From: Bacillota bacterium
GTDB taxonomy: Bacteria; Bacillota_I; Bacilli_A; RF39; UBA660
Direction: 5' to 3'
Assembly: GCA_021771185.1 (NCBI GenBank)
Contig: JAETPN010000001.1
Span: 130,366 to 194,365, forward strand
DNA length: 64,000 nucleotides
Program-made: the position numbers and the translations under genes
Shown: in pieces, positions 1 through 64,000 of the stretch
How positions within the stretch are numbered: the first letter of the stretch is position 1
How the letters are laid out: each line of letters begins with the position of its first letter
The notes under the pieces: model-generated
Told to the model about the DNA's origin: nothing
The model's input: only the letters and a program-made list of their open reading frames with translations
Database searches by the model: none

Positions 1-1212
1 AATATATTCTACTTTATGTTTTGTGTAAGACTTAATACAATCTGCAATAAAGGCTTCACTTTCACGAGATGCAGTCCCATTTCCTATAGCAACAATATCA
101 ATATGATATTGATCAAATAATTCTAAAATTTTCTGTTTACTTTCCTGATATTGTTTTTTAGGTTCATGAGGATAAATAACAGCAATTTTTTCTGGTTTCC
201 CTGTAGGTGTTAAAATAGCTAATTTACATCCCGTTCGATACGCTGGATCGAATCCTAAAACTACACGATCTTTCATTGGTGGTTGCATCAATAATTTTTC
301 TAAGTTGTCGCTAAAATTTTCTATTGCAGTCTCTTCCGCTTTTTCAAAAGCTTCCGCTCTGATTTCTCTTTCAATACTTGGTTTAATCAGCCTTTTATAA
401 CTATCCAAAATAGCTTCCTTTACCGCATCCACAACAAATGAATTACGACCACGAATCACTTTTTCTTCTAAAAATGCAAGAATAGGCTCTATATCTACAT
501 CAATATTTACCGTTAATACTTTCTCTTTTTCTCCACGGTTTAACGCAAGAACTCTATGAGACTTTATACTTTTGACTGGTTCTTGATAGTCATAATACAT
601 CTCATATGTCTTTAGTTCATCTAGCGCATTTTTCTTCTTCTTACTTACAAACATTCCTTGAAAAAATGTTTGCTTTCTAATCCATTTACGATAATAAGCA
701 TTATCACTTATATATTCTGCAATAATATATTTGGTACCTGTTTGTGCCTCTTCTATTGTTTTTACTTTATCACTAAGATATGGTTTTGATAACGATTCAA
801 GATTTCCTGTGGTTGGGAAAGACATCATTTTCTTAGCTAAAGGTTCTAAACCTAAAGCGATAGCTTCTGTTGCTTTCGTTTTCTTCTTCTCTTTATATGG
901 ACGGTATAAATCTTCTACCTCTACTAACTTTTGGGCTTCCATAATTTTCTTTTGTAAATCCTCAGTAAGCATACCCTTTTCATCAATTAATCTGATAACA
1001 TCTTCTTTTCTTTTTAGTAAATTTACTTGATAGATATATACCTCATAAATTTTACGAATTTGTTCTTCATCTAACGATCCCGTTGCCTCTTTTCGGTAAC
1101 GAGAAATAAAAGGGATTGTATTCCCCTCTTCTAATAATTGTAATGTAACTTCTACTTGTTTTGATTTTACTTTTAACTCTTCACTAATACGATTAATAAT
1201 ATTTTGATTCAT
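1..1212 (-). CDS. tex: Tex-family RNA-binding transcription accessory protein, 3' end cut by window edge
   Basis: About 404 N-terminal residues are visible; the gene runs off the left edge, so the HhH and S1 RNA-binding domains expected at the C-terminus lie outside. The start is ATG at 1212, preceded by an AGAAAGAGG ribosome site. The helical N-terminal region contains the family's RYRKEATGSLDE-type stretch, and near residue 320 the YqgF/RNase H-like domain begins with GFDPAYRTGCKLAIL, typical of Tex. Tex is a cytoplasmic nucleic-acid-binding protein linked to transcription; its exact role is poorly defined. Identity is firm, completeness cannot be judged. Confidence 0.93.
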   Translation of the reverse strand, partial: MNQNIINRISEELKVKSKQVEVTLQLLEEGNTIPFISRYRKEATGSLDEEQIRKIYEVYIYQVNLLKRKEDVIRLIDEKGMLTEDLQKKIMEAQKLVEVEDLYRPYKEKKKTKATEAIALGLEPLAKKMMSFPTTGNLESLSKPYLSDKVKTIEEAQTGTKYIIAEYISDNAYYRKWIRKQTFFQGMFVSKKKKNALDELKTYEMYYDYQEPVKSIKSHRVLALNRGEKEKVLTVNIDVDIEPILAFLEEKVIRGRNSFVVDAVKEAILDSYKRLIKPSIEREIRAEAFEKAEETAIENFSDNLEKLLMQPPMKDRVVLGFDPAYRTGCKLAILTPTGKPEKIAVIYPHEPKKQYQESKQKILELFDQYHIDIVAIGNGTASRESEAFIADCIKSYTKHKVEYI

Positions 1213-1237
1213 AAAACGCCTCTTTCTGGTTGGTCAA

Positions 1238-1657
1238 CTAACTATTTGCACGAATAAAGTCACGAATCTTCTCATCGTTGGTATATCCACTCGTATATAC
1301 ATCAATTTTTCCCTTTTTTATAAAAACAACCATGGGAACTTCATAACTTTCCTTCGTTAATTTATCTGCATCCATAAATTTCATTGCTTCTTCATCATTT
1401 TTAAACTTTGTTGTATCTAAATATTTTACTTTAACGTCTAATTCATTTAAAATTGCATTTAAACTTTTTTTAAATTTTGCAGAAATATCATCATTACTAT
1501 CAATATAAACTAATGCATCTTGTTTTTTATTCTTTAATTCTAAATAATCCGCAAGTGTGATTTCTTTTAAATAATTTTTTTCTTCTTTCTTTCCACATCC
1601 AGTCATCAAACTAATACCAAGTATACATACGGCCATTAAAATTCCTACTTTTTTCAT
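1238..1657 (-). CDS. Thioredoxin-fold lipoprotein without a CXXC site
   Basis: A 139-residue secreted lipoprotein. Residues 1-20 form a signal peptide ending in the lipobox LMTG-C21, so the mature protein should be anchored to the outer face of the membrane. The rest resembles a thioredoxin fold: a strand with DALVYIDSND where the CXXC motif would be, and a VPMVVFIKKGK segment matching the cis-proline strand. No redox cysteine pair is present, so a disulfide reductase role is unlikely; it may bind a partner or be a degenerate relative. It lies 37 bp downstream of the polymerase gene on the same strand and may be cotranscribed. Fold call is inference from pattern. Confidence 0.7.
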   Translation of the reverse strand: MKKVGILMAVCILGISLMTGCGKKEEKNYLKEITLADYLELKNKKQDALVYIDSNDDISAKFKKSLNAILNELDVKVKYLDTTKFKNDEEAMKFMDADKLTKESYEVPMVVFIKKGKIDVYTSGYTNDEKIRDFIRANS

Positions 1658-1694
1658 TTTATCCCCTACTTTCTATTTATATTATAACATACAT

Positions 1695-2900
1695 TTAATA
1701 TTTTCGATGAATTTTTCTTGTGTTTGAAAGACCATTTTTGATAATTTCATGTCCATACTTTTCTTTTAATTGATCTAACGTTTGATCTAATTTTGTGGAA
1801 TCATCTCTTTGATCTATATTTTCAAATAAAGAAATTTGATAATTTGCCTTGTTTTCTAATTGATCTAATCGAACACCAACCAAACGTATGGCTTGCCCAC
1901 CATACATCTCTTCAAATAATTCTAATGCAACTGCACGAATTTCGTTAGTAACATTCGTCGCGTTTTTTAATTTTTTTTGATGAGAAGTCGTTTTAAAAAA
2001 ATTATCCTTTAACATCACACCTACGACATGAGCATATTGTTTTTCCTTACGAAGAGCAATACTTACATTATCAGCAATGGTTACAACAATTTTTGCTAAT
2101 TCTTCTTTATTTCTAATATCACGAGATAACGTAGTAGAATTACTAATTCCTTTTGGCATAGATGCTTCACTAACAACCTCAGATTCATCTATCCCATTGG
2201 CATGAAGAACCATCGAATACGCCTGATTTTTAAAATAAGGATATAACTTTTCTGCATCTGTATTTGCTAAAGATCCAATCGTAGTAATTCCTAAATCAAT
2301 TAATTTAGCACTTGTCTTCTTTCCAATACCAAATAGTTTACCAATAGGAAGAGGCCACATTTTTTCTGATACTTCCTTAGAATATAATGTATGAATTTTA
2401 TAAGGTTTCGTAAAATCAGAAGCCATTTTTGCACATAATTTATTTTCAGCAATCCCAATGTTTACAGTAAATTTTAAAGTATCTAAAATTTCTTTTTGAA
2501 TTTTTTTAGCAAATTCATAGGGATCCCCATATAAATTTTTTACCTTTGTATAATCTAGATAACATTCATCAATAGATACAACTTCAATATCCGGTGAATA
2601 TGCACTAAGAAGTTGAAATAAAGATTTTGACATATGTTGATACCACTTATAATTTGGAGGATATACACGGATTGATGGACACTTCTTGCGTGCACTATAA
2701 AGAGTTTCCGCAGTCACAACGCCCATTTTTTTTGCAGGCATAGATTTTGCTAAAACAATCCCACGTCTAGCTTGTTCATCCCCACCAATCACTGCATATC
2801 CTTCACGAATATCATACTTACTTCCATGATTTAATAAATCAATCGCTGTCCAGGATAAAAAGGCATTATTTACATCAATATGCATAATCACTCGTTCCAT
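1695..2900 (-). CDS. dinB: Y-family DNA polymerase (DinB/UvrX type)
   Basis: A 401-residue translesion polymerase. The catalytic carboxylates are visible: D9 in HIDVNNAF and D111/E112 in SIDECYLDYT. A helix-hairpin-helix thumb segment (FGIGKKTSAKLIDLGI) and the little-finger domain follow. Near residue 354 QISLF matches the beta-clamp-binding motif, so the protein should be recruited to the sliding clamp. Length agrees with DinB and UvrX relatives; UvrX-like is possible because of the short C-terminal tail. It would bypass DNA lesions in the cytoplasm. No LexA-type box is evident directly upstream. Confidence 0.93.
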   Translation of the reverse strand: MERVIMHIDVNNAFLSWTAIDLLNHGSKYDIREGYAVIGGDEQARRGIVLAKSMPAKKMGVVTAETLYSARKKCPSIRVYPPNYKWYQHMSKSLFQLLSAYSPDIEVVSIDECYLDYTKVKNLYGDPYEFAKKIQKEILDTLKFTVNIGIAENKLCAKMASDFTKPYKIHTLYSKEVSEKMWPLPIGKLFGIGKKTSAKLIDLGITTIGSLANTDAEKLYPYFKNQAYSMVLHANGIDESEVVSEASMPKGISNSTTLSRDIRNKEELAKIVVTIADNVSIALRKEKQYAHVVGVMLKDNFFKTTSHQKKLKNATNVTNEIRAVALELFEEMYGGQAIRLVGVRLDQLENKANYQISLFENIDQRDDSTKLDQTLDQLKEKYGHEIIKNGLSNTRKIHRKY

Positions 2901-2959
2901 CTATCTCACCTGTATTTATTATACCGAACAAAAATTCGCTTGTAAAGATTTTTAACAAA

Positions 2960-2984
2960 GAAAAAAACACGATGTGTCGTGTTT
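2960..2984 (-). terminator. Rho-independent terminator of the BspA-like gene
   Basis: AAACACGA and TCGTGTTT form an 8-bp stem with a 4-nt loop, followed by a T tract on the minus strand, 5 bp after the stop codon of the gene ending at 2989. Confidence 0.85.
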
Positions 2985-2988
2985 CATG

Positions 2989-3942
2989 TTATTCAACAGT
3001 TACTGTAACTTGTCCATAGGTCCCTGTTACTGCTGGGGTACCTGGGCCCATACCAAGAATATTACTCCAATCAAATGGTTTTCCCGTTTTATTAACAATT
3101 TTTGTTAATGTTGTATTATTATAAAATGCTCTTTCACCAATACTTGTGACATTCTCTGGTATAACCACACTTGTTAGTAGATTATAAGAAAACGCAGCAG
3201 ATTCAATACTTGTTACACTATCTGGTATTACCACACTAGTTAATTGATTAGGGATAATTTCAGGACCACTTGATAATGAACCATCATGTGAAAAAGCGAA
3301 GGCCCCAATTTGGGTCACAGTGATTCCTTTAATCGTACTTGGAATGACGATATCTGTATCCTCTCCATTATAACCTGTAATCAGACCGTTCCCATTCATT
3401 GCAAAAAGATCATCTGGTGTTGTTATGATACTATTCGATGTTTTTTGTTCATAATTTAGTTTAAAAGTTATACTCGTACTTGTAGATGGCACAGTCGTTG
3501 CATCTGCCTTCCATACTACTTTTATTTGAATCTTTTTTTGCTCACCAGCATTTAATGGAACTATTCCATCAATGCCTATCGCAGAATAAGTAATATCCTC
3601 GGAACCATTAGAACCATCTTCTAAGAATTCACTACCAACTAATTCAGCATCAATGGTACCTTTATTTTCTACGATTATATCATATAACGCACTACTTCCT
3701 GGTTTTTCTAAGTCTACTGTAAAATTTGCTGACGTTGAATCAACAACTTCTTTGGTAATTGTTTTCGCATTTACCATCATATTTTCTTCAATTTTTGTGA
3801 TTTCAATTTTAAAATCTCCCATAACTCCTGATGTCCCTGTAATCGTTAAGATCTGACTTAAAGTGGCATATCCTACAGCTAATCCAACAGTTATTACACA
3901 AAGGGCACCGATGATCATTTTTTGTTTTTTTCTTGTTTTCAT
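2989..3942 (-). CDS. BspA-like leucine-rich-repeat surface protein (short paralogue)
   Basis: A 317-residue exported protein. Residues about 9-30 are a hydrophobic anchor with no lipobox, followed by TITGTSGVMGDF and a beta-rich domain containing VDLEKPGSSALYDI and ENKGTIDA, which recalls camelysin/TasA-type beta-sandwiches. About three LRR_5 (BspA/TpLRR) repeats of the form LTSVVIPxSVTSIxxxAF occupy residues 230-285. The C-terminus (TGKPFDW ... VTGTYGQVTV) is shared with the longer paralogue at 10161-11609. BspA-type repeats commonly mediate binding to host or matrix ligands; that role is inference. The promoter holds a G9 tract (see separate entry), suggesting on/off expression. Confidence 0.85.
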   Translation of the reverse strand: MKTRKKQKMIIGALCVITVGLAVGYATLSQILTITGTSGVMGDFKIEITKIEENMMVNAKTITKEVVDSTSANFTVDLEKPGSSALYDIIVENKGTIDAELVGSEFLEDGSNGSEDITYSAIGIDGIVPLNAGEQKKIQIKVVWKADATTVPSTSTSITFKLNYEQKTSNSIITTPDDLFAMNGNGLITGYNGEDTDIVIPSTIKGITVTQIGAFAFSHDGSLSSGPEIIPNQLTSVVIPDSVTSIESAAFSYNLLTSVVIPENVTSIGERAFYNNTTLTKIVNKTGKPFDWSNILGMGPGTPAVTGTYGQVTVTVE

Positions 3943-3965
3943 ATTCTTACTCCTATTCTAAAATC

Positions 3966-3996
3966 ATTATATCCCCCCCCCATTTCAAATTGTCAA
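3966..3996 (-). promoter_or_regulatory. Promoter with a G9 homopolymer in the -35/-10 spacer
   Basis: On the minus strand TTGACA (3996-3991) and TATAAT (3971-3966) are both perfect consensus hexamers but are 19 bp apart instead of 17. The spacer contains nine consecutive G (3981-3973). The paralogous gene at 10161-11609 has the same -35, -10 and AGAATAGGAGT leader but a 16-bp spacer with no G run. A slippage-prone tract in this position is the classic layout for transcriptional phase variation. Confidence 0.8.
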
Positions 3997-4072
3997 TGTT
4001 TTTGTAAAATCAAAAAAAATACTTTCCCATCTTAATAGTCATGGATCATTTTCAAGACTTAAAATTAAAATC

Positions 4073-4103
4073 TTAAAAAAAATGTGTATAACACATTTTT
4101 TCT
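4073..4103 (-). terminator. Terminator of the bacteriocin operon
   Basis: AAATGTGT and ACACATTT pair with a 3-nt loop and are followed on the minus strand by a long T run, just after the last small gene of the operon. Confidence 0.75.
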
Positions 4104-4112
4104 ATTCAAATA

Positions 4113-4262
4113 TTAAAAAAGTGGTAAAATCATTAAAGTTCTCATATAACTTCCTATATTAATTCCCAGAGAATAAATGAAATAACATACATAACCAAAA
4201 GCTGGTAAAAAAAGAGCTAAAGAAAAAATAAATAACAACCATTCTTTTATTTTAATGGACAT
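4113..4262 (-). CDS. Small membrane protein, candidate bacteriocin immunity protein
   Basis: A 49-codon gene. Its ATG at 4262 overlaps the last 16 bases of the second prepeptide gene in another frame, suggesting translational coupling. The product starts MSIKIKEWLLFIF and is almost entirely hydrophobic (one or two membrane segments) with a basic GSYMRT stretch near the end. Small membrane proteins directly behind class II bacteriocin genes are usually self-immunity factors; that assignment rests on position and size only. The terminator follows within 10 bp of the stop codon. Confidence 0.6.
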   Translation of the reverse strand: MSIKIKEWLLFIFSLALFLPAFGYVCYFIYSLGINIGSYMRTLMILPLF

Positions 4263-4414
4263 AGATTTTGTTCTCCTATTCTTCTTAATGCACTTCCTAG
4301 GCTACGACCAATATCTACAAAGGCACTAACTCCTCGAACAATATAATTAATCATACTAGCACTAATACTCCCACCTTCAATACATTCTAATTCTGCTTTT
4401 GTTAATATTTTCAT
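4247..4414 (-). CDS. Double-glycine bacteriocin prepeptide 2
   Basis: A 55-residue prepeptide. A longer reading frame reaches 4459, but ATG 4414 is preferred because AAAGGA lies 6 bp upstream and it starts the leader MKILTKAELECIEGG exactly. Cleavage after GG gives a 40-residue mature peptide beginning SISASMINYIV, with an amphipathic basic segment (DIGRSLGSALRRIG) that includes a GRSLG GxxxG motif, and a single cysteine near the end (NLCPLK). GxxxG motifs and pairing with a neighbouring peptide are typical of two-peptide class IIb bacteriocins. Ten bases separate it from the first prepeptide gene. Confidence 0.85.
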   Translation of the reverse strand: MKILTKAELECIEGGSISASMINYIVRGVSAFVDIGRSLGSALRRIGEQNLCPLK

Positions 4415-4424
4415 AGGATCCTTT

Positions 4425-4565
4425 CTATCTACATGGAAGTGGTCGAACAAATCCATCAATCACTCCAATAAGAAACGCAACGCCTGCAGTAATGATTAAT
4501 CCTGTAGTAAAACCAATTCCACCACCTTCAATCTTCTGTAATTCTTCATTCTTTAATTGTTTCAT
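4425..4565 (-). CDS. Double-glycine bacteriocin prepeptide 1
   Basis: A 46-residue prepeptide. ATG 4565 lies inside the end of the accessory gene, so the two frames overlap. The leader MKQLKNEELQKIEGG is followed by a 31-residue mature peptide starting GIGFTTGLIITAG. It is glycine-rich and strongly hydrophobic, contains a GVIDG GxxxG motif and ends in a basic, cysteine-containing tail (RPLPCR). The match to the LSxxELxxIxGG leader pattern, and the C39-peptidase transporter upstream, make export as a bacteriocin or signal peptide very likely. The two peptides probably act together. Confidence 0.85.
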   Translation of the reverse strand: MKQLKNEELQKIEGGGIGFTTGLIITAGVAFLIGVIDGFVRPLPCR

Positions 4566-5001
4566 ATACATCCTTTTCTAACTTCTGTAAAATGATTCTA
4601 AAAAGTGTCGTTTTATCTCCTTCAAAATATACCTCTACCTTATTATTTTCTATTTTTAATTCTTTAGGTAGAGAAACACTCAAATACACTTCATGAAAAA
4701 CATCTAAAGAAGCATCAATGGTATAAGCTTCCTTGATTTTGGTATAGGCTAAAGGATAGCTTTTTTCATTAATCCATACGTTTTTACGATTTAATTTACC
4801 TACCTCTTTTTCACTACTATAAATTTTAACATAATATTCATTTTCTATTTTCGTAACAAAACCCATGTAATATTGTTTCTGTTTAAATGGAATACATAAG
4901 CTTAAAAAGAAGCTAAAAAGTAGAAAAATTATAAAGCTCAACCAAAGTAAAATATATCGTGGTGTTTTGCTTTCAATCACAAGCCATTTATTTTGATACA
5001 T
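4546..5001 (-). CDS. Bacteriocin transport accessory protein (short HlyD-like)
   Basis: A 151-residue protein with one membrane segment at about residues 15-38 and an external beta-rich domain (MGFVTKIENEYYVKIYSSEKEVGKL, in the sense of a lipoyl/beta-barrel-like region, then LSVSLPKELKIENNKVEVYF). It overlaps the transporter gene by 14 bases and the first prepeptide gene by 20. Position and topology match accessory proteins that bridge C39-type ABC exporters to the cell surface, but it is far shorter than full HlyD proteins (about 450 residues) and lacks the coiled coil. Function is inferred from context. Confidence 0.6.
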   Translation of the reverse strand: MYQNKWLVIESKTPRYILLWLSFIIFLLFSFFLSLCIPFKQKQYYMGFVTKIENEYYVKIYSSEKEVGKLNRKNVWINEKSYPLAYTKIKEAYTIDASLDVFHEVYLSVSLPKELKIENNKVEVYFEGDKTTLFRIILQKLEKDVYETIKE

Positions 5002-7066
5002 CTTGAATTATTTTTCCATTTCTTAGTTGAATTTTCCGATCAAATAAGTCTAGATTATCAAAACGATGTGAAACAATAATAAAGGTCTTATCTTTATAAT
5101 GATCAAACATGTTCTTTAATATACGCCGTTCTAAATTCGTATCCATTTGGCTAAATCCTTCATCAATAAGAATAAAATGTGCAGGACAGAGCAAATGACG
5201 AGCTAAAAGAATTCGTTGTTTTTCCCCTCCTGATAAGTTAAATCCATCCTCTTCAATAAACATTTGATATCCTAAAGGATTTTTAGAAACAATTTTATCT
5301 ACTTCACAAAGTTGAATCACTTGTTTTAAAGTTTCTTCCTCATAATCACGTCCCATAACAATATTATCCATCAATGTTGTTGTAAAAAGTAATTCCTTTT
5401 GTGAAAGATATGATAGATTCCCTTTTAACGCACTGGAATGAAAATGATGAATAGAAATATTATTAAATAAAATTTGTCCACTTGAAGGCTCATAATAATT
5501 CATGAATAATTTTAATAAGGTACTTTTTCCTGAGCCACTAGAACCCATTAATAAAATGTGTTCACCATGGTGAATAGATAAAGAAATATCGCTTAAAATC
5601 CTTTTTTGGTAACGAAGATAAGTGACCTTTTTTAAACGAATATGGGTTAAAGTCAGTTGATTAAATGACGTTTCTTTTTTCTGTTCTATAAAAAGATCTA
5701 ATAATCGTTCTAATGAAGTTTCAGCATCTTTCAATTCCAATTCCAGTTGTATCATATGATCAAGTGGATCAAAAATAAATGAAATAAGGGATTGAGATAA
5801 AAAAATACTACCAATAGATAATTTTTGTTGATAAATCAAATACACTTGGCCTCCTAAAATGCCACAATAGGCAAGATTTTTTATCAACGATATCACAAAA
5901 TCTTTGATATGAAACTTTTTTTCTAAACTAAAGTTTGTTTGTACAACAGAAAGTAATGCTTGTTCTAATTTAGCTTGTTGTTGGTCTTCCAAAAATAAAC
6001 CTTTCGTACTTTCCATTCCTAAAATATTTTCTGTTATAAAAGAGGATAAGTGACTTTGATCTTGTTTTAAAATATAAAGTTGTTTTTTCAACCAAGGTTG
6101 AAAGCAAAAATGAAATGTAAAGTATAAAAGAACTGTAATCAATACACTTATACCTAACGTTTGGTGAATCATGAATAAAAAGAAAATGGAAATAATACAA
6201 AGCAAACTATCAACAAATAAAACTAATATAAAATCAATAAACGTATTTTTTAATCGTATCATATCATTGATTCGATTCATAATATCCCCTGTTGTTTTGT
6301 TACGATAATAGATATAAGGAAGATGAAGCAAGTGTTCAAAAGTTTCTAAAAATAAGCGAACGTTCATTTTGCGATTCAGATAAGAAATTAAATGATTGCG
6401 ACAAAAATGACTAATATCACGAAAAGTATATAAAATGATAAAGAATAGAATCAAACAATATAATAAATAGGACTCCCGGTGTTTTGACAAGAATTCAACC
6501 ATAAGTTTTAAGTAAAAGGAAGTCCCAATTGAAAGGAGTGTAATTGCTAAAGATAAAAAGAATAACTGCCAAATCATTTTTCTATCTGTTAAAATATAAT
6601 TTAAAAAGAACGATAAAACATGTTTTTCTTTATGAAAATCAATTTTTTTCTGAGGATAAAATAATAATAAAACTTTTGACCATTGCTTTTCAAAACTAGA
6701 AAAAGAAGCTTTTGTGAATCCCTTTGCAGGATCAGCAATCCATACTACTTTTTTAGAAAATGATATTTTATAAATTACAACATAGTGTCCACCACATTCA
6801 ACATTTATATGAGCTATACAGGGTGTAAACACCTCATGTTTCATCTTTAACATATTTTCACAAGCTACTCCTCGTGCATTAAATCCAATTTCTTTTCCAG
6901 CTTCAATTAATTGATATGCTGTTACACCTTTTTCTGTTGTATGTGTTAATTTTTGTAGTTCTCTTAAACTATAATTGCCATGATAATATCGAATAATCAT
7001 TAACAAGCAACAGATTCCACATTCCTTTTGATCGTGTTGACGTACCAACGGAAATTTTTGAAACAC
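4988..7066 (-). CDS. Peptidase C39-containing ABC exporter for double-glycine peptides
   Basis: A 692-residue bacteriocin processing and export protein (ComA/LagD type). The start is GTG 7066 behind AGGAGGTG. The N-terminal C39 peptidase contains catalytic C17 (QHDQKECGICC), the histidine in GGHYVVIY and the aspartate in IADPAKG. The membrane domain with about six segments spans residues 160-440. The ATPase domain has Walker A GSSGSGKST, signature LSGGEKQR, Walker B LIDEG and the switch histidine in VSHR. It should cleave the two prepeptides behind GG while exporting them. It is the first gene of the operon ending at 4113. Confidence 0.93.
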   Translation of the reverse strand: MFQKFPLVRQHDQKECGICCLLMIIRYYHGNYSLRELQKLTHTTEKGVTAYQLIEAGKEIGFNARGVACENMLKMKHEVFTPCIAHINVECGGHYVVIYKISFSKKVVWIADPAKGFTKASFSSFEKQWSKVLLLFYPQKKIDFHKEKHVLSFFLNYILTDRKMIWQLFFLSLAITLLSIGTSFYLKLMVEFLSKHRESYLLYCLILFFIILYTFRDISHFCRNHLISYLNRKMNVRLFLETFEHLLHLPYIYYRNKTTGDIMNRINDMIRLKNTFIDFILVLFVDSLLCIISIFFLFMIHQTLGISVLITVLLYFTFHFCFQPWLKKQLYILKQDQSHLSSFITENILGMESTKGLFLEDQQQAKLEQALLSVVQTNFSLEKKFHIKDFVISLIKNLAYCGILGGQVYLIYQQKLSIGSIFLSQSLISFIFDPLDHMIQLELELKDAETSLERLLDLFIEQKKETSFNQLTLTHIRLKKVTYLRYQKRILSDISLSIHHGEHILLMGSSGSGKSTLLKLFMNYYEPSSGQILFNNISIHHFHSSALKGNLSYLSQKELLFTTTLMDNIVMGRDYEEETLKQVIQLCEVDKIVSKNPLGYQMFIEEDGFNLSGGEKQRILLARHLLCPAHFILIDEGFSQMDTNLERRILKNMFDHYKDKTFIIVSHRFDNLDLFDRKIQLRNGKIIQDVSK

Positions 7067-7133
7067 TTATTCACCTCCTCACTAAATATATACCTCATAA
7101 CTTTCCCATTTCCTTCTTTTTTTTATTATTTTA

Positions 7134-7163
7134 TAAAAAAAAACATCTATTTTTGATGTTTCT
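7134..7163 (-). terminator. Terminator after rsmD
   Basis: AAACATC and GATGTTT form a stem with a 7-nt loop, followed on the minus strand by nine T, separating rsmD from the bacteriocin operon. Confidence 0.8.
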
Positions 7164-7172
7164 TTTCTGCTT

Positions 7173-7709
7173 TTACTTTTTATAAATGCGAATCCACTTA
7201 TCCCCATATCTTTTTTCCTTGATACAAACAAGATCAATATCAAAAGTTTCACGTTCATATTCACAAATAATTCTACCATCTTCTTTTAATAAATCATATG
7301 CTAAAATTTTAGAAAGTGCTGGTTGAATCAAATTTTTATCATATGGTGGATCTAGAAAAATAAGATCATATTTTTTCTGTTGTTTACAAAAAAGTTTCAA
7401 AGCCTGTTCATAATCCATTTGTAAAAATTCAGTTTCTTCTTTAATTTGTAATTTTTCTTTGTTTTTACGAAGTGCCGAAAGTACTTTAGGATTACGATCA
7501 ACAAAAGTACAAGTTTTAGCGCCTTGACTTAGTGCTTCAAATCCTAAGGATCCACTTCCAGCAAATAAGTCTAAGCAAACACTTCCCTGAACTTTTTGTT
7601 GAATCATCGCAAACACAGATTCTTTTACCCTATCCATCGTTGGTCTTGTACCATCAATATCAAATCCTTGTAAACTTTTTCCTTTATATTTTCCACTAAT
7701 AATACGCAT
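7173..7709 (-). CDS. rsmD: 16S rRNA (guanine966-N2)-methyltransferase RsmD
   Basis: A 178-residue protein from ATG 7709, chosen over a longer frame because AAGGAGAG stands 7 bp upstream and family proteins begin MRIISGKYKGK. The SAM-binding motif LDLFAGSGSLGFEA and catalytic motif IFLDPPYDK identify RsmD, which methylates G966 in the small ribosomal subunit. Synteny with ylbE and ylbD upstream is as in Bacillus, although the usual ylbF and ylbG are missing and coaD is not downstream. A terminator follows. Confidence 0.95.
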   Translation of the reverse strand: MRIISGKYKGKSLQGFDIDGTRPTMDRVKESVFAMIQQKVQGSVCLDLFAGSGSLGFEALSQGAKTCTFVDRNPKVLSALRKNKEKLQIKEETEFLQMDYEQALKLFCKQQKKYDLIFLDPPYDKNLIQPALSKILAYDLLKEDGRIICEYERETFDIDLVCIKEKRYGDKWIRIYKK

Positions 7710-7713
7710 TTTT

Positions 7714-7779
7714 TTACTCTCCTTGTATAAGAACGGGGAACTTGTCCATAATATAAATGTGGCAGATGCCACGCCACAT
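7714..7779 (-). CDS. Possible 21-residue leader peptide upstream of rsmD
   Basis: ATG 7779 has an AAAGGGGAG site 5 bp upstream. The frame reads MWRGICHIYIMDKFPVLIQGE and stops 4 bp before the rsmD start, so its last codons (CAA GGA GAG TAA) are the rsmD ribosome site. The start is also inside a 7-bp hairpin (ATGTGGC/GCCACAT). Translational coupling or leader control of rsmD is possible; no homologue is known to me and the frame is short enough to be chance. Confidence 0.3.
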   Translation of the reverse strand: MWRGICHIYIMDKFPVLIQGE

Positions 7780-7840
7780 ATTTACTCCCCTTTACAAAGT
7801 CCTCAACTTGAGGATTTTTTCTTATTACTATTGTATCATA

Positions 7841-8062
7841 TTATTTAAAAGATGACATTAATGTTTGTAACATTTCAACGGTTTCTAACATTCTACTTAT
7901 TTTATCAGCTGGTCTTAAATGATATTGTTCTTTGACCTCTTCTTCAAATTCACGAAAAGCTTGGGGTTCCCGATTTAAAATTTTATACCAATAAGAGTGT
8001 TCTCTAATATATCGTTGATAATGTGCATTATTTTTAATACGAAATTGAATGTCTAAAGTCAT
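7841..8062 (-). CDS. ylbE: YlbE-like protein
   Basis: A 73-residue cytoplasmic protein. The N-terminal half (VQYRIK-like DIQFRIKNNAHYQRYIREHSYWYKILNR, given here by its key residues Y15, R20, W24 and Y25) matches the YlbE family found only in Bacilli. Its function is unknown. It follows ylbD with the stop and start codons touching, and both lie upstream of rsmD as in Bacillus subtilis, so I am confident of the family. Confidence 0.85.
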   Translation of the reverse strand: MTLDIQFRIKNNAHYQRYIREHSYWYKILNREPQAFREFEEEVKEQYHLRPADKISRMLETVEMLQTLMSSFK

Positions 8063-8433
8063 TAATCCTCAAAATGTTTATACAACGGTCTTGGTTTATA
8101 TTCTTCTTTTTTTGTTGAGGAACTGGTTGTTCCAAAATCTTGTAATACACCTAATACACGTTGTAAACTACTCACTCCATTTTGCACACTATCTAAATCT
8201 ATATTTTTAACAAAATTCATTAAATCACCAAACGTATTTGGTGTACTTGTTGTAGCTTTCGCTGCTGCAATAGTAGGAACTACCGTTAAATAATCTTTCC
8301 ATGCTTCCTCTGATTCTCCATATAAATCATATATTTCATAGAATTTTTGCCATGACATTTCTCCATTTTTTATATATTTTAAAAGTCCTGGATGTTCTTT
8401 TACAAAAAGTTTAAATTTTTCTTTTGTATCCAT
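8062..8433 (-). CDS. ylbD: YlbD-like coat protein family
   Basis: A 123-residue protein. ATG 8433 is preferred over GTG 8442, because the GTG is part of the AGGTGG ribosome site. The N-terminal KFKLFVKEHPGLLKYI and SWQKFYEIYDLYGE match the YlbD family, reported as a putative spore coat protein in Bacillus. The middle is Thr/Ser/Ala-rich and the C-terminus ends in RPLYKHFED. Overlap with ylbE shows an operon. A coat role fits the other sporulation genes in the window (spoVS, sigK) but is not shown here. Confidence 0.85.
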   Translation of the reverse strand: MDTKEKFKLFVKEHPGLLKYIKNGEMSWQKFYEIYDLYGESEEAWKDYLTVVPTIAAAKATTSTPNTFGDLMNFVKNIDLDSVQNGVSSLQRVLGVLQDFGTTSSSTKKEEYKPRPLYKHFED

Positions 8434-8477
8434 GATAACCACCTACTTTATTATATGAAAAAAGATATAAATGTTCA

Positions 8478-8519
8478 CAAAAAAACTAAAATAGATCAAA
8501 TTCTCTCTATTTTAGTTTT
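8478..8519 (-). terminator. Terminator of rpoZ
   Basis: A 14-bp stem (AAAACTAAAATAGA with its complement) overlaps the rpoZ stop codon; a T run follows on the minus strand. Confidence 0.8.
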
Positions 8520-8712
8520 CTTTCATATGAATTAAATCTTTTGAAATTTCTTCTAATGCTCGCCCAATATTTTTCTTCGAAGCATACTCATCTTCTTTTA
8601 ATTGATAGTGTTTTGTATGTTCCATTTCCTTTGCGCGAGCCGCTGCAACATTGACAAGTAAATATTTTGATCCTACTTGTGTCAATAGTTTATCAATTGA
8701 TGGGTAAATCAT
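8512..8712 (-). CDS. rpoZ: RNA polymerase omega subunit
   Basis: A 66-residue omega subunit. The start is ATG 8712; an upstream in-frame GTG belongs to the GGGAGTG ribosome site. IYPSIDKLLTQVGSKYLLVNVAAARA carries the family's conserved S-K-Y-x-L-V and AAxRAxE residues. Omega helps assemble and stabilise the beta' subunit. In Bacillus, rpoZ sits beside gmk and priA, which are not adjacent here. Confidence 0.9.
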   Translation of the reverse strand: MIYPSIDKLLTQVGSKYLLVNVAAARAKEMEHTKHYQLKEDEYASKKNIGRALEEISKDLIHMKEN

Positions 8713-8787
8713 TTTTATCACTCCCTATTATAATAGTATAATATATCCCATTCTGTTGCAAGACATTCGTATTTTTTTGACAATACT

Positions 8788-10068
8788 TTACAAATCGCTA
8801 AAAGTTTCAAGAACTAGAGGATTTGGTTCTACAAAATGTTCCTGGATAGTAAAACATGATAAAATTTCCTCAATACTGATATCTTTTTGTCCAACAAAAA
8901 CTTGAACTAATTCTTCTGCTTCCACAACAAATTCTCCAACTTTCTTGAATATTTTTAATCCAACCGTTGAATCAATCACATCATCTTTTTGATATCTTCC
9001 AGCACCCAGTTTGCGTGCAATTTCTCCTAGTTTTTCAGTATCAATCTTCGAAATAACACCAGATGTTTTTGACTTAATTGAAATTACATTTTTAGAAATT
9101 TCTATTTTTGAAAGATCTCCCTTTTGCATGCGAATAAATTCTTCAAATTTTTGTACAGCCTGACCAGAAGTTAATACTTGTTGTACTTCTTTTTTAGCTT
9201 CATTAAATGAAATATTCTTTCCTAGACGAACCATATGGATCGCTAAATAAATCACTAATTCTGTAATATCCTTTGGACCATTTCCTTTTAATACATTAAG
9301 GCTTTCCTCTACTTCTAATGAATTTCCAATAGCACACCCTAATGGTTCATCCATATTAGTTAGAATACACACAACTTTTTTTTGATGTTTCTTTCCAATA
9401 TGAATCATTAACTTGGCTAATGTTTCTGCATCCTCTTTTGTTTTCATTAAGGCACCATTACCAACTTTAACATCAATCACAAAAGCATCTGCGCCACTCG
9501 CTAATTTTTTACTCATAATACTAGAGGCAATTAATGGAATGGATTCTACGGTACCTGTAACATCTCTTAGTGCATACATCATTTTATCTGCAGGAACTAA
9601 CTGTTCATTCCCACTAGCTACAGAAATACCAATCGTTTCAATATTTTTTATAAATTCTGGAAAGGAAAGATTGGTTTGAAAACCTGGAATAGACTCTAAT
9701 TTATCAATAGTTCCACCAGTAAAACCTAAGCCACGGCCACTCATTTTGGCCACTGGTATACCACAAGCAGCCACAATAGGCGCTAAAATTAAAGTTGTCT
9801 TATCACCTACTCCACCTGTAGAATGTTTATCTACTTTAATCCCAGGAATAGAAGATAAATTCATGGTCTTTCCACTATGTAACATTGCACTTGTTAAATA
9901 GACTGTTTCTTCTTCTGTCATTCCATTTAAAGTAATGGCCATTAAAAGCGCACTCATTTGATAATCTGGAATTTCTTTTGCAACATAATTTTTAATTACA
10001 AAATCAATCTCTTCTTTAGTTAAAATTTCTTTCTTTCTTTTTTTATTAATAATATCCACTATATTCAT
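8788..10068 (-). CDS. pdp: Pyrimidine-nucleoside phosphorylase
   Basis: A 426-residue enzyme of the thymidine/pyrimidine phosphorylase family that splits uridine, deoxyuridine and thymidine with phosphate, feeding nucleoside salvage. ATG 10068 follows GAGGGGTG and is preferred to a start 42 bp upstream. STGGVGDKTTLI (phosphate binding) and the signature SGRGLGFTGGTIDKLESIPG are present, as is the C-terminal barrel-sandwich domain. Together with cdd and deoD elsewhere in this window it outlines a nucleoside salvage set, though the genes are not in one operon here. Confidence 0.94.
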   Translation of the reverse strand: MNIVDIINKKRKKEILTKEEIDFVIKNYVAKEIPDYQMSALLMAITLNGMTEEETVYLTSAMLHSGKTMNLSSIPGIKVDKHSTGGVGDKTTLILAPIVAACGIPVAKMSGRGLGFTGGTIDKLESIPGFQTNLSFPEFIKNIETIGISVASGNEQLVPADKMMYALRDVTGTVESIPLIASSIMSKKLASGADAFVIDVKVGNGALMKTKEDAETLAKLMIHIGKKHQKKVVCILTNMDEPLGCAIGNSLEVEESLNVLKGNGPKDITELVIYLAIHMVRLGKNISFNEAKKEVQQVLTSGQAVQKFEEFIRMQKGDLSKIEISKNVISIKSKTSGVISKIDTEKLGEIARKLGAGRYQKDDVIDSTVGLKIFKKVGEFVVEAEELVQVFVGQKDISIEEILSCFTIQEHFVEPNPLVLETFSDL

Positions 10069-10109
10069 AAGACACCCCTCTACCTTAATTAGTATACCAT
10101 GCTTTTTCA

Positions 10110-10152
10110 TAAAAAAGAACCTCTATTTTCTTTAATAGAAAACTAGAGGTCA
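10110..10152 (-). terminator. Terminator of the long BspA-like gene
   Basis: GACCTCTAGTTTTCT pairs with AGAAAATAGAGGTTC and is followed by a T run on the minus strand. Confidence 0.8.
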
Positions 10153-10160
10153 AATTTACA

Positions 10161-11609
10161 TTATTCTGCTTTTACTGTTATTGTTCCATAAGTTCCTGTT
10201 ACAGCAGCTGGAACACCTTTTCCTTTTCTAGTAATATCATACCAATCAAAAGCACGTCCTGTTTTGTTAATAATCGTTGTTAAGTTTGGATTATTATAAA
10301 GCGCTATAGCTCCAATCTTTGTCACATTTTGTGGTATTTCTATTTGTGTTAATTGATTATTTGAAAATGCATCATATTCAATACTTGTTAAACTAACTGG
10401 TAAGCTTACACTAGCTAATTGATTATCAGAAAATGCAGTATCGCCAATACTTGTTACACCTTCAGGAATTTCTATACTAACTAATTTATTTTTAAAAAAA
10501 GTGCCATTATCAATAGTTGTTAAATTTTTTGATAAAATAACACTATTTAACTGATTGGTTGCAAAAGCTCGATATTCTATACTAGTTACGCTGTCTGGTA
10601 TAACAACACTCGTTAATAAATTATTAGCAAAAGCATCAGACCCAATACTTACTACACTATTTGGTATAACAAGCTCTGTTAATTTATTATACGCAAATGC
10701 ATTAGAGCCAATAGTCTTTACAGAATCAGGTATGACTATACTTGTTAATTGATTATTTTGAAATGCAAAATAATTAATACTTGTAAGATTCGCTGGAAGT
10801 TCTACACTAGTTAATTGATTATTTGCGAAAGCATAATCTTCAATCTTCGTTACACTATTAGGTATCTTTACACTTTCTAAACTACTATAATTGAACGCAG
10901 ATCCTTCAATAGTTGTTACACCATTTGGTATAACAACACTTGTGATATTCTTATCTGCTAGTGCATTTTCTCCAATGGAAGTAACTTTTATACTGTTAAT
11001 TTCACTTGGAATAACTACTTCTTTATCTTCACAAGTATAACCTGTGATGGTTCCTTGATCATTGATTGTAAAACAAGATGCTGGTGTAATAATATTTCCA
11101 TCGCCCTGTTGTTCATAATTTAATTTTAAAGTTAGGCTTTTACTGGTCGTTGGAATGGTGGTTGCACTTACCTTCCATACAACCTTTACTTGAAATGTTT
11201 TTTCTTCTCCAGCATTTAGGGGATCTCCCTCTTTAATTCCGTCAATAGAATAAATGATATCTACAGGCTCTTTTTCATTGCTTTCATCTAGTCCTGTGAT
11301 ACTTGTAAGTATAGCATCAATGCTTCCTTTGTTTTCTACCGTTACATCGTAAACAGCGCTAGAACCAGGTTTCTTTAAATCAACCGTAAAATTCGCTGTC
11401 GTTGAACCAATCCCACCAGTAGTTATTGTTTTAGAATTTACCATCGTTCCTTCTTCAATCTTCGTAAATTCAATTTTAAAATCACCCACAACAGAAGAAG
11501 TCCCATTAATTTGTAATAACTGCGTTAAAACAGAATATCCCAAAGCAATCGCAACAATTAAAAAACATATCATCGCAATGGTTACTTTTTTATTTTTGAA
11601 AATTTCCAT
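10161..11609 (-). CDS. BspA-like leucine-rich-repeat surface protein (long paralogue)
   Basis: A 482-residue exported protein. The membrane anchor is at about residues 9-30, then QINGTSSVVGDF and a beta-rich domain like that of the 2989-3942 protein. From about residue 195 to 430 there are roughly ten 23-residue LRR_5 repeats with the pattern LTSVVIPDSVTSIxxxAFxxNQ. The C-terminus (TGRAFDWYDI ... VTGTYGTITV) is shared with the short paralogue. Repeats are near-identical in places and could recombine to change length. Unlike its paralogue it has a conventional 16-bp promoter spacer (TTGACA 11662-11657, TATAAT 11640-11635), so expression should be constant. Confidence 0.88.
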   Translation of the reverse strand: MEIFKNKKVTIAMICFLIVAIALGYSVLTQLLQINGTSSVVGDFKIEFTKIEEGTMVNSKTITTGGIGSTTANFTVDLKKPGSSAVYDVTVENKGSIDAILTSITGLDESNEKEPVDIIYSIDGIKEGDPLNAGEEKTFQVKVVWKVSATTIPTTSKSLTLKLNYEQQGDGNIITPASCFTINDQGTITGYTCEDKEVVIPSEINSIKVTSIGENALADKNITSVVIPNGVTTIEGSAFNYSSLESVKIPNSVTKIEDYAFANNQLTSVELPANLTSINYFAFQNNQLTSIVIPDSVKTIGSNAFAYNKLTELVIPNSVVSIGSDAFANNLLTSVVIPDSVTSIEYRAFATNQLNSVILSKNLTTIDNGTFFKNKLVSIEIPEGVTSIGDTAFSDNQLASVSLPVSLTSIEYDAFSNNQLTQIEIPQNVTKIGAIALYNNPNLTTIINKTGRAFDWYDITRKGKGVPAAVTGTYGTITVKAE

Positions 11610-11634
11610 TTGATCATACTCCTATTCTATATTA

Positions 11635-11662
11635 ATTATAAACCTTATTCCGTGTTTGTCAA
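11635..11662 (-). promoter_or_regulatory. Promoter of the long BspA-like gene
   Basis: Consensus TTGACA and TATAAT with a 16-bp mixed-sequence spacer; the leader AGAATAGGAGT is also found in front of the short paralogue. Serves as the comparison for the G9 promoter. Confidence 0.75.
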
Positions 11663-11666
11663 TTAT

Positions 11667-11692
11667 AAAAAAGAATAGATTGCTCTATTCTT
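11667..11692 (-). terminator. Terminator of the XRE regulator gene
   Basis: AAGAATAGA/TCTATTCTT stem with TTGC loop and T run on the minus strand, overlapping the stop codon; it ends 4 bp before the next -35 box. Confidence 0.75.
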
Positions 11693-12047
11693 AAAAATTA
11701 ATTTTACGATTAATAACATCAATAACTCTTTTTGGATCTTCACAAAATTTATGATATAACATAGGATTCTTTTTTAATTCCTGAATAATATTAATATCTT
11801 CTTTGGAGAGTTTTGTCGTATAAGACTCATCCTCTTCACAAATGACTCTTACATCATTTCCTAAAGCATAATCTGATGTCATACCTAAAATTTCAATTAA
11901 TTTATTAAATGTCTCTAACGATGGTGTTCTTGTACCCTTTTCATATCCACATACGGATACTTTAGATACATGTAATAAATCGCCTAATTCTTGTTGCGAA
12001 AGTCCTCTTTTTAATCTTTCCTCTTTAATACGTTGTCCAAATAGCAT
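11691..12047 (-). CDS. XRE-family transcriptional regulator
   Basis: A 118-residue protein. Residues 5-60 are a helix-turn-helix of the XRE type (IKEERLKRGLSQQELGDLLHVSKVSV ... YEKGTRTPS, recognised by Q18, S28 and Y35). The C-terminal half is acidic, then basic, with no recognised domain. It is divergent from a second XRE gene at 12183, with a 135-bp shared control region containing a perfect palindrome, so one or both proteins may bind there. Target genes are unknown. Start ATG 12047 follows GGAGGTG. Confidence 0.85.
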   Translation of the reverse strand: MLFGQRIKEERLKRGLSQQELGDLLHVSKVSVCGYEKGTRTPSLETFNKLIEILGMTSDYALGNDVRVICEEDESYTTKLSKEDINIIQELKKNPMLYHKFCEDPKRVIDVINRKINF

Positions 12048-12133
12048 ATAACACCTCCGTTATCTATCTGTTAATATTATAACAATATTACACGGTTGAT
12101 TTACAAAATTAACTAAAAAGTAACTTTTATTTC

Positions 12134-12162
12134 TTGAAATTAACTGCCAGTTAATATATAAT
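12134..12162 (+). promoter_or_regulatory. Promoter with palindromic operator in the spacer
   Basis: TTGAAA (12134-12139) and TATAAT (12157-12162) are exactly 17 bp apart. The spacer holds a perfect 15-nt palindrome, TTAACTG-C-CAGTTAA (12140-12154). A repressor bound there would block RNA polymerase. The neighbouring XRE proteins are candidates. A related AACTnnnnnAGTAAC sequence lies about 25 bp upstream. Confidence 0.7.
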
Positions 12163-12182
12163 AGTTTTAGAAGGTGAATCTG

Positions 12183-12380
12183 ATGACAAAATTAAGAGAA
12201 ATACGTTTACGAACAAATTTAAGTTGTAATGATATGAGTAAAAGGTTGCATATCAGTAAAACACATTATTGGCAAATTGAGCAAAAAAGAAGAAGATTAT
12301 ATTATGATATGGCTCTACGTATTTCCGCTATTTTTGGAATCAAACCAGATTCACTATTCTATGAAGATTATCACCGTTAA
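12183..12380 (+). CDS. Small XRE-family DNA-binding protein
   Basis: A 65-residue protein that is little more than a helix-turn-helix: TKLREIRLRTNLSCNDMSKRLHISKTHYWQIEQKRRR, identified by spacing of S16, M19 and Q31, then a short tail. ATG 12183 is taken because AGAAGGTG precedes it by 6 bp; an in-frame GTG 9 bp upstream is part of that site. The gene converges on ssb, with overlapping stop codons. It probably regulates its own palindromic promoter. Confidence 0.8.
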   Translation: MTKLREIRLRTNLSCNDMSKRLHISKTHYWQIEQKRRRLYYDMALRISAIFGIKPDSLFYEDYHR

Positions 12381-12703
12381 TCTTCTTTTCTTTTGTTCGA
12401 TAAAAAATTTACTTTTTCAGCAATAACTTCCATTACATAACGTTTTTTTTCTTCCTCTTCGATCATTCTGGAATGCAATCTTCCTTTTACAGCTAGCAAA
12501 TCTCCCTTATGACAATAATTTACTGTATTTTCGGCAATTCCTTTCCAAAGAACACAACTAATAAAGTCTGATTCATATTCTCCATCTGTATTTTTATATC
12601 CCCTTGGAACCGCTAAGGTAATCGCTGTGACTTTGTTTCCTTTTTCTGTTTCTCTTAATTCAGGATCACGGACTAAACGTCCTACAACAACCGATTGATT
12701 CAT
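12377..12703 (-). CDS. ssb: Single-stranded DNA-binding protein, short form
   Basis: A 108-residue OB-fold protein from ATG 12703 behind AAAGGAGGG. It starts MNQSVVVGRLVRDPELRET and contains the ssDNA-binding strands SDFISCVLWKGIAENTV and GDLLAVKGRLHSRM. It ends in SNKRKED and lacks the acidic DDDLPF-type tip used by replicative SSB to recruit partners. Its length resembles Bacillus SsbB (113 residues), a paralogue linked to competence, so this may be a secondary SSB; a replicative copy is expected elsewhere, beside rpsF and rpsR. Confidence 0.88.
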   Translation of the reverse strand: MNQSVVVGRLVRDPELRETEKGNKVTAITLAVPRGYKNTDGEYESDFISCVLWKGIAENTVNYCHKGDLLAVKGRLHSRMIEEEEKKRYVMEVIAEKVNFLSNKRKED

Positions 12704-12803
12704 ATTTTCCCTCCTTTCTGCCATCACTATAACGAAATGATGAAAGGAATGCAAACGCAACTTTTTATAAATTGTCACGAAAAAAAGAACAGATTTTACA
12801 AAT

Positions 12804-12841
12804 TTAAAAAGGAGATTCCGCAAATTGGTATCTCCTTTTCT
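12804..12841 (-). terminator. Terminator of the small lipoprotein gene
   Basis: AAAAGGAGAT and ATCTCCTTTT form a 10-bp stem around a 13-nt loop, with T run on the minus strand. Confidence 0.75.
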
Positions 12842-12860
12842 TCAGTTTTATAAAATCTGA

Positions 12861-13178
12861 CTATTTACAATTTAATTTATATTCTGTTTTTTGAATATCT
12901 GTCGAATTCTTTTTTAAGGTAAAAATAATTTTTGATGAAGAAGTACATCCCTTTAACTTTGATAAATCATAGGATGCAGCCTCTCTTTTGTTTGCCTCTT
13001 CTAACATGTCAATGGTTATTTCAACCGCATCGTTTCCTTCGGCATAATCTTTCATAAATTTTTTGTAATAATCTGATCCATAGTCTTTCATGATAGATTG
13101 TTTGTTATTTGAAGTACATCCACATCCACTTAACAAAAATACACCAACACAACTTATGATAATAAATCCCTTTTTCAT
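12861..13178 (-). CDS. Small lipoprotein of unknown function
   Basis: A 105-residue secreted lipoprotein: signal peptide 1-18 and lipobox LLSG-C19, with another cysteine two residues later. The mature part is charged and helical, with C79 and C104 that could form a disulfide. I do not recognise a family. Its start codon is 13 bp after the sufB stop on the same strand, with no terminator in between, so it may be cotranscribed with the suf genes. Confidence 0.7.
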   Translation of the reverse strand: MKKGFIIISCVGVFLLSGCGCTSNNKQSIMKDYGSDYYKKFMKDYAEGNDAVEITIDMLEEANKREAASYDLSKLKGCTSSSKIIFTLKKNSTDIQKTEYKLNCK

Positions 13179-13191
13179 TTTTCCACCCTCT

Positions 13192-14508
13192 TTAAAAATA
13201 ATTTTTCATTAACGCATTTAACTCTACAGCATATTCCATAGGAAGTTCTTCTCGGAATCGATCTAAAAAGCCCATAATTAATAATTCTTTGGCTTTCTCT
13301 AAATCTAAACCTCTACTCATTAAATAAAATAACTTATCTTGACTAATTTTAGATACTGTTGCTTCATGATTTAATACAGAAGTTTCATTTTCCACAATAT
13401 TTTTAGGAATAGTGTCACTTTTTGATGTTTTATCTAATATTATTGTATCACATTTTATCGTACTTTTTGAATGTTTTGCTTTTTTTGAGATTCTAACCGT
13501 TCCTCGATAAGAAGCATTTCCTCCACCACCAGCGATGGATTTACTAATAATACTGCTTTCTGTATGAGGAGCTAAATGAATCATTTTGGCACCCGTATCT
13601 TGAATCTGATTCGTGTTTGCAACAGCAACGGAAACACAATTTCCTTTGGCATATTCACCCGTTAAAATACAAGCTGGATATTTCATATTTACTTTTGAGC
13701 CAATATTTCCATCAATCCACTCCATCAATCCATAATCTTCAACTTGTGCACGTTTTGTTACTAAATTATAAACGTTTCCTGCCCAATTTTGGATCGTTGT
13801 GTAACGACATTTTGCATGTTTCCCAACATAGATTTCAACCACCGCCGCATGAAGGGAATCCGTGGTATACGTTGGTGCCGTACAACCTTCCATATAATGA
13901 AGTTCACTACCCTCATCAACAATAATTAACGTACGCTCAAATTGGCCCATATTTTTTGAATTGATACGGAAATAACTTTGTAAAGGTCTTTCAATCTTTG
14001 TATGAGGCGGAACATAAATAAACGTTCCTCCACTCCACACAGCTCCATTTAACGCCGTATATTTATTTTCATCATATTTCACTAGTTGATTAAAATATTT
14101 CTTAAAAAGTTTTGGATATTTTTTTAATGCGGTATCTGTATCACAAAAAATAACGTTCTTTTCTTCTAATTCTTGTAACATATGATGATAAATGACTTCA
14201 CTCTCATACTGAGCTCCTACACCAGCCAAATATTTTTGTTCTGCCTCTGGTAAGCCAATTTTATCAAAAGTATCCTTCACATCCTTTGGCACATCTTCCC
14301 AACGATGTTCTACTTTATCCCCTACTTTTTTATAATAATGGATTTCATCAAAATCAATATTTAATTCTGGACCAAATGTTGGATTAGAAAGTTTCTGAAA
14401 AGTATGATAAGATTGAATGCGAAATTCACGCATCCAATCAGGTTCTTGTTTGATATTTGAAATTTCTTTTACAACATCTTCACTAATTCCTATTTCTTGT
14501 ACTTTCAT
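13192..14508 (-). CDS. sufB: Fe-S cluster assembly scaffold protein SufB
   Basis: A 438-residue SufB, a scaffold of the SufBCD complex that builds Fe-S clusters in the cytoplasm. Family stretches seen include DWMREFRIQSYHTF, SGGTFIYVPPHTKIERPLQ, HYMEGCTAPTYTTDSLH and NHEATVSKISQDKLFYLMSRG. It is slightly shorter than the usual 460-470 residues at the N-terminus. Here only sufU, an unknown gene and sufB are together; sufC, sufD and sufS must be elsewhere, which differs from the sufCDSUB operon of Bacillus. Confidence 0.96.
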   Translation of the reverse strand: MKVQEIGISEDVVKEISNIKQEPDWMREFRIQSYHTFQKLSNPTFGPELNIDFDEIHYYKKVGDKVEHRWEDVPKDVKDTFDKIGLPEAEQKYLAGVGAQYESEVIYHHMLQELEEKNVIFCDTDTALKKYPKLFKKYFNQLVKYDENKYTALNGAVWSGGTFIYVPPHTKIERPLQSYFRINSKNMGQFERTLIIVDEGSELHYMEGCTAPTYTTDSLHAAVVEIYVGKHAKCRYTTIQNWAGNVYNLVTKRAQVEDYGLMEWIDGNIGSKVNMKYPACILTGEYAKGNCVSVAVANTNQIQDTGAKMIHLAPHTESSIISKSIAGGGGNASYRGTVRISKKAKHSKSTIKCDTIILDKTSKSDTIPKNIVENETSVLNHEATVSKISQDKLFYLMSRGLDLEKAKELLIMGFLDRFREELPMEYAVELNALMKNYF

Positions 14509-14573
14509 AGAATCACCATAAAATTATTATACTAAAATTTTAGAAAAATAAAAAGGAATTCAATCAAATTCCT

Positions 14574-15515
14574 TTATTTTTTGTATTGATATCCAGAGAT
14601 GAATGAATTATTTATCAATTGATCATGAAGCAATTTCTCATAATTTTTTACAATTTCTTCCAATTGTTTATAAGTGAAATATTTGGCATCAAACCATGTA
14701 ATAGAACTCATATTCTCAATATATTTATGTGTCCTATCATCCATTATGTCTTTTTTTATACGATCATATTGTGCATCAGATAATTCAACCTCTGTTTGTT
14801 TTGTCCATTTTGAAAATAAGTTCTTTTTCGTTGGAACAAATTCTAACAATTCATATTGTGTGATACCATCTCTTAAATCGGTGGCTAAAGAGGTATCAGA
14901 ATCAAAGTATACAGGCACATGACTGTCTGCTTGATACCAACGCAATCTAGATTTACGTCGTTTTCCATTCGTAGATACATCCATAGAACTTACACCACAT
15001 AATTTCACACAACGTATTTGTTCAAAGATACTACTCTTTTCATATAATAATTGTCTCTTTTTACGTTCATCCTTTTCCTGTTTCGTTAAACGGATAGGTT
15101 CAAAATAATCTAATTTTGTAAAAGCATCTGTCGTAATGACAAAATTATCCATATAACGAATGGTATCCCCAAAGAAATAAATATCATAAGTTGTCGTAGA
15201 GGCTCCAATCGCATCTTTCTCTGCTTCTCTTTCAAATAATTGTTCATCTATTGGTAATAGATCTTTCGTACGGTAACATAATTCATTTATTTTGGGAATC
15301 ATATTTGAAGATAAATCCGCTGCAGGGAATTTTTCTCCTGTACGAATATCAATGATTTCTTTCATTTCATTCAAATATCCAATAATTTCTTTTTGATAGG
15401 AAAAAACACCATCCCCTTCATATGTAAAAATTTTTACAGCGTGAAAATATTGAAATAATTCATAAATTCCAGATCCATATTTTCTTCCTAACTTTTGATA
15501 TTCTTTATTAGCCAT
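14574..15515 (-). CDS. Unknown protein within the suf operon
   Basis: A 313-residue cytoplasmic protein with no signal peptide or membrane segment. I do not recognise a domain. It is rich in aromatic and charged residues, with YGSGIYELFQYFHAVKIF near the N-terminus, a basic KRRKSRLRWYQ segment near residue 186 and a Lys/Asp-rich C-terminal helix. Its ATG is 2 bp after the sufU stop, and sufB follows after 65 bp, so it is embedded in an Fe-S assembly operon. It may support cluster assembly, but only position suggests this. Confidence 0.75.
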   Translation of the reverse strand: MANKEYQKLGRKYGSGIYELFQYFHAVKIFTYEGDGVFSYQKEIIGYLNEMKEIIDIRTGEKFPAADLSSNMIPKINELCYRTKDLLPIDEQLFEREAEKDAIGASTTTYDIYFFGDTIRYMDNFVITTDAFTKLDYFEPIRLTKQEKDERKKRQLLYEKSSIFEQIRCVKLCGVSSMDVSTNGKRRKSRLRWYQADSHVPVYFDSDTSLATDLRDGITQYELLEFVPTKKNLFSKWTKQTEVELSDAQYDRIKKDIMDDRTHKYIENMSSITWFDAKYFTYKQLEEIVKNYEKLLHDQLINNSFISGYQYKK

Positions 15516-15517
15516 TC

Positions 15518-15943
15518 TTATACATCCTCATTTCTTGTAATTTTTTCAATCCCCCACCATGGCAGTAAAGCGCACTTTTTACGATTTGGTTGTTTATAAA
15601 TATCATCATACGCAATCGCTTGTTCCAATACCTTTGGATCGTAGGGTTCCTCATTAATCATATGATTAAACTGTTCAATAATATGATTCGCTTCTACACA
15701 AGTTTTTCCAATTAAGGTTTCTATCATCACCGAAGTTGAACTTGTACAAATAGCACAGGCTTCTCCATCAAAACGAATGTCAGCTATTATTCCATCTTCT
15801 ATTTTCGCCATTAAATGAATTTCATCAATACAACTGTCATTGGTAGTGTCTGATTTTTGATATTGGTCATCTTCAATTAATCCACGATGTCTAGGATTTT
15901 GATAATGATCTAAAATAATACTACGTCTTGTGTTAGCGTCCAT
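15518..15943 (-). CDS. sufU: SufU-type Fe-S assembly protein
   Basis: A 141-residue IscU/SufU-like protein. The three zinc/sulfur-transfer cysteines are visible: NDSCIDEI (about C38), GEACAICTSS (about C63) and KKCALLPW (about C128), with the SufU-specific insertion between the second and third. In Firmicutes SufU accepts sulfur from SufS. The start follows AAAGGAGTG. It begins an operon with an unknown gene and sufB. Confidence 0.94.
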   Translation of the reverse strand: MDANTRRSIILDHYQNPRHRGLIEDDQYQKSDTTNDSCIDEIHLMAKIEDGIIADIRFDGEACAICTSSTSVMIETLIGKTCVEANHIIEQFNHMINEEPYDPKVLEQAIAYDDIYKQPNRKKCALLPWWGIEKITRNEDV

Positions 15944-16082
15944 ATAATCACTCCTTTATGGGTTTTTATTATAATACAAATCATAATAATTTGCAACTAA
16001 CAAAATCTTTCCATTAAAGACAAAAACATATTTCTTTCTTCTTATTTTAAAACGATTACATATAATTTATTAGGTGATCAAA

Positions 16083-16808
16083 ATGAATGTAATCGCACAT
16101 GCACATAATGTATGTACCTCTAGTGAGTTTCAAGAGCTCATTTTTAACAATGAAAATGTTTGCGGACTATCTCTAAATTTAATTATGACACGTGATCATA
16201 AAATTATTATTTATACGACTGCCCCAAATAACCCTGTAAGTATTACAGCCTTAGAAATGACACCTTTAGATGAAATTAAAAATTATCATGTCTGGGAATT
16301 AGATGAAGTTTTATCTTATTTTCAAAACCAAACATATAACAAAAAAATTTTTCTTCAACTGATTCCACTTGCCACTGGACCTATTACAGATGATACCGTA
16401 GTTGCTATTAATAAACAAAACTACACCTATGTAAAAATTGTTACAGATATTATTCAAAAATATCCAAATTTACAAATACATGTATCTAGTTTAGATTACA
16501 ATTTAATTTACTATATGAAAGATCTAGTTAATACTCATAAAGTTGGGGTTACGATTTCTTATAATAATCTAAATTATGTGGATGTTGATTTTTATGAATT
16601 TCCGTCTAATATGGTAGATCTTATGATGATTCATCAACAATTAAACTTAGGAAAAGATGTGGTTGTCCTTGTTCGTGACGATAATGATATTTCATTATTA
16701 CTAAAATCTTTTAAAAAGACAGATAATGCTTTAGCAAAACAAGTCTTCCCAAAAATTATTTTCAATACAACCTATCCTGAAATTTTTTATTTGACATTTC
16801 GAGAGTAA
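16083..16808 (+). CDS. Degenerate glycerophosphodiester phosphodiesterase-like protein
   Basis: A 241-residue protein from ATG 16083 behind AGGTGAT. The pattern follows GDPD TIM barrels: VIAHAHN where active enzymes have IAHRG, GLSLNLIMTRDHKIIIYTT where they have the GxExDVxxTkDgxxVvxHD motif, and KIFLQLIP for the next catalytic strand. The arginine, the metal-binding Glu/Asp and the HD pair are all replaced, so catalysis by the usual mechanism is unlikely. It is probably a pseudoenzyme or a binding protein. It has its own terminator and stands alone. Confidence 0.6.
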   Translation: MNVIAHAHNVCTSSEFQELIFNNENVCGLSLNLIMTRDHKIIIYTTAPNNPVSITALEMTPLDEIKNYHVWELDEVLSYFQNQTYNKKIFLQLIPLATGPITDDTVVAINKQNYTYVKIVTDIIQKYPNLQIHVSSLDYNLIYYMKDLVNTHKVGVTISYNNLNYVDVDFYEFPSNMVDLMMIHQQLNLGKDVVVLVRDDNDISLLLKSFKKTDNALAKQVFPKIIFNTTYPEIFYLTFRE

Positions 16809-16832
16809 GAAACATGAACAATGTTTCTTTTT
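16809..16832 (+). terminator. Terminator of the GDPD-like gene
   Basis: GAAACAT/ATGTTTC stem with a 5-nt loop followed by TTTTTC. Confidence 0.75.
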
Positions 16833-16841
16833 CATATAAAT

Positions 16842-16870
16842 AAAAAAGATAAATACAATGTATCTATCTT
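16842..16870 (-). terminator. Terminator of spoVS
   Basis: AAGATAGATA pairs imperfectly with TATTTATCTT, followed by a T run on the minus strand; overlaps the spoVS stop. Confidence 0.65.
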
Positions 16871-17124
16871 GATTCAACAATTAATTTAATGGCTGTTCTC
16901 TCTTCTCCATCAATCACGATATCTGTGAATGCTGGAATACAAACAAGATTTTTTCCACTAGGTGCAACAAATCCTCGAGCAATCGCAATCGCTTTTATTG
17001 CTTGATTTAATGCTCCCGCTCCTACGGCTTGTATTTCTACCTCACCTTTTTCCCTGAAGACATTTGCAAGTGCTCCTGCAACAGAATTAGGATTTGATTT
17101 TGACCTAACTTTTAATGTTTCCAT
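16864..17124 (-). CDS. spoVS: Stage V sporulation protein S
   Basis: An 86-residue SpoVS with the full family sequence pattern: KVRSKSNPNSVAGALANVFR, VGAGALNQAIKAIAIARGFV and IPAFTDIVIDGEERTAIKL (each segment continuous in the protein). SpoVS is a small Alba-like protein that affects septation and coat assembly in Bacillus; homologues also occur in some non-sporulating bacteria. It is a single-gene unit with its own terminator. Confidence 0.96.
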   Translation of the reverse strand: METLKVRSKSNPNSVAGALANVFREKGEVEIQAVGAGALNQAIKAIAIARGFVAPSGKNLVCIPAFTDIVIDGEERTAIKLIVESR

Positions 17125-17187
17125 AAAAAATTCATCCTTTCTAAGTACATTATATCTTATGAAAGAATGGGATCAAAAAGAACTACT

Positions 17188-19005
17188 TCACTCATTTTTC
17201 TCTTGTTGATTTTTTATAAAAATCAGTACACACCATGGCATGATAAAGACGTATGGCATCGCGTATCTAAAGTAAGCATTCACTGGAGACGCTAAGCAAA
17301 CCAGTAGCGTCGCTAACAATGGAAACACACAAAGAAGAAATGAATATTGCTTCTTTATAAGACTATAGATACTGATAAATAACAAGAGAAGTGTATTCCA
17401 TCCAATATTCGATAATAAACCAATTCCTGGAATATAAGGGAATATATTTCCATACATAGCTAATACTTTTCTTAATGGTGCACATGAATTATAATGATAA
17501 TCCACAACCCCTTCTTCTTGAATTAAAGGATAATATTTTGTATAAATATACCAACGTGTATGTCCTGGATAAAAATAACCATAAGTATTATGAAGTGTTG
17601 CTTCCAAATAAACCCCTGGATGTTTTAAGAAACCATGGAACCATACCCTAAAGTATTGTTTTAATTCTTTCTTTGTGGTGTGGGGATTATATTCATTCTT
17701 TACAGGATCTGAAATTTCTGGTTTATAACGATCTCCTAATGTATCAAATCCTAAGACCTTATCAACCACCCTTTTCTCCTTTTCAGAAAAAGCTTCTGGA
17801 TGAATATGTGCTAAACGTGCCGTTTGTTGAAAAGGAATTGATAGTATTTCTCTGGTACTTCCATTTGTAATTTTTAACCCTGGTAAGAGAACTTTATCAT
17901 AAGAAAAATAACTAACCATAAAGATAACAAAAAGGAATGTTAATACCTTACGATATCTTTTTTCATATAAAATAACAAAAGGAAGAGATAATAAGATAAT
18001 ATAAATACCATTATTTCTAAAAAGGGCAACAAGGCAAAGAAGAAAGAAAAACAAAATCCAATGTTTCCTTTTTAGTGAAACGTTTTTATTTAAAATATAA
18101 TAAAGGGCTAGGAGGTAAAAGATGATAAATGCTGTATATAGCGTATCCTTAACACCAGACATGGCATATAACGGAAACATTGGTACTAATGCATAAATCA
18201 ATAAAATGAAAAATCTTTTTTGCACAGAAACATTTTCTTTTTTTAAAGAAACAATCGTTAAAATAAGTGCACTCATCAGTACGAACGTTTGAAGCATACT
18301 ATAAATAAATAATCCAACATTGTCACTTCCAAAAAAGCGTCCAAGCTTTAAACACCCACCTAATAACATCGTATGAAGGACAGGATGATGATTGGTTAAA
18401 TTTACTTTCGGCGATAATGGAAGAATATAAGTCATATATTTGGTTGGTATATTAAAGAATTGTAAAATCTGATAACTTGGATCAGGAGATAATATAATAG
18501 GATAAAAGGCAAAAATATAAATACTCCAACAAAGAGTTAGAACAAGAAAGGAAGTTTTTACAGGATGATTATTAAAATATAAAAGAAACTTTGAAGTAAC
18601 CTTCTTTTCTGTTTTTTTTATTTGTAAGAGATCATCTATTTTTTCTAGGAGCACATAAAAAAAAGCAAAATATCCTAGACTTCGACAAAGGGTAATTAAG
18701 AAAAGTAATGGTGTTTGATAAAGCATTCTTAACGAATCTATTTTATGAAAACTCTCCCCTATTAACATAAAACAACTTAAAAATAAAACAAATATTATTT
18801 TTAAAGGATGTAATTTATGTGTATCCCACTTTTGATAGATTAAACTAAATAAAATAGTTAATAAGCTTACAGAAAACAAATCAATCACAAAAGGACTTCG
18901 TGGTTGAAATGTATCAACATATAAACCAGTTTGGTCAAAAAAACAACCAAAGGATATTAATATCCCTAATATTATATATTTCCATTCGATTTTCTTTTTT
19001 TCCAT
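17188..19005 (-). CDS. DUF6020-type multi-pass membrane protein
   Basis: A 605-residue membrane protein with about 14 hydrophobic segments. After roughly four segments there is an external loop with SPDPSYQILQFFN and then NHHPVLHTMLLGG, a pattern characteristic of the DUF6020 family, which resembles GT-C glycosyltransferases. The loop residues 390-500 (PHTTKKELKQYF, GYFYPGHTRW) are also external. A role in transferring sugars to cell-surface polymers is plausible but unproven. Monocistronic; divergent from the lipoprotein at 19129. Confidence 0.7.
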   Translation of the reverse strand: MEKKKIEWKYIILGILISFGCFFDQTGLYVDTFQPRSPFVIDLFSVSLLTILFSLIYQKWDTHKLHPLKIIFVLFLSCFMLIGESFHKIDSLRMLYQTPLLFLITLCRSLGYFAFFYVLLEKIDDLLQIKKTEKKVTSKFLLYFNNHPVKTSFLVLTLCWSIYIFAFYPIILSPDPSYQILQFFNIPTKYMTYILPLSPKVNLTNHHPVLHTMLLGGCLKLGRFFGSDNVGLFIYSMLQTFVLMSALILTIVSLKKENVSVQKRFFILLIYALVPMFPLYAMSGVKDTLYTAFIIFYLLALYYILNKNVSLKRKHWILFFFLLCLVALFRNNGIYIILLSLPFVILYEKRYRKVLTFLFVIFMVSYFSYDKVLLPGLKITNGSTREILSIPFQQTARLAHIHPEAFSEKEKRVVDKVLGFDTLGDRYKPEISDPVKNEYNPHTTKKELKQYFRVWFHGFLKHPGVYLEATLHNTYGYFYPGHTRWYIYTKYYPLIQEEGVVDYHYNSCAPLRKVLAMYGNIFPYIPGIGLLSNIGWNTLLLLFISIYSLIKKQYSFLLCVFPLLATLLVCLASPVNAYFRYAMPYVFIMPWCVLIFIKNQQEKNE

Positions 19006-19128
19006 AATCCACCTCTTCCTACTAAGTATATCACTATTTTAAAGATATGATTACTTTTCTTCCTAAATTTACTATACATTTACAACATCCCATGATATAA
19101 TAAAGAAGTTAAGAAAAGAGGTTTGGTT

Positions 19129-19518
19129 ATGAAAAAAGGAATAGCTCTATTAATTCTAGTAATCTTATGTAGTGGATGCAGTCTTTTTCCAAATAATAAA
19201 TGTATGGGTGAATATAAAGATAAGATCATAAGCAATCAATTAACTTTTAAAGGAAACTATGCAATTTGTGAAAATCCAAAAAAGAAACCTATTTTTAAAG
19301 ATGATCTAAAGGCTATGGAACAAATCAAAAAAGATTATAGCGAAACACTAACTGCTGTACAGGAAGCATTTCATTTAAAATCATTTAATGATTCTAATTT
19401 AGAAGATTATAAAAACTATAGTAATCAATTAACCGCAACCAGTGAAGAAATTAAAAAAGAGGCCGCAGATCTTTCTACGCTATTAGAAATTTATCAAAAT
19501 GGACAAAACACTAAGTAA
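19129..19518 (+). CDS. Small lipoprotein of unknown function
   Basis: A 129-residue lipoprotein; start ATG 19129 behind AAAGAGG (an in-frame TTG lies 6 bp earlier). The signal peptide ends in ILCSG-C17. The mature part is helical and lysine-rich, with C23 and C45 conserved-looking but no known domain. It is alone between divergent and convergent neighbours. Confidence 0.7.
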   Translation: MKKGIALLILVILCSGCSLFPNNKCMGEYKDKIISNQLTFKGNYAICENPKKKPIFKDDLKAMEQIKKDYSETLTAVQEAFHLKSFNDSNLEDYKNYSNQLTATSEEIKKEAADLSTLLEIYQNGQNTK

Positions 19519-19537
19519 AAAATACTTAGTGTTTTTC
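19507..19537 (+). terminator. Terminator between lipoprotein and uvsE genes
   Basis: AACACTAAGTA/TACTTAGTGTT stem followed by TTTTTC; overlaps the lipoprotein stop codon and the end of uvsE. Confidence 0.8.
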
Positions 19538-20480
19538 ATACTTCAAACGTTGTCATATTAATAAAGTTAAGTTGTTCATAAAATTTAAGTTCTCGCACTA
19601 ATCGAAATAAAGCCTCATCTTTGGCTTTACACTCCAACATCACATCAACATCCTGCCCCACTTTTTTTAATACATGTACAAAGTTCATAAACTTTTTATA
19701 ATCGATATATTCATGATGAGCCCTTTTCTCCTTCTTACTTTTAGGGGAAGAATAATGAACTTTGGGTGGAACCGACTTTCCTTCCCATGTCTTAAATACA
19801 CGACACAATAATTCTTCAAGCTCTATATCACTAGGATGACACCAATGATGATGGAGATCTAATACCATAGGAATTTTTAATTCTTCACAAATTTCTAAAA
19901 CATCTAAAGCGTGAAACGTACGGTCATCGTTTTCTAAAATAATTTCTGCACGAATACGTTTTGGAAGTTTTTTAAAATGATCGATAAAACGTTGTTTCGC
20001 TTCTTCCTTATTCGGAGAACCACTTCCTATATGAAGGATCATAAAACTATCAATATTCATCACTTGATATAATTGATCAATAAATTTCAAAATGCGTTTA
20101 CTAGACTTAATCACATCTTCATGTTCACTGTTTAAAACACAAAATTGATCTGGATGGGTATCTACTCTCATCTGATGATAATTAATATATTCTCCAATTT
20201 TTTCAAATGTGGTACGATATGGTTCGATATAATCAAAAGGAACACTTTTGTGTGTTGCGAGTGGGATCATATTATGAGAAAAACGATAAAAATAAACTTC
20301 ATTTTGAAGATTATACTGTAGTGTACGATAAAATTGATTTAAATTATAAGTTATAATTTGATCCAATTTTATTTTTCGTTCTTCCTTGGATAAAGCAGTA
20401 TATCTTGTATATGTCATCGTTTTAAAATATCCACCACGTGTAAAATATGGAATCGCAACATAACCTAAGCGTACTTTCAT
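19536..20480 (-). CDS. uvsE: UV damage endonuclease (UVDE family)
   Basis: A 314-residue TIM-barrel nuclease that nicks DNA 5' of UV photoproducts. Typical segments are RLGYVAIPYF, FYRFSHNMIPLATH, RVDTHPDQFCVLNS, LHIGSG, ILENDDR, MVLDLHHHWC and DVMLECKAKDEALFRL, which supply the metal-binding His, Asp and Glu residues. An alternative UV repair route is common in spore formers. Monocistronic; divergent from the thioredoxin-like gene. Confidence 0.95.
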   Translation of the reverse strand: MKVRLGYVAIPYFTRGGYFKTMTYTRYTALSKEERKIKLDQIITYNLNQFYRTLQYNLQNEVYFYRFSHNMIPLATHKSVPFDYIEPYRTTFEKIGEYINYHQMRVDTHPDQFCVLNSEHEDVIKSSKRILKFIDQLYQVMNIDSFMILHIGSGSPNKEEAKQRFIDHFKKLPKRIRAEIILENDDRTFHALDVLEICEELKIPMVLDLHHHWCHPSDIELEELLCRVFKTWEGKSVPPKVHYSSPKSKKEKRAHHEYIDYKKFMNFVHVLKKVGQDVDVMLECKAKDEALFRLVRELKFYEQLNFINMTTFEV

Positions 20481-20586
20481 ACCATCACCCTATGTTAGTA
20501 TGTGATTATTTCTTTCAATCATACGCTTCAAAAAATTGTCGAATTAAAAAATAAATGATATAATGAAAATATATTGGAGGTAACGA

Positions 20587-21189
20587 ATGGAAAAGAAAAC
20601 AAAAATAACAATTGGTATATTAACTACTATTTTATTAGTACTTACTAGTATCCTTGGATACTATAAGCTACAACCTAAGAAAGAAACAGATACTTTAAAG
20701 TTTCAAAAAGAATATCAAGAGGTCGATAAAAATCATGTTTTTGTCTACCGCAACTTAAATGAAATTATCGATATTTTAAAACATGGGACAGGTGTTGTTT
20801 ACCTAGGATTTCCTGAATGTCCATGGTGTCAACGTTACGCTGTTTATCTAAATGAAGTAGCGAAAGAACAAGGAATTGAACAAATTTATTATTATAATAT
20901 TAAAGAAGATCGTGAAAAAAACACCAAAGAATATCAAGAAGTTGTAAAAATTTTAGAAGATTCCCTAGACTATAATAATGAAGGTAAAAAAAGAATTTTT
21001 GTTCCAGATATTACTTTTGTTCAAGACGGAAAAATTATTGGCCATGATAATGAAACTTCAATGATTTCAGACGAAAACATGACACCAGATAAATATTGGG
21101 ACAAAGAAAATATCAAAAAATTAAAAGAAAAATTAACGAAGTTCGCATCAGAATTAAATACTGATATGTGTACAAAATGTAATGAATAA
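20587..21189 (+). CDS. Membrane-anchored thioredoxin-like protein with CPWC motif
   Basis: A 200-residue protein anchored by a membrane segment at residues 7-25. The extracytoplasmic domain has the redox motif CPWC in FPECPWCQRYA, then a thioredoxin fold with VPDITFVQDGKIIG (cis-Pro strand) and a C-terminal CTKC pair. The family resembles bacteriocin-transport accessory/TrbC-like thioredoxins of Firmicutes. It could reduce or form disulfides outside the cell. Start ATG follows TTGGAGG; its own terminator follows. Confidence 0.8.
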   Translation: MEKKTKITIGILTTILLVLTSILGYYKLQPKKETDTLKFQKEYQEVDKNHVFVYRNLNEIIDILKHGTGVVYLGFPECPWCQRYAVYLNEVAKEQGIEQIYYYNIKEDREKNTKEYQEVVKILEDSLDYNNEGKKRIFVPDITFVQDGKIIGHDNETSMISDENMTPDKYWDKENIKKLKEKLTKFASELNTDMCTKCNE

Positions 21190-21213
21190 CACAAAGAATA
21201 CTTTGTGTTTTAT
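21188..21213 (+). terminator. Terminator of the thioredoxin-like gene
   Basis: AACACAAAG/CTTTGTGTT stem, AATA loop, then T-rich tail. Confidence 0.75.
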
Positions 21214-21251
21214 AATATAGCTATTTTTGATATAATAAAAAAAGAAACGAG

Positions 21252-21929
21252 ATGAATCAAATGAATACTATATTAATTGTGGAAGATGATCAAGACATTA
21301 ATCATATGCTCACTGATTTATTAGTCATGAACCATTATCAAGTGAAAAATGTTTATGATGGTTCAACAGCATTAGAAACACCCTTAGAAGATGTCGATTT
21401 AATTCTTTTAGATCTTATGCTTCCAGGAATTAATGGGAAAGAATTAATCTTGCACTTAAAAAGGAAGAAAGATCTTCCCATTATTATTTTAAGTGCTCTA
21501 GGTGATATTGAAACAAAAGTACTTCTCTTTGATTTAGGAGCGGATGATTATATTACCAAACCCTTCAATAATCAAGAACTAATCGCACGAATCAAAACAA
21601 GATTAAAACATACAACGAACAAAGTATATAAATATAAAGAATTAACTTTGGATGAGGAACATTTTCATGTAACTTGTAAAAATGAGTTCGTTTATTTATC
21701 GAAAACAGAATTCCAATTACTAAAAATTTTAATCGCCCACCCTACACAAGTATTTTCAAAAAATGATTTAATTGAACAGGTATGGAGCCATGAAGATTCT
21801 GCAGATGACAATACCTTAAATGTACATATTAGTAATATTCGTCACAAATTAAAAAAAGTGAATCCCACCTACTCCTACATTAAAACAATATGGAATATTG
21901 GTTATAAATTAGAAAATGAAAAATCTTAA
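21252..21929 (+). CDS. OmpR/PhoB-family response regulator
   Basis: A 225-residue two-component regulator. The receiver domain has the acidic pair EDD (residues 11-13), the phosphorylation site in LILLDLMLPG (about D56) and the lysine in ITKPF. The C-terminal winged helix has LSKTEFQLLKIL and DDNTLNVHISNIRHKLKK. A second ATG 9 bp downstream is also possible. It is followed by a terminator, then by an ABC transporter and a histidine kinase, the arrangement of peptide-antibiotic sensing systems. Confidence 0.95.
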   Translation: MNQMNTILIVEDDQDINHMLTDLLVMNHYQVKNVYDGSTALETPLEDVDLILLDLMLPGINGKELILHLKRKKDLPIIILSALGDIETKVLLFDLGADDYITKPFNNQELIARIKTRLKHTTNKVYKYKELTLDEEHFHVTCKNEFVYLSKTEFQLLKILIAHPTQVFSKNDLIEQVWSHEDSADDNTLNVHISNIRHKLKKVNPTYSYIKTIWNIGYKLENEKS

Positions 21930-21949
21930 GACTTTTTTAAGATTTTTTT
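21919..21949 (+). terminator. Terminator after the response regulator
   Basis: AAATCTTAA/TTAAGATTT stem followed by seven T. It separates the regulator from the ABC transporter genes and may allow different expression levels. Confidence 0.75.
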
Positions 21950-21979
21950 GTTATGATAAAAATAAGCAAGGAGGAATTT

Positions 21980-22900
21980 ATGAAAAAAACAGTTTTAAAA
22001 ACAAATCATTTATCTAAAAAGTATGGAAATACGATGGTTTTAGATGATATTAATATTACAATTAAACAAGGAGATATTTATGGACTTATTGGAAAAAATG
22101 GAGCCGGAAAAACAACCTTGATGCGTACACTAACAACGCTTGCTGAAACAACTAGTGGTACATTTCAATTTTTTGAAGAAAACAAGCAAGTAAAAAGACG
22201 CATTGGTTGTTTAATTGAATCACCTGCTTTTTATCAAAATTTAAGTGCTTATGATAATCTAAAATATTATGCTTACCAAAAAGGAATTGTTAATTTCAAA
22301 CAAATCGATGAAGCTCTTTCTATCGTTAAACTAGAAAACACTGGAAAGAAAAAATTTAAAAACTTTTCATTAGGAATGAAACAAAGACTTGGAATTGCTC
22401 TAGCTATTTTAGATCACCCTGACTTTCTCATCTTAGATGAACCTATCAACGGATTAGATCCTATTGGTATTAGTGAAATTAGGGATACTTTACAACGCTT
22501 AAACGAAGAACAAAATATGACGATTTTAATTTCCAGCCATATTCTATCAGAACTTTACGCTGTCGCAAATAAATTTTGTTTTATTGATCATGGAAAAGTT
22601 ATGAAAGAAATTAGTAAAGAAGATCTTGATACAGAATGTAAAAAATGTATTGTCATTCGCGCAGAGGCAAAAAAGGTAACTGTTCTTTTAGAAGAAATTG
22701 TAAAAACAAAACAATATAAAGTCATTCATGAAAATGAAGTTCGTATTTATGATCATCAAGATCCAAAAACAATCAATAAAATTTTATGGGAAAACGATGT
22801 AGAAGTTGAAGCTATTTATGAATCTGGTATTAGCTTAGAAGATTATTTCAAAATGATGATAAAAGGAGATGAAAACAATGATGAATCAAATGAAAGCTGA
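21980..22900 (+). CDS. ABC transporter ATP-binding protein (BcrA-like)
   Basis: A 306-residue ATPase from ATG 21980 behind AAGGAGG. Walker A GKNGAGKTT, signature LGMKQRLGIA, Walker B FLILDEPINGLDP and the switch histidine in ISSHI are present. A C-terminal extension of about 90 residues is typical of BcrA/lantibiotic immunity ATPases. It overlaps the permease gene. With the regulator and kinase around it, it probably removes a membrane-active peptide or exports a substrate in response to it. Confidence 0.92.
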   Translation: MKKTVLKTNHLSKKYGNTMVLDDINITIKQGDIYGLIGKNGAGKTTLMRTLTTLAETTSGTFQFFEENKQVKRRIGCLIESPAFYQNLSAYDNLKYYAYQKGIVNFKQIDEALSIVKLENTGKKKFKNFSLGMKQRLGIALAILDHPDFLILDEPINGLDPIGISEIRDTLQRLNEEQNMTILISSHILSELYAVANKFCFIDHGKVMKEISKEDLDTECKKCIVIRAEAKKVTVLLEEIVKTKQYKVIHENEVRIYDHQDPKTINKILWENDVEVEAIYESGISLEDYFKMMIKGDENNDESNES

Positions 22901-23699
22901 TTTATTTCGTATTTTTAAAGGAAAAGCCATTTTTATTACATTAATCCTTTTCTTAGTTATGACCTTTAGTAGTGTATATATGCTATCCCCTGGACATATT
23001 GGATTCTCCATGGGGAGTGCATCCATGAGTGAAGAAGAAATTGCAGTATACGGACAATTAAATAACATCTTTGAATTACGTGAATATCAATTAAAACATC
23101 AAGCTTTCGATTTAGATCGTGCTTGCATTGGGCAAAACAATAATTTATACTATTTCTTTATTGTAATTGTTATTCTTGTTTTATGTACTGATTTTAGTAA
23201 TAAAACTATTAAAAATGCCATATCAACATCCACTTCTAGAAAACAATATTTTTTATCCAAAACCCTGCTTATTTTCTTCCTTTGTACAGGTCTTATTCTC
23301 CTAAGTAATTATGGTACTCATGTGATGAATTTACTTATAAATGGAAAGAAATTTACTACAAGTCTTTATACCATTACAAAATTAACCATATATCAACTTC
23401 CTTTGTTATATGGTATAATAAGTTTACTCTGTTGCATGGGATTTATAATTCGTAGATTATCCTTATTTAATGGAATTAGTATTCCGTTCCTTATGGTATT
23501 TCAGTTAATGCTTATGAGTATTTGTGCAATTACTGGAAATAATCACATAATGAATTATGAATTTCAAACAGCTCTAGACTTCCTTGTGAATCATCCAACC
23601 AATAAGTTTATTTTAGAATGTGTCCTCCTAGGATGTAGTTATATTGTTCTATTTAATGCCTTAGGATACTATTCACTTAAAAAAGCAGATATAAAATAA
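22878..23699 (+). CDS. ABC transporter permease
   Basis: A 273-residue permease with about six membrane segments (near residues 20, 90, 140, 165, 205 and 245) and no nucleotide-binding motif. Start ATG 22878 is inside the end of the ATPase gene behind AAAAGGAG; ATG 22869 or 22881 are possible. Belongs to the ABC-2 type family (N-terminal ADLFRIFKGKAIFIT and TFSNKTIKNAISTSTSRKQYF pattern). Works with the ATPase before it. Confidence 0.85.
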   Translation: MMNQMKADLFRIFKGKAIFITLILFLVMTFSSVYMLSPGHIGFSMGSASMSEEEIAVYGQLNNIFELREYQLKHQAFDLDRACIGQNNNLYYFFIVIVILVLCTDFSNKTIKNAISTSTSRKQYFLSKTLLIFFLCTGLILLSNYGTHVMNLLINGKKFTTSLYTITKLTIYQLPLLYGIISLLCCMGFIIRRLSLFNGISIPFLMVFQLMLMSICAITGNNHIMNYEFQTALDFLVNHPTNKFILECVLLGCSYIVLFNALGYYSLKKADIK

Positions 23700-23714
23700 A
23701 GGAGCGTGAAAAAA

Positions 23715-24614
23715 ATGATTGAGATTATATTAGGAATTCTCGTTATCATTCTTTTCACGCATTTATTTTGCCTAAAAAGAGACTTAAAAAAATTAAATAA
23801 AGATTTAACCCATTATAAAAAAATAGATACAAATAACCTACTTCATACTTCATCTATGGATAAAGATTTAAAGCAAATGATCTGTCAAATCAATGATGAA
23901 TTACAGAAAATTAAAACCAAAGAAATTTTAATTAAACAACAAAGTTGGCGATTAAAAAAAATGATGACAAATATTTCACACGATTTAAAAACTCCATTAA
24001 CTTCTGCGATTGGATATATCGAAATGATTCAATCATCAACTATAGATCACGAAAAAAAACAAAAGTATATCTCGATTATTGAAGAACGATTACATAAATT
24101 ATCTTCCTTAATTCAATCTTTCTTTGAATTTTCAAGCATCTTATCTAAAGATGAAACACCTGTCATAGAAAATCAGGAAATCATCCCTATTTTAGAACAA
24201 TGTATAATCTCCTACTACGAAGATTTCGATCAAGAAAAACGTAAAATTATCTTAAAAGATCATCTACAAAATAAAAAAATACAAACCAACAAAATGATGT
24301 TGATTCGTATCTTTGATAATATAATTGGAAATAGTTTAAAACACGGAATAAATGATTTAATTATCACCTTAACAGAAGATGATCAAACATTATCCATCGC
24401 TTTTCAAAACGAAATGACAGATACTCTATTAGATGTGAATCAAATTTTTGATGAATTTTATACAACAGATATATCAAGAACAAGTGGAAATACTGGTTTA
24501 GGTTTAGCCATTGTAAAAGAATTTGTAACATTATTAGGTGGGACTGTAGATGCTAAAATACAAAAGGAAACGTTAATCATTACCCTACACTTTCCAAAAA
24601 ACAGAAGGTCATAG
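23715..24614 (+). CDS. Histidine kinase with a single N-terminal membrane segment
   Basis: A 299-residue sensor kinase. One membrane segment (residues 2-19), then a short linker, the phospho-acceptor H89 in NISHDLKTPLTS, the N box NIIGNSLKHG and the G box TGLGLAIV. There is no external sensor domain, a feature of kinases that detect signals through a partner transporter, such as the ABC pair just upstream. Start ATG 23715 behind AAAGGAG; a GTG 9 bp earlier is too close to that site. Confidence 0.92.
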   Translation: MIEIILGILVIILFTHLFCLKRDLKKLNKDLTHYKKIDTNNLLHTSSMDKDLKQMICQINDELQKIKTKEILIKQQSWRLKKMMTNISHDLKTPLTSAIGYIEMIQSSTIDHEKKQKYISIIEERLHKLSSLIQSFFEFSSILSKDETPVIENQEIIPILEQCIISYYEDFDQEKRKIILKDHLQNKKIQTNKMMLIRIFDNIIGNSLKHGINDLIITLTEDDQTLSIAFQNEMTDTLLDVNQIFDEFYTTDISRTSGNTGLGLAIVKEFVTLLGGTVDAKIQKETLIITLHFPKNRRS

Positions 24615-24647
24615 TTTTTTACTATGTATTACAACTTTCATAAAAAA

Positions 24648-24680
24648 TATAGTAAAGTTTTCATATTTATAGTATAATTT
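24648..24680 (+). promoter_or_regulatory. Shared promoter block, copy A (MATE gene)
   Basis: TATAGTAAAGTTTT, seven bases, then TATAGTATAATTT ending in a perfect TATAAT. It differs from copy B (42004-42036) at one of 33 positions and resembles copies C and D. The -35 position reads TAGTAA and not TTGACA, suggesting an activator or other binding factor. Confidence 0.7.
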
Positions 24681-24709
24681 TTAAAGAATTAACTAAATAG
24701 GTGGTACTT

Positions 24710-25888
24710 ATGAAAATTTTTATATCAATACTCATCAATTTCCTTTTTATGAGTATTGCAGATAGTATAGATTCAGCATTCAACAATTTAATCAGCCTTG
24801 ATGCCATTGTTGTTTGGGGAAGTTTTTTATTAATAGATTCTATTTTTAAATCATTTAGCGAAATAGGAACATATACCTATAGAACAACTAGAAAGAATGA
24901 ATGGTCCTATTTATGGTTTAATATTCTATTTGGATTATTGATAGGAATATTCGTATTTATATTTAGAAATGAAATCATAAAGATTTTCAGTCTTACTACT
25001 ATTCAAAGGGAAATGTTATCCTTTTTATTAAGTTTATATATTGGATATTTAGTACTAGGTAGATTAGCAAATTCCATCTTTGAAATTATGAGGTTAAAAG
25101 GAGAATTAAAACTCTATAGAAAAAGTTTAATCGTTTATTATATATGTTTAATTGGTTTGGATGCTATCGCATATGTTTCAACACATAATTTAATGTTCCT
25201 AGTATTAGCAACCTTAATTGCTTGGATGATATCAATTATTTATATGTTATATCATTTAAAACTAAAATTTGAATTACCTCATAAAGATACATTGAAAAAT
25301 GTAATGAACTATGGACTCCCCTATTCCATGGAAAGATTAATATCAAGAGTCTTTTTACTACTATACGGGAAATTAGCAAGTAATTTAGGAACAGAAAAAT
25401 ATTCCATTCATACGATTTGTTATGCAGTATGTTTAAGTTTAGAGATCATAACGAATGCATATCAAGCGGCATTAATGATCAGGGTACCAGAAGGTAAAAC
25501 ATATGAAGAACAATATAAAATTTGTATGGAAATGAGAAATAACTGTTTTGGTTTAATTATTCTTTTAAACTTTATATTCTCTTTTATATATTTGTTCATA
25601 TCTCATGGAAGCTTACCAATCGATAAATGCTTCCCCTACATCATCTTTTATTCCTTCGGTGTTTTTGGATTATATCCTTATGAAACATATAAAACATTAT
25701 GTATAACACAAGGTAAATCAACAATTTTACTTTTAGGTTCTACCATTGGTGTTATCATTAGATTTATCCTTTGCTTATTATTTATACATACCCCTTTTGC
25801 CTTATTTGTATTTGGATTATCAAACGGTATTGATTTTGGATCTAGAAGTATTATTTATAAAATGGTTTTATCAAAATCTAAATCATAG
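24710..25888 (+). CDS. MATE-like multidrug/polysaccharide-type transporter
   Basis: A 392-residue integral membrane protein with about 12 hydrophobic segments and the twofold repeat of MATE/MOP transporters. Start ATG 24710 behind TAGGTGG. Internal motifs include NYGLPYSMERLISRVFLLL, reminiscent of the second-half GxPxxxE pattern. Codon use is more AT-rich than in the preceding genes. A truncated copy of its 3' end lies at 27331-27376. The substrate is unknown. Confidence 0.8.
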   Translation: MKIFISILINFLFMSIADSIDSAFNNLISLDAIVVWGSFLLIDSIFKSFSEIGTYTYRTTRKNEWSYLWFNILFGLLIGIFVFIFRNEIIKIFSLTTIQREMLSFLLSLYIGYLVLGRLANSIFEIMRLKGELKLYRKSLIVYYICLIGLDAIAYVSTHNLMFLVLATLIAWMISIIYMLYHLKLKFELPHKDTLKNVMNYGLPYSMERLISRVFLLLYGKLASNLGTEKYSIHTICYAVCLSLEIITNAYQAALMIRVPEGKTYEEQYKICMEMRNNCFGLIILLNFIFSFIYLFISHGSLPIDKCFPYIIFYSFGVFGLYPYETYKTLCITQGKSTILLLGSTIGVIIRFILCLLFIHTPFALFVFGLSNGIDFGSRSIIYKMVLSKSKS

Positions 25889-25915
25889 AAAAAAGAAATT
25901 AAAGTTTGTTAAAAA

Positions 25916-26041
25916 ATGGAAGAAAATAATTTATCAACAAGAGATACAGAAAAGAAATATGGAATTCATCATTCTCTTGTTGATAAATGAAGAAGTTTAG
26001 AAAAAGGAGAAGTAATAAATGAACAAGAATATAAAAGATAA
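25916..26041 (+). pseudogene. Transposase-like helix-turn-helix remnant
   Basis: Reads MEENNLSTRDTEKKYGIHHS, then LVDK, a TGA stop, then RSLEKGEVINEQEYKR. With TGG in place of TGA the text fits the HTH of IS3-type OrfA proteins (KKYGI...LVxKWR). The stop codon is where the conserved tryptophan normally is. No terminal repeats or remaining transposase are visible. A 16-bp inverted repeat (25929-25944 and 25973-25988) overlaps it. It may be a chance match, as only about 40 codons are left. Confidence 0.4.
25929..25988. repeat. 16-bp perfect inverted repeat with 28-bp spacing
   Basis: ATTTATCAACAAGAGA and its exact complement TCTCTTGTTGATAAAT flank 28 bp between the MATE and MFS genes. There is no T run behind it, so it is not a simple terminator; it could be an mRNA processing or stability hairpin, or a recombination site. 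Confidence 0.6.
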
Positions 26042-27239
26042 GATCGAATTAAGTAATAAAATATATCCCTATTTTGCTGGACTATCTGATGATTTAATGT
26101 TTTGGGCTGCCATTAATACAATTTTTTTAACAACAGTCAAAAATCTTACAGCATCTCAAATAAGTCTTTTATCCGCTATTGCTACTTTTTCTACCATTAT
26201 ATTACAAGGAATAGCATTTAAAATAATCAAAAAAATAGGAAATATCACTTCTGTTAGATTGGGTCTTGTTTTATTACTAACTGCAGCTATCATTATTACA
26301 TTTTCAAATAATATACTTTGCATTGGCTTTGGTTACATAATTTATCATTCAGCATTCTTTTTTACAAATATGCAAAATGTTATATTAAAAAGAAATTTAA
26401 AGGCTGTTGGTAAAGAAAATACGTTTCATAAAGTTTGTAGTAAAACTAGTTTTATATATGCAATACTTACGATGATCGTTTCTTTTGTTGCCGGATTTAT
26501 TTTTAACATAAATAACTATTTACCTATGATTTTATGTATTATGATATGTGTATTAAATATCTTTTTATCAAGTTTTATATATGAGTATAAATACGAAAAT
26601 GATGAAAGTGTTAATCACAAAAGAAAAATTCATTGGAAAAAAATATTAATATTAATTATTGTTGTATATGGATTATTGTATGCAACAGTCGAAACGTTAC
26701 AAGAAACCGGAAAAATATTTATTCAATATAATTTTCAAAATTTTATTGAGATGGATAAAGTAACAGTATATCTTACTATAATCATAGCTTTTTCACGAAT
26801 CGCAAGAGTAATTTCAAATATATTATTTAATAAAATGTATTCAAAATTAAAAAATAAATTAATTATCTTTTTAAATCTATTATTATTCTTATCTGTTATA
26901 TTAATGCTTATTGGAAATATTATTACAAACAATATTTTTAGTGGTGTTATTATGGGAACTGGTTTCTGCTTATTACTATTTGTTAGAGATCCAATCATGA
27001 CCTTTACAAAAACTGAATTATTGAATAATTGTAATGTGGAAGATCAAGAAAATATTATGCATAAATTTAATTTAAGCAGAAAAATAGTAAGATGTATTTT
27101 AGCATCATTAGTTAGCTTATTACTTTTAAAAATAAAAATGGTTATTATTATGTGGTTATTAGCAATTATAATAATTCTATGTTTTATATTAACATTTAAT
27201 TTATCTAAAGAATTATATATAGCAAAAACAAATGATTAA
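26019..27239 (+). CDS. MFS transporter
   Basis: A 406-residue membrane protein with about 12 hydrophobic segments. The first half contains ITSVRLGLVLLLTAAIII, and the loop between segments 2 and 3 is basic, as in the major facilitator superfamily. It is probably an exporter, as in the other half of this pair-type locus (MATE plus MFS). Start ATG 26019 behind AAAAAGGAG. Strongly AT-rich. It may be cotranscribed with the MATE gene 130 bp upstream, since no terminator is obvious between them. Confidence 0.75.
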   Translation: MNKNIKDKIELSNKIYPYFAGLSDDLMFWAAINTIFLTTVKNLTASQISLLSAIATFSTIILQGIAFKIIKKIGNITSVRLGLVLLLTAAIIITFSNNILCIGFGYIIYHSAFFFTNMQNVILKRNLKAVGKENTFHKVCSKTSFIYAILTMIVSFVAGFIFNINNYLPMILCIMICVLNIFLSSFIYEYKYENDESVNHKRKIHWKKILILIIVVYGLLYATVETLQETGKIFIQYNFQNFIEMDKVTVYLTIIIAFSRIARVISNILFNKMYSKLKNKLIIFLNLLLFLSVILMLIGNIITNNIFSGVIMGTGFCLLLFVRDPIMTFTKTELLNNCNVEDQENIMHKFNLSRKIVRCILASLVSLLLLKIKMVIIMWLLAIIIILCFILTFNLSKELYIAKTND

Positions 27240-27254
27240 ATTATTTAAAATCTA

Positions 27255-27376
27255 CATCAAAAATATAAGTTTTATTCTATATATTATCGTAGATTTCATA
27301 TGAACCAATCAATAAAAGATATCAAATGAAGTATTTGGTATTGATTTTGGAGCTAGAAGTATTATTTATAAAATGG
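27255..27376 (+). pseudogene. Fused remnants of UDG-like and MATE gene 3' ends
   Basis: Bases 27255-27328 match the 3' part of the UDG-like gene (28155-28242), sharing TATAAGTTTT, TATATATTAT and CAATAxAAGATAT but with an internal deletion. Bases 27331-27376 match the MATE 3' end (25809-25866), including TTTATAAAATGG, with a 12-bp deletion. Both frames are broken. They show that copies of these genes were here before and were lost. Confidence 0.7.
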
Positions 27377-27614
27377 ATTCTTAAAGAAAAACAAATTAAA
27401 AGATGCTTAGAATGAATTGAACTCTAAAAGCATCTTTTTCTTTAACCATTGAACTCTTAAGTTTATTCCATGAATATTTTAATTTTATCTCAGTTATCTC
27501 GAAATTCAATATTAATATAAAATGATATAAAGTATTTTGTATTTTTTAAACTTATCAAATTTTCAAATATTACTACTTATACATTTTATGATAAAATATT
27601 ATCAGGTGGTTGTA
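27377..27614. other. Intergenic stretch before the UDG-like gene
   Basis: Contains the terminator at 27397-27439, then AT-rich sequence without a recognisable gene. A weak promoter-like TATGATAAAAT occurs about 20 bp before the UDG ribosome site. Confidence 0.5.
27397..27439 (+). terminator. Terminator after the gene remnants
   Basis: AAAAGATGCTT/AAGCATCTTTT stem with a 19-nt loop and T tract. Confidence 0.75.
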
Positions 27615-28325
27615 GTGAAATTAGAAGATTTAAATATAAAATATGATAAATTGCAAAAAAAGTATGGTGCAAAAGAATTAAATTCTATATATAATGGTGG
27701 TTGTAAAGATAATCCTAACATTTGTTTTGTCTTTATGAATCCAACGGGAAGAAATATTGCTTCATCAAAAGATTGGAATGGGATAAAATCACCTTGGATC
27801 GGAACTAAAAATATTTGGGATTTATTCTATGCTGTAGATTTATTAGATGAAAAAATTTATAACAAAATTAGAGCTATAAAAGGCCGTGAATGGACAGAAG
27901 AATTTGCAAGTGAAGTTTACTCTGACGTTGAAAAACATAAATATTTCATAACAAATCTTGGTAAATGTACACAACTAGATGCTAGACCATTACCAGACAC
28001 AGTATATAAAGAATATCTACATTTATTAGAAAAAGAATTTGAAATTATAAATCCAAAAGTGATTGTATTATTTGGAAATCAGGTAAGTTCTATTGTATTA
28101 AATGAAAAAATTTCTGTTTCTCAATGCAGAAAGAAAATGTTTGAAAAAGAAATCAATCATAAAAAATATAAGTTTTTCTCTATATATTATCCCGTAGGAA
28201 ATGGTAGATTTAATATTGATAAATCAATAGAAGATATTAAATGGATCATTGAAAATTTATCACTAGAAAATCAAGATGTTTTAAATAACGAAAAAGATAA
28301 AGAAAAAATTACATCAATATATTGA
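27615..28325 (+). CDS. Uracil-DNA glycosylase superfamily protein
   Basis: A 236-residue protein. The start is GTG 27615 behind AGGTGG; the frame upstream of it has no ribosome site. Pattern of the UDG fold: ICFVFMNPTGRN (motif 1 loop), a WIGTKNIWDLFYAV segment, ITNLGKCTQ (motif 2 region), PKVIVLFGNQVSSIVL and YYPVGNGRFNIDKS (motif 3 region). Closer to UDG families 4-5 or uncharacterised members than to Ung. It might excise damaged bases or be a nucleotide-binding relative; catalysis is not shown. It is within the AT-rich island and has a partial copy at 27255. Confidence 0.7.
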   Translation: MKLEDLNIKYDKLQKKYGAKELNSIYNGGCKDNPNICFVFMNPTGRNIASSKDWNGIKSPWIGTKNIWDLFYAVDLLDEKIYNKIRAIKGREWTEEFASEVYSDVEKHKYFITNLGKCTQLDARPLPDTVYKEYLHLLEKEFEIINPKVIVLFGNQVSSIVLNEKISVSQCRKKMFEKEINHKKYKFFSIYYPVGNGRFNIDKSIEDIKWIIENLSLENQDVLNNEKDKEKITSIY

Positions 28326-28371
28326 AGGACATAATAATTCATTCGTCCTCACACAATTTAGAAAGAGATTT

Positions 28372-28402
28372 TAAAGGACTGCAGCGGAAAGTCCTTTTTT
28401 TC
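28372..28402 (+). terminator. Terminator of the UDG-like gene
   Basis: AAAGGACT/AGTCCTTT stem followed by a T run. Confidence 0.8.
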
Positions 28403-28899
28403 ATATATAAATTAGTTATTTTAACACAACTTATTCAACTTGTTTTTATAATTCTTCATCACATTTCCACATTCAATTTGATTAAAAGATTCTCTCTTTC
28501 TAGAAAGAAAACTTAAGTCTATTAAATAAAAACTCACGAACTTTAATTAGTCCGTAAGTTGTTTTCAAATGGAGTGGTAGTCGAATAAGTACACAACTTT
28601 TTCTCCAATTAGAGATTATATAAATCTTCTAAAATAATTTTAACGCAAATTATGATATTTTACTATTTTTTATTAAAAAATCTCAATTAATAAGTTACAG
28701 TTCTATCAGATAAAATAAGGGATTGAGAAATATTTTTAGCAAAAAATAGTCGAAAAGCGCTAAATTTTAACAAATCTAACTATTTTTGATATAAATTTCA
28801 ATATTGATAGCTATATTAAATATGCTTCTTATTGCTTATAAATAGATCCTTTTAAGTCATTCTTAATTTCTTTGACTGAACTGTAACATTAATAATAAT

Positions 28900-28914
28900 C
28901 CTACGATTCGTAGG
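28900..28914. promoter_or_regulatory. 15-nt palindromic operator candidate
   Basis: CCTACGA-T-TCGTAGG is a perfect palindrome 52 bp before the membrane-protein gene at 28966. A TATAAT at 28933-28938 puts its -35 region (about 28910) on the palindrome. The XRE-VanZ protein encoded downstream is the obvious candidate to bind it. Confidence 0.6.
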
Positions 28915-28965
28915 GTGACATTTCTAGATTTATATAATAATATTGATTTAGAAAGAAGGAATTTT

Positions 28966-29616
28966 ATGAAAAACAATATAATTAATTATTATGCTTTAAT
29001 AATGATGATTTTATTTATTATTTATAATCTTATATTAGAGGATTTAAAAATTGGTGGTTTGTTATATCAAATATTTATGATTATATTAATAATTTTAAAT
29101 ATCATTACATTAATTATATATAAAAAAAGTATTAAATATAAGAAATTGATAATAATATTTTACTTTCTTACATGGTTGTTATTATCGAAAAACTCATTAC
29201 AATGTATATTTGCAATATCTAATATGATAACATTGATAATTATTGGTTTTAGGGAAAGTAATTTTATAAAGATATTATCAATACTTATTACTCTATTCTT
29301 TGCTGTATTCTTTATGCCATTATTATTTGTTTATTTATTAGCTTTTGGTGCAAGTTTAAGTGAAGAATCTGGTCGAAATGATATTTACGATGATATGCAC
29401 TATTATTGTGAAAATAATTATGAAGTATATTCATTTTCAGCTGGTGCTATGGACCATTTTCATTACAGTATAGGTAAACATTATGAGTTTTTAGATATTG
29501 ATAGTATAATATATATATCTTATAACGAACGAAACGAAGTTTCAAAAAAAGAATATGATGATTATTTAAATAATCATAAATGTAAATTGGTTGGTGATAT
29601 AAATGGATCTGAATAA
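28966..29616 (+). CDS. Membrane protein of unknown function
   Basis: A 216-residue protein from ATG 28966 behind AGAAGG. Four to five hydrophobic segments occupy residues 5-135, followed by a charged external or cytoplasmic tail with SLSEESGRNDIYDDMHYYCENNYE. No family recognised. It overlaps the XRE-VanZ gene by 14 bases in another frame, so the pair forms an operon behind the palindrome. Confidence 0.65.
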   Translation: MKNNIINYYALIMMILFIIYNLILEDLKIGGLLYQIFMIILIILNIITLIIYKKSIKYKKLIIIFYFLTWLLLSKNSLQCIFAISNMITLIIIGFRESNFIKILSILITLFFAVFFMPLLFVYLLAFGASLSEESGRNDIYDDMHYYCENNYEVYSFSAGAMDHFHYSIGKHYEFLDIDSIIYISYNERNEVSKKEYDDYLNNHKCKLVGDINGSE

Positions 29617-30464
29617 AATATCTAATTTTATAAAAACTAAAAGAAAAGAATTAGGAATAACACAAGATGAACTTGCTGAAAAATTGTTTGTAACTGAAAA
29701 AGCAATTTCAAGATGGGAAACTGGTCGAGGAACTCCTGATATATCGTTATTGCTTCCATTAGCCAAAGAACTTAACATAGATGTATCAGAATTGTTAAAT
29801 GGTGAAGAAAATAAGAAAAATAAAAATAATGTGGAACAATTACTTGAATATAACGAAATAACTAAATCAAATAAATATAATTTTCATTTTAAACTAACAA
29901 TTATCTTTTATGTATTATCTATATTGACATTCTTATTTTATTTAAAATTTGAATATGATCCAAATATAGAGATAAATTATTTTATAAGACTATTAATAAT
30001 AATTTTTTCTTCCATTTTCGTGATTATAGGAAATAAAATATATAGCAATAATTATGTAGAAAAGATAAAAGACAAAAAGAAAGTATCAAAACTTTCTCAT
30101 GTAATAGTATTTATATACTATGTCATTTTATTATTCAATATGGTAATCTTTGCAAGATATAATAGTATTAATAGTTATAACTTGATACCATTCAACTCTA
30201 TAATTGATATATTAAAACATGGAACTATTTACTCAATTATTATAAATATATTTGGTAACTTACTAGTATTTATGCCTCTTGAATATTTTTTGATTGAATT
30301 ATTCAATGTTAAAAAAATTTCAATTAATTTAATATTATCGTTTGTTATAATATTAATAATTGAATTATTTCAATTTATATTTAAAGTTGGAGTTTTAGAT
30401 ATTGATGATTTAATATTATGTACCTTTGGTATGATGATATTTTATATAATTTATAATAAATTTA

Positions 30465-30472
<8 letters not shown>
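29603..30472 (+). CDS. XRE DNA-binding domain fused to a VanZ-like membrane domain
   Basis: A 289-residue protein. Residues 5-60 are a clear XRE helix-turn-helix (KRKELGITQDELAEKLFVTE and WETGRGTPD). Membrane segments start at about residue 95, and the C-terminal part has the VanZ pattern: NLIPFNSI, NIFGNLLVFMPLEYFL, ELFQFIFKVGVLDIDDL and TFGMMIFYI. VanZ proteins are associated with low-level teicoplanin resistance. A membrane-tethered DNA-binding protein could couple envelope stress to its own operon; that is inference. Confidence 0.85.
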
Positions 30473-30697
<225 letters not shown>

Positions 30698-30698
30698 T

Positions 30699-30746
30699 TA
30701 AAAAAGGTGTCAAAAGTATTAAGTGTTTAATACTACTGACACCTTA
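30699..30746 (-). promoter_or_regulatory. Attenuator-type terminator in a leader
   Basis: AAGGTGTCA/TGACACCTT with an inner AGTATTAA/TTAATACT stem gives a very stable interrupted hairpin, followed by six or more T on the minus strand, and lies between a 10-codon leader frame and the next gene. Confidence 0.75.
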
Positions 30747-30752
30747 TAAAAT

Positions 30753-30785
30753 TTAAATTACTATATATTTTTTATGCTTTCTCAT
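30753..30785 (-). CDS. Ten-residue leader peptide MRKHKKYIVI
   Basis: ATG 30785 has a strong AAGGAGG site 7 bp upstream. The frame reads MRKHKKYIVI and stops 7 bp before the attenuator stem. A promoter (TTGACA 30859-30854, TATTAT-like -10 about 16 bp further) precedes it. This promoter, strong SD, very short basic peptide and terminator layout is that of ribosome-stalling leaders of antibiotic-inducible genes. The gene downstream is only a recombinase fragment, so the original target may have been lost. Confidence 0.55.
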   Translation of the reverse strand: MRKHKKYIVI

Positions 30786-30853
30786 AGATGTACCTCCTTA
30801 CTAGGTAGATACTTCCTTCATTCGCTTATTTATAATATCACTTTTGAAAATAA

Positions 30854-30859
30854 TGTCAA
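30854..30859 (-). promoter_or_regulatory. -35 box of the leader-attenuator unit
   Basis: TTGACA on the minus strand; the -10 candidate TATTAT is at 30837-30832, 16 bp away. Confidence 0.55.
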
Positions 30860-30862
30860 TAG

Positions 30863-31135
30863 CTATAGATTTTTAATATAGTCTTGTAATTCACTGATTT
30901 TAATACATTTTTGTAAGTTTTCAATAAAAATATTTTTGCTATGATTAAAAGCTAGGAAAGTTCTATCTTTAATTATTATTTTATTTGGTTCAACATAATT
31001 GATATTAGTTTTTTCAACTCTACGAATAGAACCATTAATAATCGTTGCTTTAACATTATTATAATCACATATAAATTCAATTCTTGTTTTCAGATCTTCA
31101 TCAATTGGGACTTCATTAGTAATAATATTTAACAT
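30863..31135 (-). CDS. Unknown small protein
   Basis: A 90-residue protein that I cannot assign. It is mixed alpha/beta with MLNIITNEVPIDEDLKTRIEF at the start and ISELQDYIKNL at the end. It follows the replication-like gene by 15 bp, with AAAGGAAA before the start. Its genes for neighbours look like mobile-element leftovers, so it was probably part of the same element. Confidence 0.55.
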   Translation of the reverse strand: MLNIITNEVPIDEDLKTRIEFICDYNNVKATIINGSIRRVEKTNINYVEPNKIIIKDRTFLAFNHSKNIFIENLQKCIKISELQDYIKNL

Positions 31136-31150
31136 ATAATATTTCCTTTC

Positions 31151-31417
31151 TTATCTTTCTTTATCCCATTCAGTATATGGAATAGGAGAAGCAATTAGTT
31201 TCTTAGATTCTGTGTCATACTTGATATATTTGTTGATTCTTAATTCAAGTAAAGCATCTTTTATCGTTTCTTTATTATCAGTGCAATACTTTTCAATATC
31301 TAATCCAATAATATTATCATTGAATAGGACAATACTTAAGAACCCTTTAGCATTTAAAGATAAGTTTTTGTCAGTTAAATATTTCATCGAAGTCTTATAA
31401 ACATTGAATTGTTTCAT
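31151..31417 (-). CDS. Small replication/HTH-type protein, probable mobile-element gene
   Basis: An 88-residue protein from ATG 31417. FNVYKTSMKYLTDKNLSLNAKGFLSIVLF resembles the start of phage and plasmid replication-initiation helix-turn-helix proteins (LSxxAKGLLxxxLSLPD), with TIKDALLELRINKYI as the following helix-wing. Those proteins are usually 200-300 residues, so this is either a short accessory version or a truncated one. It ends 16 bp before the next small gene. Position next to tRNA-Gly supports an integrated element. Confidence 0.55.
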   Translation of the reverse strand: MKQFNVYKTSMKYLTDKNLSLNAKGFLSIVLFNDNIIGLDIEKYCTDNKETIKDALLELRINKYIKYDTESKKLIASPIPYTEWDKER

Positions 31418-31525
31418 TATTTTCACCATCCTTTCTTTTGGATGGATGATTTATACAAAAAAAAATCTATCCTTTCGAATAGATTTATATATCAAACTCA
31501 GAAATTTTCCGAGCAGATTCCTCAA

Positions 31526-31599
31526 TGGAGCGGATGATGAGAATCGAACTCACGTAGTCAGCTTGGAAGGCTGAGGTTCTACCATTAAACTACATCCGC
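31526..31599 (-). tRNA. tRNA-Gly(TCC)
   Basis: Cloverleaf on the minus strand: acceptor GCGGATG/CATCCGC, anticodon loop CTTCCAA (anticodon TCC), T arm with GTTCGATTC, discriminator T and encoded CCA (31528-31526). The neighbouring recombinase and replication-like fragments suggest it may have served as an integration target; no second copy of its 3' end is visible in the window. Confidence 0.95.
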
Positions 31600-31700
31600 A
31601 AATCAAGTAGGCACTATTAATTATACCAGGATTTATAGAGATGTCAATAACTTTTTTAAAATTTTTTTAATTTTTATAAAACGGTAAAATTTTTCTAGCC

Positions 31701-32495
31701 CTATCGTTGATGTGTTACAATAAAATTCTTTGTAAATTTAAAATTATGGTTGTTTGTTAAATAAAGATAACCACATAAACTAAAAATAAACGCTCCAATC
31801 AAATTAACTATTAAATCATTCATTGTATCATGAATACCTAAATCTAAATATCCATTAGGAATATAAGCTAATTCATTCCCCTCTTTATCATAAATGATTG
31901 TATATGCGATATCATCTACTTTAATTGGATTATTATCTTTCAAAGGATCCAATTCTACGGAAGAAATCGAAGTAACTATTTCATCCTTTTGCATATCTAA
32001 TCTAAAAATGGTATCCATGGAATATTCAAAAAATTCCCCCCCTACTCCAATGGTCATACTAAAACTAAATGCAATAACAGCCATCAAGAAAGGATTCATA
32101 TGCATTGACTTTACTTTCTTATCCAGAAGATCAACTAAGCTAAACCCTACTCCTGCCGCTAAAAATCCATTTAAGGTGTGCAAAATGGTATCCCACTGTG
32201 AAATATTACCATAAAAATTATTAATTTCACCTAATATTTCCGCACTAAAAATAAACAGTAAAATAACAATTTCTAGTAATCTTGGAAAAGATATTTTTAA
32301 TCGCTGTTGAATGAAAAAAGGTAACAGAAATAAAATGAGTGTTAATAAACATAAAAGAACATTACTATAATTTCCTAAGAAAAATTGTCGTAACATACAT
32401 AAAATAACTAAAAATCTTAGAAAAAAATAAACGATTAAAGAACTTTTTTTATTTTCTTTATAATTTTCTTTTAATGTCTTTCTTATTTTTGTCAT
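31701..32495 (-). CDS. DUF2238/YjdF-type membrane protein
   Basis: A 264-residue protein with about seven membrane segments. WDTILHTLNGFLAAGVGF, NPFLMAVIAFSFSMTIG, VGGEFFEYSMDTIF and HDTMNDLIVNLIGA correspond to the conserved parts of DUF2238 proteins. Function is unknown. It is not followed by another gene on its strand for 100 bp, and lies 27 bp downstream of the deacetylase gene, so it may be in that operon. Confidence 0.75.
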   Translation of the reverse strand: MTKIRKTLKENYKENKKSSLIVYFFLRFLVILCMLRQFFLGNYSNVLLCLLTLILFLLPFFIQQRLKISFPRLLEIVILLFIFSAEILGEINNFYGNISQWDTILHTLNGFLAAGVGFSLVDLLDKKVKSMHMNPFLMAVIAFSFSMTIGVGGEFFEYSMDTIFRLDMQKDEIVTSISSVELDPLKDNNPIKVDDIAYTIIYDKEGNELAYIPNGYLDLGIHDTMNDLIVNLIGAFIFSLCGYLYLTNNHNFKFTKNFIVTHQR

Positions 32496-32521
32496 AAATT
32501 ACACCACCTAAAATCTATAAA

Positions 32522-33475
32522 CTAATTATTTATACCATGATGCATACAAGGTGAAATGGGTGTCAACGGTTCAATCGCATATCCATTTTCAATATAATAT
32601 TTGATTTTGTCCTCCAAAGAGTTTACTGTCGCATGTTTTGCTGGAGCATCATGCATTAATAAATTAATAATATCATGTTTTGGTGAATATGTTTTTATAT
32701 TATTCATCTGACGTTCTTCTAAAGCACCAGCCGCATCTTCACTATCTACATTCCAGTCATGATAATAATATCCCTGTTCCGTAACCAACTTCGTTAAACG
32801 TGTCATAATTCCAGGATTAAATCGACTTACAGTATTAGAGCTTCCTCCTGGAAAACGAATGATCACAGAACGGTATCCTGTTAAATCATATACTTTATCT
32901 TGAATCTTTTTTAAATCTGCAAAATAAGCTTCTTCTGAAGCGTAAACTTCACGGTAGTTATGACTTGCGGTATGTAAGCCTACTGTATGTCCTTCTTTAT
33001 ACATTCGTTTAATTAAATAATCATATTTTTCATCTTGATAAGTTACAAAAAAGGTCGCCTTCACATGATATTTATCTAGAATATCTAAAATTTCTTCTGT
33101 TCGTTCAGAAGGTCCATCATCAAACGTTAAGTAAACTGTTTTATAACTATTTTCAATCGATGTTTGTTGTTTCTGAATCATTTGTTCTTTTAATTTCTTT
33201 TCTTCTGCTTGAAGTTTTTCGATTTCTGATTCGATTTTTTTCATCTCTACATCTAAATCGATCGATACTTTATTATTCTCTTGAAATTTTTGTTCTAATT
33301 TTTGATTTTCTTCTCTAAGCGATACCAATGTTTGAATCTCATTTTTATAGTTTATTGTTTTAACGTTTTTGTTCAGCAAAGATTGATATATTAACGCATC
33401 CATCATGATAAAAAACAAGATCGAAATACATAGTAAAGTAAAGAAAAATCTCTTCCATTCTGTCATACTACTCAC
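32522..33475 (-). CDS. Membrane-anchored polysaccharide (peptidoglycan) deacetylase
   Basis: A 317-residue NodB-fold enzyme. Membrane segment at 10-32, coiled coil at about 45-105, then the catalytic domain: TFDDGPSE (motif 1, metal Asp pair), HTASH (motif 2), RFPGGSSN (motif 3), WNVDSEDA (motif 4) and LLMHD (motif 5). It should remove acetyl groups from cell-wall glycans on the outside, often giving lysozyme resistance. Its start overlaps the end of the preceding coiled-coil gene by 8 bp, and both products have a membrane anchor plus coiled coil, so they may interact. Confidence 0.9.
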   Translation of the reverse strand: MSSMTEWKRFFFTLLCISILFFIMMDALIYQSLLNKNVKTINYKNEIQTLVSLREENQKLEQKFQENNKVSIDLDVEMKKIESEIEKLQAEEKKLKEQMIQKQQTSIENSYKTVYLTFDDGPSERTEEILDILDKYHVKATFFVTYQDEKYDYLIKRMYKEGHTVGLHTASHNYREVYASEEAYFADLKKIQDKVYDLTGYRSVIIRFPGGSSNTVSRFNPGIMTRLTKLVTEQGYYYHDWNVDSEDAAGALEERQMNNIKTYSPKHDIINLLMHDAPAKHATVNSLEDKIKYYIENGYAIEPLTPISPCMHHGINN

Positions 33476-33767
33476 CTATTTGTCCTTTAATACTTTTGAT
33501 CGATTGTTTTGTTGCTTCTTTCACTGCCTCAAGATTCGCTAAACGTTCTTTTTTAGCTTGCTGATCCTTTGCTAGCTCATTTAGCTTATTTTCATAATCT
33601 ACTTTCGTCTTTTCTTCCTTTTTTACCTTCTTTTTATAATCAATAAGTTCTTTTTTATAATCTTTAATTTCATGATTCATACGTGTTAAATGTAAGTTCA
33701 TTGAAAAAAATAAAGATAATAAACCAACCTGTAGACATATCATTAATAATATCATACCTTTTTTCAC
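33468..33767 (-). CDS. Small membrane protein with a coiled coil
   Basis: A 99-residue protein if GTG 33767 is used (GGTGAT site just before it); an ATG 12 bp upstream has no site. One membrane segment (about 5-25) is followed by a long charged coiled coil to the end (NHEIKDYKKELIDYKKKVKK). The shape recalls FtsL/DivIC, but position and sequence do not prove this. It overlaps the deacetylase gene and may form a heteromeric coiled coil with it. Confidence 0.65.
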   Translation of the reverse strand: MKKGMILLMICLQVGLLSLFFSMNLHLTRMNHEIKDYKKELIDYKKKVKKEEKTKVDYENKLNELAKDQQAKKERLANLEAVKEATKQSIKSIKGQIGE

Positions 33768-33908
33768 ATCTATCACCATTTTTTATTATAACATTTTTCG
33801 ACAATTTTTAATCATAAAATAACTGTTTAAATAAGTTTTTTTCATAAATTCAAACGGAATTATTGACATCATACTTCTTTTTGGGTAAAATTAAATATGT
33901 AGTCACAC

Positions 33909-33999
33909 GGAGTAGTACTCAAGAGGCTGAAGAGGCGCCCCTGCTAAGGGTGTAGGTCGGGCAACTGGCGCGGGAGTTCAAATCTCCCCTACTCCGCCA
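33909..33999 (+). tRNA. tRNA-Ser(GCT)
   Basis: Class II tRNA with a long variable arm: acceptor GGAGTAG/CTACTCC, anticodon loop CTGCTAA (anticodon GCT), T arm GTTCAAATC, and encoded CCA at 33997-33999. Confidence 0.95.
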
Positions 34000-34009
34000 T
34001 ATATGATTG

Positions 34010-34040
34010 AAACACTTGTATCCAGGTGTTTTTATTTTGT
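34010..34040 (+). terminator. Terminator of tRNA-Ser
   Basis: AACACTTG/CAGGTGTT stem (one G-U pair) and T-rich tail. Confidence 0.7.
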
Positions 34041-34073
34041 ATTTAGAATCATTCTTATATCAAAAGTACTCAT

Positions 34074-34108
34074 GAAAAAAAACTTTGGAAAATCCAAAGT
34101 CTTTTTTT
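34074..34108 (-). terminator. Terminator of recA
   Basis: ACTTTGGA/TCCAAAGT stem flanked by A and T runs, so it can work on both strands; ends 7 bp before the recA stop codon. Confidence 0.8.
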
Positions 34109-34114
34109 ATCTAT

Positions 34115-35161
34115 TTAATCTTCATTTTCTAACTCGTCTACATTTACTTTTTTCTTACCAGGAGTAATATCATAAAAGTCACGAACTTTCTTTTCTAATT
34201 CTTCACGTAACTCATCATTCTTTTTAAGTAGTTCTTTAACATTTTCTTTTCCTTGACCTAGTTTTTCACCATTATAGGCATACCAAGCACCAGATTTTTC
34301 AATAATTCCAGCTTCACTACCCAAATCAATAATTTCTCCAATTTTAGAAATACCTTCTCCATACATGATATCTAAACTACAATTTTTAAATGGAGGAGCC
34401 ATTTTATTTTTTACTACTTTAACGTTAGCTTTACTTCCTATAACATCTGTTCCTAATTTTAACTGTTCACCCTTACGAATTTCTAAACGAATCGATGAAT
34501 AGAATTTTAAAGCACGACCTCCTGTTGTTGTTTCAGGATTTCCAAACATAACACCAACTTTTTCACGTAATTGGTTAATGAAAATAGCAATTGTATTTGT
34601 TTTACTAATAACTCCTGATAATTTACGAAGTGCTTGACTCATTAAACGTGCTTGAAGACCGACATGAGCATCACCCATTTCTCCTTCAATTTCTGCCTGT
34701 GGTACTAAAGCTGCAACAGAGTCAATGACAATCACACTAATTGCCCCACTACGAACAAGAGCTTCACAAATTTCTAAGGCTTGTTCTCCATTATCTGGTT
34801 GTGACAATAATAATTCATCAATATTTACACCAATTTTAGCAGCATATTGTGGATCTAATGCATGTTCTGCATCAATAAATGCTACACGACCTCCCGCTTT
34901 TTGAGCTTCAGCAATCGCATGAAGTGCAAATGTCGTTTTACCACTCGATTCAGGACCAAAAATTTCAATAATTCTTCCCTTTGGATATCCACCAATTCCT
35001 AACGAACGATCCAATGTTAAAGATCCACTAGAAATCACATCAATTTCACGGTGTGCATGATCTCCTAATTTCATAACAGATCCTTTTCCAAACTGCTTTT
35101 CTATATCTTGTAACACCTTACTTAAGGTATCATCACTTTTATTACTAGATGCCTTTGCCAT
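34115..35161 (-). CDS. recA: Recombinase RecA
   Basis: A 348-residue RecA. Walker [10 protein letters not shown], Walker [16 protein letters not shown]-binding loop 1 around [10 protein letters not shown], loop 2 [25 protein letters not shown] and the acidic C-terminus are all present. It catalyses strand exchange and activates LexA cleavage. Synteny is rodZ-pgsA-recA; the cinA gene that separates pgsA and recA in Bacillus is missing. A LexA-box-like sequence lies upstream. Confidence 0.98.
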
Positions 35162-35225
35162 CTTGTTTCCTCCTAACTTACATATTCATTTTATACTATA
35201 TTTTAGGCGTTGTCAATACTAAACA

Positions 35226-35239
35226 CGAACATTTGTATG
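35226..35239. promoter_or_regulatory. Candidate LexA box upstream of recA
   Basis: CGAACATTTGTATG resembles the Firmicute SOS box (CGAACNNNNGTTCG) with a perfect left half and a weaker right half. It lies just upstream of a TTGACA at about 35215 for the recA promoter. Confidence 0.5.
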
Positions 35240-35318
35240 ATTTTTGTTTTTTTGTTAAATTTCTTGATCAAAACACATCTATTATAACAAATCCTTATTC
35301 TTTTTTTACAAAATTAAC

Positions 35319-35347
35319 TAAAAAATAACTCCTATTTAGAGTTATTC
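35319..35347 (-). terminator. Terminator of pgsA
   Basis: AATAACTC/GAGTTATT stem with a 7-nt loop, overlapping the pgsA stop codon, then a T run on the minus strand. Confidence 0.75.
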
Positions 35348-35950
35348 TTCTTCTGTTTCTTTTGGAAACAATAAATGACGATTTAAGTAATAATATTGTA
35401 TACCAGAAATTACAGATAATACAGCTGCAATAACTAATAAGAAATCCGATACTTTTAAATTCCATAATTCAAAAGGTAAATTATAGAATAATGTTAATAT
35501 GATTCCAACCATTAAACAAGCCGTTTTCCATTTTCCTGATTTTATAGCAGCAACTACTTCACCTTTACTTGCAGCCACCATTTTAATAGAATTTACAATA
35601 CTATCGCGAACAATGACAACCACGGTAATAATTGGATGAATAAATCCACTAGCACATAAAATAATCAAAACAGAATTGACTAAGATTTTATCAGCAATGG
35701 CATCAATTAGTTTTCCAAAATCTGTAATCATGTTATATTTACGAGCCACATATCCATCAACAAAATCAGTTAATGACGCAATAATAAATAATACTCCAGC
35801 GATTAAATATTTAATATTAATCACCATAGCTTCATTAACAAAGATCGTAGGCATCTCAATCCCTACTGCATCAAATGGAAATAATAATAAAATGATAATA
35901 ATAAATGCCATCACAATTCTAGACATTGTTAGTTTATTTGGTAAATTCAT
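35342..35950 (-). CDS. pgsA: CDP-diacylglycerol-glycerol-3-phosphate 3-phosphatidyltransferase
   Basis: A 202-residue membrane enzyme for phosphatidylglycerol synthesis. The CDP-alcohol phosphotransferase motif DxxDGxxARxxxxxxxxGxxxDxxxD is present as DFVDGYVARKYNMITDFGKL followed by IDAIADK. About five or six membrane segments. Follows rodZ by 8 bp with TAGGAGGATG before the start. Confidence 0.95.
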   Translation of the reverse strand: MNLPNKLTMSRIVMAFIIIILLLFPFDAVGIEMPTIFVNEAMVINIKYLIAGVLFIIASLTDFVDGYVARKYNMITDFGKLIDAIADKILVNSVLIILCASGFIHPIITVVVIVRDSIVNSIKMVAASKGEVVAAIKSGKWKTACLMVGIILTLFYNLPFELWNLKVSDFLLVIAAVLSVISGIQYYYLNRHLLFPKETEEE

Positions 35951-35958
35951 ACATCCTC

Positions 35959-36444
35959 CTATTTAATAACATTTGTTTTTGGTTTTGAATTTGGAACAAA
36001 ATCATCATGATTGATCAAGGATACAAAACAATATCCAATCACCAATAATAATAAAATAATAATTCCATAAGTAACAAAAGGCGATACCATAAAAGTTCTT
36101 TTTCTCTCTAATGTATATGGGGAGACAATCTTTTTAGAATTTGCCTTTTCTTTTTTCTTTAATTTTTTCTTTGCTTTTTTTATATCATTAATGGAAATTT
36201 TTGAAGTATAGTCAAATAAGTATTCGTTAAATTCATCCACCATATCTTCATAATCTAATCCTAAATATTTAGAATAGTCACGAATAAAGTATTTTAAATA
36301 AAAGATATCTTTAAAACCATCAACGTTTCCATCTTCTAAATTTTCAATTTGCTTTGGACGCATTTTCAAGTCTTCTGCGGCCTCTTCAATAGATACACCA
36401 ATACTTTCTCTGGTTTCTTTTAACTTTTCACCAATTTCTTTCAA
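35959..36444 (-). CDS. rodZ: RodZ-like helix-turn-helix membrane protein
   Basis: A 161-residue protein (YmfM in Bacillus). HTH_25 domain at residues 3-75 (GEKLKETRESIGVSIEEAAE ... YLKYFIRDYSKYLGLD pattern), basic linker, then a membrane segment at about 122-145 and a short external tail. RodZ links MreB to the cell envelope for rod shape. The start is TTG 36444 behind AAAGGTGGTG. The external domain is much reduced compared with enterobacterial RodZ, as in other Firmicutes. Confidence 0.88.
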   Translation of the reverse strand: MKEIGEKLKETRESIGVSIEEAAEDLKMRPKQIENLEDGNVDGFKDIFYLKYFIRDYSKYLGLDYEDMVDEFNEYLFDYTSKISINDIKKAKKKLKKKEKANSKKIVSPYTLERKRTFMVSPFVTYGIIILLLLVIGYCFVSLINHDDFVPNSKPKTNVIK

Positions 36445-36472
36445 ATTTTCACCACCTTTGAATAAAAAAAAT

Positions 36473-36820
36473 AATTTATTTTATAAGCCATGTTCTGTTC
36501 CTATTTCTAGGCGACAAACATTTATCTATCGTTACCGATCCCAGTAGAAATTCGCTTCTCCCTACTTAGGTTCCCCTACCAAATTTGGGTTTCTCGCTCA
36601 TGGGGTTTACCACGTTCCACTCTTATCTTTCAATAAGCATCGTCACTATGGCACTTTTATACCTAGAACCATATCCGAAGACTTAGGTTCATCGGAGCCG
36701 TTAGCAAGCGCTACTATAGGTTATTTTTTCCCTATACATGAACACTACAATCATCACAGATTGTGCGAGCATGGACTTTCCTCTACATCCTAAAGAATGC
36801 AGCGTTTGTCAAAATAAATT
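36473..36820 (-). ncRNA. rnpB: RNase P RNA (type B)
   Basis: The minus strand contains the universal GAGGAAAGTCC (P4 5' strand) followed by ATGCTCGCAC, and ends with CAGAACATGGCTTATAA. The ends AATTTATTTT and AAAATAAATT form the P1 helix and set the limits (348 nt). It directly follows gpsB, the same order as in Bacillus subtilis. The RNA is the catalytic part of tRNA 5' processing. Confidence 0.95.
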
Positions 36821-36824
36821 ACTT

Positions 36825-37148
36825 TTATTCTTTCCCGTAAATAAGTTTTTCCAAATTTGAAATACGACGTAGTAAATCAGCATTCGTCACTTCACTATTT
36901 CCAGATTCACTAAGAACATCTAGTTTTGTACGTAAAGAACGAATTTCTTTTTTTAACGCAATATTTTCTTCGATTAATTCTTTTTTATCATGGTCTAGTT
37001 CTTTCATAATAGAGTCCATTTCCTCATAATCACGAATGACAATATCCAAATATTTATCCACTTCTTGTGGACGATAACCACGTGTATCAATTTTAAATTC
37101 TTTTTCGAGAATATCTTTTGGAGATAACATTAATCTTTCCTGATACAT
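36825..37148 (-). CDS. gpsB: Cell division protein GpsB
   Basis: A 107-residue DivIVA-like protein. LSPKDILEKEFKIDTRGYRP and QEVDKYLDIVIRDYE match the lipid-binding N-terminal domain of GpsB; a coiled coil (45-80) and the short C-terminal DLLRRISNLEKLIYG trimerisation domain follow. GpsB coordinates peptidoglycan synthases between side wall and septum. Start follows GGGGAGGGAG. Adjacent to rnpB as in other Bacilli. Confidence 0.93.
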   Translation of the reverse strand: MYQERLMLSPKDILEKEFKIDTRGYRPQEVDKYLDIVIRDYEEMDSIMKELDHDKKELIEENIALKKEIRSLRTKLDVLSESGNSEVTNADLLRRISNLEKLIYGKE

Positions 37149-37237
37149 AATACTCCCTCCCCTTTATTCGAATACACTTATATTTTCTCAAAAAAAATTT
37201 ATTTTGTCAATCTATGTCTAAGGATATTTTGTGATCT

Positions 37238-38161
37238 TTATCCTTTATATTGTCCTCCATTGATATGAAATACCTGACCTGTGGTATAACTTGCATCATC
37301 ACTTGCTAAATAAACAAAAATTGGTGCAATTTCAAAGGTCTCTCCAGCACGCTTCATTGGACTATCAGAACCTAGAGTTGGAATATAAGCTGCATCCCAG
37401 CAAGCTGGTTGTAGAGGTGTCCAAAAAACACCAGGAGCTACCGCATTTACACGAATATTTTGATCAGCCAAATTTGTTGCCAAGGATCTTGTAAAACCTA
37501 CAATCGCGCCTTTCGTTGTTACATAATCAATGAGTTCTGGCTCTCCTATAAATGCTGTAATAGAAGTTACATTAATAATCGATGCTCCACTACATAAATA
37601 AGGGAGAACTTCTCTTGTTAAATAAAACATTCCATATACATTCGTTTTCATGGTTTGATCAAATTGATTATCACTAATATCTAACAAACTATGTTGTTGA
37701 TATTGAACTCCAGCATTATTAATTAAAATGTCAATTTTACCAAACATTTGCAATGTTTTTTCAACAATTGTTTTAGAAAACATAGGATCCTTAAGATCCC
37801 CTCGGATTAACAAACAACATGAGCCAAAATTCTCAACATAATTTTTTGTGTATTCTGCATCAATATCTTCATCATAATATGGAATAACGATATGAGCTCC
37901 TTCTTTCGCAAAAGCAACTGCAACAGCCCTTCCAATCCCAGAATCTCCTCCAGTAATAATAGCGACTTTTCCTTTTAATTTATCACTAGCTCTATATTCT
38001 GGATTATCAAACACAGGTTTTGGATTCATTAAATACTCCATTCCTGGTTGACAATCTTGATGTTGGGGAGGAAACTTCACTTGAAAATCTTTACACTTCC
38101 ATCCCATTCCACATTCATCTACATATTTAAGACCATAATCATTGTTTAAATTGTTTTTCAT
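37238..38161 (-). CDS. Short-chain dehydrogenase/reductase with N-terminal extension
   Basis: A 307-residue SDR. The NAD(P) motif is TGGDSGIGRAVA (about residue 70); NNAG and the catalytic tyrosine/lysine in YVTTKGA follow, with S in VTSITAF. The first 55 residues (FPPQHQDCQPGMEYLMNPKP) are the typical extension of YdaD/YhdF-type general-stress SDRs. The substrate is unknown. Single gene. Confidence 0.9.
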   Translation of the reverse strand: MKNNLNNDYGLKYVDECGMGWKCKDFQVKFPPQHQDCQPGMEYLMNPKPVFDNPEYRASDKLKGKVAIITGGDSGIGRAVAVAFAKEGAHIVIPYYDEDIDAEYTKNYVENFGSCCLLIRGDLKDPMFSKTIVEKTLQMFGKIDILINNAGVQYQQHSLLDISDNQFDQTMKTNVYGMFYLTREVLPYLCSGASIINVTSITAFIGEPELIDYVTTKGAIVGFTRSLATNLADQNIRVNAVAPGVFWTPLQPACWDAAYIPTLGSDSPMKRAGETFEIAPIFVYLASDDASYTTGQVFHINGGQYKG

Positions 38162-38194
38162 AACGCCACCTTTCTCTTTATTTTATTCAATTAT

Positions 38195-38218
38195 TAAAAA
38201 AAAAGCCCATAGGCTTTA
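38195..38218 (-). terminator. Terminator of the 39-codon gene
   Basis: AAAGCC/GGCTTT stem, TATG loop, nine T on the minus strand. Confidence 0.75.
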
Positions 38219-38335
38219 TATTAAAATCTCAATCTCTTCTTGTTCTTCAGTACAGAATAAAGTCATTAATTTGATATAATTCAAGTCTTCCAACATTTGT
38301 GAAAAAATCACATCTACATGATCTCTTAGATCCAC
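38216..38335 (-). CDS. Small acidic protein, 39 residues
   Basis: GTG 38335 has AGAGGTGAT 4 bp upstream, a TATAGT -10 lies about 20 bp earlier and the stop runs into a terminator, so this is a complete small transcription unit. The product begins MDLRDHVDVIFSQMLEDLNY and ends in EEQEEIEILI; it is acidic, without a membrane segment. I know no family. Confidence 0.5.
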   Translation of the reverse strand: MDLRDHVDVIFSQMLEDLNYIKLMTLFCTEEQEEIEILI

Positions 38336-38407
38336 TAGAATCACCTCTAGTGTAACTATAACAACTTTTATTCTATTTGTCCCTCTCTTCGACAAAACTA
38401 GCTAAAA

Positions 38408-39184
38408 TTATCCAAAAATCATACTAACAAGAAAAACTAAAGCACCTAACACGACACCCATGATGGCATTTTTTTTATTTTTAGCTTCCATGATATGTGG
38501 TAATAATTCAAACAAAATAATATAAATAAGCATACCACTTGTGATACTTAAAAGAATACCTAACACACTATTATTTAATAATTCTTCCCTAAAAACAAAC
38601 ATAAGAAGTCCACCTACGAATGTAGATAATGCAATAGTTAAAAGTAAAAACCATGTTTTTTTCTTGTCTTTACTTGTTTGATATAACGTAGACGTAATCG
38701 CCATTCCTAAAGGAATATTATGTAGTCCTACACCTAATGACATAAGTAATCCCATGGAAGTAGAACTAGATACTGCGCCATAAACGGCCATACCTTCAAT
38801 CACATTATGAAGAATAATCGCAATACTTGATATATAACCAATATGACATAAATTTTCTTGTACATCTTTATCCTCATGATCTTCATGCTCATGGTGTTCA
38901 TGATCTGGAATAAATAAATCTAGAAGTTTTAACATTGCCACGCCGAAAATCATTCCTGCCATTAAAATAAAATATCGATTCTGTCCTTTATATTGTTCTC
39001 CTAATAATTCCATAGCTTCTGGAATCAACTCCATCACTAATAAAAAAGACATCACACCTAGTGCTAAACCGATGGAAAATTCTATTAATTTATTACTATT
39101 TTTTAAAACAAAAACAAGTGCAGCTCCCACTAAGATAAATGCACCTAATCCTAAAGTAAATCCTAGTCCCAACATACTATTCAT
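38408..39184 (-). CDS. ZIP-family metal transporter
   Basis: A 258-residue membrane protein from ATG 39184 behind AGAGGG. Eight membrane segments are expected; between segments 3 and 4 there is a His/Asp/Glu-rich loop (DHEHHEHEDHEDKD). IILHNVIEGMAVY and GVGLHNIPLGMAI are the conserved metal-binding helices 4 and 5 (HN and E residues). It imports zinc or another divalent metal. Same size as bacterial ZupT-like proteins. Confidence 0.93.
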   Translation of the reverse strand: MNSMLGLGFTLGLGAFILVGAALVFVLKNSNKLIEFSIGLALGVMSFLLVMELIPEAMELLGEQYKGQNRYFILMAGMIFGVAMLKLLDLFIPDHEHHEHEDHEDKDVQENLCHIGYISSIAIILHNVIEGMAVYGAVSSSTSMGLLMSLGVGLHNIPLGMAITSTLYQTSKDKKKTWFLLLTIALSTFVGGLLMFVFREELLNNSVLGILLSITSGMLIYIILFELLPHIMEAKNKKNAIMGVVLGALVFLVSMIFG

Positions 39185-39286
39185 AAGATCCCTCTTTCTA
39201 TTCATATTCTACCATACTTCCTGTTAAATGTAAATTTGACATTTTTCTAAAAATAGGTATAATAACCACAAAAAGGAGATGGGGTT

Positions 39287-40309
39287 ATGAAGAAATTTCA
39301 TACTACAAGCTATAAATTATATCAACCAAAAAAAATAGTAAAAAGTGATTTTAAGGTTAAAATTATTAGTGATTTACACTTTAGTTATATGATTTCAGAT
39401 GAAAAACTACAATTAATTATAAATCAGATAGAAAAGGAACATCCAAACTATATTCTCTTTCCTGGAGACCTTATTGATTCTACGGATATGGTCAAAACAA
39501 AAAAAGAACGTTTACGTTTTCTTACCTTTATAGAATCTCTTGGAAACATTGCTCCTACTTTCATTTCATTAGGAAGTCACGATTACTATAAGAAATCATT
39601 CGATAAAAATAAAAAAGGAAAAGTTGTTGTTCACTGGACTTATTATATGGATCAACAACTTTGGGATAAAATAAACCATCTAAAACAAGTTTATGTTTTA
39701 GATAATAAATTTTACGAAGATGAAAAAGTTCAAATTGTAGGAATTACACAACCTTATGATTCTTATCATCCAACTCAAAAATATATGCCAACAACTAAAT
39801 TTGAAAAAAGATTATATAAGGTGTCTAATTCTTTATTTCATTTATGTTATCCAACTCCAGAAGAACCAAAATCCATGATTCATGATTTAAATATAAATAA
39901 AAATATATTAAAAAATTTAAATCCAAATAAAGTAAAATTAGCCTTATTTCATTCGCCTGTTTTATTAGAAAATCCAGAAGTTGCATCTTATTTTGAAGAA
40001 TTTGATTATACCATTCATGGGCATATGCATAATGGTTGTATTCCACCTATTATGTACGAGATGTTTCGCTCTACTCGTGGGCTTATTGCACCAAATAAAA
40101 AATTCTTTCCAAAGAATGAACGAAATACACTTAAAAAGAAACAAGATAAAATGATTGTCAATGGCCCTTTAACCGTATTTCAAGAATGTACTGGATTTAT
40201 GCAGAAATTTAATCTCTTATTTCCAACTTATACAAGTACTATTGAATTTACTAATGACGAGAAATATAATACAGAAAAAGTTCACGTCAAAAGAAAATAT
40301 CACAAATAA
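39287..40309 (+). CDS. Calcineurin-like metallophosphoesterase
   Basis: A 340-residue cytoplasmic phosphoesterase. Motifs in order: IISDLHFS, FPGDLIDS, GSHDYY (usually GNHD), LFHSP and GHMHNGCIPP. The metal ligands are therefore complete apart from the Asn-to-Ser change in motif III. It lacks the N-terminal membrane segment of YkuE/YaeI-type relatives. The substrate is unknown. Start behind AAAAGGAG; terminator follows. Confidence 0.88.
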   Translation: MKKFHTTSYKLYQPKKIVKSDFKVKIISDLHFSYMISDEKLQLIINQIEKEHPNYILFPGDLIDSTDMVKTKKERLRFLTFIESLGNIAPTFISLGSHDYYKKSFDKNKKGKVVVHWTYYMDQQLWDKINHLKQVYVLDNKFYEDEKVQIVGITQPYDSYHPTQKYMPTTKFEKRLYKVSNSLFHLCYPTPEEPKSMIHDLNINKNILKNLNPNKVKLALFHSPVLLENPEVASYFEEFDYTIHGHMHNGCIPPIMYEMFRSTRGLIAPNKKFFPKNERNTLKKKQDKMIVNGPLTVFQECTGFMQKFNLLFPTYTSTIEFTNDEKYNTEKVHVKRKYHK

Positions 40310-40331
40310 ACATCCTAGTGATGTTTTTTTC
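40308..40331 (+). terminator. Terminator of the phosphoesterase gene
   Basis: AAACATC/GATGTTT stem with a CTAGT loop and T run, overlapping the stop codon. Confidence 0.75.
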
Positions 40332-40516
40332 ATGCCAATTTATCTTATTTCAATTATTTTATATCCTTTATATAAATCTCATACCTTTTCGAAATTTCAC
40401 ATTGTTTTCCTTATCTTTATTTTGAAAATTCAAATAAATTCATCCATAAAGCGATTAAATAACTGCTTCTTTTTATAAAAAAACTAGAAAGTTTATATAG
40501 TAAATTCTTAAGAATC

Positions 40517-40549
40517 ATATAGGAAATTTTGTTGTTTTATAGTATAATT
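40517..40549 (+). promoter_or_regulatory. Shared promoter block, copy C (kinase-HD operon)
   Basis: TATAGGAAATTTTG then TTTTATAGTATAATT; the last 15 bases are identical to copies A, B and D, the first part is variable. Confidence 0.65.
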
Positions 40550-40576
40550 AATTAATAAGAAAGGATGAGCCTATTT

Positions 40577-41152
40577 ATGAAAAATATTGCTATATTTGGT
40601 ACTTCAAGATCTGGAAAGTCTACCCTTTCTAAAATGATTTATAAAAAATATCCCAATTATCATATTATCATTGGAGATGACATTAGATGGGCCTTTCAAC
40701 AAATTTTACCAGCTAACAATATTAGCAGTAAAGGTGGAAGTGGAATGATCGAAGATTTTCCTAATTTTCTAGCCTGCTTATTTTATAAAAGTATAAAAAG
40801 AAATAAAGGAGAAATTAATTATATCATCGAGACTTGTGATATGACACCTAAAAAAGCATATGAACTATTTAGTAACGATGATACTGTTTTGTTATTTTTA
40901 GGTACTCCCCGTTTAAGTGTTCAAGATCACTTTAACGAAATCAGAAAATTTGAAACTGAAAGGGATTGGACGTATGGTTGTGATGATGAGTATATGCTAA
41001 ATCATTGTGAACATTGGATTAATAAGAGTAAAGAATATGAAGCGGAATGCAAAAAATTAAATATTTGGTATGTTGATACTTCTTTCAACAGAGAAAATGT
41101 ATTAAAGAAAACTTTGGATCAAATAGAACAAAATATATTAGATAATGAATAG
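40577..41152 (+). CDS. P-loop kinase-like protein
   Basis: A 191-residue protein from ATG 40577 behind AAAGGATG. Walker A is FGTSRSGKSTLSK at residues 6-18, followed by IIIGDDIRWAF, typical of zeta-toxin and nucleoside-kinase folds with a catalytic Asp. The later IIETCDMTPKKAYELF and VLLFLGTPRLSVQDHFNEIR fit the lid region. The substrate is unknown. It shares an operon with the HD protein 11 bp downstream; the pair is AT-rich and in the second island. Confidence 0.8.
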   Translation: MKNIAIFGTSRSGKSTLSKMIYKKYPNYHIIIGDDIRWAFQQILPANNISSKGGSGMIEDFPNFLACLFYKSIKRNKGEINYIIETCDMTPKKAYELFSNDDTVLLFLGTPRLSVQDHFNEIRKFETERDWTYGCDDEYMLNHCEHWINKSKEYEAECKKLNIWYVDTSFNRENVLKKTLDQIEQNILDNE

Positions 41153-41163
41153 GAGAAAAAACG

Positions 41164-41817
41164 ATGAATGATATTAATTTAGAAAACATTTTTAATAATT
41201 GTATAGAATATACAAATAAAATAAAGAATAATAATTTAAGGGACTGTTGTAAGAAAATATTATTAGATCAAAAAGATAAACTAATGAATAAACCTGCTAC
41301 TACTGGAACACACCATTATTTTAAAGGTGGTTTACTATATCACACCTATTGTGTAGCAAGAAATGCGATTGCTATCATTGAATTATATCCAAATTTAAAT
41401 ATAGATTCTGACTTAGTTATATTTGGTGCATTATTACATGACATTGGAAAAAGCAAGAATTACACTGACTGGAGTGATAGATCTGAATATAGATGTAATG
41501 GTTCAAAACTTTTAGGTCATTCATATGAAGGTACACATTTAGTTGAAAATTATTTATCAGAATATGAATTAGATGAAGCATTTAAAAATCAAGTTTTACA
41601 TATGATCGGTAGTCATATGAATGAATTTAGTGATTATGGTACCCTTGTTTTACCTAAAATGTTAGAAGTAATTATAATTAGTTTTGCTGATAATATTGAT
41701 GCCACACTAGAACCCGCGCATAATGTAATAACTGAGGCAAAAAAAGGGTCAAATTATAAAATTGGTAATGCACCTAGAGATTATTATAAATCTTTAAATC
41801 CAGAATATCATAAATAA
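41164..41817 (+). CDS. HD-domain protein related to YhaM 3'-5' exoribonuclease
   Basis: A 217-residue protein. HYFKGGLLYHTYCVARNAIA, ALLHDIGKSKNY, LGHSYEGTHLVENYL, MIGSHM and FADNIDATL give the HD metal ligands in the order seen in YhaM/CBF1. YhaM carries an N-terminal OB domain (protein of about 310 residues); here it is missing, so RNA binding may differ. It is the second gene of the unit behind copy C of the shared promoter. Nuclease activity is inferred. Confidence 0.8.
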   Translation: MNDINLENIFNNCIEYTNKIKNNNLRDCCKKILLDQKDKLMNKPATTGTHHYFKGGLLYHTYCVARNAIAIIELYPNLNIDSDLVIFGALLHDIGKSKNYTDWSDRSEYRCNGSKLLGHSYEGTHLVENYLSEYELDEAFKNQVLHMIGSHMNEFSDYGTLVLPKMLEVIIISFADNIDATLEPAHNVITEAKKGSNYKIGNAPRDYYKSLNPEYHK

Positions 41818-41852
41818 TTTTGAAAAGAGATTAAAAAATCATAGTAAGAATT

Positions 41853-41891
41853 TAAAAGACAATACAAACTTAAATATTGTCTTTTCTTTTT
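41853..41891 (+). terminator. Terminator of the kinase-HD operon
   Basis: AAAAGACAATA/TATTGTCTTTT stem with T-rich tail. The stem and 30 bp beyond it are repeated after the MATE gene at 43253. Confidence 0.8.
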
Positions 41892-41892
41892 A

Positions 41893-41925
41893 GTTAAAAT
41901 AGACATTATTTTTGATATTTATCAC
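41893..41925 (-). pseudogene. 3' remnant of the gene now at 43300
   Basis: GTTAAAATAgACATTATTTTTGATATTT-type sequence (two short differences) equals bases 43287-43315 that encode the last codons (KYQK, stop) of the 151-residue gene. Only the 3' end is left here, so a copy of that gene was once in this spot. Confidence 0.5.
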
Positions 41926-42003
41926 AATTTAAAACTTATTATTTTAACTTAACACTTAAAAATCTTGTTTTCCTTTATAAGTTGACACTTATTCCAATGA
42001 AGA

Positions 42004-42036
42004 TATAGTAAAATTTTCATATTTATAGTATAATTT
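42004..42036 (+). promoter_or_regulatory. Shared promoter block, copy B (second MATE gene)
   Basis: TATAGTAAAATTTT, seven bases, TATAGTATAATTT; one mismatch to copy A 17 kb away although the downstream genes are only distantly related. Confidence 0.7.
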
Positions 42037-42062
42037 CCCAAGAGGTTTGAACAGGAGGTAGC

Positions 42063-43268
42063 ATGATGAAAAGATTATTAAGAATTGGTTTTGATTTATC
42101 CTTATTATCATTTATTCCTATTTTATCCTGGTTTTTATTAGGAATCACAGTGGATAAAAATTTAATCAATATATTCACATTAACTTATCCCCTACAATTT
42201 ATATATTATATAATTAAATCAGTATTTTCAACAGGTGCTAATATAAATAAAGAAAAAGACAACAATGATGACGCTGTAATGTCTGGTTTTATTATAGGAA
42301 GTGTTTTTTCAACTATTATATTTTCTATCGTTATACTTAATATTGAAAATTATATTCGTTTTATGAATATGGATATAACTACATATAAAACATTTGCAAT
42401 ATATTCCGTTTTAAATCTATATGTATGTTTAGAGTTTGCAATGATATTAGATAAACTATATTATGAAGAAAAAAATGAATTAGCTAATAAGTATTCAATT
42501 GTTTTCAATTTATTAAACTTTATACTTTTAATTGGAACATCTCTTATAACAAAAAATCAAGTTATTATTAGTAGTACCGCCTTACTTCCACTATTCTTAT
42601 TTACGATTTATATCATTATCAAAAATAGCGATAAATTTACATTAAAGTTAGATATATTAAAGTGCATTAAATATGATTCAGTAGAATTATTTAATAATAT
42701 TGCATTTTTTATGATATTTTTATTTGGCTTAAGTAATGCTTTAGAATTTGGAGAAAAATATGCACTTGCTTTAACTTTTGTCGCTCTTATTACTGATACA
42801 CAATGGGATACTGCAGATGCCATGGTTATAGCAGCTTCTATTGATATTAGTAAAAATAAATTTAATTATAAAATTCATAGAAATAATGCATATAAATTTT
42901 TAGGAGTATTATTTTTAACTAGTTTAGCAATGTTTGGAATACTATATAATTTTTATAATTTAGATTTTAAAATAACCATGATTTTCTTTTCCTTTGAAAT
43001 TGTTAATTTTATGATTTATCCGATTTATAGAATTAAAACTTGCTACCTTCAGTTAGAATGGTCTGCTTTTAAAATAACATCAAATAAGATTGTTGCTTCT
43101 ATTTTAAGAATGATAATGTCCTTACTGAAAACACCTTTTTGTACAGGTATTGGACAAGTTTGTTCCTCTGTATATCAATTTATTACAGTAAGTATCATTT
43201 TTAAAACAAATTATAAAATAGACAAAACAGGAATCGTAATTAAAAAAACAACAAAAGACAATGCTTAA
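42063..43268 (+). CDS. Second MATE-like membrane transporter
   Basis: A 401-residue protein with about 12 membrane segments and a tail rich in Lys/Thr. Start ATG 42063 or 42066 behind AACAGGAGG. TDTQWDTADAMVIAASIDIS is a conserved-looking central segment. It shares overall MATE/MOP topology with the 24710 gene, but sequence identity is low. The substrate is unknown; its shared promoter suggests joint control with the other cassette genes. Confidence 0.7.
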   Translation: MMKRLLRIGFDLSLLSFIPILSWFLLGITVDKNLINIFTLTYPLQFIYYIIKSVFSTGANINKEKDNNDDAVMSGFIIGSVFSTIIFSIVILNIENYIRFMNMDITTYKTFAIYSVLNLYVCLEFAMILDKLYYEEKNELANKYSIVFNLLNFILLIGTSLITKNQVIISSTALLPLFLFTIYIIIKNSDKFTLKLDILKCIKYDSVELFNNIAFFMIFLFGLSNALEFGEKYALALTFVALITDTQWDTADAMVIAASIDISKNKFNYKIHRNNAYKFLGVLFLTSLAMFGILYNFYNLDFKITMIFFSFEIVNFMIYPIYRIKTCYLQLEWSAFKITSNKIVASILRMIMSLLKTPFCTGIGQVCSSVYQFITVSIIFKTNYKIDKTGIVIKKTTKDNA

Positions 43269-43286
43269 TTTAACATTGTCTTTTTG
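43253..43286 (+). terminator. Terminator of the second MATE gene
   Basis: AAAAGACAATG/CATTGTCTTTT stem with T run; copy of the terminator at 41853. Confidence 0.8.
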
Positions 43287-43299
43287 GTTAAAATAAATA

Positions 43300-43755
43300 T
43301 TATTTTTGATATTTCATTTTCTTACAATCTTCATTAACTTTCACTGCAGTATTTATTTCATCTAATGCTAGTAACATACCAAATTTTGGAATTTTAGAAT
43401 TTTGATAATCTGGTAATACATCTGTAAGTTTTTCATAATCTACTATATATGGCAAATCAAAAAATTCCATTTCAGTTTTTGCAATAAAACCTGTAAATAC
43501 TTCTTTATATTTATGGTTTATCACACCTTCTATTTTTATAGGTTCAAAGATATAGAATTGATCAGTCTTAATACATATAGGACCAAAATCACAAGCATCA
43601 CTAGAAACATCACTAGAAACATATTCTAATTTGCCAATAACTAAATCTTCAGCATTAAAAACATCTTTCATCACATAATCTTTTTTCTCAAATTGACCTT
43701 CAACCTTTTTTTGTTCTTTTTCCTCTTTTTTCTTTTTTGGTAATATCCCCCACAT
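43300..43755 (-). CDS. Unknown soluble protein with a basic N-terminus
   Basis: A 151-residue protein. It starts MWGILPKKKKEEKEQKK and has no signal peptide; the core contains a short internal duplication (SSDVSSDA) and CDFGPICIK. No domain recognised. Convergent with the MATE gene. The 3' end of a second copy remains at 41893-41925. The start follows GAGG. Confidence 0.55.
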   Translation of the reverse strand: MWGILPKKKKEEKEQKKVEGQFEKKDYVMKDVFNAEDLVIGKLEYVSSDVSSDACDFGPICIKTDQFYIFEPIKIEGVINHKYKEVFTGFIAKTEMEFFDLPYIVDYEKLTDVLPDYQNSKIPKFGMLLALDEINTAVKVNEDCKKMKYQK

Positions 43756-44078
43756 AATTTAACCTCCTCAATTAATATAACAAAAAATATAAAATTTTTC
43801 AGTAATATTCTATCATAAATTTGACCAGATGTCTTAAAAAATCACAATATTTTAAAATTTATTTTAATCGTTTATTTAAACTTATATATACTTCAATGAT
43901 AATATGGCAAATTTTAGCGTTTTATAGTATAATTTATTTAGCTAAAATTCAAGAAGATAGTATTATTTACGATTATGTATTATCTTATGAGTTTGACGCT
44001 TGAATTTCAAAGTTATATTGGAGGTATTAAAAATTATTTAAAGAACAATGAATAAAAAAACAAAAAAAGGAGTAATTA
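43756..44078. other. Intergenic region with copy D of the shared promoter
   Basis: Contains copy D of the promoter block and a 5' leader of about 135 nt before the MFS gene. The leader has an isolated GGAGG at about 44021 with no good start codon, and an 11-codon frame (MNKKTKKGVINE) at 44048 whose stop overlaps the MFS start codon. Nothing else recognised. Confidence 0.5.
43903..43935 (+). promoter_or_regulatory. Shared promoter block, copy D (second MFS gene)
   Basis: TATGGCAAATTTTAGCG then TTTTATAGTATAATTT. The 3' 16 bases are identical to the other copies; the 5' part AAATTTT is close to copy C. Confidence 0.65.
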
Positions 44079-45257
44079 ATGAGTAAGATATGGAAAAAAA
44101 CAGAAAATAAAATATTAATTATACTATTATTATTTAGTATATCAATTGGTTTGTGGAATAATTTTAGACAATTGTGGATGCAAGATAATGGTTTAGCACC
44201 TACAGAAATAAGTAAAATATTAAGTTTTGGAACTCTTTTTTGCGTCGTTTGCATACTAATTTTTTCGAAATACATAAAGCTAGATAAAATTAAAAAATTC
44301 ATTTCTCTTGCCCTATTGATTAAAATAATAAACTTAATTATATTATTTTTTATAAATAACACAGCTTTAAATACATTAATTAATTTATCTATTATTATTG
44401 ATATAATTATAGAGCGATTAATAATTATTAGTATTTATCCACTAATTGTAACAATTAAAAAAAGCAATAATTTGTATAGCAAGAGAAAATTAGTAGAATA
44501 TACAGGTAGAGATTTAGGAGTTTTAATAGGCGGTTTTATCATCGGAAAAACTATATTTGGAATACTATTCAATTATAATTTATGCTTATTAATTTCTATT
44601 ATATTTTCTATCATATCATTGATCATTTTAGTTAATGTAAAAATACAAAACATTGAAACAAAAACTTCTAAAGAAAATATATTTAAATATGTTTTCACTA
44701 ATAAATTTAGACTTATGTATATTATATATTATTTAATTGGACAAATTGCATATTCAACTGCGCTAGGACTTAAAATGCTAACGTTAACAAATTATCTTAA
44801 TTTTTCAGATAGTGCTGCTACAAAATATTTTCTTGCTGTTGGAATTTTAGCTGATATAATTGGTATTATATGTTTGAAAAAATTTCAACCTAAAAGTGAT
44901 TATATTACAATTAGTATTAAATTCGGAATAAGATTTATTGGATATAGTTTAGCATTTTTATCTAATAACATTATCGTTGTAATATGTGCCATGACTTGGT
45001 CATTATTAATATCTACATCTTATGAAAATGTAACAGATGCTCCATATATTAATAGTATTACAAATGATAAACAATTAGCATACACAAATTTGAGATATAT
45101 GGTTGGATCATTAGGTGAATCAATAGGGACTTTCCTATGCGGATTAATGTATGCACAAGGACTTAAATACATGTTTGGCCTATCTGCAATTTTTATGCTG
45201 TTACAATTAACTCTTGCTTATATATTAATCTACCAAAGAAAAAAATTAAAAATATAA
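44079..45257 (+). CDS. Second MFS transporter
   Basis: A 392-residue membrane protein with about 12 segments. LWNNFRQLWMQDNGLAPTEI and GRDLGVLIGGFIIGKTIFG (motif in segment 5-like, with Asp-Gly-rich character) support a major facilitator exporter. Start ATG 44079 behind AAAAAGGAG. Like its counterpart at 26019 it accompanies a MATE gene. Ends in a basic tail and a terminator. Confidence 0.72.
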   Translation: MSKIWKKTENKILIILLLFSISIGLWNNFRQLWMQDNGLAPTEISKILSFGTLFCVVCILIFSKYIKLDKIKKFISLALLIKIINLIILFFINNTALNTLINLSIIIDIIIERLIIISIYPLIVTIKKSNNLYSKRKLVEYTGRDLGVLIGGFIIGKTIFGILFNYNLCLLISIIFSIISLIILVNVKIQNIETKTSKENIFKYVFTNKFRLMYIIYYLIGQIAYSTALGLKMLTLTNYLNFSDSAATKYFLAVGILADIIGIICLKKFQPKSDYITISIKFGIRFIGYSLAFLSNNIIVVICAMTWSLLISTSYENVTDAPYINSITNDKQLAYTNLRYMVGSLGESIGTFLCGLMYAQGLKYMFGLSAIFMLLQLTLAYILIYQRKKLKI

Positions 45258-45558
45258 CAAGGCAATGTAGATAATTTCTACACTGCTTTTTCTTTGCATT
45301 TTTAGTTTTGTAGGTTATATCAATAATATATTCTAAATGTTCAAGTTTAGTATAAATTTGTTCTTTAAGATGATTTTTTAGGATCATTCTTTATACTTAG
45401 TTTCTTGCACATTTCCACGATTTATTCATACAATAAAGTAAAAGGGTATTGAATTAAAACAAAATATTTGATATAATTTATGTACTGAAAGGTTCTACAT
45501 TAGTCTCCAAAACCGTTGGTGAGGGATAGTAATGATACTAGGGCCGTCAGAATACACG
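45258..45558. other. Intergenic stretch before tRNA-Cys
   Basis: Holds the MFS terminator, a TATAAT-type promoter near 45474 and an RNA-like segment at about 45488-45545 containing GTCTCCAAAACCGTTGG, which resembles a tRNA-Trp anticodon arm. A minus-strand frame at 45193-45387 crosses the terminator and is not believed. Confidence 0.4.
45259..45293 (+). terminator. Terminator of the second MFS gene
   Basis: GGCAATGTAG pairs with CTACACTGCT (one G-T), followed by TTTTTC. Confidence 0.7.
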
Positions 45559-45632
45559 GGTCTATAGCCAAGTGGTAAGGCATGGGACTGCAACTCCCTG
45601 ATCGTTGGTTCAAATCCGACTAGGCCCTCCAG
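45559..45632 (+). tRNA. tRNA-Cys(GCA)
   Basis: Acceptor GGGTCTA/TAGGCCC, anticodon loop CTGCAAC (anticodon GCA), T arm GGTTCAAATCC and encoded CCA at 45630-45632. Confidence 0.94.
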
Positions 45633-45714
45633 ATTAATACCAAACTCGAACTTTTAATAGTTCGAGTTTTATAATTCTAAAATTTATATCATCATGGAAT
45701 TTAAAAAAAAGAAA

Positions 45715-46033
45715 TTATTTTTTACGAGCAATAATTTCAATATTATATACATTTGCAATTTTAAGAAGTGTAGGAAGAGTGATTTGCCTAGTTCCTCCTT
45801 CGTAATGTTGAATACTTCTTGCTTTTCTACTTAGACTTTTCGCAAAATCTTCTTGAGTTTCTTCTGTCCATTCTCTAAAGATCTTTGTAATTTCTTTAGG
45901 TTCATAGTCATTTAATTTTAAAGTTGGAATATCTAGCACCACACTTTCTAAAATAAAATCTATATTTGAAATGATCACGTATTAATTGATATACTTTATC
46001 TTTATCTACTCCCACAATTGTTATTTTATTCAT
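45715..46033 (-). pseudogene. XRE-type antitoxin-like gene, probably frameshifted
   Basis: Two overlapping frames. The first, from ATG 46033 behind GGAGGGG, reads MNKITIVGVDKDKVYQLIRD and stops at 45908. The second, from a GTG at 45978 without a ribosome site, holds an XRE helix-turn-helix (REWTEETQEDFAKSLSRKAR ... YEGGTRQ) and ends at 45715. Joining them by one frameshift near 45975 gives a protein of about 105 residues with an ordinary start. The alternative is two overlapping genes with translational coupling. Confidence 0.5.
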
Positions 46034-46176
46034 AGTAAACCCCTCCAATTAAATATTGGTGATTATATTAATATATTTTCAAATAATTGTCAAATTAAAA
46101 AAATTTACTGTATCAACCTTTAAAATTCATTAAATTTAGGGTATAATGATATATAGTTTAATCATAAGGAGGATTT

Positions 46177-48198
46177 ATGAAAAAAATATTTAAATTAATG
46201 CAGAAAAACAAAATAATGTTTACTATTTTATTTCTTTTATTTATAGGAAGTTTTTTAACTACAGGGATCCTTTTATATTCCATTTCTTTATTACAAGGAA
46301 TTGAGAATATTCTTAGAATTGTTGGAAGTATTTTCATCTTTATTATTTTTATTGCGCTTACGCTCTTTGGAATGAAAGCTTTAGTAAAGAATAAACCACT
46401 TACCTATCTTCTTATTCTTTTCCTTAGTCTTATTTATATAGGAGCGACTGGTTATGTTGGAACTCAAATATACAAGGCTTATGGAAGTTTAGGAAAATTT
46501 AGTTCTACAACAAATACTTATTCTAGTAGTATTGTAACACTAAGTACCAACAAAATTGAAAGTATTAACGACTTAGGTAATTCAAAAATTGGTATTTTAA
46601 ATGACAAGGATAGTGTTGATGGATATCAAATTCCACAGGAAATTATTAAAAGTGAAAAATTAAAAGTGAAAACCGTGGAATATGAAAGTTATATTACACT
46701 TCTTACAGATTTATATAATGAAAAAATTGATTATATTTTTCTTCCTACCAATTATACTGTGTTATTTAAAAACATTGAAGGTTTTGATGATTTAGAAACA
46801 AAAACAAAAATTATTTATACCAAAGATAAAAAAGTAAAATCAGCTACTGCAAGTACAGGTGGTAAGATTACTAAACCATTTACTATTTTGTTAATGGGTG
46901 TTGATTCTGAACAAGAAAATATTAAGGGTGCTTCTTTTAATGGGGATTCCTTAATGTTGATTACCTTTAATCCTGAAACACTAAATACAACTATTTTAAG
47001 TATTCCTCGTGATACTTATGTACCAATCGCATGTTTTGCTGGTCAACGTGAAAATAAAATCACTCATGCCGCATGGTATGGTGAAGATTGTATGATGAAA
47101 ACCATTACCAAATTTACTGGTATTGATATTGATTATTATGTAAAAATTAACTTTAAAGGTGTTGTTAAACTTGTTGATGCTCTAGGTGGAATTGATGTTG
47201 ATGTTCCAATTAAATTCTGTGAGCAAGATAGTAATCGTAATATGAACAATCAAATTTGTTTAAATCCTGGACAACAAACGTTAAATGGTGAACAAGCACT
47301 TGCCCTATCTCGTCATCGTAAAACGATTAATGACTTTGTTCGTGGACAAAATCAACAATTAGTTGTTAAAGGGTTAATGAATAAAGTTAAATCAATTCGT
47401 AGTGTAGATACCATTCAAGATTTACTTGCTACCTTAAGTAATAATATGGAAACAAATATGTCTACTTCTGAAATGTTATCATTATATGATGTTGCGAAAG
47501 ATATCGCTAGCAAAACAAAAGACATGCCTATTGAAGATTTACTTACGATGCAACGTCTATATTTAAGTGGATATGATCAATATATTTATGATTATAGTGG
47601 TATTAATGGTCAAGGAACAAGAATGCGTTTATATAACTTTGTTGCTTATAAAGGAAGTTTAAAAGATGTCTCAAATGCCATGAAAGTTAATTTAGGTCTT
47701 TCTGATCCTACGATTATCAAAACGTTTAGCTTTGATATTAACAATCCATATGAAGAACATATTATTGGTCAAGGTACTTATAATGAATCTCGTATTAGTA
47801 TTCTTCCATCGTTTGTTGGATATGATAAACAACGTGCAATTTCTTATGGGAATAGTCATGGATTTACTGTTAATGTAAAATATGTAAGCTCCCCTACTGG
47901 ACGTGTTGGTCAAATCTTAGAACAATCCGCACCTGAAGGAATGGATGTAAAATACGTTGGTAAAATGACCATTACAGTCATTGATAAAGTTACTGGTTCA
48001 ACTTCTTCAAATAATTCAAGTAATAAAAAACCAACAACTAAACCTGAAGATAAAGATGATGATGAAGAAAAAACATGCCCAATTAAGACATGTCCTGATG
48101 GTGAAACACTAAAAAATCCAACATCTCCAAATTGTAGTTGTGAAAAAGATGAAGAACCTACTGAACCTGAAATTCCAGGAATTCCTGGAAATGAATAA
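46177..48198 (+). CDS. LytR-CpsA-Psr (LCP) family protein with C-terminal PASTA-like and Cys-rich tail
   Basis: A 673-residue protein. Three membrane segments at the N-terminus (about 13-35, 43-65, 72-95), an external region, then the LCP domain from about residue 232: ILLMGVDSE, GDSLMLITFNP, SIPRDTYVPI, KITHAAWYG, DALGGIDVDVP and LSRHRK carry the conserved Asp and Arg residues that bind lipid pyrophosphate. LCP enzymes attach teichoic acids or polysaccharides to peptidoglycan. Around residue 540-605 a PASTA-like repeat follows, and the tail has CPIKTCPDGETL and CSC, unusual for the family. Terminator behind it. Confidence 0.88.
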   Translation: MKKIFKLMQKNKIMFTILFLLFIGSFLTTGILLYSISLLQGIENILRIVGSIFIFIIFIALTLFGMKALVKNKPLTYLLILFLSLIYIGATGYVGTQIYKAYGSLGKFSSTTNTYSSSIVTLSTNKIESINDLGNSKIGILNDKDSVDGYQIPQEIIKSEKLKVKTVEYESYITLLTDLYNEKIDYIFLPTNYTVLFKNIEGFDDLETKTKIIYTKDKKVKSATASTGGKITKPFTILLMGVDSEQENIKGASFNGDSLMLITFNPETLNTTILSIPRDTYVPIACFAGQRENKITHAAWYGEDCMMKTITKFTGIDIDYYVKINFKGVVKLVDALGGIDVDVPIKFCEQDSNRNMNNQICLNPGQQTLNGEQALALSRHRKTINDFVRGQNQQLVVKGLMNKVKSIRSVDTIQDLLATLSNNMETNMSTSEMLSLYDVAKDIASKTKDMPIEDLLTMQRLYLSGYDQYIYDYSGINGQGTRMRLYNFVAYKGSLKDVSNAMKVNLGLSDPTIIKTFSFDINNPYEEHIIGQGTYNESRISILPSFVGYDKQRAISYGNSHGFTVNVKYVSSPTGRVGQILEQSAPEGMDVKYVGKMTITVIDKVTGSTSSNNSSNKKPTTKPEDKDDDEEKTCPIKTCPDGETLKNPTSPNCSCEKDEEPTEPEIPGIPGNE

Positions 48199-48222
48199 AG
48201 GATTTAAAAATCCTTTTTTTTG
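48197..48222 (+). terminator. Terminator of the LCP gene
   Basis: AAGGATTT/AAATCCTT stem and eight T; overlaps the stop codon. Confidence 0.8.
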
Positions 48223-48267
48223 TATCTTTTAAAAGATATCACATATATTTTAATGAGGAAGTGATTT

Positions 48268-48972
48268 ATGTTAAAGTGGTTAAAAATGTTGTTTAAAGAT
48301 TTTTATATTTTTACCGCAGCTTATTCGAATCAAGTATTCCCAGATCCCCTATCTAAAGAAGAAGAAGAAAAACTAGTAGAACAATTTCGTTTAGGTAATA
48401 AAGAGGCACGTAATCAATTAATTGAACACAATTTAAGACTCGTCGCACATATTGTAAAAAAATATGATCATCGCAGAGAAGACGCGGATGATTTAATTAG
48501 TATTGGAACGATTGGATTAATTAAGGGAATTGATAGTTATTCTAATCATCATCAAACAAGACTCACCACTTATTGTGCAAGATGTATCGAAAACGAAATT
48601 TTAATGTATTTTAGAACAGATAAAAAAAACAATAAAAATATTAGTATTAATGAAGGTGTTGGATTTGATAAGGAAGGAAATGAAATTACCATTCTAGATA
48701 TTTTAAAAACACCAAAACCAGATTTCGCTATGGATCTTCATCTTAAAAATAATATTAACTTGTTAAAAGATTATTTTAATGTTTTAACAGAACGAGAAAA
48801 ACTCATTATTACGAAACGTTATGGACTAAATAATCAAGATGAAATTACACAAAAGGAAATTGCCAAAGAACTTGGTATTTCTAGAAGCTATGTATCTCGT
48901 ATTGAAAAAAGAGCCTTAACAAAAATGCTTAGAGAATTTATAAAAAATAAGGACCACACATTTGATAACTAG
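48268..48972 (+). CDS. sigK: Sporulation sigma factor of the SigK type
   Basis: A 234-residue sigma-70 family protein. The first 20 residues are hydrophobic and aromatic (LKMLFKDFYIFTAAYSN) followed by FPDPLS, which fits the pro-sequence that is removed from SigK. Regions: NLRLVAHIVKKYDH (2.1-2.2), LISIGTIGLIKGIDSY (2.3), ARCIENEILMYFR (2.4), ITQKEIAKELGISRSYVSRI (4.2). It controls late mother-cell genes in sporulation. The gene is uninterrupted, without a skin-type element. Confidence 0.9.
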   Translation: MLKWLKMLFKDFYIFTAAYSNQVFPDPLSKEEEEKLVEQFRLGNKEARNQLIEHNLRLVAHIVKKYDHRREDADDLISIGTIGLIKGIDSYSNHHQTRLTTYCARCIENEILMYFRTDKKNNKNISINEGVGFDKEGNEITILDILKTPKPDFAMDLHLKNNINLLKDYFNVLTEREKLIITKRYGLNNQDEITQKEIAKELGISRSYVSRIEKRALTKMLREFIKNKDHTFDN

Positions 48973-48985
48973 TGTGGTTTTTTTA
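48953..48985 (+). terminator. Terminator of sigK
   Basis: CCACAC/GTGTGG stem with a 12-nt loop and seven T. Confidence 0.75.
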
Positions 48986-48988
48986 TAC

Positions 48989-49022
48989 TAAAAAAAGATC
49001 ACACTGTTATCGTGTGATCTTT
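48989..49022 (-). terminator. Terminator of ileS
   Basis: AAGATCACAC/GTGTGATCTT stem with T run on the minus strand, touching the ileS stop codon. Confidence 0.8.
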
Positions 49023-52000
49023 CTATGCTTTTTCTACTTTCAATCCTGTTTCATGACCATTAATATCAAACGTTTCGGTTAAAGATTCATCTTCATTAAA
49101 TGCAAGCGCTAAAGTCTCAGACTTAATGAATTCTTCAAAATGATTGATTGCTTCTTTTACTTCTTCATCCGCTTGATAAGATACATTAATACGATCTGTA
49201 ATATTAAAGTCATTATTTTTTCTTAATTGTTGAACTTTAGAAATAATTTCACGAGCAATTCCCTCTTCCATTAATTCTTTGGTTCGCTCTGTATTTAAGA
49301 TAATAAAGTTATTATTGTACATTGCAACATTAAATCCTTCTTTAGGACTAATACGAACATCTACAAGTTCATGATTAATTTCGTAATCTGTTCCAGCAAT
49401 TTCCATCGTTAATGTTTCATGGTCTCTAATTTTTGAGATTTCTTCTGTAGATAATTCAGCTAGTTTTTCACTAAATATTTTAACATTTGGACCAAACATT
49501 TTACCAGCTACTTTAAAGTTTGGTTTTACCATCATATTCATATATTCATTTAAATCACGTGTAAATACCACTTCTTTTACGTTTAACTCTTCTTTAATTA
49601 GTGGGACTAAATCGTTAATTAATGATTCTTTTGATCCATCAATTAAGGCTTCACTAAGTGGTTGACGTACTTTAATTTTTGATTCTTCACGAACATTTCT
49701 TCCTAAACGAATAAGTTCACGAACTAAATCCATACGTTGCTCTGTTTCTTCGTTAATTAACGTTTCATCATAAGTTGGGAAGTTAGCAAGATGAACAGAT
49801 TCTTCATTCGTTAATTTGGTATAAATTTCTTCTGTCACATATGGTGCAATTGGTGCACACATTTTACATAGTCCAACCAATACTTCATAGGTTGTGATAT
49901 ATACACTTTTTTTGTTTGTATCTAAGCTAGATGCCCAGAAACGATCACGATTACGTCTAATATACCAATTTGATAAATCTTCAGATACAAAGGAAGTAAT
50001 CGCACGTACCACATTATTTAAATCAAAGGCTTCATATTGTTCTGTTACATAGTGTAATAATTTATGATATTTTGATAACAACCAACGATCTATTTCTTCT
50101 CGATCTTCATAAGATACTTTACATTCTTCAATGTTAATTTGATCAATATTCGCATAGGTTTGGAAGAATGTATACGTATTCTTTAATGGGTTAAAGAATT
50201 TAGAATATACTTCTTTTAATCCTTCTTCATCAAATTTTAATGGTGTCCATACTGGAGAAGCATATAACATATACCATCTTACAGTATCTGCCCCATATTG
50301 TTTCATAATCTCTACAGGATCAATAATATTTCCTGTAGATTTTGACATTTTCTTCCCTTCAGCATCCAACATCATATCATTGACAACTACATTTTTGAAA
50401 CTTGATTTACCTGAAATAATTGTTGAAATAACAAGTAAAACATAGAACCATCCACGTGTTTGATCAATTCCCTCAGCGATAAAGTCTGCTGGAAATTGAC
50501 TTTCGAATAATTCTTTGTTTTCAAATGGATAATGGAATTGAGCATATGGCATAGAACCAGAATCAAACCATACATCCATCACATCAGGCACTCTTGACAT
50601 TGTGTTTCCACAATGTGGACACTTGATGTGCAGTTGATCAACATAAGGACGATGTAATTCCATTTCTCTTACATTAATATCTTCTACAACCATTTCTTCT
50701 AATTCATCTAAAGATCCAATAACATGGAAATGATCACATGCGTCACAAGTCCAAATTGGTAGTGGACATCCCCAATAACGATTACGACTAATTCCCCAGT
50801 CAATCATATTTTCTAACCAATTATTAAATCTTCTTTTTCCAACATAATCTGGATACCAATTAATCTCTTGATTTGCTTTAATAATTTTGTCTTTATATGC
50901 TGTTGTTCTGACATACCATGCTGGTTTTGCATAATAAAGTAATGGTTGTTTACAACGCCAACAATGTGGATAATCATGTTTCATTTTTACTTTTTTAAAT
51001 AATTGATCATTTTCTTTTAAATATTTAACAATTTCAAGTTCTAATTCTGGATCAGTTACTAAACGCCCTTTCCATGGACCTTCTGTATAACATCCGTCTT
51101 TTCCTACTGGATTAATGAACGTTACATTGTTTTCTGAACATACACGGTTATCATCTACACCATAAGCAGGAGCAATATGAACAATACCTGTTCCATCTTC
51201 TGCCGTAACATAGTTATCCGCAAGCACTACGAATGCTTTTTCACCATCAGGTACTTTTACATATGGCATTAATTGATCATACTCTATACCAACAAGATCC
51301 GTTCCTTTATATGTTTCTAGTACTTCAAATTCATCCCCCAGTACTTGGTGGGCTAAACTTTCAGCAAGAATAAATTTATAGCCCATCGATTCTACTTTTA
51401 AATAAGTTAAATCAGGATTCACACATAATGCGACATTCGCAAGAAGTGTCCATGGTGTGGTTGTCCATACTAAAAAATATACATCTTCATCTTTTTTCTT
51501 AAATGGAACAATAACGGTATTTACTGAAACTTCTTTATATCCTTGGGATACTTCATGAGATGCAAGTTCTGTTCCACAACGTGGACAATATGGTAGTACT
51601 TTATTTCCATGATAAATTAAATCTTTTTTAGCCATTTCTTTTAAAATCCACCATTCAGATTCAATATATTCATTATCACAAGTAACATAAGGATGTTCAC
51701 AATCAATAAATTGACCCATCATGTCTGTTACACGGTGTACTTCATCGATATTACTATCGGTTTCAATATTACATTCCTTACAAAAGTTTTCTACTCCAAA
51801 ATCTTCAATATCTGATTTATTCGTAAAACCTAATTTTTTTTCTACGTTAACTTCAATAGGTAAACCATGAGTATCTAATCCAATTTTTCTTAAGACATGA
51901 TATCCTTGCATCGTTTTATATTTACAAAAAGCATCTTTAATGGTTTTTGCGAATACATGATGAATTCCAGGTTTAGCATTTGCGTAAATTGGTCCATCAT

Positions 52001-52142
52001 AAAACACCCAATCCTTTTTTCCTGCCCTATGTTCCGTAGTTAAAGTTAAGATATCTTTCTCTTTCCAATGATTTAAAATATGTTCTTCAACCTCATTTGT
52101 TTTTCTTTTATCTAATTCTTCAAATGTACAATTTTTACACAT
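49023..52142 (-). CDS. ileS: Isoleucyl-tRNA synthetase, type 2, with GIHH in place of HIGH
   Basis: A 1039-residue class I synthetase from ATG 52142, 7 bp after GGAGGA; an ATG 6 bp earlier is too close. Length and segments such as KTMQGYHVLRKIGLDTHGLP, YIESEWWILKEM and FPADFIAEGIDQTRGWFYVL fit eukaryote-like IleRS2, not the roughly 920-residue IleRS1. The first signature motif reads P-GIHH-VFA (residues 59-62), where type 2 enzymes usually have P-HYGH-LLA. KMSKS is normal. IleRS2 is known for low mupirocin sensitivity. A T-box precedes the gene. Confidence 0.96.
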   Translation of the reverse strand: MCKNCTFEELDKRKTNEVEEHILNHWKEKDILTLTTEHRAGKKDWVFYDGPIYANAKPGIHHVFAKTIKDAFCKYKTMQGYHVLRKIGLDTHGLPIEVNVEKKLGFTNKSDIEDFGVENFCKECNIETDSNIDEVHRVTDMMGQFIDCEHPYVTCDNEYIESEWWILKEMAKKDLIYHGNKVLPYCPRCGTELASHEVSQGYKEVSVNTVIVPFKKKDEDVYFLVWTTTPWTLLANVALCVNPDLTYLKVESMGYKFILAESLAHQVLGDEFEVLETYKGTDLVGIEYDQLMPYVKVPDGEKAFVVLADNYVTAEDGTGIVHIAPAYGVDDNRVCSENNVTFINPVGKDGCYTEGPWKGRLVTDPELELEIVKYLKENDQLFKKVKMKHDYPHCWRCKQPLLYYAKPAWYVRTTAYKDKIIKANQEINWYPDYVGKRRFNNWLENMIDWGISRNRYWGCPLPIWTCDACDHFHVIGSLDELEEMVVEDINVREMELHRPYVDQLHIKCPHCGNTMSRVPDVMDVWFDSGSMPYAQFHYPFENKELFESQFPADFIAEGIDQTRGWFYVLLVISTIISGKSSFKNVVVNDMMLDAEGKKMSKSTGNIIDPVEIMKQYGADTVRWYMLYASPVWTPLKFDEEGLKEVYSKFFNPLKNTYTFFQTYANIDQINIEECKVSYEDREEIDRWLLSKYHKLLHYVTEQYEAFDLNNVVRAITSFVSEDLSNWYIRRNRDRFWASSLDTNKKSVYITTYEVLVGLCKMCAPIAPYVTEEIYTKLTNEESVHLANFPTYDETLINEETEQRMDLVRELIRLGRNVREESKIKVRQPLSEALIDGSKESLINDLVPLIKEELNVKEVVFTRDLNEYMNMMVKPNFKVAGKMFGPNVKIFSEKLAELSTEEISKIRDHETLTMEIAGTDYEINHELVDVRISPKEGFNVAMYNNNFIILNTERTKELMEEGIAREIISKVQQLRKNNDFNITDRINVSYQADEEVKEAINHFEEFIKSETLALAFNEDESLTETFDINGHETGLKVEKA

Positions 52143-52251
52143 ATACATTCCTCCTTTTTTATATTATTATTTTATCTTGTTATAAATGATCTCTGTTTAT
52201 TTATATTCATCTATATTTAGAGAATACCGAAACACATTAAATTCATTTATA

Positions 52252-52445
52252 AAACAAAAAAAATCTATAAATTTAAGGACGTATTACCGTGGTACCACCT
52301 TAATTTATAGATTATTATCTACCTTAAAAGCGTAACGTGCTTCTCCGGAACTATCTTCATAGTCACATCTAGAGTGATCTATTTATATTTCTACTTATCG
52401 TTTGCACCAACCACGAATTCTCTTTAAGCTTTCATATAAATCGTC
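52252..52445 (-). promoter_or_regulatory. T-box riboswitch of ileS
   Basis: The minus strand has the T-box core AAGGTGGTACCACGG, an antiterminator region, and a terminator formed by CTATAAATTAAGG and CCTTAAATTTATAG followed by eight T. Stem I begins near 52445 (AGAGACGATTTATATGAAAG). Uncharged tRNA-Ile would favour read-through into ileS. I did not fix the specifier codon. Confidence 0.92.
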
Positions 52446-52458
52446 TCTATCATTTGTT

Positions 52459-52968
52459 TTATAATTCTAATTCATCAATTTCATCAATAACTTCAAGTTG
52501 TGCCTCTACAATATTTTTAAGACGTCTTTTAAAAGTATGTACATTACGTCTTAATGTGGCTGCACTATCTTCTGTTTTTTCAGCACGAAGTAAGGCATCA
52601 TTTACAATACGTGTTGCATTTTTCTTGGCGTTATCAACAATAGTTTCACATTCTTTATGAGCTGCCATACGCATTTGATCTGAGGTTTTTTGTGCCATCA
52701 TAATGGCTTTATTTAAAGTTTCTTCGGTTCTCCTGTATTGTTCTAGTTTTTGTTTTAAAAGAACATTTTCTTGTTTTAAAGCATCATTACCAGATGTATT
52801 TTGTAACTGTTCTGTTAAAGACTTAATTCGTTCATCACGAATTCGTATTTCTTCATTTCGTTTATTTAATTCAGCAACCATATTCTCAACCTTATGAATC
52901 ACTTGATCTAAGAATTGGTTCACTTCTACAGGATCATAACCACGAAGTGTTCGATTAAACTTTTCCAT
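52459..52968 (-). CDS. divIVA: Cell division/polarity protein DivIVA
   Basis: A 169-residue protein from ATG 52968 behind TGAGGT (an earlier ATG at 52992 lies close to a TATAAT and lacks a site). FNRTLRGYDPVEVNQFLDQV is the membrane-curvature-binding N-terminal domain; a long coiled coil follows to residue 120, and a helical C-terminus. It marks poles and septa. Order sepF-divIVA-ileS is conserved, with ylmG and ylmH missing. Confidence 0.93.
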   Translation of the reverse strand: MEKFNRTLRGYDPVEVNQFLDQVIHKVENMVAELNKRNEEIRIRDERIKSLTEQLQNTSGNDALKQENVLLKQKLEQYRRTEETLNKAIMMAQKTSDQMRMAAHKECETIVDNAKKNATRIVNDALLRAEKTEDSAATLRRNVHTFKRRLKNIVEAQLEVIDEIDELEL

Positions 52969-53036
52969 ACCAGACCTCACAATCTTTGGCATTAGTCCAT
53001 ATTATAGCATGCCTTTTCCTTTTATTCAATACCTAA

Positions 53037-53450
53037 TTACCATTCAATATTAATATCTGTATTATCATGGATGTCTTTTCCTTCGGTTTCATCTGTGATC
53101 TTTCCTTGGACATTAACATTATTTGGTGTACATAAGAAAATACCGCCACCAATCTTCTGTAAATCTCCACCAATTGCGTAAATCGTTCCACTTAAGAAAT
53201 CAACAATACGTTTGGCTTGATCACTGGTCACACGTTTTAAATTCACAACCACTGTATTTCTATTTTTTAAATGGTCTACAATTTGTTGAGATTCAGAATA
53301 AGCGCGTGGTTCAATTAAAATCATTCTTGTTCCTCCACCAGCTTCTTCAATTGCCTCTTCTGGGGTACTATTATAATAAGCGTCTTCTTGCCCTGTACCA
53401 CCAAAAACTTCTTCATCTGAAGTAATCCATTTTTTAATATTTAGACCCAT
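53037..53450 (-). CDS. sepF: Cell division protein SepF
   Basis: A 137-residue protein that tethers FtsZ rings to the membrane. The N-terminal MGLNIKKWITSDEE can form the amphipathic membrane-binding helix. The conserved SepF domain has ILIEPRAYSESQQIVDHL, NTVVVNLKRV, AKRIVDFLSGTIYAIGGDLQ and GGGIFLCTPNNV. Followed closely by divIVA (45 bp plus start choice). Confidence 0.94.
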   Translation of the reverse strand: MGLNIKKWITSDEEVFGGTGQEDAYYNSTPEEAIEEAGGGTRMILIEPRAYSESQQIVDHLKNRNTVVVNLKRVTSDQAKRIVDFLSGTIYAIGGDLQKIGGGIFLCTPNNVNVQGKITDETEGKDIHDNTDINIEW

Positions 53451-53521
53451 AATTATTCCTCCAATACCATATTCTCTTCCATTTTATCATAAAATGATTA
53501 AAAAATAAATGTTTTTCACGA

Positions 53522-54160
53522 TTATTTTACGACAACTGTTCGTTTTATTGTTGTTGATTGATCTTTACTTGTTGCTGTATAGGTAATTGTATAAGTTCCA
53601 GGATTATTTATCGTGGTAACCACAACACCATTCTGATCTTCGATCTTCGTTTCAATCTCTGTAATTTCATTTCCTTGTTGATCATACGCTACAACACCTG
53701 GATCTACAAAAGTACCAGACACCGTCATTTCTGCTTCTCCTTTTAAAATAACAACTGGAGCACTTAAATTAATGTTATCTTTTCCATAAGCAATGGATAA
53801 AGTATAACGATAAGCCCCTTTTTCATTTTTAATTGTTATAAGCGTTCCTACTTTGGAAAAAGGTTGATTTGTTTTAGTATCCATCAATTGATTATCTTTA
53901 TCTCCAGAAATATAACCACCATTCATTAAATCATGAAGTGAAACAACAATACTTTCCCCCTCTTTTGGTAAAGCATATATATTTTCAGCAGCCCAATTTC
54001 TTGCGGCTGAAATGATATTTTTTTGTTGGGTTTCTGAGGTTTCCTTGCGTACATTTTGGATCGCTGCTGTAATACTTGTTCCAACAATAATTCCAAGAAA
54101 TGAAATGACACAAATCACTGCTAGTAATTCAATTAAAGTAAATCCTTTTTTATCTTTCAT
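53522..54160 (-). CDS. Type IV prepilin-like protein with a C-terminal Ig-like (DUF5011) domain
   Basis: A 212-residue protein. The N-terminal KKGFTLIELLAVICVISFLG is a prepilin cleavage/methylation motif with E at position +5 and the hydrophobic helix. The C-terminal 75 residues (EAEMTVSGTFVDPGVVAYD, PGTYTITYTATS) are a DUF5011/HYR-type Ig-like repeat used in surface proteins. A pilin fused to such a domain could be a pseudopilin with an adhesive tip. No pilus assembly ATPase or prepilin peptidase is in the window. Confidence 0.85.
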   Translation of the reverse strand: MKDKKGFTLIELLAVICVISFLGIIVGTSITAAIQNVRKETSETQQKNIISAARNWAAENIYALPKEGESIVVSLHDLMNGGYISGDKDNQLMDTKTNQPFSKVGTLITIKNEKGAYRYTLSIAYGKDNINLSAPVVILKGEAEMTVSGTFVDPGVVAYDQQGNEITEIETKIEDQNGVVVTTINNPGTYTITYTATSKDQSTTIKRTVVVK

Positions 54161-54205
54161 ATGATCACCTTTTTATATTATAAACCAAACACAACTTTAA
54201 AAGCA

Positions 54206-54232
54206 AGAAAAAGAGTGCTTAAGCACTCTTAA
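54206..54232 (-). terminator. Terminator of lepB
   Basis: AAGAGTGCTT/AAGCACTCTT is a perfect 20-nt palindrome, with T run on the minus strand, overlapping the lepB end. Confidence 0.75.
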
Positions 54233-54740
54233 TTTTCCCAAAGTTCGTAAATGGAAATAAAACAAAATTACTAGATCCCTCGATTTGTTTTTCACTTATA
54301 AGTCCTAACACACGACTATCACTAGAATTACCCCTATTGTCTCCTAAAACAAAGTAATATCCATTAGGTATTTTCTCTTCTACAACAAAATCATTCGTTT
54401 TTGTTTCCTTTGGTAAATAATTTTCTTTAATATATGTTCCATTAATATATAAACGATTATTTTTATACTCTACAGTTTCTCCAGGTAAACCAATTACTCT
54501 TTTAATTAAATGATCTTTTTGATAATGAAAAACAACAATATCAAATCGTTCAAAATTATGATCATATTTTTTTAACAATAAAATTTCTTTATGTTTTAGT
54601 GTAGGATCCATACTATGACCATTTACCCGAATAGGTGTTACAAGAAAAGTACGAATGAAAACAACAATGATGACAATCACAAGATAAGGAATAAGCTCTT
54701 TTACCATTTTTAACAGTTTATTTTTTGTTTCTTGACGCAT
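54219..54740 (-). CDS. lepB: Signal peptidase I
   Basis: A 173-residue membrane peptidase from ATG 54740 behind GGAGGAG. One membrane segment (about 15-33), catalytic serine in NGHSMDPTL, catalytic lysine in LIKRVIGLPGETV, and box E VLGDNRGNSSDSRVLG. It cleaves Sec signal peptides on the outside. Placed after rplS as in many Bacilli. Confidence 0.95.
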   Translation of the reverse strand: MRQETKNKLLKMVKELIPYLVIVIIVVFIRTFLVTPIRVNGHSMDPTLKHKEILLLKKYDHNFERFDIVVFHYQKDHLIKRVIGLPGETVEYKNNRLYINGTYIKENYLPKETKTNDFVVEEKIPNGYYFVLGDNRGNSSDSRVLGLISEKQIEGSSNFVLFPFTNFGKIKSA

Positions 54741-54819
54741 GGAAATCTCCTCCATTTTATATTATTTATTTTACTACAATTTTTTTCTCATTTCAACGAA
54801 AAAAAATAAGACATACATC

Positions 54820-55179
54820 TTATTTTCCTGACGCTTGATTTTTTTGTCTTTCTTTAATTCTTGGTTGACTTACTAGGTTTCTAATATAACCTAATTTAGC
54901 TTGACGAACTTTACCAGTACGTACTACTTCAAGAGAATCAATCACTGGACTGTTCATTGGGAAAGTACGTTCTACACCTACTCCACCAGATACTTTACGA
55001 ACTGTAAATGTTCTTCCAATTCCTCTTCCTTGAATAGCCATAACCAATCCTTCGAAAGCTTGAACTCTGTGTTTGTTACCTTCAACGATTTTTACACCAA
55101 CACGAACGGTATCACCAACACGGAATTCTGGTAAATCTGTACGAATTTGTTTTGCTGTAATTTTTTCTACTAAATTCAC
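54820..55179 (-). CDS. rplS: 50S ribosomal protein L19
   Basis: A 119-residue L19. [40 protein letters not shown] and [14 protein letters not shown] are diagnostic; the C-terminus [13 protein letters not shown] is basic. L19 lies at the 30S-50S interface. Start is GTG or ATG-like region at 55179 after AAAGGAGAGAG. Separated from trmD and rimM by two unrelated genes. Confidence 0.97.
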
Positions 55180-55184
55180 AATGT

Positions 55185-55250
55185 CTCTCTCCTTTTCGTT
55201 ATCGTAATCATAGTCAAAATCTAATACCAGCGGATTACACGATGTTAATT
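55185..55250 (-). promoter_or_regulatory. Candidate L19 leader
   Basis: Between a TATAAT-like -10 (about 55247) and rplS, ATCGTGTAATC and GATTACGAT can pair around CCGCTGGTATTAGATTTTG. A conserved L19 autoregulatory leader is known in Bacilli; the match here is by position and stem only. Confidence 0.45.
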
Positions 55251-55322
55251 ATAACATATTCCTTATTCATTTTCAAGCATTTTCTATTATTTTATTCAAT
55301 TCACAAAATAAAAATGAAACCT

Positions 55323-55655
55323 TTATTTTTTGATTGTTTTCTGTAAAAATATTTTTTTAGAAAAGCCACCCTTTTTTTCTCGTTTTTCTTCCATTATAGA
55401 AAGCACTGTTTCTAAATTAGAATTTTCTATAAAACTAAGTGTTGTAATAATTTCCAACATATCTGCTAATTCTTCTAAACGTTCTTCTCTATTACTAGCG
55501 TTTAAAACTTCATGATACTCTTCCAATAATTTTCGTTCTAATTCTACTTTAAATTCAGTTTCATTTAAAATTTTAATAAACGGAATTTCTCCATCTTTTT
55601 CAATAATTTCTGGGATGTTATCTCTTACAAGTTTGTTATATATTTTTTCATTCAT
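55323..55655 (-). CDS. MazG-like nucleotide pyrophosphohydrolase
   Basis: A 110-residue protein from ATG 55655. KIYNKLVRDNIPEIIEKDG is the common start of this phosphoribosyl-ATP/MazG-like family, and LLEEYHEVLNASNREERLEE plus ELADMLEIITTL give the acidic EExxE...ExxD metal site. It probably hydrolyses non-canonical NTPs or similar. Follows the unknown 151-residue gene at once. Confidence 0.85.
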   Translation of the reverse strand: MNEKIYNKLVRDNIPEIIEKDGEIPFIKILNETEFKVELERKLLEEYHEVLNASNREERLEELADMLEIITTLSFIENSNLETVLSIMEEKREKKGGFSKKIFLQKTIKK

Positions 55656-55656
55656 T

Positions 55657-56112
55657 CTATCTACTCTTACCCCTAGTTTCTGTATACATATTTTCTTTTT
55701 CATTGATATAATATGCTTTCATTTTTAATTCATGTTCTAATAAATCTAATTTTTTTAATAATAATTCTGTATAATGTTCATCTAAGTATTTTGCATATTT
55801 TGCTTTAATGATTCCACGAAAACGCATCACATCATTTAAAACAAAACCAATGAAATCCCCTGACTCGCCATTATCATCATCTAAAAGAGACATTAAATAC
55901 TGGATATAACCTTCCAATTTCCTTCCGGTTTTTTTCTTGACAATTCGTTCGACAAAATTTTTACTATTGATTGTCATCTCACGAACTTCTAATCCCGTAT
56001 ATTCCGAACTATTTTTTGGATGAATATGAAATCCATTCGTTAATTTATCTGGATTAATATCAATTTTATTCTTTTCATATTTATTACGAATAAGTACATA
56101 ATGTCTATTCAT
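55657..56112 (-). CDS. Unknown protein in the trmD operon
   Basis: A 151-residue cytoplasmic protein. It starts MNRHYVLIRNKYEKNKIDIN, has a helical middle (GRKLEGYIQYLMSLLDDDN, RGIIKAKYAKYLDEHYTELL) and a basic end. I do not recognise the family. It begins 4 bp after trmD, so it is in the rimM-trmD operon, between trmD and a MazG-like gene. Confidence 0.65.
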   Translation of the reverse strand: MNRHYVLIRNKYEKNKIDINPDKLTNGFHIHPKNSSEYTGLEVREMTINSKNFVERIVKKKTGRKLEGYIQYLMSLLDDDNGESGDFIGFVLNDVMRFRGIIKAKYAKYLDEHYTELLLKKLDLLEHELKMKAYYINEKENMYTETRGKSR

Positions 56113-56116
56113 AAAA

Positions 56117-56785
56117 TCATCTCTTTTCTAGTAAATCTGGTCTTCTTAATTTTGTTCGTTTTCGTTGTTCTTCATAACGCCATTCGTTAATGTTTTTATG
56201 ATGCCCAGAAAGTAAAACAGCAGGTACTTTCATTCCACGAAAGTCTTCTGGTTTCGTATAGACAGGATAATCAAGAAGGTTTTCATGGAATGAATCTTGG
56301 ATATGGGAATCTTTCGCAATCACGCCATCCAGTAAGCGAACGATACTATCGGTAATCACCATACTTGCTAATTCGCCACCCGTTAAAACGTAGTCTCCAA
56401 TACTAACTTCCATATCCGCAAGACTTCGAATTCGTTCATCAAATCCTTCATAATGTCCACAAATAATAATTAAATGTTTTTCTTTGGATAAATCATAGGC
56501 CTTTTCTTGCTTGTAAGGTTCTCCTTGTGGTGTCATTAAAAGAACTTTACTCTCTTCGGTTTTTAAATCTTCTACGGCATCGAAGATGGGTTGTGGCATC
56601 AAAACCATTCCCTTTCCACCACCATAACCATAATCATCTACTTTTTTATGTGGATCTTTAGAATAAGCCCTAATATCATGCACATTAATTTGGACATGAT
56701 TTTTTTTCCTGGCACGAGCTATAATAGATTCATTTAAAAATCCTTCAAACATTCCTGGAAATAAGGTTAAAATATCAATCTTCAT
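56117..56785 (-). CDS. trmD: tRNA (guanine37-N1)-methyltransferase TrmD
   Basis: A 222-residue SPOUT methyltransferase that makes m1G37. [53 protein letters not shown] and [16 protein letters not shown] form the SAM-binding knot. Its start overlaps the end of rimM by 11 bp. The stop codon is TGA, evidence for the standard code. Confidence 0.97.
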
Positions 56786-57266
56786 GAATTAATCCCTCGA
56801 TTTCTTTAATTTTAATATAATGTTCATTGATGTTTACTTCTTCAATAAATTCATCCACAAAAGGAATCATATTTTTGTGGTTTCCTTGAACTACTAAAAT
56901 TCTTCCTACTTTATTGGTTAATACATCCGTCACTTTTCCAATCATACGATCACTTACAACATCTAGGTTTAATAAGTCTTCTGTAACATACCCATCAATT
57001 TGAAGATCTTCTCGATTTATATAAATATTTTCACCCTTATATTTTAGGACTTCATTAATATCAGAAATACCTTCAAATGTAACCATATCATAGTTTTTAT
57101 GCACACGGTAAGTACGCATTACTTCTTTGGTTTTATCTTTTCCGATATAAAAGATTCTTCCCTTTTTAAATACTTCTTCTTTATATAAAAAGTCACTTAA
57201 AATACGAACTTCACCTTTAATTCCATGAGTATTTACAATTTTACCAATGTATACGTACTTCATCAT
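56775..57266 (-). CDS. rimM: Ribosome maturation factor RimM
   Basis: A 163-residue protein for 30S maturation. [20 protein letters not shown] is the RimM N-terminal signature, [20 protein letters not shown] the middle and a PRC-barrel with [20 protein letters not shown] the C-terminus. It overlaps trmD and follows the methyltransferase gene by 4 bp. Confidence 0.95.
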
Positions 57267-57270
57267 TCAC

Positions 57271-57996
57271 CTACTTATCAAATTCATATAAAATAATACT
57301 TGTCGCAACAGCAACATTTAAGCTCTCACAAGTTTCTTTCATATCAATATATAAATAATCGTCACAAAGATTTAAGATTTCTTCTCGAACACCGTTTCCT
57401 TCGTTGCCCATTATTATAGCAAACTTATCTCTTTTTGGAAAGTCTTTTACGCTTTTTCCATTTACTACCTTTGTTCCTAGAACAGGAATATTTTGTTGTT
57501 TTAATATTGAAATACATTCTTCTAAATCTTGTTCAATGATTTGTTGGTGAAATAGCATTCCTTGACTGGAACGAATGACTTTAGGATTATATACATCAAC
57601 ACAGGTTTTACTAACAATGATAGAATCAACATGAAACGCAACAGAACTACGAATGATCGTTCCTAAATTTCCTGGATCTTGAATACCATCTAAAAGAAGT
57701 AAACGACTCCCTAGATGATGTTCTTCTTTTTTCTTACATACACCAAGGACCATTTGAGGTGTGTCTACATCACTTAAAGATCGCATAATTTCTTTACTTA
57801 CAACCATCACTTCTACATCACAAAGGATATTTATTTCTTCTGTTAAAATTAAGGTACAAAGTAAGTTTGCTTTATAAGCCTCTTCCACTAAATGTTTTCC
57901 TTCAATTAAATACATACCTGTTTGGTCTCGATATTTTTTCTTTTTTAATTTTCGTAACTTTTTTATTTTTTCATTTTCTAACGATGTATAAACCAT
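57271..57996 (-). CDS. SpoU/TrmH-family RNA 2'-O-methyltransferase
   Basis: A 241-residue SPOUT enzyme. LLLDGIQDPGNLGTIIRSSV, FAIIMGNEGNGVREEIL and ETCESLNVAVATSIILYEF are the three SpoU motifs. The N-terminal part (KIRKLRKLKKKKYRDQTGMYLIEGKHLVEEA pattern, read as an L30e-like substrate-binding domain) is typical of RlmB/YsgA-type 23S rRNA methyltransferases. In the same operon as rimM. Confidence 0.9.
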   Translation of the reverse strand: MVYTSLENEKIKKLRKLKKKKYRDQTGMYLIEGKHLVEEAYKANLLCTLILTEEINILCDVEVMVVSKEIMRSLSDVDTPQMVLGVCKKKEEHHLGSRLLLLDGIQDPGNLGTIIRSSVAFHVDSIIVSKTCVDVYNPKVIRSSQGMLFHQQIIEQDLEECISILKQQNIPVLGTKVVNGKSVKDFPKRDKFAIIMGNEGNGVREEILNLCDDYLYIDMKETCESLNVAVATSIILYEFDK

Positions 57997-58048
57997 AGTC
58001 TCACCTCTGTTTCTATTGTACCAAAATAGGCCTTTTTTTTCAATGTTC

Positions 58049-58076
58049 TAAAAAAGCAACACCTTTAGTGTTGCGT
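58049..58076 (-). terminator. Terminator of the 58065 gene
   Basis: GCAACAC/GTGTTGC stem, five-base loop, six T on the minus strand, overlapping the stop. Confidence 0.75.
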
Positions 58077-58661
58077 GCAAGTATAACCTTGATTTGTATA
58101 ATTTTTTTGTAAATCATCGATGGTTATATTTTTTACGGGTTCTAGTGCTGGTAATCCTTTGGTTGTTAAACTAGCTTCATCAACAGATTCATAATAAATA
58201 TCCTGATGATATTGAAATTCCGTCGTCCCTGGAATGGTAGATACAGTAAGACCTTCTAGTCCATTATAAGCTGTATATAAGTTCGTATAATTTTGAACCA
58301 AAGTATCAAACGCACCTTTTCTGGTTGGATCTGTATAGGTTACTTTTACATCCAAGGTACTAGTATTAATCGTATCATTCACGAAATAAGAAGTTAAGGT
58401 ATGGGTAACAAAAACATTATTCTCAGATACTGCTTTCGTACATGAAATTTCCACTTCATTTTTAGTAATTTCTTCTGCTACTTTTTCCTCTTCGACCTTT
58501 TCTTCCACTACATGATCTTCTTGTTTTTTTTCTGTATTAAATTGGATGATTGAATCTCCTCGACTTACCATTCCTACCCAATCAAATTTGATAGCTGTTA
58601 TTACGATTAAAAAAAGACCTAAGATTGTCGCTAGTATTCTTGCGATAACTACTTTATTCAT
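58065..58661 (-). CDS. Membrane-anchored protein of unknown function
   Basis: A 198-residue protein with one membrane segment at about 7-27. A Glu/Lys/Val-rich linker (VVEEKVEEEKVAEEI) leads to an external domain with C74 and C195, and a pattern of alternating strands (HTLTSYFVND, LDVKVTYTDP, ITIDDLQKNY) that recalls DUF1307/YehR-type lipoproteins. Single gene with own terminator. Confidence 0.6.
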   Translation of the reverse strand: MNKVVIARILATILGLFLIVITAIKFDWVGMVSRGDSIIQFNTEKKQEDHVVEEKVEEEKVAEEITKNEVEISCTKAVSENNVFVTHTLTSYFVNDTINTSTLDVKVTYTDPTRKGAFDTLVQNYTNLYTAYNGLEGLTVSTIPGTTEFQYHQDIYYESVDEASLTTKGLPALEPVKNITIDDLQKNYTNQGYTCTQH

Positions 58662-58738
58662 GAAATCACTTCCTATTTTAATTTATTATATCATGGATTA
58701 TTTTGATTGTAAATTATAAAAAGCACTAGATCTTCGAT

Positions 58739-60025
58739 CTAATGCTTCTCTTTTTCTTTGACCGTTGTAATGGTTTTATTTGAAAAATCTAATTGTTTAA
58801 TTAATTGTTCTAAATCTTGTATATTCAAACGTTTAATTTCATCCACTACATGATCCATTACTTTACCTTCACGAATCATATCTGACATAATTTTATGATT
58901 CATACTATAAATATGATCAGTCATATAAATATTATTACTAATAATTACTTTCTTTGCACGTTCTAATTCTTCCTCCGTACACGATAAATGATGAATCATT
59001 TCATCGATTTTTAAAATCACTTCTTTCGTGTTCTTCGTTTCTGTACTAATCATGATTAAAGCATGGCGATTCGTATAAATGACATCATATCCAAAACTTT
59101 CGGTAATGATATTTTGTTCTTTTAACTCTTCCACCACTTGTGATGTTTCACCAAATTTTAGATCTAAACAAATATTTAAATATTTTTTAAAATCACGTTC
59201 TGTTATATTTTGTAACTGTTCCATATTTATTTTATAAGCAACCGTAACCTTTGGAATGGTAATATCCATATATAAATCTTCTTGTTCCTTATATACTGTA
59301 TCAGGTTCATCTACAAGTTTAATTTTCACCGCATCCATTTCCTTCGTTTCACGGTGACTTTGTTCCTCACGAACTAGTGAGATAATTTCTTCTGGTTCTA
59401 CATCCCCAGTCACTACTAAAAACATATTGCGTGGATGATAAAAAGTATTGTAACACTCATACAAAATATCTTTGGTAATTTTTTGAATACTTTGAACCGT
59501 TCCACCTACAGAATAACGAATGGGATGTTTTTGGAAACTATTAAATAATGTTGTTTCATATAGTTTCCAATAAGGATCATCATCATACATCAAAAGTTCT
59601 TGTTTAATAATTCCTTTTTCCTTTTCCACATTTTCGTCTGTAAAATATGGATGTTCAACATAATGAAGTAAGTATTTTAAATTTTCTGTAATATCTTTCG
59701 TTCCTTGAAATAAATAAGTTGTTTTATAATTCGAAGTATTCGCATTAGCACTTGCACCATGACTTGTGAAAAATTCAAAAGGATCACTACCATCTTCTTG
59801 TTCAAATACTTTATGTTCTAAGAAATGCGCGACGCCATCAGGAACTTTGACAAATTCTTTTTTTCCAAATGGGACAAATTCATTATATACAGATCCTAGT
59901 TTTGTAGAATAGGTCGCATATACATTATTTCCATGATGATTAGGCGCAACAAAAATTTCTAATCCATTCTCTAATCGTTCATGATAAATCGTCGTATCTA
60001 AATGATTCAGTTCAATTTTATTCAT
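58739..60025 (-). CDS. ymfH: M16-family zinc peptidase (YmfH-like)
   Basis: A 428-residue protein from ATG 60025 behind GAAGGTGAT. The inverted zinc motif HxxEH is HFLEH in DGVAHFLEHKVFE, with the third ligand Glu about 75 residues later (EKGIIKQELLMYDD). It pairs with the YmfF-like protein upstream; in Bacillus the two are neighbours and YmfF/YmfH resemble the two halves of M16 peptidases. Substrate unknown. Confidence 0.92.
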   Translation of the reverse strand: MNKIELNHLDTTIYHERLENGLEIFVAPNHHGNNVYATYSTKLGSVYNEFVPFGKKEFVKVPDGVAHFLEHKVFEQEDGSDPFEFFTSHGASANANTSNYKTTYLFQGTKDITENLKYLLHYVEHPYFTDENVEKEKGIIKQELLMYDDDPYWKLYETTLFNSFQKHPIRYSVGGTVQSIQKITKDILYECYNTFYHPRNMFLVVTGDVEPEEIISLVREEQSHRETKEMDAVKIKLVDEPDTVYKEQEDLYMDITIPKVTVAYKINMEQLQNITERDFKKYLNICLDLKFGETSQVVEELKEQNIITESFGYDVIYTNRHALIMISTETKNTKEVILKIDEMIHHLSCTEEELERAKKVIISNNIYMTDHIYSMNHKIMSDMIREGKVMDHVVDEIKRLNIQDLEQLIKQLDFSNKTITTVKEKEKH

Positions 60026-61283
60026 GATAATCACCTTCTAACAAAAAGATTGTATCAAGATGTACATGTTTCGCAAAACGAATCACATCATCTTTTGTTA
60101 CCTTACTGATGTTCTCAATTCTCTCTTCTACAGGATCTGCATCTAAATAAACATAAGAAATATAGGTTGAATTAATACTTGCTGGGGAATCAAAAAGTCC
60201 TTGACAACCACTAACATAAATAACCCTAGCTTTTTCCATATCCTCTTCACTGAATTTTCCTTGTGCGATATCTTTCATTTGTTTTTTGATTAAAGAAACG
60301 GTCTTTTTATAATTTTCCTTATCAATTCCCGCTTGAATAGTTAATACCGAATTTAGGTTTTGATAACGGGAAGAAACGCTATAACATAAAGAATTTTTTT
60401 CACGTACTTCACGGAACAGTTTTGAATCTGGACTTGCACCTAAAATTAAATTATAAATATACCCTGCATAAATACGATCCTGAAGATTTAATTCTCCTAC
60501 TTTACATCCAATCACTAATTTACTTTGTTTTGTATCTTTTTGTTCCTTGACACTTTTTGAACGCATACGAATTTTCTTGTGTGTAAGATAATGACTTCCT
60601 TTTTTTCTTTTTAACGTATTAATCTTAAATGAATCACTAAATAATTGTTTGATTTCGTTTGGATCCACATTTCCACAAACAAAAATATCAATAATATCAC
60701 TATGAATCATACTTTTATAATATTCATAAAGACTAGCTGGCGTAATCTTTTTTAAATCTTCGATGTATCCCTCACTCGCAAAAGATAGTGGTAAATTCTT
60801 ATCCATTTCTTCCATCATTCTTAAAGCTGCATAATGGTTTGGATTATCTTTGGCAGAAATAATTTCTTCTTCTAATGCTTTATAAATCAAATCAAAACTT
60901 TTTTGATCAAATTGTTGGTTCTTGACATTAGGATGAAATAAAAGTTCCATTAAAAAATCAATCGATTTTTTTAACATTCCAGGTTCTGTATATTTTTCAT
61001 TTAAAAATTCTGCGTTTAACATACTAATAATATAATTTCCCGAAAGAACCGTTGAATTTCGACACGATAAGTTATATAAATTTTCCGTTTCGATCACAAT
61101 TTCCCTACGACTTTGATACTTTTTAGAAGACTCTAGTAAGATATCATTTAAAAAATTACGAATCGTAATCTCTTCTTTTTTGATTGGTCTTTTAAAATTA
61201 ATTCGTACATTTACGGATTTAAAGTGATCAGTTTTAATGACATGAATATGGTAAGAACCCATGTCAAAGTTTGTATAATTCAT
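60018..61283 (-). CDS. ymfF: M16-family protein without the zinc motif (YmfF-like)
   Basis: A 421-residue protein from ATG 61283 behind AAAGGTGG. M16 fold segments are present (RNFLNDILLESSKKYQSRRE where HxxEH would be; FRVREKNSLCYSVSS-like EVREKNSLCYSVSSRY). No HxxEH, so it is the non-catalytic partner and probably forms a heterodimer with the active subunit encoded 8 bp overlapping downstream. Confidence 0.9.
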   Translation of the reverse strand: MNYTNFDMGSYHIHVIKTDHFKSVNVRINFKRPIKKEEITIRNFLNDILLESSKKYQSRREIVIETENLYNLSCRNSTVLSGNYIISMLNAEFLNEKYTEPGMLKKSIDFLMELLFHPNVKNQQFDQKSFDLIYKALEEEIISAKDNPNHYAALRMMEEMDKNLPLSFASEGYIEDLKKITPASLYEYYKSMIHSDIIDIFVCGNVDPNEIKQLFSDSFKINTLKRKKGSHYLTHKKIRMRSKSVKEQKDTKQSKLVIGCKVGELNLQDRIYAGYIYNLILGASPDSKLFREVREKNSLCYSVSSRYQNLNSVLTIQAGIDKENYKKTVSLIKKQMKDIAQGKFSEEDMEKARVIYVSGCQGLFDSPASINSTYISYVYLDADPVEERIENISKVTKDDVIRFAKHVHLDTIFLLEGDYHE

Positions 61284-61321
61284 ATTATCACCCACCTTTA
61301 GTATATACTATAATTTTTATT

Positions 61322-62023
61322 TTAAACAATGGAATCTAGGACAAGTTCCATCATACGTGTAAAACTTTTTTCGCGTTCATTACTGGTCGTTTCTTCTTTT
61401 GTAATTAAATTATCAGAAACTGTTAAAACGCACGTTGCACCTTTTTTTAACACTTTCGCATTGTGAAATAAAGCAAAACTTTCCATTTCAACAGCAACAC
61501 AATCTTTTTCTTCATACATCTTCACTGGATCAACGATTTCACCATAAAAAACATCACTCGAATATACACGACGTTCACTTAATGGAAATCCTTTTTGTTG
61601 TGCCGTATTTTTTATTCTTTGATTTAATAAATCTGAAGACGTTAAAACCTTATCTTCACAACCATTTTGCATTTTAGCATAACTAGAATCTGAATAACAT
61701 TCACGAACTAAAATAAGGTCATAAAGATGTAGTTCTTTGGTATAAGCACCACAAGAACCAATACGAATAATATGGTCAACATCATAAAATTTAAACAATT
61801 CATAAGAATAAATTCCCATACTAGGGCATCCCATACCACTAGCCATTACCGTCACTTCTTTGTTTTTGTAAGTACCAGTATATGCGAGCATTCCACGAAC
61901 TTGATTTACTAATTTTACATTTTCTAAATAATTCTCCGCAATAAACGTAGCACGCCTAGGATCTCCTGGCATAATTACTGTTTTTGCGATATCTTTCTTT
62001 TCTGCCTCATTGTGTGGTGTCAT
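61322..62023 (-). CDS. deoD: Purine-nucleoside phosphorylase DeoD
   Basis: A 233-residue hexameric-type enzyme. VIMPGDPRRATFIAENYLEN, GMGCPSMGIYSYELF, IRIGSCGAY, VAVEMESFALF and VSDNLITKEE (catalytic Asp) match DeoD. It phosphorolyses purine nucleosides; together with pdp and cdd it indicates nucleoside salvage. Confidence 0.96.
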   Translation of the reverse strand: MTPHNEAEKKDIAKTVIMPGDPRRATFIAENYLENVKLVNQVRGMLAYTGTYKNKEVTVMASGMGCPSMGIYSYELFKFYDVDHIIRIGSCGAYTKELHLYDLILVRECYSDSSYAKMQNGCEDKVLTSSDLLNQRIKNTAQQKGFPLSERRVYSSDVFYGEIVDPVKMYEEKDCVAVEMESFALFHNAKVLKKGATCVLTVSDNLITKEETTSNEREKSFTRMMELVLDSIV

Positions 62024-62037
62024 TTTCTTTTCCTCCT

Positions 62038-62517
62038 TTATTTATACTTTTTAATTTCTTGCATGAATGAATCAAGATCATTAGGTTTAAAAAACTTTTT
62101 TTCTAATACTAAACTTACCGTCCCATCTTTTGGTTTGATTAAAATCTTTTGTTCCGTGATCTTGACCTTTTGAACATCTTCCCATAAAAAGGATAATTTA
62201 TGTTTATTTATCGTATCTTCAATATGGTTTTCATCAACAACAAGATGATGTTTTCCAAACGTCATTTGATCTTTCTCCATATGTTTTATGGAAGCTAAAA
62301 TATAAAGTTTATTAATGATAAAAATCATTATTCCAAGGACGACTAGTATACATCCCAAAATGATCGTCATCACTTTTTGATTATTCATGAATACATTTAA
62401 ATTAATTAAAATAAATAAAATAATAAAGACTAAAATACAAAAAAGATTTACTTTACGATGCTTTTTTTGTAAATATTTTTTTATATCTTGTTTTTTTATG
62501 GTATAACTACATTTCAT
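62038..62517 (-). CDS. YcxB-like membrane protein
   Basis: A 159-residue protein. Two adjacent membrane segments (about 24-43, 49-70) are followed by a cytoplasmic C-terminal domain with HHLVVDENHIEDTINKHKLSF and LWEDVQKVKITEQKILIKPKDG, the pattern of YcxB-like C-terminal domains. Function unknown. Precedes deoD by 14 bp and may share its transcript. Confidence 0.7.
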   Translation of the reverse strand: MKCSYTIKKQDIKKYLQKKHRKVNLFCILVFIILFILINLNVFMNNQKVMTIILGCILVVLGIMIFIINKLYILASIKHMEKDQMTFGKHHLVVDENHIEDTINKHKLSFLWEDVQKVKITEQKILIKPKDGTVSLVLEKKFFKPNDLDSFMQEIKKYK

Positions 62518-62568
62518 TCTATCACCTATTATTTATTATAATATAATTCATGATAGAAAGCAAACAAA

Positions 62569-62604
62569 CAAAAAGGAGTTAATCTTCCCTACTTAACTCC
62601 TTCC
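62569..62604 (-). terminator. Terminator of the cdd-era-yqzL operon
   Basis: AAGGAGTTAA/TTAACTCCTT stem; includes the yqzL stop codon and has a T run on the minus strand. Confidence 0.8.
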
Positions 62605-62677
62605 ATTTTAAATAATATTCAATTTTTCCCGTTGCTTTAAATAAGTTCCAACACATCTCACGTTGATGTTTTCTCAT
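62579..62677 (-). CDS. yqzL: YqzL-like small protein, 32 residues
   Basis: ATG 62677 behind ACAGGTGAT. The product reads MRKHQREMCWNLFKATGKIE then YYLKWKELSRED, matching the YqzL pattern (WNxFxxTGxIxxYLxxKE). In Bacillus yqzL lies between era and recO, and here it directly follows era, which supports the call. Function unknown. It is shorter than most annotated genes and easily missed. Confidence 0.8.
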   Translation of the reverse strand: MRKHQREMCWNLFKATGKIEYYLKWKELSRED

Positions 62678-62715
62678 AATATCACCTGTTATTATAGTGA
62701 GATGAATTGCTGGTC

Positions 62716-63600
62716 TTATTCAAAATCACGAAATCCAAATTCTGACAAATATTGTTCTTTATCACGCCATTTTTTAATTGTTCGAACCGTTAAATCTAAA
62801 TATACTTTTTTCTCTAATAATTGTTCTAACTCTTTACGTGCTCGAATTCCAATTTCCTTAATCTTAGATCCATGTGCGCCAATGATAATTCGTTTTAGTG
62901 AATCACGATCTACAATAATAGATGCGTGAATCGTCATACTATTTGATCCTACTTCAACAGTTTCTACAAGACAAGTTACAGAATGCGGCACCTCTTGATG
63001 CGTTAATTCAAACACTTTTTCACGAATAATTTCAGCCATCATAAAATCGAGCGAACGATTGGTAATTTCATTTTCACCATAATACATCACTTGATCCGTT
63101 AGATAAGGTCGTATGGTTTTTAATAATTCATCTACATTTTTTTTCTTTAATCCCGAAAGTGGTACAATTTCTTTAAAATCATACAAATCTTTATATTCCA
63201 TGATCTTTTTTAAAATTTGTTCATGGGTAATTTGATCAATTTTATTTAAAACCAAAATCACAGGTTTATCTATTTCACGAAGACGATCTAAAACAAATTG
63301 ATCCCCAGAACCTAAACTCTTTGTAACATCAACAACAAATAAAATAACATCCACATCCATAAGTGCTCCATAAGCTTGTCTATTTAAATAATGTCCTAAT
63401 TTATGATTTGGCTTATGAATTCCTGGAGTATCTACAAATACCATTTGTGTATCTTTCGTTGTATAAATTCCCTGAATAATATTTCTTGTTGTTTGTGGTT
63501 TATCTGAAGTAATCGCCACTTTTTTCCCAACAATTGAATTAATTAAGGTAGACTTCCCTACATTGGGTCTTCCAATCACACTAATAAATCCTGATCTCAT
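62716..63600 (-). CDS. era: GTPase Era
   Basis: A 294-residue GTPase needed for 16S rRNA processing and 30S assembly. G motifs: GRPNVGKST (G1), DTPGIHKPNH (G3), LNKID (G4) and SGLKKKN (G5). The KH domain near the C-terminus has IIGAHGSKIKEIGIRARKEL. It overlaps the cdd stop codon by 4 bp. Confidence 0.98.
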   Translation of the reverse strand: MRSGFISVIGRPNVGKSTLINSIVGKKVAITSDKPQTTRNIIQGIYTTKDTQMVFVDTPGIHKPNHKLGHYLNRQAYGALMDVDVILFVVDVTKSLGSGDQFVLDRLREIDKPVILVLNKIDQITHEQILKKIMEYKDLYDFKEIVPLSGLKKKNVDELLKTIRPYLTDQVMYYGENEITNRSLDFMMAEIIREKVFELTHQEVPHSVTCLVETVEVGSNSMTIHASIIVDRDSLKRIIIGAHGSKIKEIGIRARKELEQLLEKKVYLDLTVRTIKKWRDKEQYLSEFGFRDFE

Positions 63601-63983
63601 TTTAAGTCTCCCTCATCAAATGGATAGGGACAAAGTTCTTTTACCGTAAATGTTTTTTTCTCTCCCTGATTATTATGGCAAGTAATAAGTGCATCATCCT
63701 TAAAGAATTCACGGATCACTTGTCTACAAGCAAAACAACAAGTACTTATTTTTTCTTGATCAACCATAATATCTAATGCTTTAAAATCTTCTTTTTGATA
63801 TCCTTGTGATACCCCATTTACAATCGCACTTCTTTCTGCACAAATGGTTGCGCCATAACTTGCATTTTCAACGTTTACCCCATGCACTTCTGTTCCATCC
63901 ATCATAGTAATAATACAAGCGACTGGAAAATGAGAATATGGACTATAACTATTTTTTAATAATTGTTTTAATTTTTCTTCCAT
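63597..63983 (-). CDS. cdd: Cytidine deaminase
   Basis: A 128-residue enzyme that turns cytidine to uridine. SPYSHFPVAC begins the fold, VNVENASYGATICAERSAIV contains the zinc ligand Cys and catalytic Glu, and CFACRQVIREF has the other two zinc cysteines. Placed directly before era as in Bacillus; the right window edge cuts off what lies upstream. Confidence 0.97.
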   Translation of the reverse strand: MEEKLKQLLKNSYSPYSHFPVACIITMMDGTEVHGVNVENASYGATICAERSAIVNGVSQGYQKEDFKALDIMVDQEKISTCCFACRQVIREFFKDDALITCHNNQGEKKTFTVKELCPYPFDEGDLK

Positions 63984-64000
63984 ACATGCTCCTTAAAATA

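Follow-up and report, generated by a model that had tools for sequence, protein, structure and literature searches.

A G9 tract in the promoter spacer of a BspA-type surface-protein gene as a candidate switch for phase-variable expression in an uncultured family of gut Bacillota

To our knowledge, most known cases of poly-G promoter switching come from a small number of pathogens. In Mycoplasma hyorhinis, the Vlp genes switch by changes in tract length within the promoter spacer of each gene, the tract being poly-A, and the C-tract of Bordetella fim is not known to be a -35/-10 spacer tract. An earlier note on the DNA described here had named porA and Bordetella fim as precedents for slippage in promoter spacers; fim, as another type of tract, drops out of this comparison. 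The porA precedent stands (PMC7864442): in Neisseria meningitidis porA, as in gonococcal fetA, a homopolymeric G/C tract between the -35 and -10 boxes determines, through its length, their spacing and hence how strongly a surface-protein gene is transcribed (PMC7864442, PMC5320596). The gonococcal fetA gene, whose tract ranges from C10 to C14 between strains, is a better parallel than fim (PMC5320596). Both porA and fetA are single loci in Gram-negative pathogens, whereas the promoters considered here belong to a low-GC family of uncultured Bacillota, number up to about 30 per genome and are known from sequence alone. The Vlp lipoproteins, for which combinatorial variation has been described (cited in PMC11868660), share with them the organisation as a multigene surface-protein family with one promoter-spacer tract per gene; they differ in that Vlp combines poly-A tracts with repeat lipoproteins, while here poly-G tracts precede proteins with signal and beta domains and C-terminal domains of various kinds, BspA LRR among them. 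In Treponema pallidum, poly-G tracts of at least 8 nt likewise lie upstream of surface antigen genes (tpr) and affect their transcription (PMC7864442), although the tract of tprL overlaps the -10 region instead of the spacer. A literature search of open-licence papers gave no direct earlier report of poly-G promoter phase variation in lineages such as those treated below.

The locus lies in a 64-kb stretch of genomic DNA from a Bacillota bacterium, here called the window, and comprises the following features, all on the minus strand:

2989..3942, minus strand: surface protein of 317 aa with an N-terminal helix (4-23), a beta-rich region (33-166) and BspA-type LRR (LRR_5), from ORF, profile search, model and Foldseek
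3942, minus strand: start codon ATG of this short LRR gene, from sequence
3949..3959, minus strand: leader AGAATAGGAGT with Shine-Dalgarno sequence, common to paralogues, from sequence and promoter comparison
3966..3971, minus strand: -10 box TATAAT, from sequence
3972-3990, minus strand: spacer of 19 bp, from sequence
3973..3981, minus strand: G9 tract within the 19-bp spacer, from sequence
3991..3996, minus strand: -35 box TTGACA, from sequence
10161..11609, minus strand: long LRR_5 paralogue of 482 aa, used as control with a tract-less promoter, from ORF and profile search
11635..11662, minus strand: promoter of the long paralogue, TTGACA-16 bp-TATAAT with no G run, from sequence

The minus-strand promoter sequence reads ...CATTGACAATTTGAAATGGGGGGGGGATATAATGATTTTAGAATAGGAGTAAGAATATG; from 3996 to 3940 it consists of TTGACA-ATTTGAAATGGGGGGGGGA-TATAAT-GATTTTAGAATAGGAGTAAGAATATG, in which both hexamers are perfect and the G9 (3981-3973) stops one base short of the -10 box. 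The predicted promoter thus contains a homopolymeric G/C tract of at least 7-8 nt between -35 and -10, and the earlier description of TTGACA and TATAAT boxes 19 bp apart with nine G between them is exact on the minus strand at 3996-3966. It is equally accurate for the long paralogue, which is about 55-60% identical to the short one over the aligned part and has the same boxes (TTGACA 11662-11657, TATAAT 11640-11635) and the same leader with a 16-bp spacer and no G run.

The window protein matches LRR_5 (PF13306) with 46.1 bits against a gathering cut-off of 27.7 and thereby has BspA-type LRR; the best Foldseek matches of its model are the bacterial LRR surface proteins 6mlx, 4gt6 and 4h09. The model, with a mean pLDDT of 66 for the complete protein, comprises the helix (4-23), strands within 33-166 and a confident LRR part, with low confidence in the N-terminal part. 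The product had been described as an exposed LRR protein, which captured one part of it: besides the LRR_5 match it has an N-terminal transmembrane or signal helix and a beta-rich region of about 130 residues that is also present in paralogues. With its N-terminal helix and LRR_5 repeats, we count it as an exposed or secreted protein, and it is presumably displayed at the surface. The source genome encodes a SipW-type signal peptidase (TIGR02228, 83.8 bits, G000:C3:18073) flanked by two members of the surface family. Membership of the family in TasA/CalY (camelysin) was considered and set aside as not established, since the Pfam search (E up to 0.001) gave no Peptidase_M73 (PF12389) match for the window protein, the paralogue L043 scored 14.2 bits, below the cut-off of 22.5, and the model gave no decisive structural match. 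The region just upstream of the G-tract gene encodes two small peptides, each with a double-glycine leader (ELECIEGG-SISAS and ELQKIEGG-GIGFT; 4247-4571, minus strand), immediately before a C39-peptidase ABC exporter at 4988-7066, an arrangement that looks like a class II bacteriocin locus.

Apart from the G9 at 3973-3981, the window contains no run of at least eight G, and the observed number of 8-mer matches was matched in 2 of 100 shuffles of the window. The complete assembly (1.24 Mb, 40 contigs) contains 15 runs of G6, two of G7, three of G8, two of G9 and none longer. Both G9 runs lie in promoter spacers, and the genes behind them are paralogues. The second (C5:44482-44490) is located upstream of the window gene's closest paralogue elsewhere in the genome (59% identity). 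These two promoters can be aligned well, starting shortly before the -35 box and continuing into the coding region, and are distinguished by an extra A after the tract, with G9 in both, so that their spacers measure 19 and 18 bp, respectively. A third paralogue (L039) has the purine-rich, non-slippery AGGGAGAAGG at the tract position, with a spacer of 18 bp. The occurrence of the G9 promoter in the window is non-random. Elsewhere in the source genome, a G8 run (G000:C32:3224-3231, L006) is situated about 5 nt before an ATG, in Shine-Dalgarno position, and the ORF behind it resembles, by eye, a beta-lactamase-type serine hydrolase; a translational length switch is possible there.

The same layout, defined as a -35 box, 7-10 nt, about G8-G13 and then TATAAT, recurs widely. 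With up to three mismatches allowed, 51 of 291 host-family genomes contain the pattern TTGACA-N8-G9-N-TATAAT, at up to 19 sites each, whereas the reversed-pattern control gave one match in each of two of the 291. A search for G7-TATNNT in ten chosen genomes gave up to 34 sites per genome, and eight of nine genomes of genus g133 have 3-30 G-run promoter sites. In a phylum sample searched with exact boxes, 14 of 392 genomes matched and none matched the control. Among GTDB representatives, at least 118 stretches match, from Clostridia, Bacilli, Saccharibacteria, Spirochaetes, Streptobacillus, Helicobacter and others. Since the -35 boxes (TTGCAA, TTGCCA, TTGAAA, TTGACA), flanks and gene families differ between these taxa, the feature common to them is the G run adjoining the -10 box. 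A phage origin was rejected, with one match among 2.9 million viral contigs. Many G-run promoters of G078, G151, G673 and others sit within 100 bp of a contig end that cuts off the sequence downstream, which suggests that the leader and the gene start recur as near-identical copies at which short-read assemblies break; the true number per genome may therefore be higher than counted. A near-identical core, TTGACAAAAATATGC-G10/11-TATAAT, is present in G613:C17, G596:C47 and G538:C121 (TATAC in G538), three different families, and a promoter-gene unit may have been transferred horizontally; G613 itself has G10 and G11 versions of this core at a distance of 7 kb.

The genes behind G-run promoters are predicted to encode mostly secreted or membrane proteins. 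Among the GTDB matches listed, a hydrophobic segment at the N-terminus is encoded by 57 of the 76 first genes, compared with 140 of 445 background ORFs of the same DNA (p=1.2e-12). In the host family, the products often have a brief basic segment at the start, then a single hydrophobic helix, and after it commonly a domain resembling that of the window protein.

Spacer lengths of G-run promoters differ from those of ordinary ones. In 626 kb of the GTDB matches listed, perfect promoters without a G run peak at 17 bp (16 bp: 7; 17 bp: 10; 18 bp: 4; 19 bp: 1; 20 bp: 2), whereas G-run promoters of the same DNA peak at 18-19 bp (16 bp: 18; 17 bp: 2; 18 bp: 21; 19 bp: 32; 20 bp: 11). The resulting shortage of 17-bp spacers (2 of 84 G-run promoters among these matches; p=2.5e-6 for 17 bp against other lengths, G-run versus non-G) is given less weight because the GTDB scan demanded at least nine G and is thus biased against 17-bp spacers; in the less biased phylum scan they account for 4 of 25. 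That sample, which includes tracts from G7 upwards (15 bp: 2; 17 bp: 4; 18 bp: 9; 19 bp: 7; 20 bp: 3), is still shifted upward (at least 18 bp versus non-G promoters, p=0.0016). These distributions indicate that assembled alleles tend to be one or two bases over 17. For porA, 17 bp is the optimal spacing, and a published summary states that transcription is lost on reduced spacing (PMC7864442). By analogy with porA, and given that 17 bp is the commonest spacer of ordinary promoters in the same DNA, the ON state would be expected at 17 bp.

Uninterrupted tracts vary in length within single genomes: G151 has 8-10 G, G078 mostly 10-11, and G209 10-14 with a single tract of 18. Four of the 13 same-genome promoter pairs whose flanks of 41-50 nt are identical differ, each by one G; lengths are unequal in 8 of 23 pairs when up to one flank mismatch is allowed and in 62 of 158 when up to five are allowed. 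These proportions may be too high if the flanks have undergone gene conversion or the assemblies contain errors at G runs. The pairs L208/L216 (G9/G10), L204/L212 (G9/G10) and L361/L374 (G11/G10) are true paralogues, as their upstream or coding sequences diverge. Instability is not universal, since one promoter class of G137 is invariant, with A+G9 in all 14 paralogous copies. For one single-copy G-run gene of G078, no orthologue for a length comparison was found in its genus. As indirect evidence from assembled sequences, these data support tract-length instability in the relatives. At the window locus, the tract length comes from one assembly and one allele, and both tracts of its own genome are exactly G9. 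In Campylobacter, where tracts of at least eight G are mutable, 9G is the most frequent length and makes up 52% of a large collection (PMC6321876), so a length of nine G is nothing unusual for a mutable tract.

We consider transcriptional phase variation of the porA/fetA type, by a slipping spacer tract that would act as an on/off or graded switch, the best explanation of the window G9, with a probability of roughly 70%. The earlier proposal of phase-variable expression is thus upheld in part: in its favour are the recurring tract-promoter layout, its association with genes for secreted and membrane proteins, and tract lengths that differ between near-identical promoters of relatives and change faster than the flanks, and against it stand the single assembled allele at the window locus, the exact G9 of both source-genome tracts, an A beside the tract rather than a G as the difference between the window and C5 promoters, the invariant promoter class of G137, and the possibility of consensus errors in assemblies at long G runs. 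We propose the following hypothetical sequence of events, in which (i) the G9 serves as a contingency tract for slipped-strand mispairing during replication in the spacer of a consensus sigma-A promoter; (ii) gain or loss of a G would alter the -35/-10 distance, 19 bp in the sequenced allele, and with it transcription; (iii) this 19-bp promoter, being the sequenced majority allele, is probably weak or inactive; (iv) with one or two G fewer (18 or 17 bp), the gene for the SipW-type LRR surface protein would be transcribed more strongly; and (v) the window locus, as one of a family-wide promoter set, would contribute to mixed surface phenotypes in the population.

The main rival holds that the G run is a fixed cis-element, such as a G-rich spacer, an extended -10 or a regulator site, which marks a surface-protein regulon and whose length is conserved for binding or geometry. 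We regard this as unlikely but worth serious weight. It would account for exactly G9 at both source-genome loci, for the unchanged A+G9 of the 14 G137 promoters and for the repetition of one promoter class on one gene family within a genome. It does not sit well with lengths of 8-14 behind similar flanks in other genomes, with single-G differences between promoters with identical flanks, or with flanks, -35 boxes and gene families so diverse between taxa that only the G run adjoining the -10 box is common. The proposal that the tract came about by chance or is what remains of a defunct promoter, with no part in regulation, appears very improbable: L039 indicates that a tract can decay, yet the window promoter has perfect hexamers, a conserved leader and an intact ORF, its layout recurs family-wide, and two G9 promoters contrast with well under one G9 run estimated from the 15 G6 and two G7 runs.

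A different use of G9 is seen in the congeners G001 and G002, which have 17 and four G9 runs, respectively, most of them upstream of the same surface-protein gene family. Here the G9 lies upstream of the -35 box (CAT-G9-TATNTG-N3-TTGA...), and 19 of 21 elements fold as a 13-15-bp stem (z -2.5 to -6.4) in which the G9 arm pairs, by G-C and G-U, with a pyrimidine tract of the promoter spacer; A-interrupted tracts (GGGGGGAGG, GGAGGGGGG, GGGGGAGGG) mostly keep length 9. The element looks like a terminator-like hairpin overlapping the promoter, and its pairing explains the constant G9 length, for which reason we rejected the uniform G9 of G001 and G002 as a sign of a fixed element everywhere; other genera vary. 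These G9-led hairpins, mostly with a 7-nt loop, and their U-tract extend over the -35 box and spacer, for example at L082, L083, L094 and L150, and their arms covary between loci (TATTTG/CAAATA, TTATTG/CAATAA, TATC/GATA); they are possibly terminator-promoter fusions or RNA regulators. The source genome has one such copy (G000:C17:267092, L005), with G8 and poor folding. That the window G9 is itself the 5' arm of such a hairpin or terminator, its length set by base pairing as in the folding and interrupted congener elements, is the least probable reading and largely refuted, because the tract lies downstream of the -35 box, has no pairing arm, and the window promoter region shows no such hairpin and folds no better than shuffles (z +1.05). 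The two uses of G9 should therefore not be merged.

Under the preferred reading of a slipping promoter spacer, the mechanism is already known; what is of interest is its scale in an uncultured gut family. More tentatively, and with somewhat less than even confidence, we suggest that uncultured gut Bacillota of the host family practise genome-wide combinatorial antigenic variation, in which up to about 30 SipW-type paralogues would each have their own poly-G spacer, mostly of 18-19 bp (weak or off), and slippage towards 17 bp would turn them on. Beyond the host family, the layout occurs here and there in numerous further lineages, most of them associated with the gut. If the tracts slip, these commensals would diversify their surfaces by replication slippage, which ordinary metagenomic reads can test at hundreds of loci without cultivation, and consensus MAG sequences would capture one arbitrary state of many switchable promoters.

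Follow-up and report, generated by a model that had tools for sequence, protein, structure and literature searches.

Why should four transcription units in two separate, foreign-looking islands, with genes for MATE-like and MFS-like transporters and a kinase-HD pair, be headed by almost the same piece of DNA? In the window, that is, the whole stretch of 64,000 nucleotides analysed here, the consensus TATRGNAAANTTTN5TTTATAGTATAATT has four ungapped 32-bp copies, all on the plus strand. Copy A (24648..24679; TATAGTAAA-N11-TATAGTATAAT) precedes a MATE-like transporter gene and copy B (40518..40549; TATAGGAAA-N11-TATAGTATAAT) the kinase-HD pair, both with 0 mismatches to the consensus. Copy C (42004..42035; TATAGTAAA-N11-TATAGTATAAT) precedes the gene of a MATE-like membrane protein, and copy D (43903..43934; TATGGCAAA-N11-TATAGTATAAT) an MFS-like gene. 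An earlier note on this DNA had listed copies at 24648, 40517, 42004 and 43903; all of them are present, copy B starting one base later than given. The identical ending that it ascribed to the four copies is TTTATAGTATAATT, found at the 3' end of A–D. The near-identity that it saw despite unlike genes is real as well, for the copies at 24648 and 42004 (A and C) agree at 31 of 32 positions and the proteins encoded behind them align weakly (BLASTP E = 0.001 over 17 residues). Identity in the flanks of A and C (18/40 positions in the 40 bp upstream, 9/25 in the 25 bp downstream) is at about chance level for this base composition. Because flanks and proteins are so unlike, an origin of these two regions by paralogous duplication was rejected.

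Chance, or simple convergence in AT-rich DNA, would be the most trivial answer, and -10 boxes are indeed common in a window with 28.7% G+C. However, with up to three mismatches allowed the window holds four matches against 0 in 100 dinucleotide shuffles, the same search of the 1.24-Mb genome returns copies A–D only and 0 matches for the reversed pattern, and the spacing within the block is fixed across 193 genomes of the family. Shuffle, reversed-control and spacing tests together refute this reading, whose probability we regard as negligible. The genome-wide motif work consisted of pattern searches and fetched stretches. Taken by itself, the 14-mer TTTATAGTATAATT occurs once more in the genome, as a fifth exact copy whose -35 region is an ordinary TTGCTT. 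It is therefore the upstream box, on the -35 side, that is the distinctive part.

The block itself looks like a complete core promoter, with its -10 hexamer TATAAT within TATAGTATAAT and an atypical -35 hexamer, TRGNAA. TATAAT matches the -10 hexamer at 6/6 positions in all four copies. The hexamer TRGNAA lies 17 bp upstream of it, inside TATRGNAAA, as TAGTAA (A), TAGGAA (B), TAGTAA (C) and TGGCAA (D), with about 3/6 matches to TTGACA; a -35 region other than TTGACA, as the earlier note had proposed, is thus seen in all four copies. From the end of TATAAT to the start codon of an ORF on the same strand there are 31 (A), 28 (B), approximately 33 (C) and 145 nt (D). The block resembles sigma-A (RpoD) core promoters with a non-consensus -35 in its TATAAT, in the 17-bp spacing to the upstream hexamer and, for three of the four copies, in the 28–33 nt to the start codon, but it departs from them in having TRGNAA instead of TTGACA and TATAG before the -10, both conserved across genera. 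Outside the window the AAANTTT part is less conserved, and the conserved core is TATRGNAAA-N11-TATAGTATAAT. When 1–30 bp were allowed between TATAGNAAA and TATAGTATAAT in a gapped search of 193 same-family genomes, the gap was exactly 11 bp in 41 of the 48 matches. Canonical sigma-A -35 elements carry T at position 2. Here this position is A or G nearly everywhere and T in 1 of 97 sites, although the scarcity of T is partly a selection effect of the pattern by which the sites were collected. A PlcR/Rgg-like palindrome, which we take to be TATGNAAN4TTNCATA, is similar to A and C and was rejected, B and D being non-palindromic. The claim of a promoter block has thus gained substance: the block is specific, rare and constrained in position, and it has the geometry of a core promoter.

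Across the family, the block has two main homes. With up to two mismatches the fuller motif occurs in 65 of the 193 genomes, at about 75 sites, whereas the reversed control gives 2, and recU lies downstream of 35 of 79 sites from the motif search. Where recU promoters were chosen by protein similarity alone, 15/21 have the motif and 18/21 an exact TATAGTATAAT, and the link to recU is therefore no artefact of the motif search. The recU-ponA operon serves DNA repair and the cell wall, and in the genome studied here its promoter carries the motif with one mismatch. In gene order and in the position of the promoter upstream of recU, the family operon matches the recU-ponA/pbp2 operon of Gram-positives, in which recU is followed by a penicillin-binding protein gene (PMC3584850); it differs in that its promoter is of the two-box type and usually comes with a Spo0A-type box. 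A scan of approximately 85,000 named genomes gave 11 exact matches, all in uncultured Bacilli, Tenericutes, Mollicutes or Clostridia assemblies: six recU-ponA promoters and five promoters of accessory operons, including L224, where the end of the locus truncates the genes downstream of the block and the assignment follows from a leader that matches that of L227. Viral contigs contained no exact match to the motif, and a phage origin of the block was rejected on this ground. Some sites other than recU precede single housekeeping genes (cdaA, ftsA, pyk and ackA, named by sequence). The earlier note had been ready to give up its functional system if the motif stood before many unrelated genes as the ordinary promoter of the species. 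At the family level unrelated genes do largely follow it, but the motif is rare and so is not an ordinary promoter.

In its second home the block is the promoter before the cargo of mobile elements. Locus L176 has the motif promoter pointing away from an ORF of 101 aa and from a large serine recombinase that is intact at 612 aa; on the far side of a conserved structured end block follows TnpV (PF14198, E=3.9e-29). Two such element units stand in tandem in L187, where the recombinase is truncated, as it is in L185. The loci L221 and L227 share an identical 32-bp block with different cargo behind it and have a TnpV homologue near each. Cargo in the relatives, some of it named by eye from the sequence, includes DUF1016/YhcG nuclease, ASCH, HD, NUDIX, GNAT and beta-lactamase-like proteins and ABC and MFS transporters. 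Upstream of the block, a divergent-promoter signature (the reverse complement of a -35, TTGAAA or similar) is found at 22/44 non-recU sites versus 1/35 recU sites, and reading of the sequences places a divergent TTGAAA-N17-TATAAT promoter within conserved element leaders. These leaders end in TGGAGC and a terminator-like hairpin, like the 3' ends of tRNA-Gly in these genomes.

Several features of these loci deserve mention in their own right. The conserved divergent leader upstream of motif sites (L176, L185, L187, L189, L190 and others) possibly encodes a short RNA, which would end in ...CGCTCCA and a terminator, as tRNA-Gly 3' ends do; a search for the leader as a small RNA family in Rfam yielded no match at gathering score, and the weaker matches did not exceed chance. 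A structured block, GGGTATGGGAATTCCCATA..GAATTTATGCGGGAGTATAAATTCAGTGCTGGCTAGACA, follows the cargo in L176, L177, L183, L184, L187 and L190 and is a candidate element end or RNA. Integron-like cassettes with attC were considered and rejected, the 'swapped cargo' in L193 being an internal deletion of a DUF1016 gene.

Elements of this general kind are known. Tn4451-type elements with TnpX and TnpV have been described, and the elements in the relatives share a large serine recombinase, TnpV and accessory cargo with the Tn4451/Tn4453 family, whose members are integrative mobilisable elements, and with Tn6104 of C. difficile (PMC3158075). In contrast to these, no mobilisation gene was noticed beside the units that were read, the cargo follows a promoter that stays the same and has a divergent leader, and the window has no recombinase. 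A further likeness is to the staphylococcal cassette chromosome, also a cargo-carrying island, for the serine recombinase found in the relatives has its best NCBIfam matches in CcrB and CcrC. This recombinase scores far below the CcrB cut-off, however (140 vs 900 bits), and the islands here lie near tRNA genes, not rlmH. The position of the block within a conserved element leader, together with the TGGAGC and terminator-like hairpin common to leaders and tRNA-Gly 3' ends, might also mean that block or leader owes its conservation to a role as recombination site of the element and resembles a promoter incidentally. We consider this very unlikely, because recU has the block without any element leader and because the block lies at promoter distance from start codons with ribosome-binding sites.

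In the window, the first island extends from copy A to a tRNA-Gly(TCC) gene on the minus strand (31526..31599), which forms its border. Behind copy A lies the 395-aa ORF of the MATE-like transporter (24701..25888, plus strand, with a likelier start at 24710; TIGR00797 E=5.5e-8, below cut-off), of which a 60% identical homologue was found by tblastn beside a motif-bearing cargo operon of the relative G162 (L180). There follow, on the plus strand, an MFS-type transporter gene (26019..27239; PF07690 E=4.8e-8, just below cut-off), gene debris consisting of a UDG-like 3' fragment and then a MATE 3'-end fragment (27255..27380; repeats D2 and D4), and a gene for a protein like family-4 uracil-DNA glycosylases (27537..28325; PF03167 E=1.8e-7), with homologues close to motif sites in G019 (78% identical) and G024 (69%). 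On the minus strand, a 90-aa ORF (30863..31135) is homologous to the small ORF that accompanies the large serine recombinase in the elements (tblastn 36% identity, E=4e-15).

The second island comprises copies B–D up to a tRNA-Cys(GCA) gene on the plus strand (45558..45631), and its genes are likewise on the plus strand. Copy B is followed by genes for a P-loop kinase-like protein (40565..41152, likely start 40577; weak P-loop matches only) and an HD-domain protein (41164..41817; PF01966 E=3.4e-13) that is like the HD part of YhaM (PRK13480 E=9e-24, below cut-off); for this pair (40577-41817), with its weak family matches, no homologue was found in the fetched loci of relatives. The MATE-like membrane protein behind copy C (42063..43268) has no Pfam or NCBIfam match and is found in 11/193 family genomes. 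A 78% identical copy resides in a TnpV-bearing locus of G006, and its homologues elsewhere mostly have no motif; the promoter therefore does not travel with this gene alone. The MFS-like transporter gene behind copy D (44079..45257) matches PF12832 only, at E=0.023. Terminator-like repeats, 75% identical (41856-41920 and 43250-43314; AGACAAT..ATTGTCT and GTTAAAATA), are located behind the HD gene and behind the MATE-like gene. In G002, of the same genus, the place of the second island, between a ZIP-like gene and tRNA-Cys, is taken by one different gene, and the flanks are conserved. The minus strand right after tRNA-Cys has a short ORF of HTH (Xre-like) type (45715-45978), possibly a further island remnant. 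In PADLOC the window cargo matched nothing convincingly, and a defence system was rejected as its function.

Near copies A–D, neither a recombinase nor TnpV had a match in the window, and for this reason we can only infer that A–D originated from elements. A feature of TnpX/TnpV-type elements that does occur in the window is the small ORF at 30863-31135. Upstream of copy B, on the minus strand, a candidate remnant of an element leader (40440..40480; TCATCCATAAAGCGATTAAATAACTGCTTCTTTTTATAA on the plus strand), compared by eye and with MAFFT to TGGAGCGATTAAGCAACAGCTTACGAAC...TCTCTTTCTAAAAA in relatives, bears a weak likeness to these leaders and may be a decayed one. Most likely, copies A–D are cargo promoters left in degraded islands beside tRNA-Gly and tRNA-Cys; these promoters would descend from element backbones and might be active.

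What, then, reads the block? The earlier note had suggested a common regulator or sigma factor, and a specific shared block is compatible with such a common factor. A candidate is encoded 3 kb from the second island, a SigK-type sporulation sigma factor (48268-48972; PRK05803, 305.9 bits vs a cut-off of 252), whose gene adjoins a LytR-like gene. Moreover, TATAGTATA resembles the SigE/SigK -10 CATAnnnTA. SigK/E-like proteins occur in 172/193 family genomes. However, no such protein was found at E<=1e-40 in G060 (97% complete) or G085 (96%), and yet both have the exact core motif at recU; a SigK/SigE-like reader is therefore scarcely credible.

Control by Spo0A, which would place the four units in the sporulation-entry regulon, finds its argument at recU. 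There, an exact TTCGACA/TGTCGAA (0A box) lies within 130 bp upstream of the motif promoter in 33/49 cases, with 0.003 expected per site, and the spo0A gene of the genome studied here has TTCGACAAAACTAGA and the motif with one mismatch. The same box is found at 0/48 non-recU sites, however, and within 200 bp of copies A–D there is none; in G060 the recU motif persists although the box, SigK and, at the threshold used, Spo0A are all missing. For the block as such, and for the four units, we therefore judge Spo0A control very improbable. The recU-ponA operon is a separate matter. Its TTCGACA box usually has the form TTCGACAAAACTAG, an extended Spo0A-type box seen at recU-ponA and spo0A promoters (recU, L039-L172; spo0A, L235-L264; own genome, C17:268008) and absent at recU in G060 and G085, both without SigK/E. 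This distribution suggests that recU-ponA is under Spo0A control. Mixed sporulation gene content has been reported for the order RF39 (PMC10868615).

With SigK/SigE and Spo0A disfavoured, sigma-A with an atypical -35 remains the favoured reader of the block, and its action may involve a weak, activator-friendly -35. A dedicated host regulator, or an alternative sigma factor outside sporulation, that recognises both boxes and co-regulates recU-ponA and mobile cargo would account for the exact 11-bp spacer and for the A or G that takes the place of T in the -35 hexamer both at recU and in the elements, an agreement that a separate reader also predicts. The two boxes form a direct repeat of TATAG 20 bp apart, about two helical turns. 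TTGACA-type promoters nearby tend to have TGn and not TATAG before TATAAT (only 19 sites), and similar [TC]NTAGNAA-type boxes are present at several spo0A promoters. However, box 2 is no more than a perfect -10 at the expected distance, the first box varies between A and G whereas the second is constant, unlike two equal half-sites, the motif stands at occasional housekeeping genes, and no candidate regulator emerged. We therefore think such a factor unlikely, though it deserves serious consideration; that a dedicated host factor reads TATRGNAAA-N11-TATAGTATAAT and that elements copied this promoter, so that their cargo is switched on with recU-ponA, appears to us a little less plausible again.

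The best explanation, and in our view a fairly probable one, is that the block is a two-box core promoter read by sigma-A, the housekeeping sigma factor of the family, which serves the host operon recU-ponA and the cargo of mobile elements, and that A–D are such cargo promoters in degraded islands. Elements of the type seen in several relatives, which have a large serine recombinase, TnpV and a small ORF pointing away from the cargo, would exchange that cargo but retain the promoter, in many cases together with a divergent promoter of sigma-A type immediately upstream. Against this explanation stands that about half of the non-recU sites have no divergent-promoter signature. That the MATE, MFS, kinase and HD genes make up a functional system, as the earlier note had proposed, finds no support: the same block precedes recU-ponA and unrelated accessory genes in relatives, and from one genome to another the cargo behind an identical 32-bp block can differ. 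The block is shared because of mobile cargo and recU, not because these genes form a pathway.

The two boxes with their exact 11-bp gap thus provide a sequence handle for the cargo of serine-recombinase islands, a little-studied family, in uncultured gut Bacilli. They also call for caution, as shared promoters do not imply shared pathways where the genes are mobile cargo, and they raise a testable question: why the host operon recU-ponA and mobile cargo have one rare core promoter in common.

Follow-up and report, generated by a model that had tools for sequence, protein, structure and literature searches.

The window, a stretch of 64000 nucleotides from a Bacillota genome, contains an ileS gene whose product reads GIHH in place of HxGH, which is among the least variable motifs of class I synthetases. 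As G/AxHH is a published path to extreme mupirocin resistance, the locus raises the question of what kind of isoleucyl-tRNA synthetase (IleRS) this gene encodes, whether the cell relies on it alone and how it came to occupy a position where close relatives carry IleRS1. Our answer, held with high confidence, is that it encodes the only, housekeeping IleRS of its cell, a T-box-led IleRS2 in which the first and third HxGH residues have changed places and which is predicted to be refractory to mupirocin, and that IleRS1 and GxHH IleRS2 are homeoalleles repeatedly exchanged in one slot of the family. The gene and its domains are as follows.

49023–52148, minus strand: ileS, IleRS2 type, open reading frame of 1041 aa from the first ATG
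50964–51542, minus strand: CP1 editing domain, residues about 203–395, containing WTTTPWT and HIAPAYGVDD
50337–50351, minus strand: KMSKS motif, canonical, residues 600–604
49650–50090, minus strand: anticodon-binding domain PF08264, from a domain match
49029–49601, minus strand: C-terminal domain PF19302 (DUF5915), residues 850–1040

The reading frame is intact, and a second ATG at 52142, with GGAGG 7 nt before it, is the likelier start and gives a protein of 1039 aa. The two starts account for the numbering of GIHH as residues 61–64 (1041 aa) or 59–62 (1039 aa). Membership of IleRS2 was judged by a length of about 1030–1050 aa, an HYPFE signature, an IleRS2-type C-terminal domain and grouping with IleRS2 in a tree. 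The window enzyme has 1041 aa, HYPFENKE and DUF5915, and the tree split it from IleRS1 with 100% support. It scored 950 bits against TIGR00392, the curated ileS model (cut-off 621), so that the score, DUF5915, the alignment and the tree all bear out the IleRS2 type assigned in the earlier note. The editing peptide WTTTPWT and the HIAPAYGVDD region are unaltered in the alignment, the C-terminal domain is unremarkable, and the closest matches of known structure are those of P. megaterium IleRS2, likeness to which settles the fold. One marker disagrees. Tyr59 of E. coli IleRS marks IleRS1 and is replaced by Phe or Thr in IleRS2 (PMC4861432), and both the window enzyme and all 84 of the 84 distinct members of its subclade have Tyr. 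Because the Tyr subclade is nested among Thr/Phe enzymes, Tyr is a derived change within IleRS2 and does not exclude the enzyme from it; the tree and the remaining markers outweigh this one.

Three positions in the active site depart from the usual IleRS2 pattern.

51957–51968, minus strand: GIHH (GGA ATT CAT CAT) replacing HxGH, from the codons and the alignment
51984–51986, minus strand: Tyr codon at the site equivalent to Tyr59 of E. coli IleRS, Thr or Phe in other IleRS2, from the alignment
51876–51878, minus strand: Leu codon for the conserved Trp of GWDTHGLP, from the alignment

An alignment with IleRS2 and a published GxHH enzyme had been proposed in the earlier note. In the phmmer alignment GIHH lies opposite HVGH of P. 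megaterium IleRS2, without a gap through YDGPIYANAKPGIHHVFAKTIKD. Three P. megaterium IleRS2 structures were aligned, two with HVGH and one, 8c8w, a GVHH mutant. The gap-free alignment across the motif rules out an ordinary HxGH elsewhere in the protein, and with Gly in the first place and His in the last two places of the HIGH position the window enzyme is of the G/AxHH kind. The reading that residues 59–62 are GIHH, with the first and third positions of HxGH exchanged, is confirmed by the codons and by this alignment. As all 104 relatives read (104/104) have G[ILV]HH, the motif is neither chance nor a sequencing error.

According to the main text of Brkic et al. 2023 (PMC10485003), G/AxHH is found in 86 of 163 bacterial IleRS2. 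It makes the mupirocin Ki two to three orders of magnitude higher, since the third His does the catalytic work of the first and collides with the antibiotic. The catalytic cost of GxHH is described there as small, and IleRS1 does not tolerate G/AxHH. In the same text, the D. radiodurans IleRS2 (ALHH) has a mupirocin Ki of 6.6 mM, and introduction of GVHH into two other IleRS2 raised the Ki 175- to 430-fold. If it works like the GVHH enzymes of known structure, the window enzyme would use the third His of GIHH in the catalytic role of the first; the bulk of this His would clash with mupirocin, so that the enzyme would charge tRNA-Ile normally yet be almost immune to the antibiotic. The mupirocin resistance suggested in the earlier note is likely on the strength of the motif; two more active-site positions set the window enzyme apart from the GxHH enzymes that were assayed (Tyr for Thr/Phe and Leu for Trp), so their Ki values are not transferable with certainty. 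The motif class and its mupirocin hyper-resistance are already known from the main text of PMC10485003. A further statement, that GxHH IleRS2 had been reported from Bacilli, is unsupported by that main text, where the natural G/AxHH enzymes assayed are those of Streptomyces griseus and Deinococcus radiodurans and the Bacillaceae enzyme, P. megaterium IleRS2, has HVGH in nature and was mutated to GVHH.

The genome of the window is 1.24 Mb in 40 contigs, 93.9% complete and probably metagenome-derived. When it was searched with the TIGR00392 profile, a single match lay above the cut-off and no second ileS was found, the other matches being weak and ValRS-, LeuRS- or MetRS-like. The earlier description of this gene as the only ileS seen holds for the genome at that completeness, and a second copy in the missing part is possible. 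Among the 26 genomes with GxHH IleRS2 in the 37-genome family set, none had an IleRS1 match.

The gene is flanked by a regulatory leader and two conserved neighbours.

52272–52462, minus strand: T-box leader RF00230, 84.3 bits, E 1e-18, just below the gathering score of 93
52378–52376, minus strand: Ile specifier ATC (AUC), from the alignment
near 52300, minus strand: T-box core AAGGTGGTACCACG, from the sequence
ending near 52252, minus strand: T-box terminator, from the sequence
52459–52992, minus strand: divIVA, upstream neighbour, 74–81% aa identity to sister species
48268–48972, plus strand: sigma-factor-like gene, convergent neighbour, 83–84% aa identity to sister species

Of the parts looked for in a T-box, namely Stem I with its specifier, a core and a terminator/antiterminator, the leader has an AUC specifier, the GGTGGTACC core and a terminator, and the orthologous leaders in the sister species (L172, L173 and L175) score 94.6–99.2 bits, above the gathering score. 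Together with the RF00230 match, these establish the T-box that had been proposed before ileS. An Ile T-box would raise ileS expression as uncharged tRNA-Ile accumulates, and the leader presumably responds in this way here. B. subtilis is arranged likewise, with divIVA adjoining ileS and a putative Ile T-box (PMC5282499). Several relatives have a sodium/calcium-exchanger-like gene (about 315–340 aa) after the Ile T-box and before ileS (L182 8100–9047, L183 8101–9054, L187 7446–8393, and also L292, L295 and L299); it precedes IleRS1 in some and IleRS2 in others, and is absent from the window.

All four other genomes of the window genus (g1) carry IleRS1, with HCGH where the start of the gene is present. 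The window IleRS2 and the sister IleRS1 share 29% identity, against 58–95% for the flanking proteins. The order rplS, lepB, a pilin-like gene, sepF, divIVA, T-box, ileS is common to the window, G001, G002 and G004, and the convergent sigma gene then follows ileS wherever the sister contig extends; G003 covers the sigma side only. DNA homology to the sister species stops at 52252, where the T-box terminator ends, and restarts at 48986, immediately past the stop codon, which leaves one segment between.

48987–52251, no strand assigned: segment without flank-type DNA homology to the sister species, comprising ileS with about 105 nt upstream and 36 nt downstream

The exchanged unit is ileS with a short leader, and the T-box is common to both states. 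This comparison includes one genome of the window species. A recent foreign arrival of ileS, judged by composition, was rejected, as GC and GC3 are as in the neighbours (GC3 17.3% for ileS, 17–24% for neighbours). An assembly or binning artefact, in which the IleRS2 fragment of a related organism was joined into the contig, would suit a multi-contig genome whose neighbouring DNA is 73–76% identical to that of IleRS1-bearing genomes. We regard it as very improbable, because ileS lies inside a 274,770-base contig of matching composition and is joined to a T-box and a sigma gene orthologous to those of the genus, and because an equivalent difference appears independently in genus g64 and, less completely, in other genera.

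In seven further genera one genome has IleRS1 (901–922 aa) and another IleRS2 (1031–1065 aa), with one ileS each, making eight genera with both types. A single ileS was present in the 5 g1 genomes and in 14 genomes of the seven other genera; the exceptions with two are G265 and G727. In g64 the breakpoints could be placed at base level, with 80% DNA identity through the T-box and 72% restarting after ileS. In g24 the slot is the same and flanking homology is found on two sides, and in g139, g57, g148 and g155 slot homology is one-sided or partial. As expected of homeoalleles, the two types are divergent in sequence but alike in function, a genome normally has one of them although both are found within one taxon, and they are exchanged in a syntenic context (at base level in g1 and g64, two-sided in g24, partial in the others). 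A hand count on the ValRS tree, which covers 17 family genomes, gives at least three type changes, but several forks are weak. The divIVA–T-box–ileS slot holds either IleRS1 or GxHH IleRS2, the two having been swapped repeatedly within the family, and we infer that the exchange most simply occurs by homologous recombination in the conserved flanks. Separately, valS too seems to exist as two forms only about 30% identical within the family (G014 C44, G013 C28, G011 C2, G018 C50 and G003 C78), with G003 apparently carrying both, and may be another synthetase that alternates as homeoalleles.

The direction of the exchange in g1 could be the opposite of a gain of IleRS2 by the window species: GxHH IleRS2 would be ancestral in the genus, the window gene original, and IleRS1 acquired by the sister species. 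The ValRS tree leaves the window genome (G000), (G001,G002) and (G003,G004) as an unresolved trichotomy, while neighbour genes set the window genome outside (75% to G001 and 73% to G004, against 79% between G001 and G004), and GxHH IleRS2 is the majority type of the family. On the other side, the family's IleRS1 genes form one clade with those of the genus as a subclade, so that IleRS1, too, has long been resident, and other families of the class carry IleRS1 for the most part. We give this opposite direction a little under an even chance.

The predominance of the GxHH type was seen in several samples. Among 37 genomes of the window family, 26 have GxHH IleRS2, eight have IleRS1 and one a divergent IleRS2; no ileS was found in the remaining 2/37. 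A G-x-H-H DNA pattern matched at least 215 of 291 family genomes, a lower bound as the pattern admits only Gly at the first position. The 163 distinct main-clade IleRS2 fetched comprise 146 GxHH, two [KR]xHH and 15 HxGH, and all 15 HxGH enzymes are from outside the window family. Canonical-HxGH IleRS2 occur elsewhere in the class in families f16, f20 and f8, and other families mostly have IleRS1. Named relatives, at 63–73% identity, are Candidatus Faecisoma merdavium and MAGs that carry the labels Bacilli, Erysipelotrichaceae or Tenericutes, many of the MAGs being from animal gut and rumen. This is probably the RF39-like group.

These sources bear on why the types alternate. Soil Pseudomonas is a known source of mupirocin, whereas the named relatives are from animal gut and rumen, and the main text of PMC10485003 notes that faster growers have IleRS1 and slower ones IleRS2. 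The exchanges could be neutral or driven by another factor, such as growth rate or a different IleRS inhibitor, with resistance incidental. Against this, GxHH shifts the mupirocin Ki by orders of magnitude at little catalytic cost in that text, and has no known alternative function; we consider incidental resistance a serious contender, somewhat less probable than not. What goes beyond the known motif class is that the gene alternates repeatedly with IleRS1 in one slot, behind a T-box that stays in place, and that the active site varies more widely around it.

That variation includes the Tyr/Leu pair of the window enzyme. Tyr with Leu occurs in 84 of the 163 distinct main-clade IleRS2, which are all 84 of the window subclade, and Thr/Phe/Ser with Trp in the other 79; no mixed case was found among the 163. 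In the tree all sequences with Tyr/Leu fall into a single clade (100/100 support) that lies within the Thr/Trp enzymes, so the pair is one linked event and not repeated coevolution. A pattern barring both Gly and Ala at position 1 matched 4 of 319 family genomes. KIHH is present in G096 (L217) and G224 (L216), within a lineage of divergent IleRS2 that shows YRNGFDGQGLWVE and KFSKT, RVHH in G206 (L275/L227) and KLHH in G156 (L278/L287), and each of the four genomes has one ileS. The [KR]xHH enzymes occupy three places in the tree, each next to GxHH relatives, one placement being weakly supported. As the two KIHH genes differ at synonymous positions across the motif, Lys has been maintained.

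Other members of the divergent lineage are L218 (G035), L219 (G091), L220–L222 (G265, G121 and G727) and L168 (G447, from another family). The lineage shares about 36% identity with the window enzyme and has FDGQGLWVE for WDTHGLPVE, with a KFSK-type KMSKS in several members. In G224 the divergent IleRS2 fills the same sepF–divIVA–T-box–ileS–sigma slot. The two-ileS genomes G265 (L279, L291) and G727 (L285, L222) pair IleRS1 or a main-clade IleRS2 with a divergent IleRS2; contamination is 3–5% and the pairs may be unreal. G035 has HVGH beside GIHH and KIHH relatives in the tree, which looks like a reversal. A broader and rather doubtful proposal is that the family represents a natural re-tooling of the IleRS active site: one T-box slot would take IleRS1, GxHH IleRS2 or divergent IleRS2, the signature would have moved on to the unreported [KR]xHH in three lineages with an apparent return to HVGH, and Tyr59 with the Trp-to-Leu change in the window subclade would possibly restore tRNA-dependent pre-transfer editing to a mupirocin-hyper-resistant enzyme.

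Across a large group of uncultured gut-type bacteria the permuted motif is the usual condition, and its in-place alternation with the sensitive type between close relatives provides matched pairs for comparing cost, benefit and selection. The Tyr/Leu pair and the Lys and Arg first residues are natural mutants with which the catalytic role of the motif can be tested on purified enzymes, and they open a possible trade-off between resistance and proofreading to direct test.

Several known systems resemble this locus in part. The G/AxHH IleRS2 of S. griseus and D. radiodurans, as described in the main text of PMC10485003, share with the window enzyme the IleRS2 type, the exchanged first and third HxGH residues, a canonical KMSKS and a housekeeping role. 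The window enzyme differs from them in its host of the class Bacilli, its T-box, Tyr at the E. coli Tyr59 site and GLDTHG for GWDTHG. First-position residues in that text are Gly, rarely Ala and nothing else, and are widened to Lys and Arg in relatives of the window enzyme. The IleRS of Acetoanaerobium noterae (NZ_CP154629.1, L210) has GIHH as in the window, 53% identity over 99%, an upstream T-box (139.7 bits) and the same divIVA–T-box–ileS order, and the window clade groups with this Acetoanaerobium enzyme in the tree; unlike the window enzyme, it is from Clostridia and has Thr and Trp at the two remodelled sites. L210, entered in PLSDB as a 2.6-Mb 'plasmid', contains ileS, sepF, divIVA and a TrpRS-like gene; it is probably the chromosome. 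MupA of a Staphylococcus plasmid (L214) is also a mupirocin-resistant synthetase of the IleRS2 type, but has a canonical HTGH, is an extra plasmid copy and shares about 40% identity. The P. megaterium IleRS1/IleRS2 pair likewise places both types within Bacilli; in the main text of PMC10485003 the two are in one genome and both HxGH, whereas in the window family there is normally one per genome in one slot. A parallel to the exchange is found in the TyrRS, ThrRS and SerRS homeoalleles, which as here are divergent, identical in function, one per species and in a conserved neighbourhood, with exchange by flank recombination proposed for TyrRS (PMC3191353). IleRS is unmentioned in that paper, and here the exchange toggles the type of an antibiotic target under a T-box that is kept.
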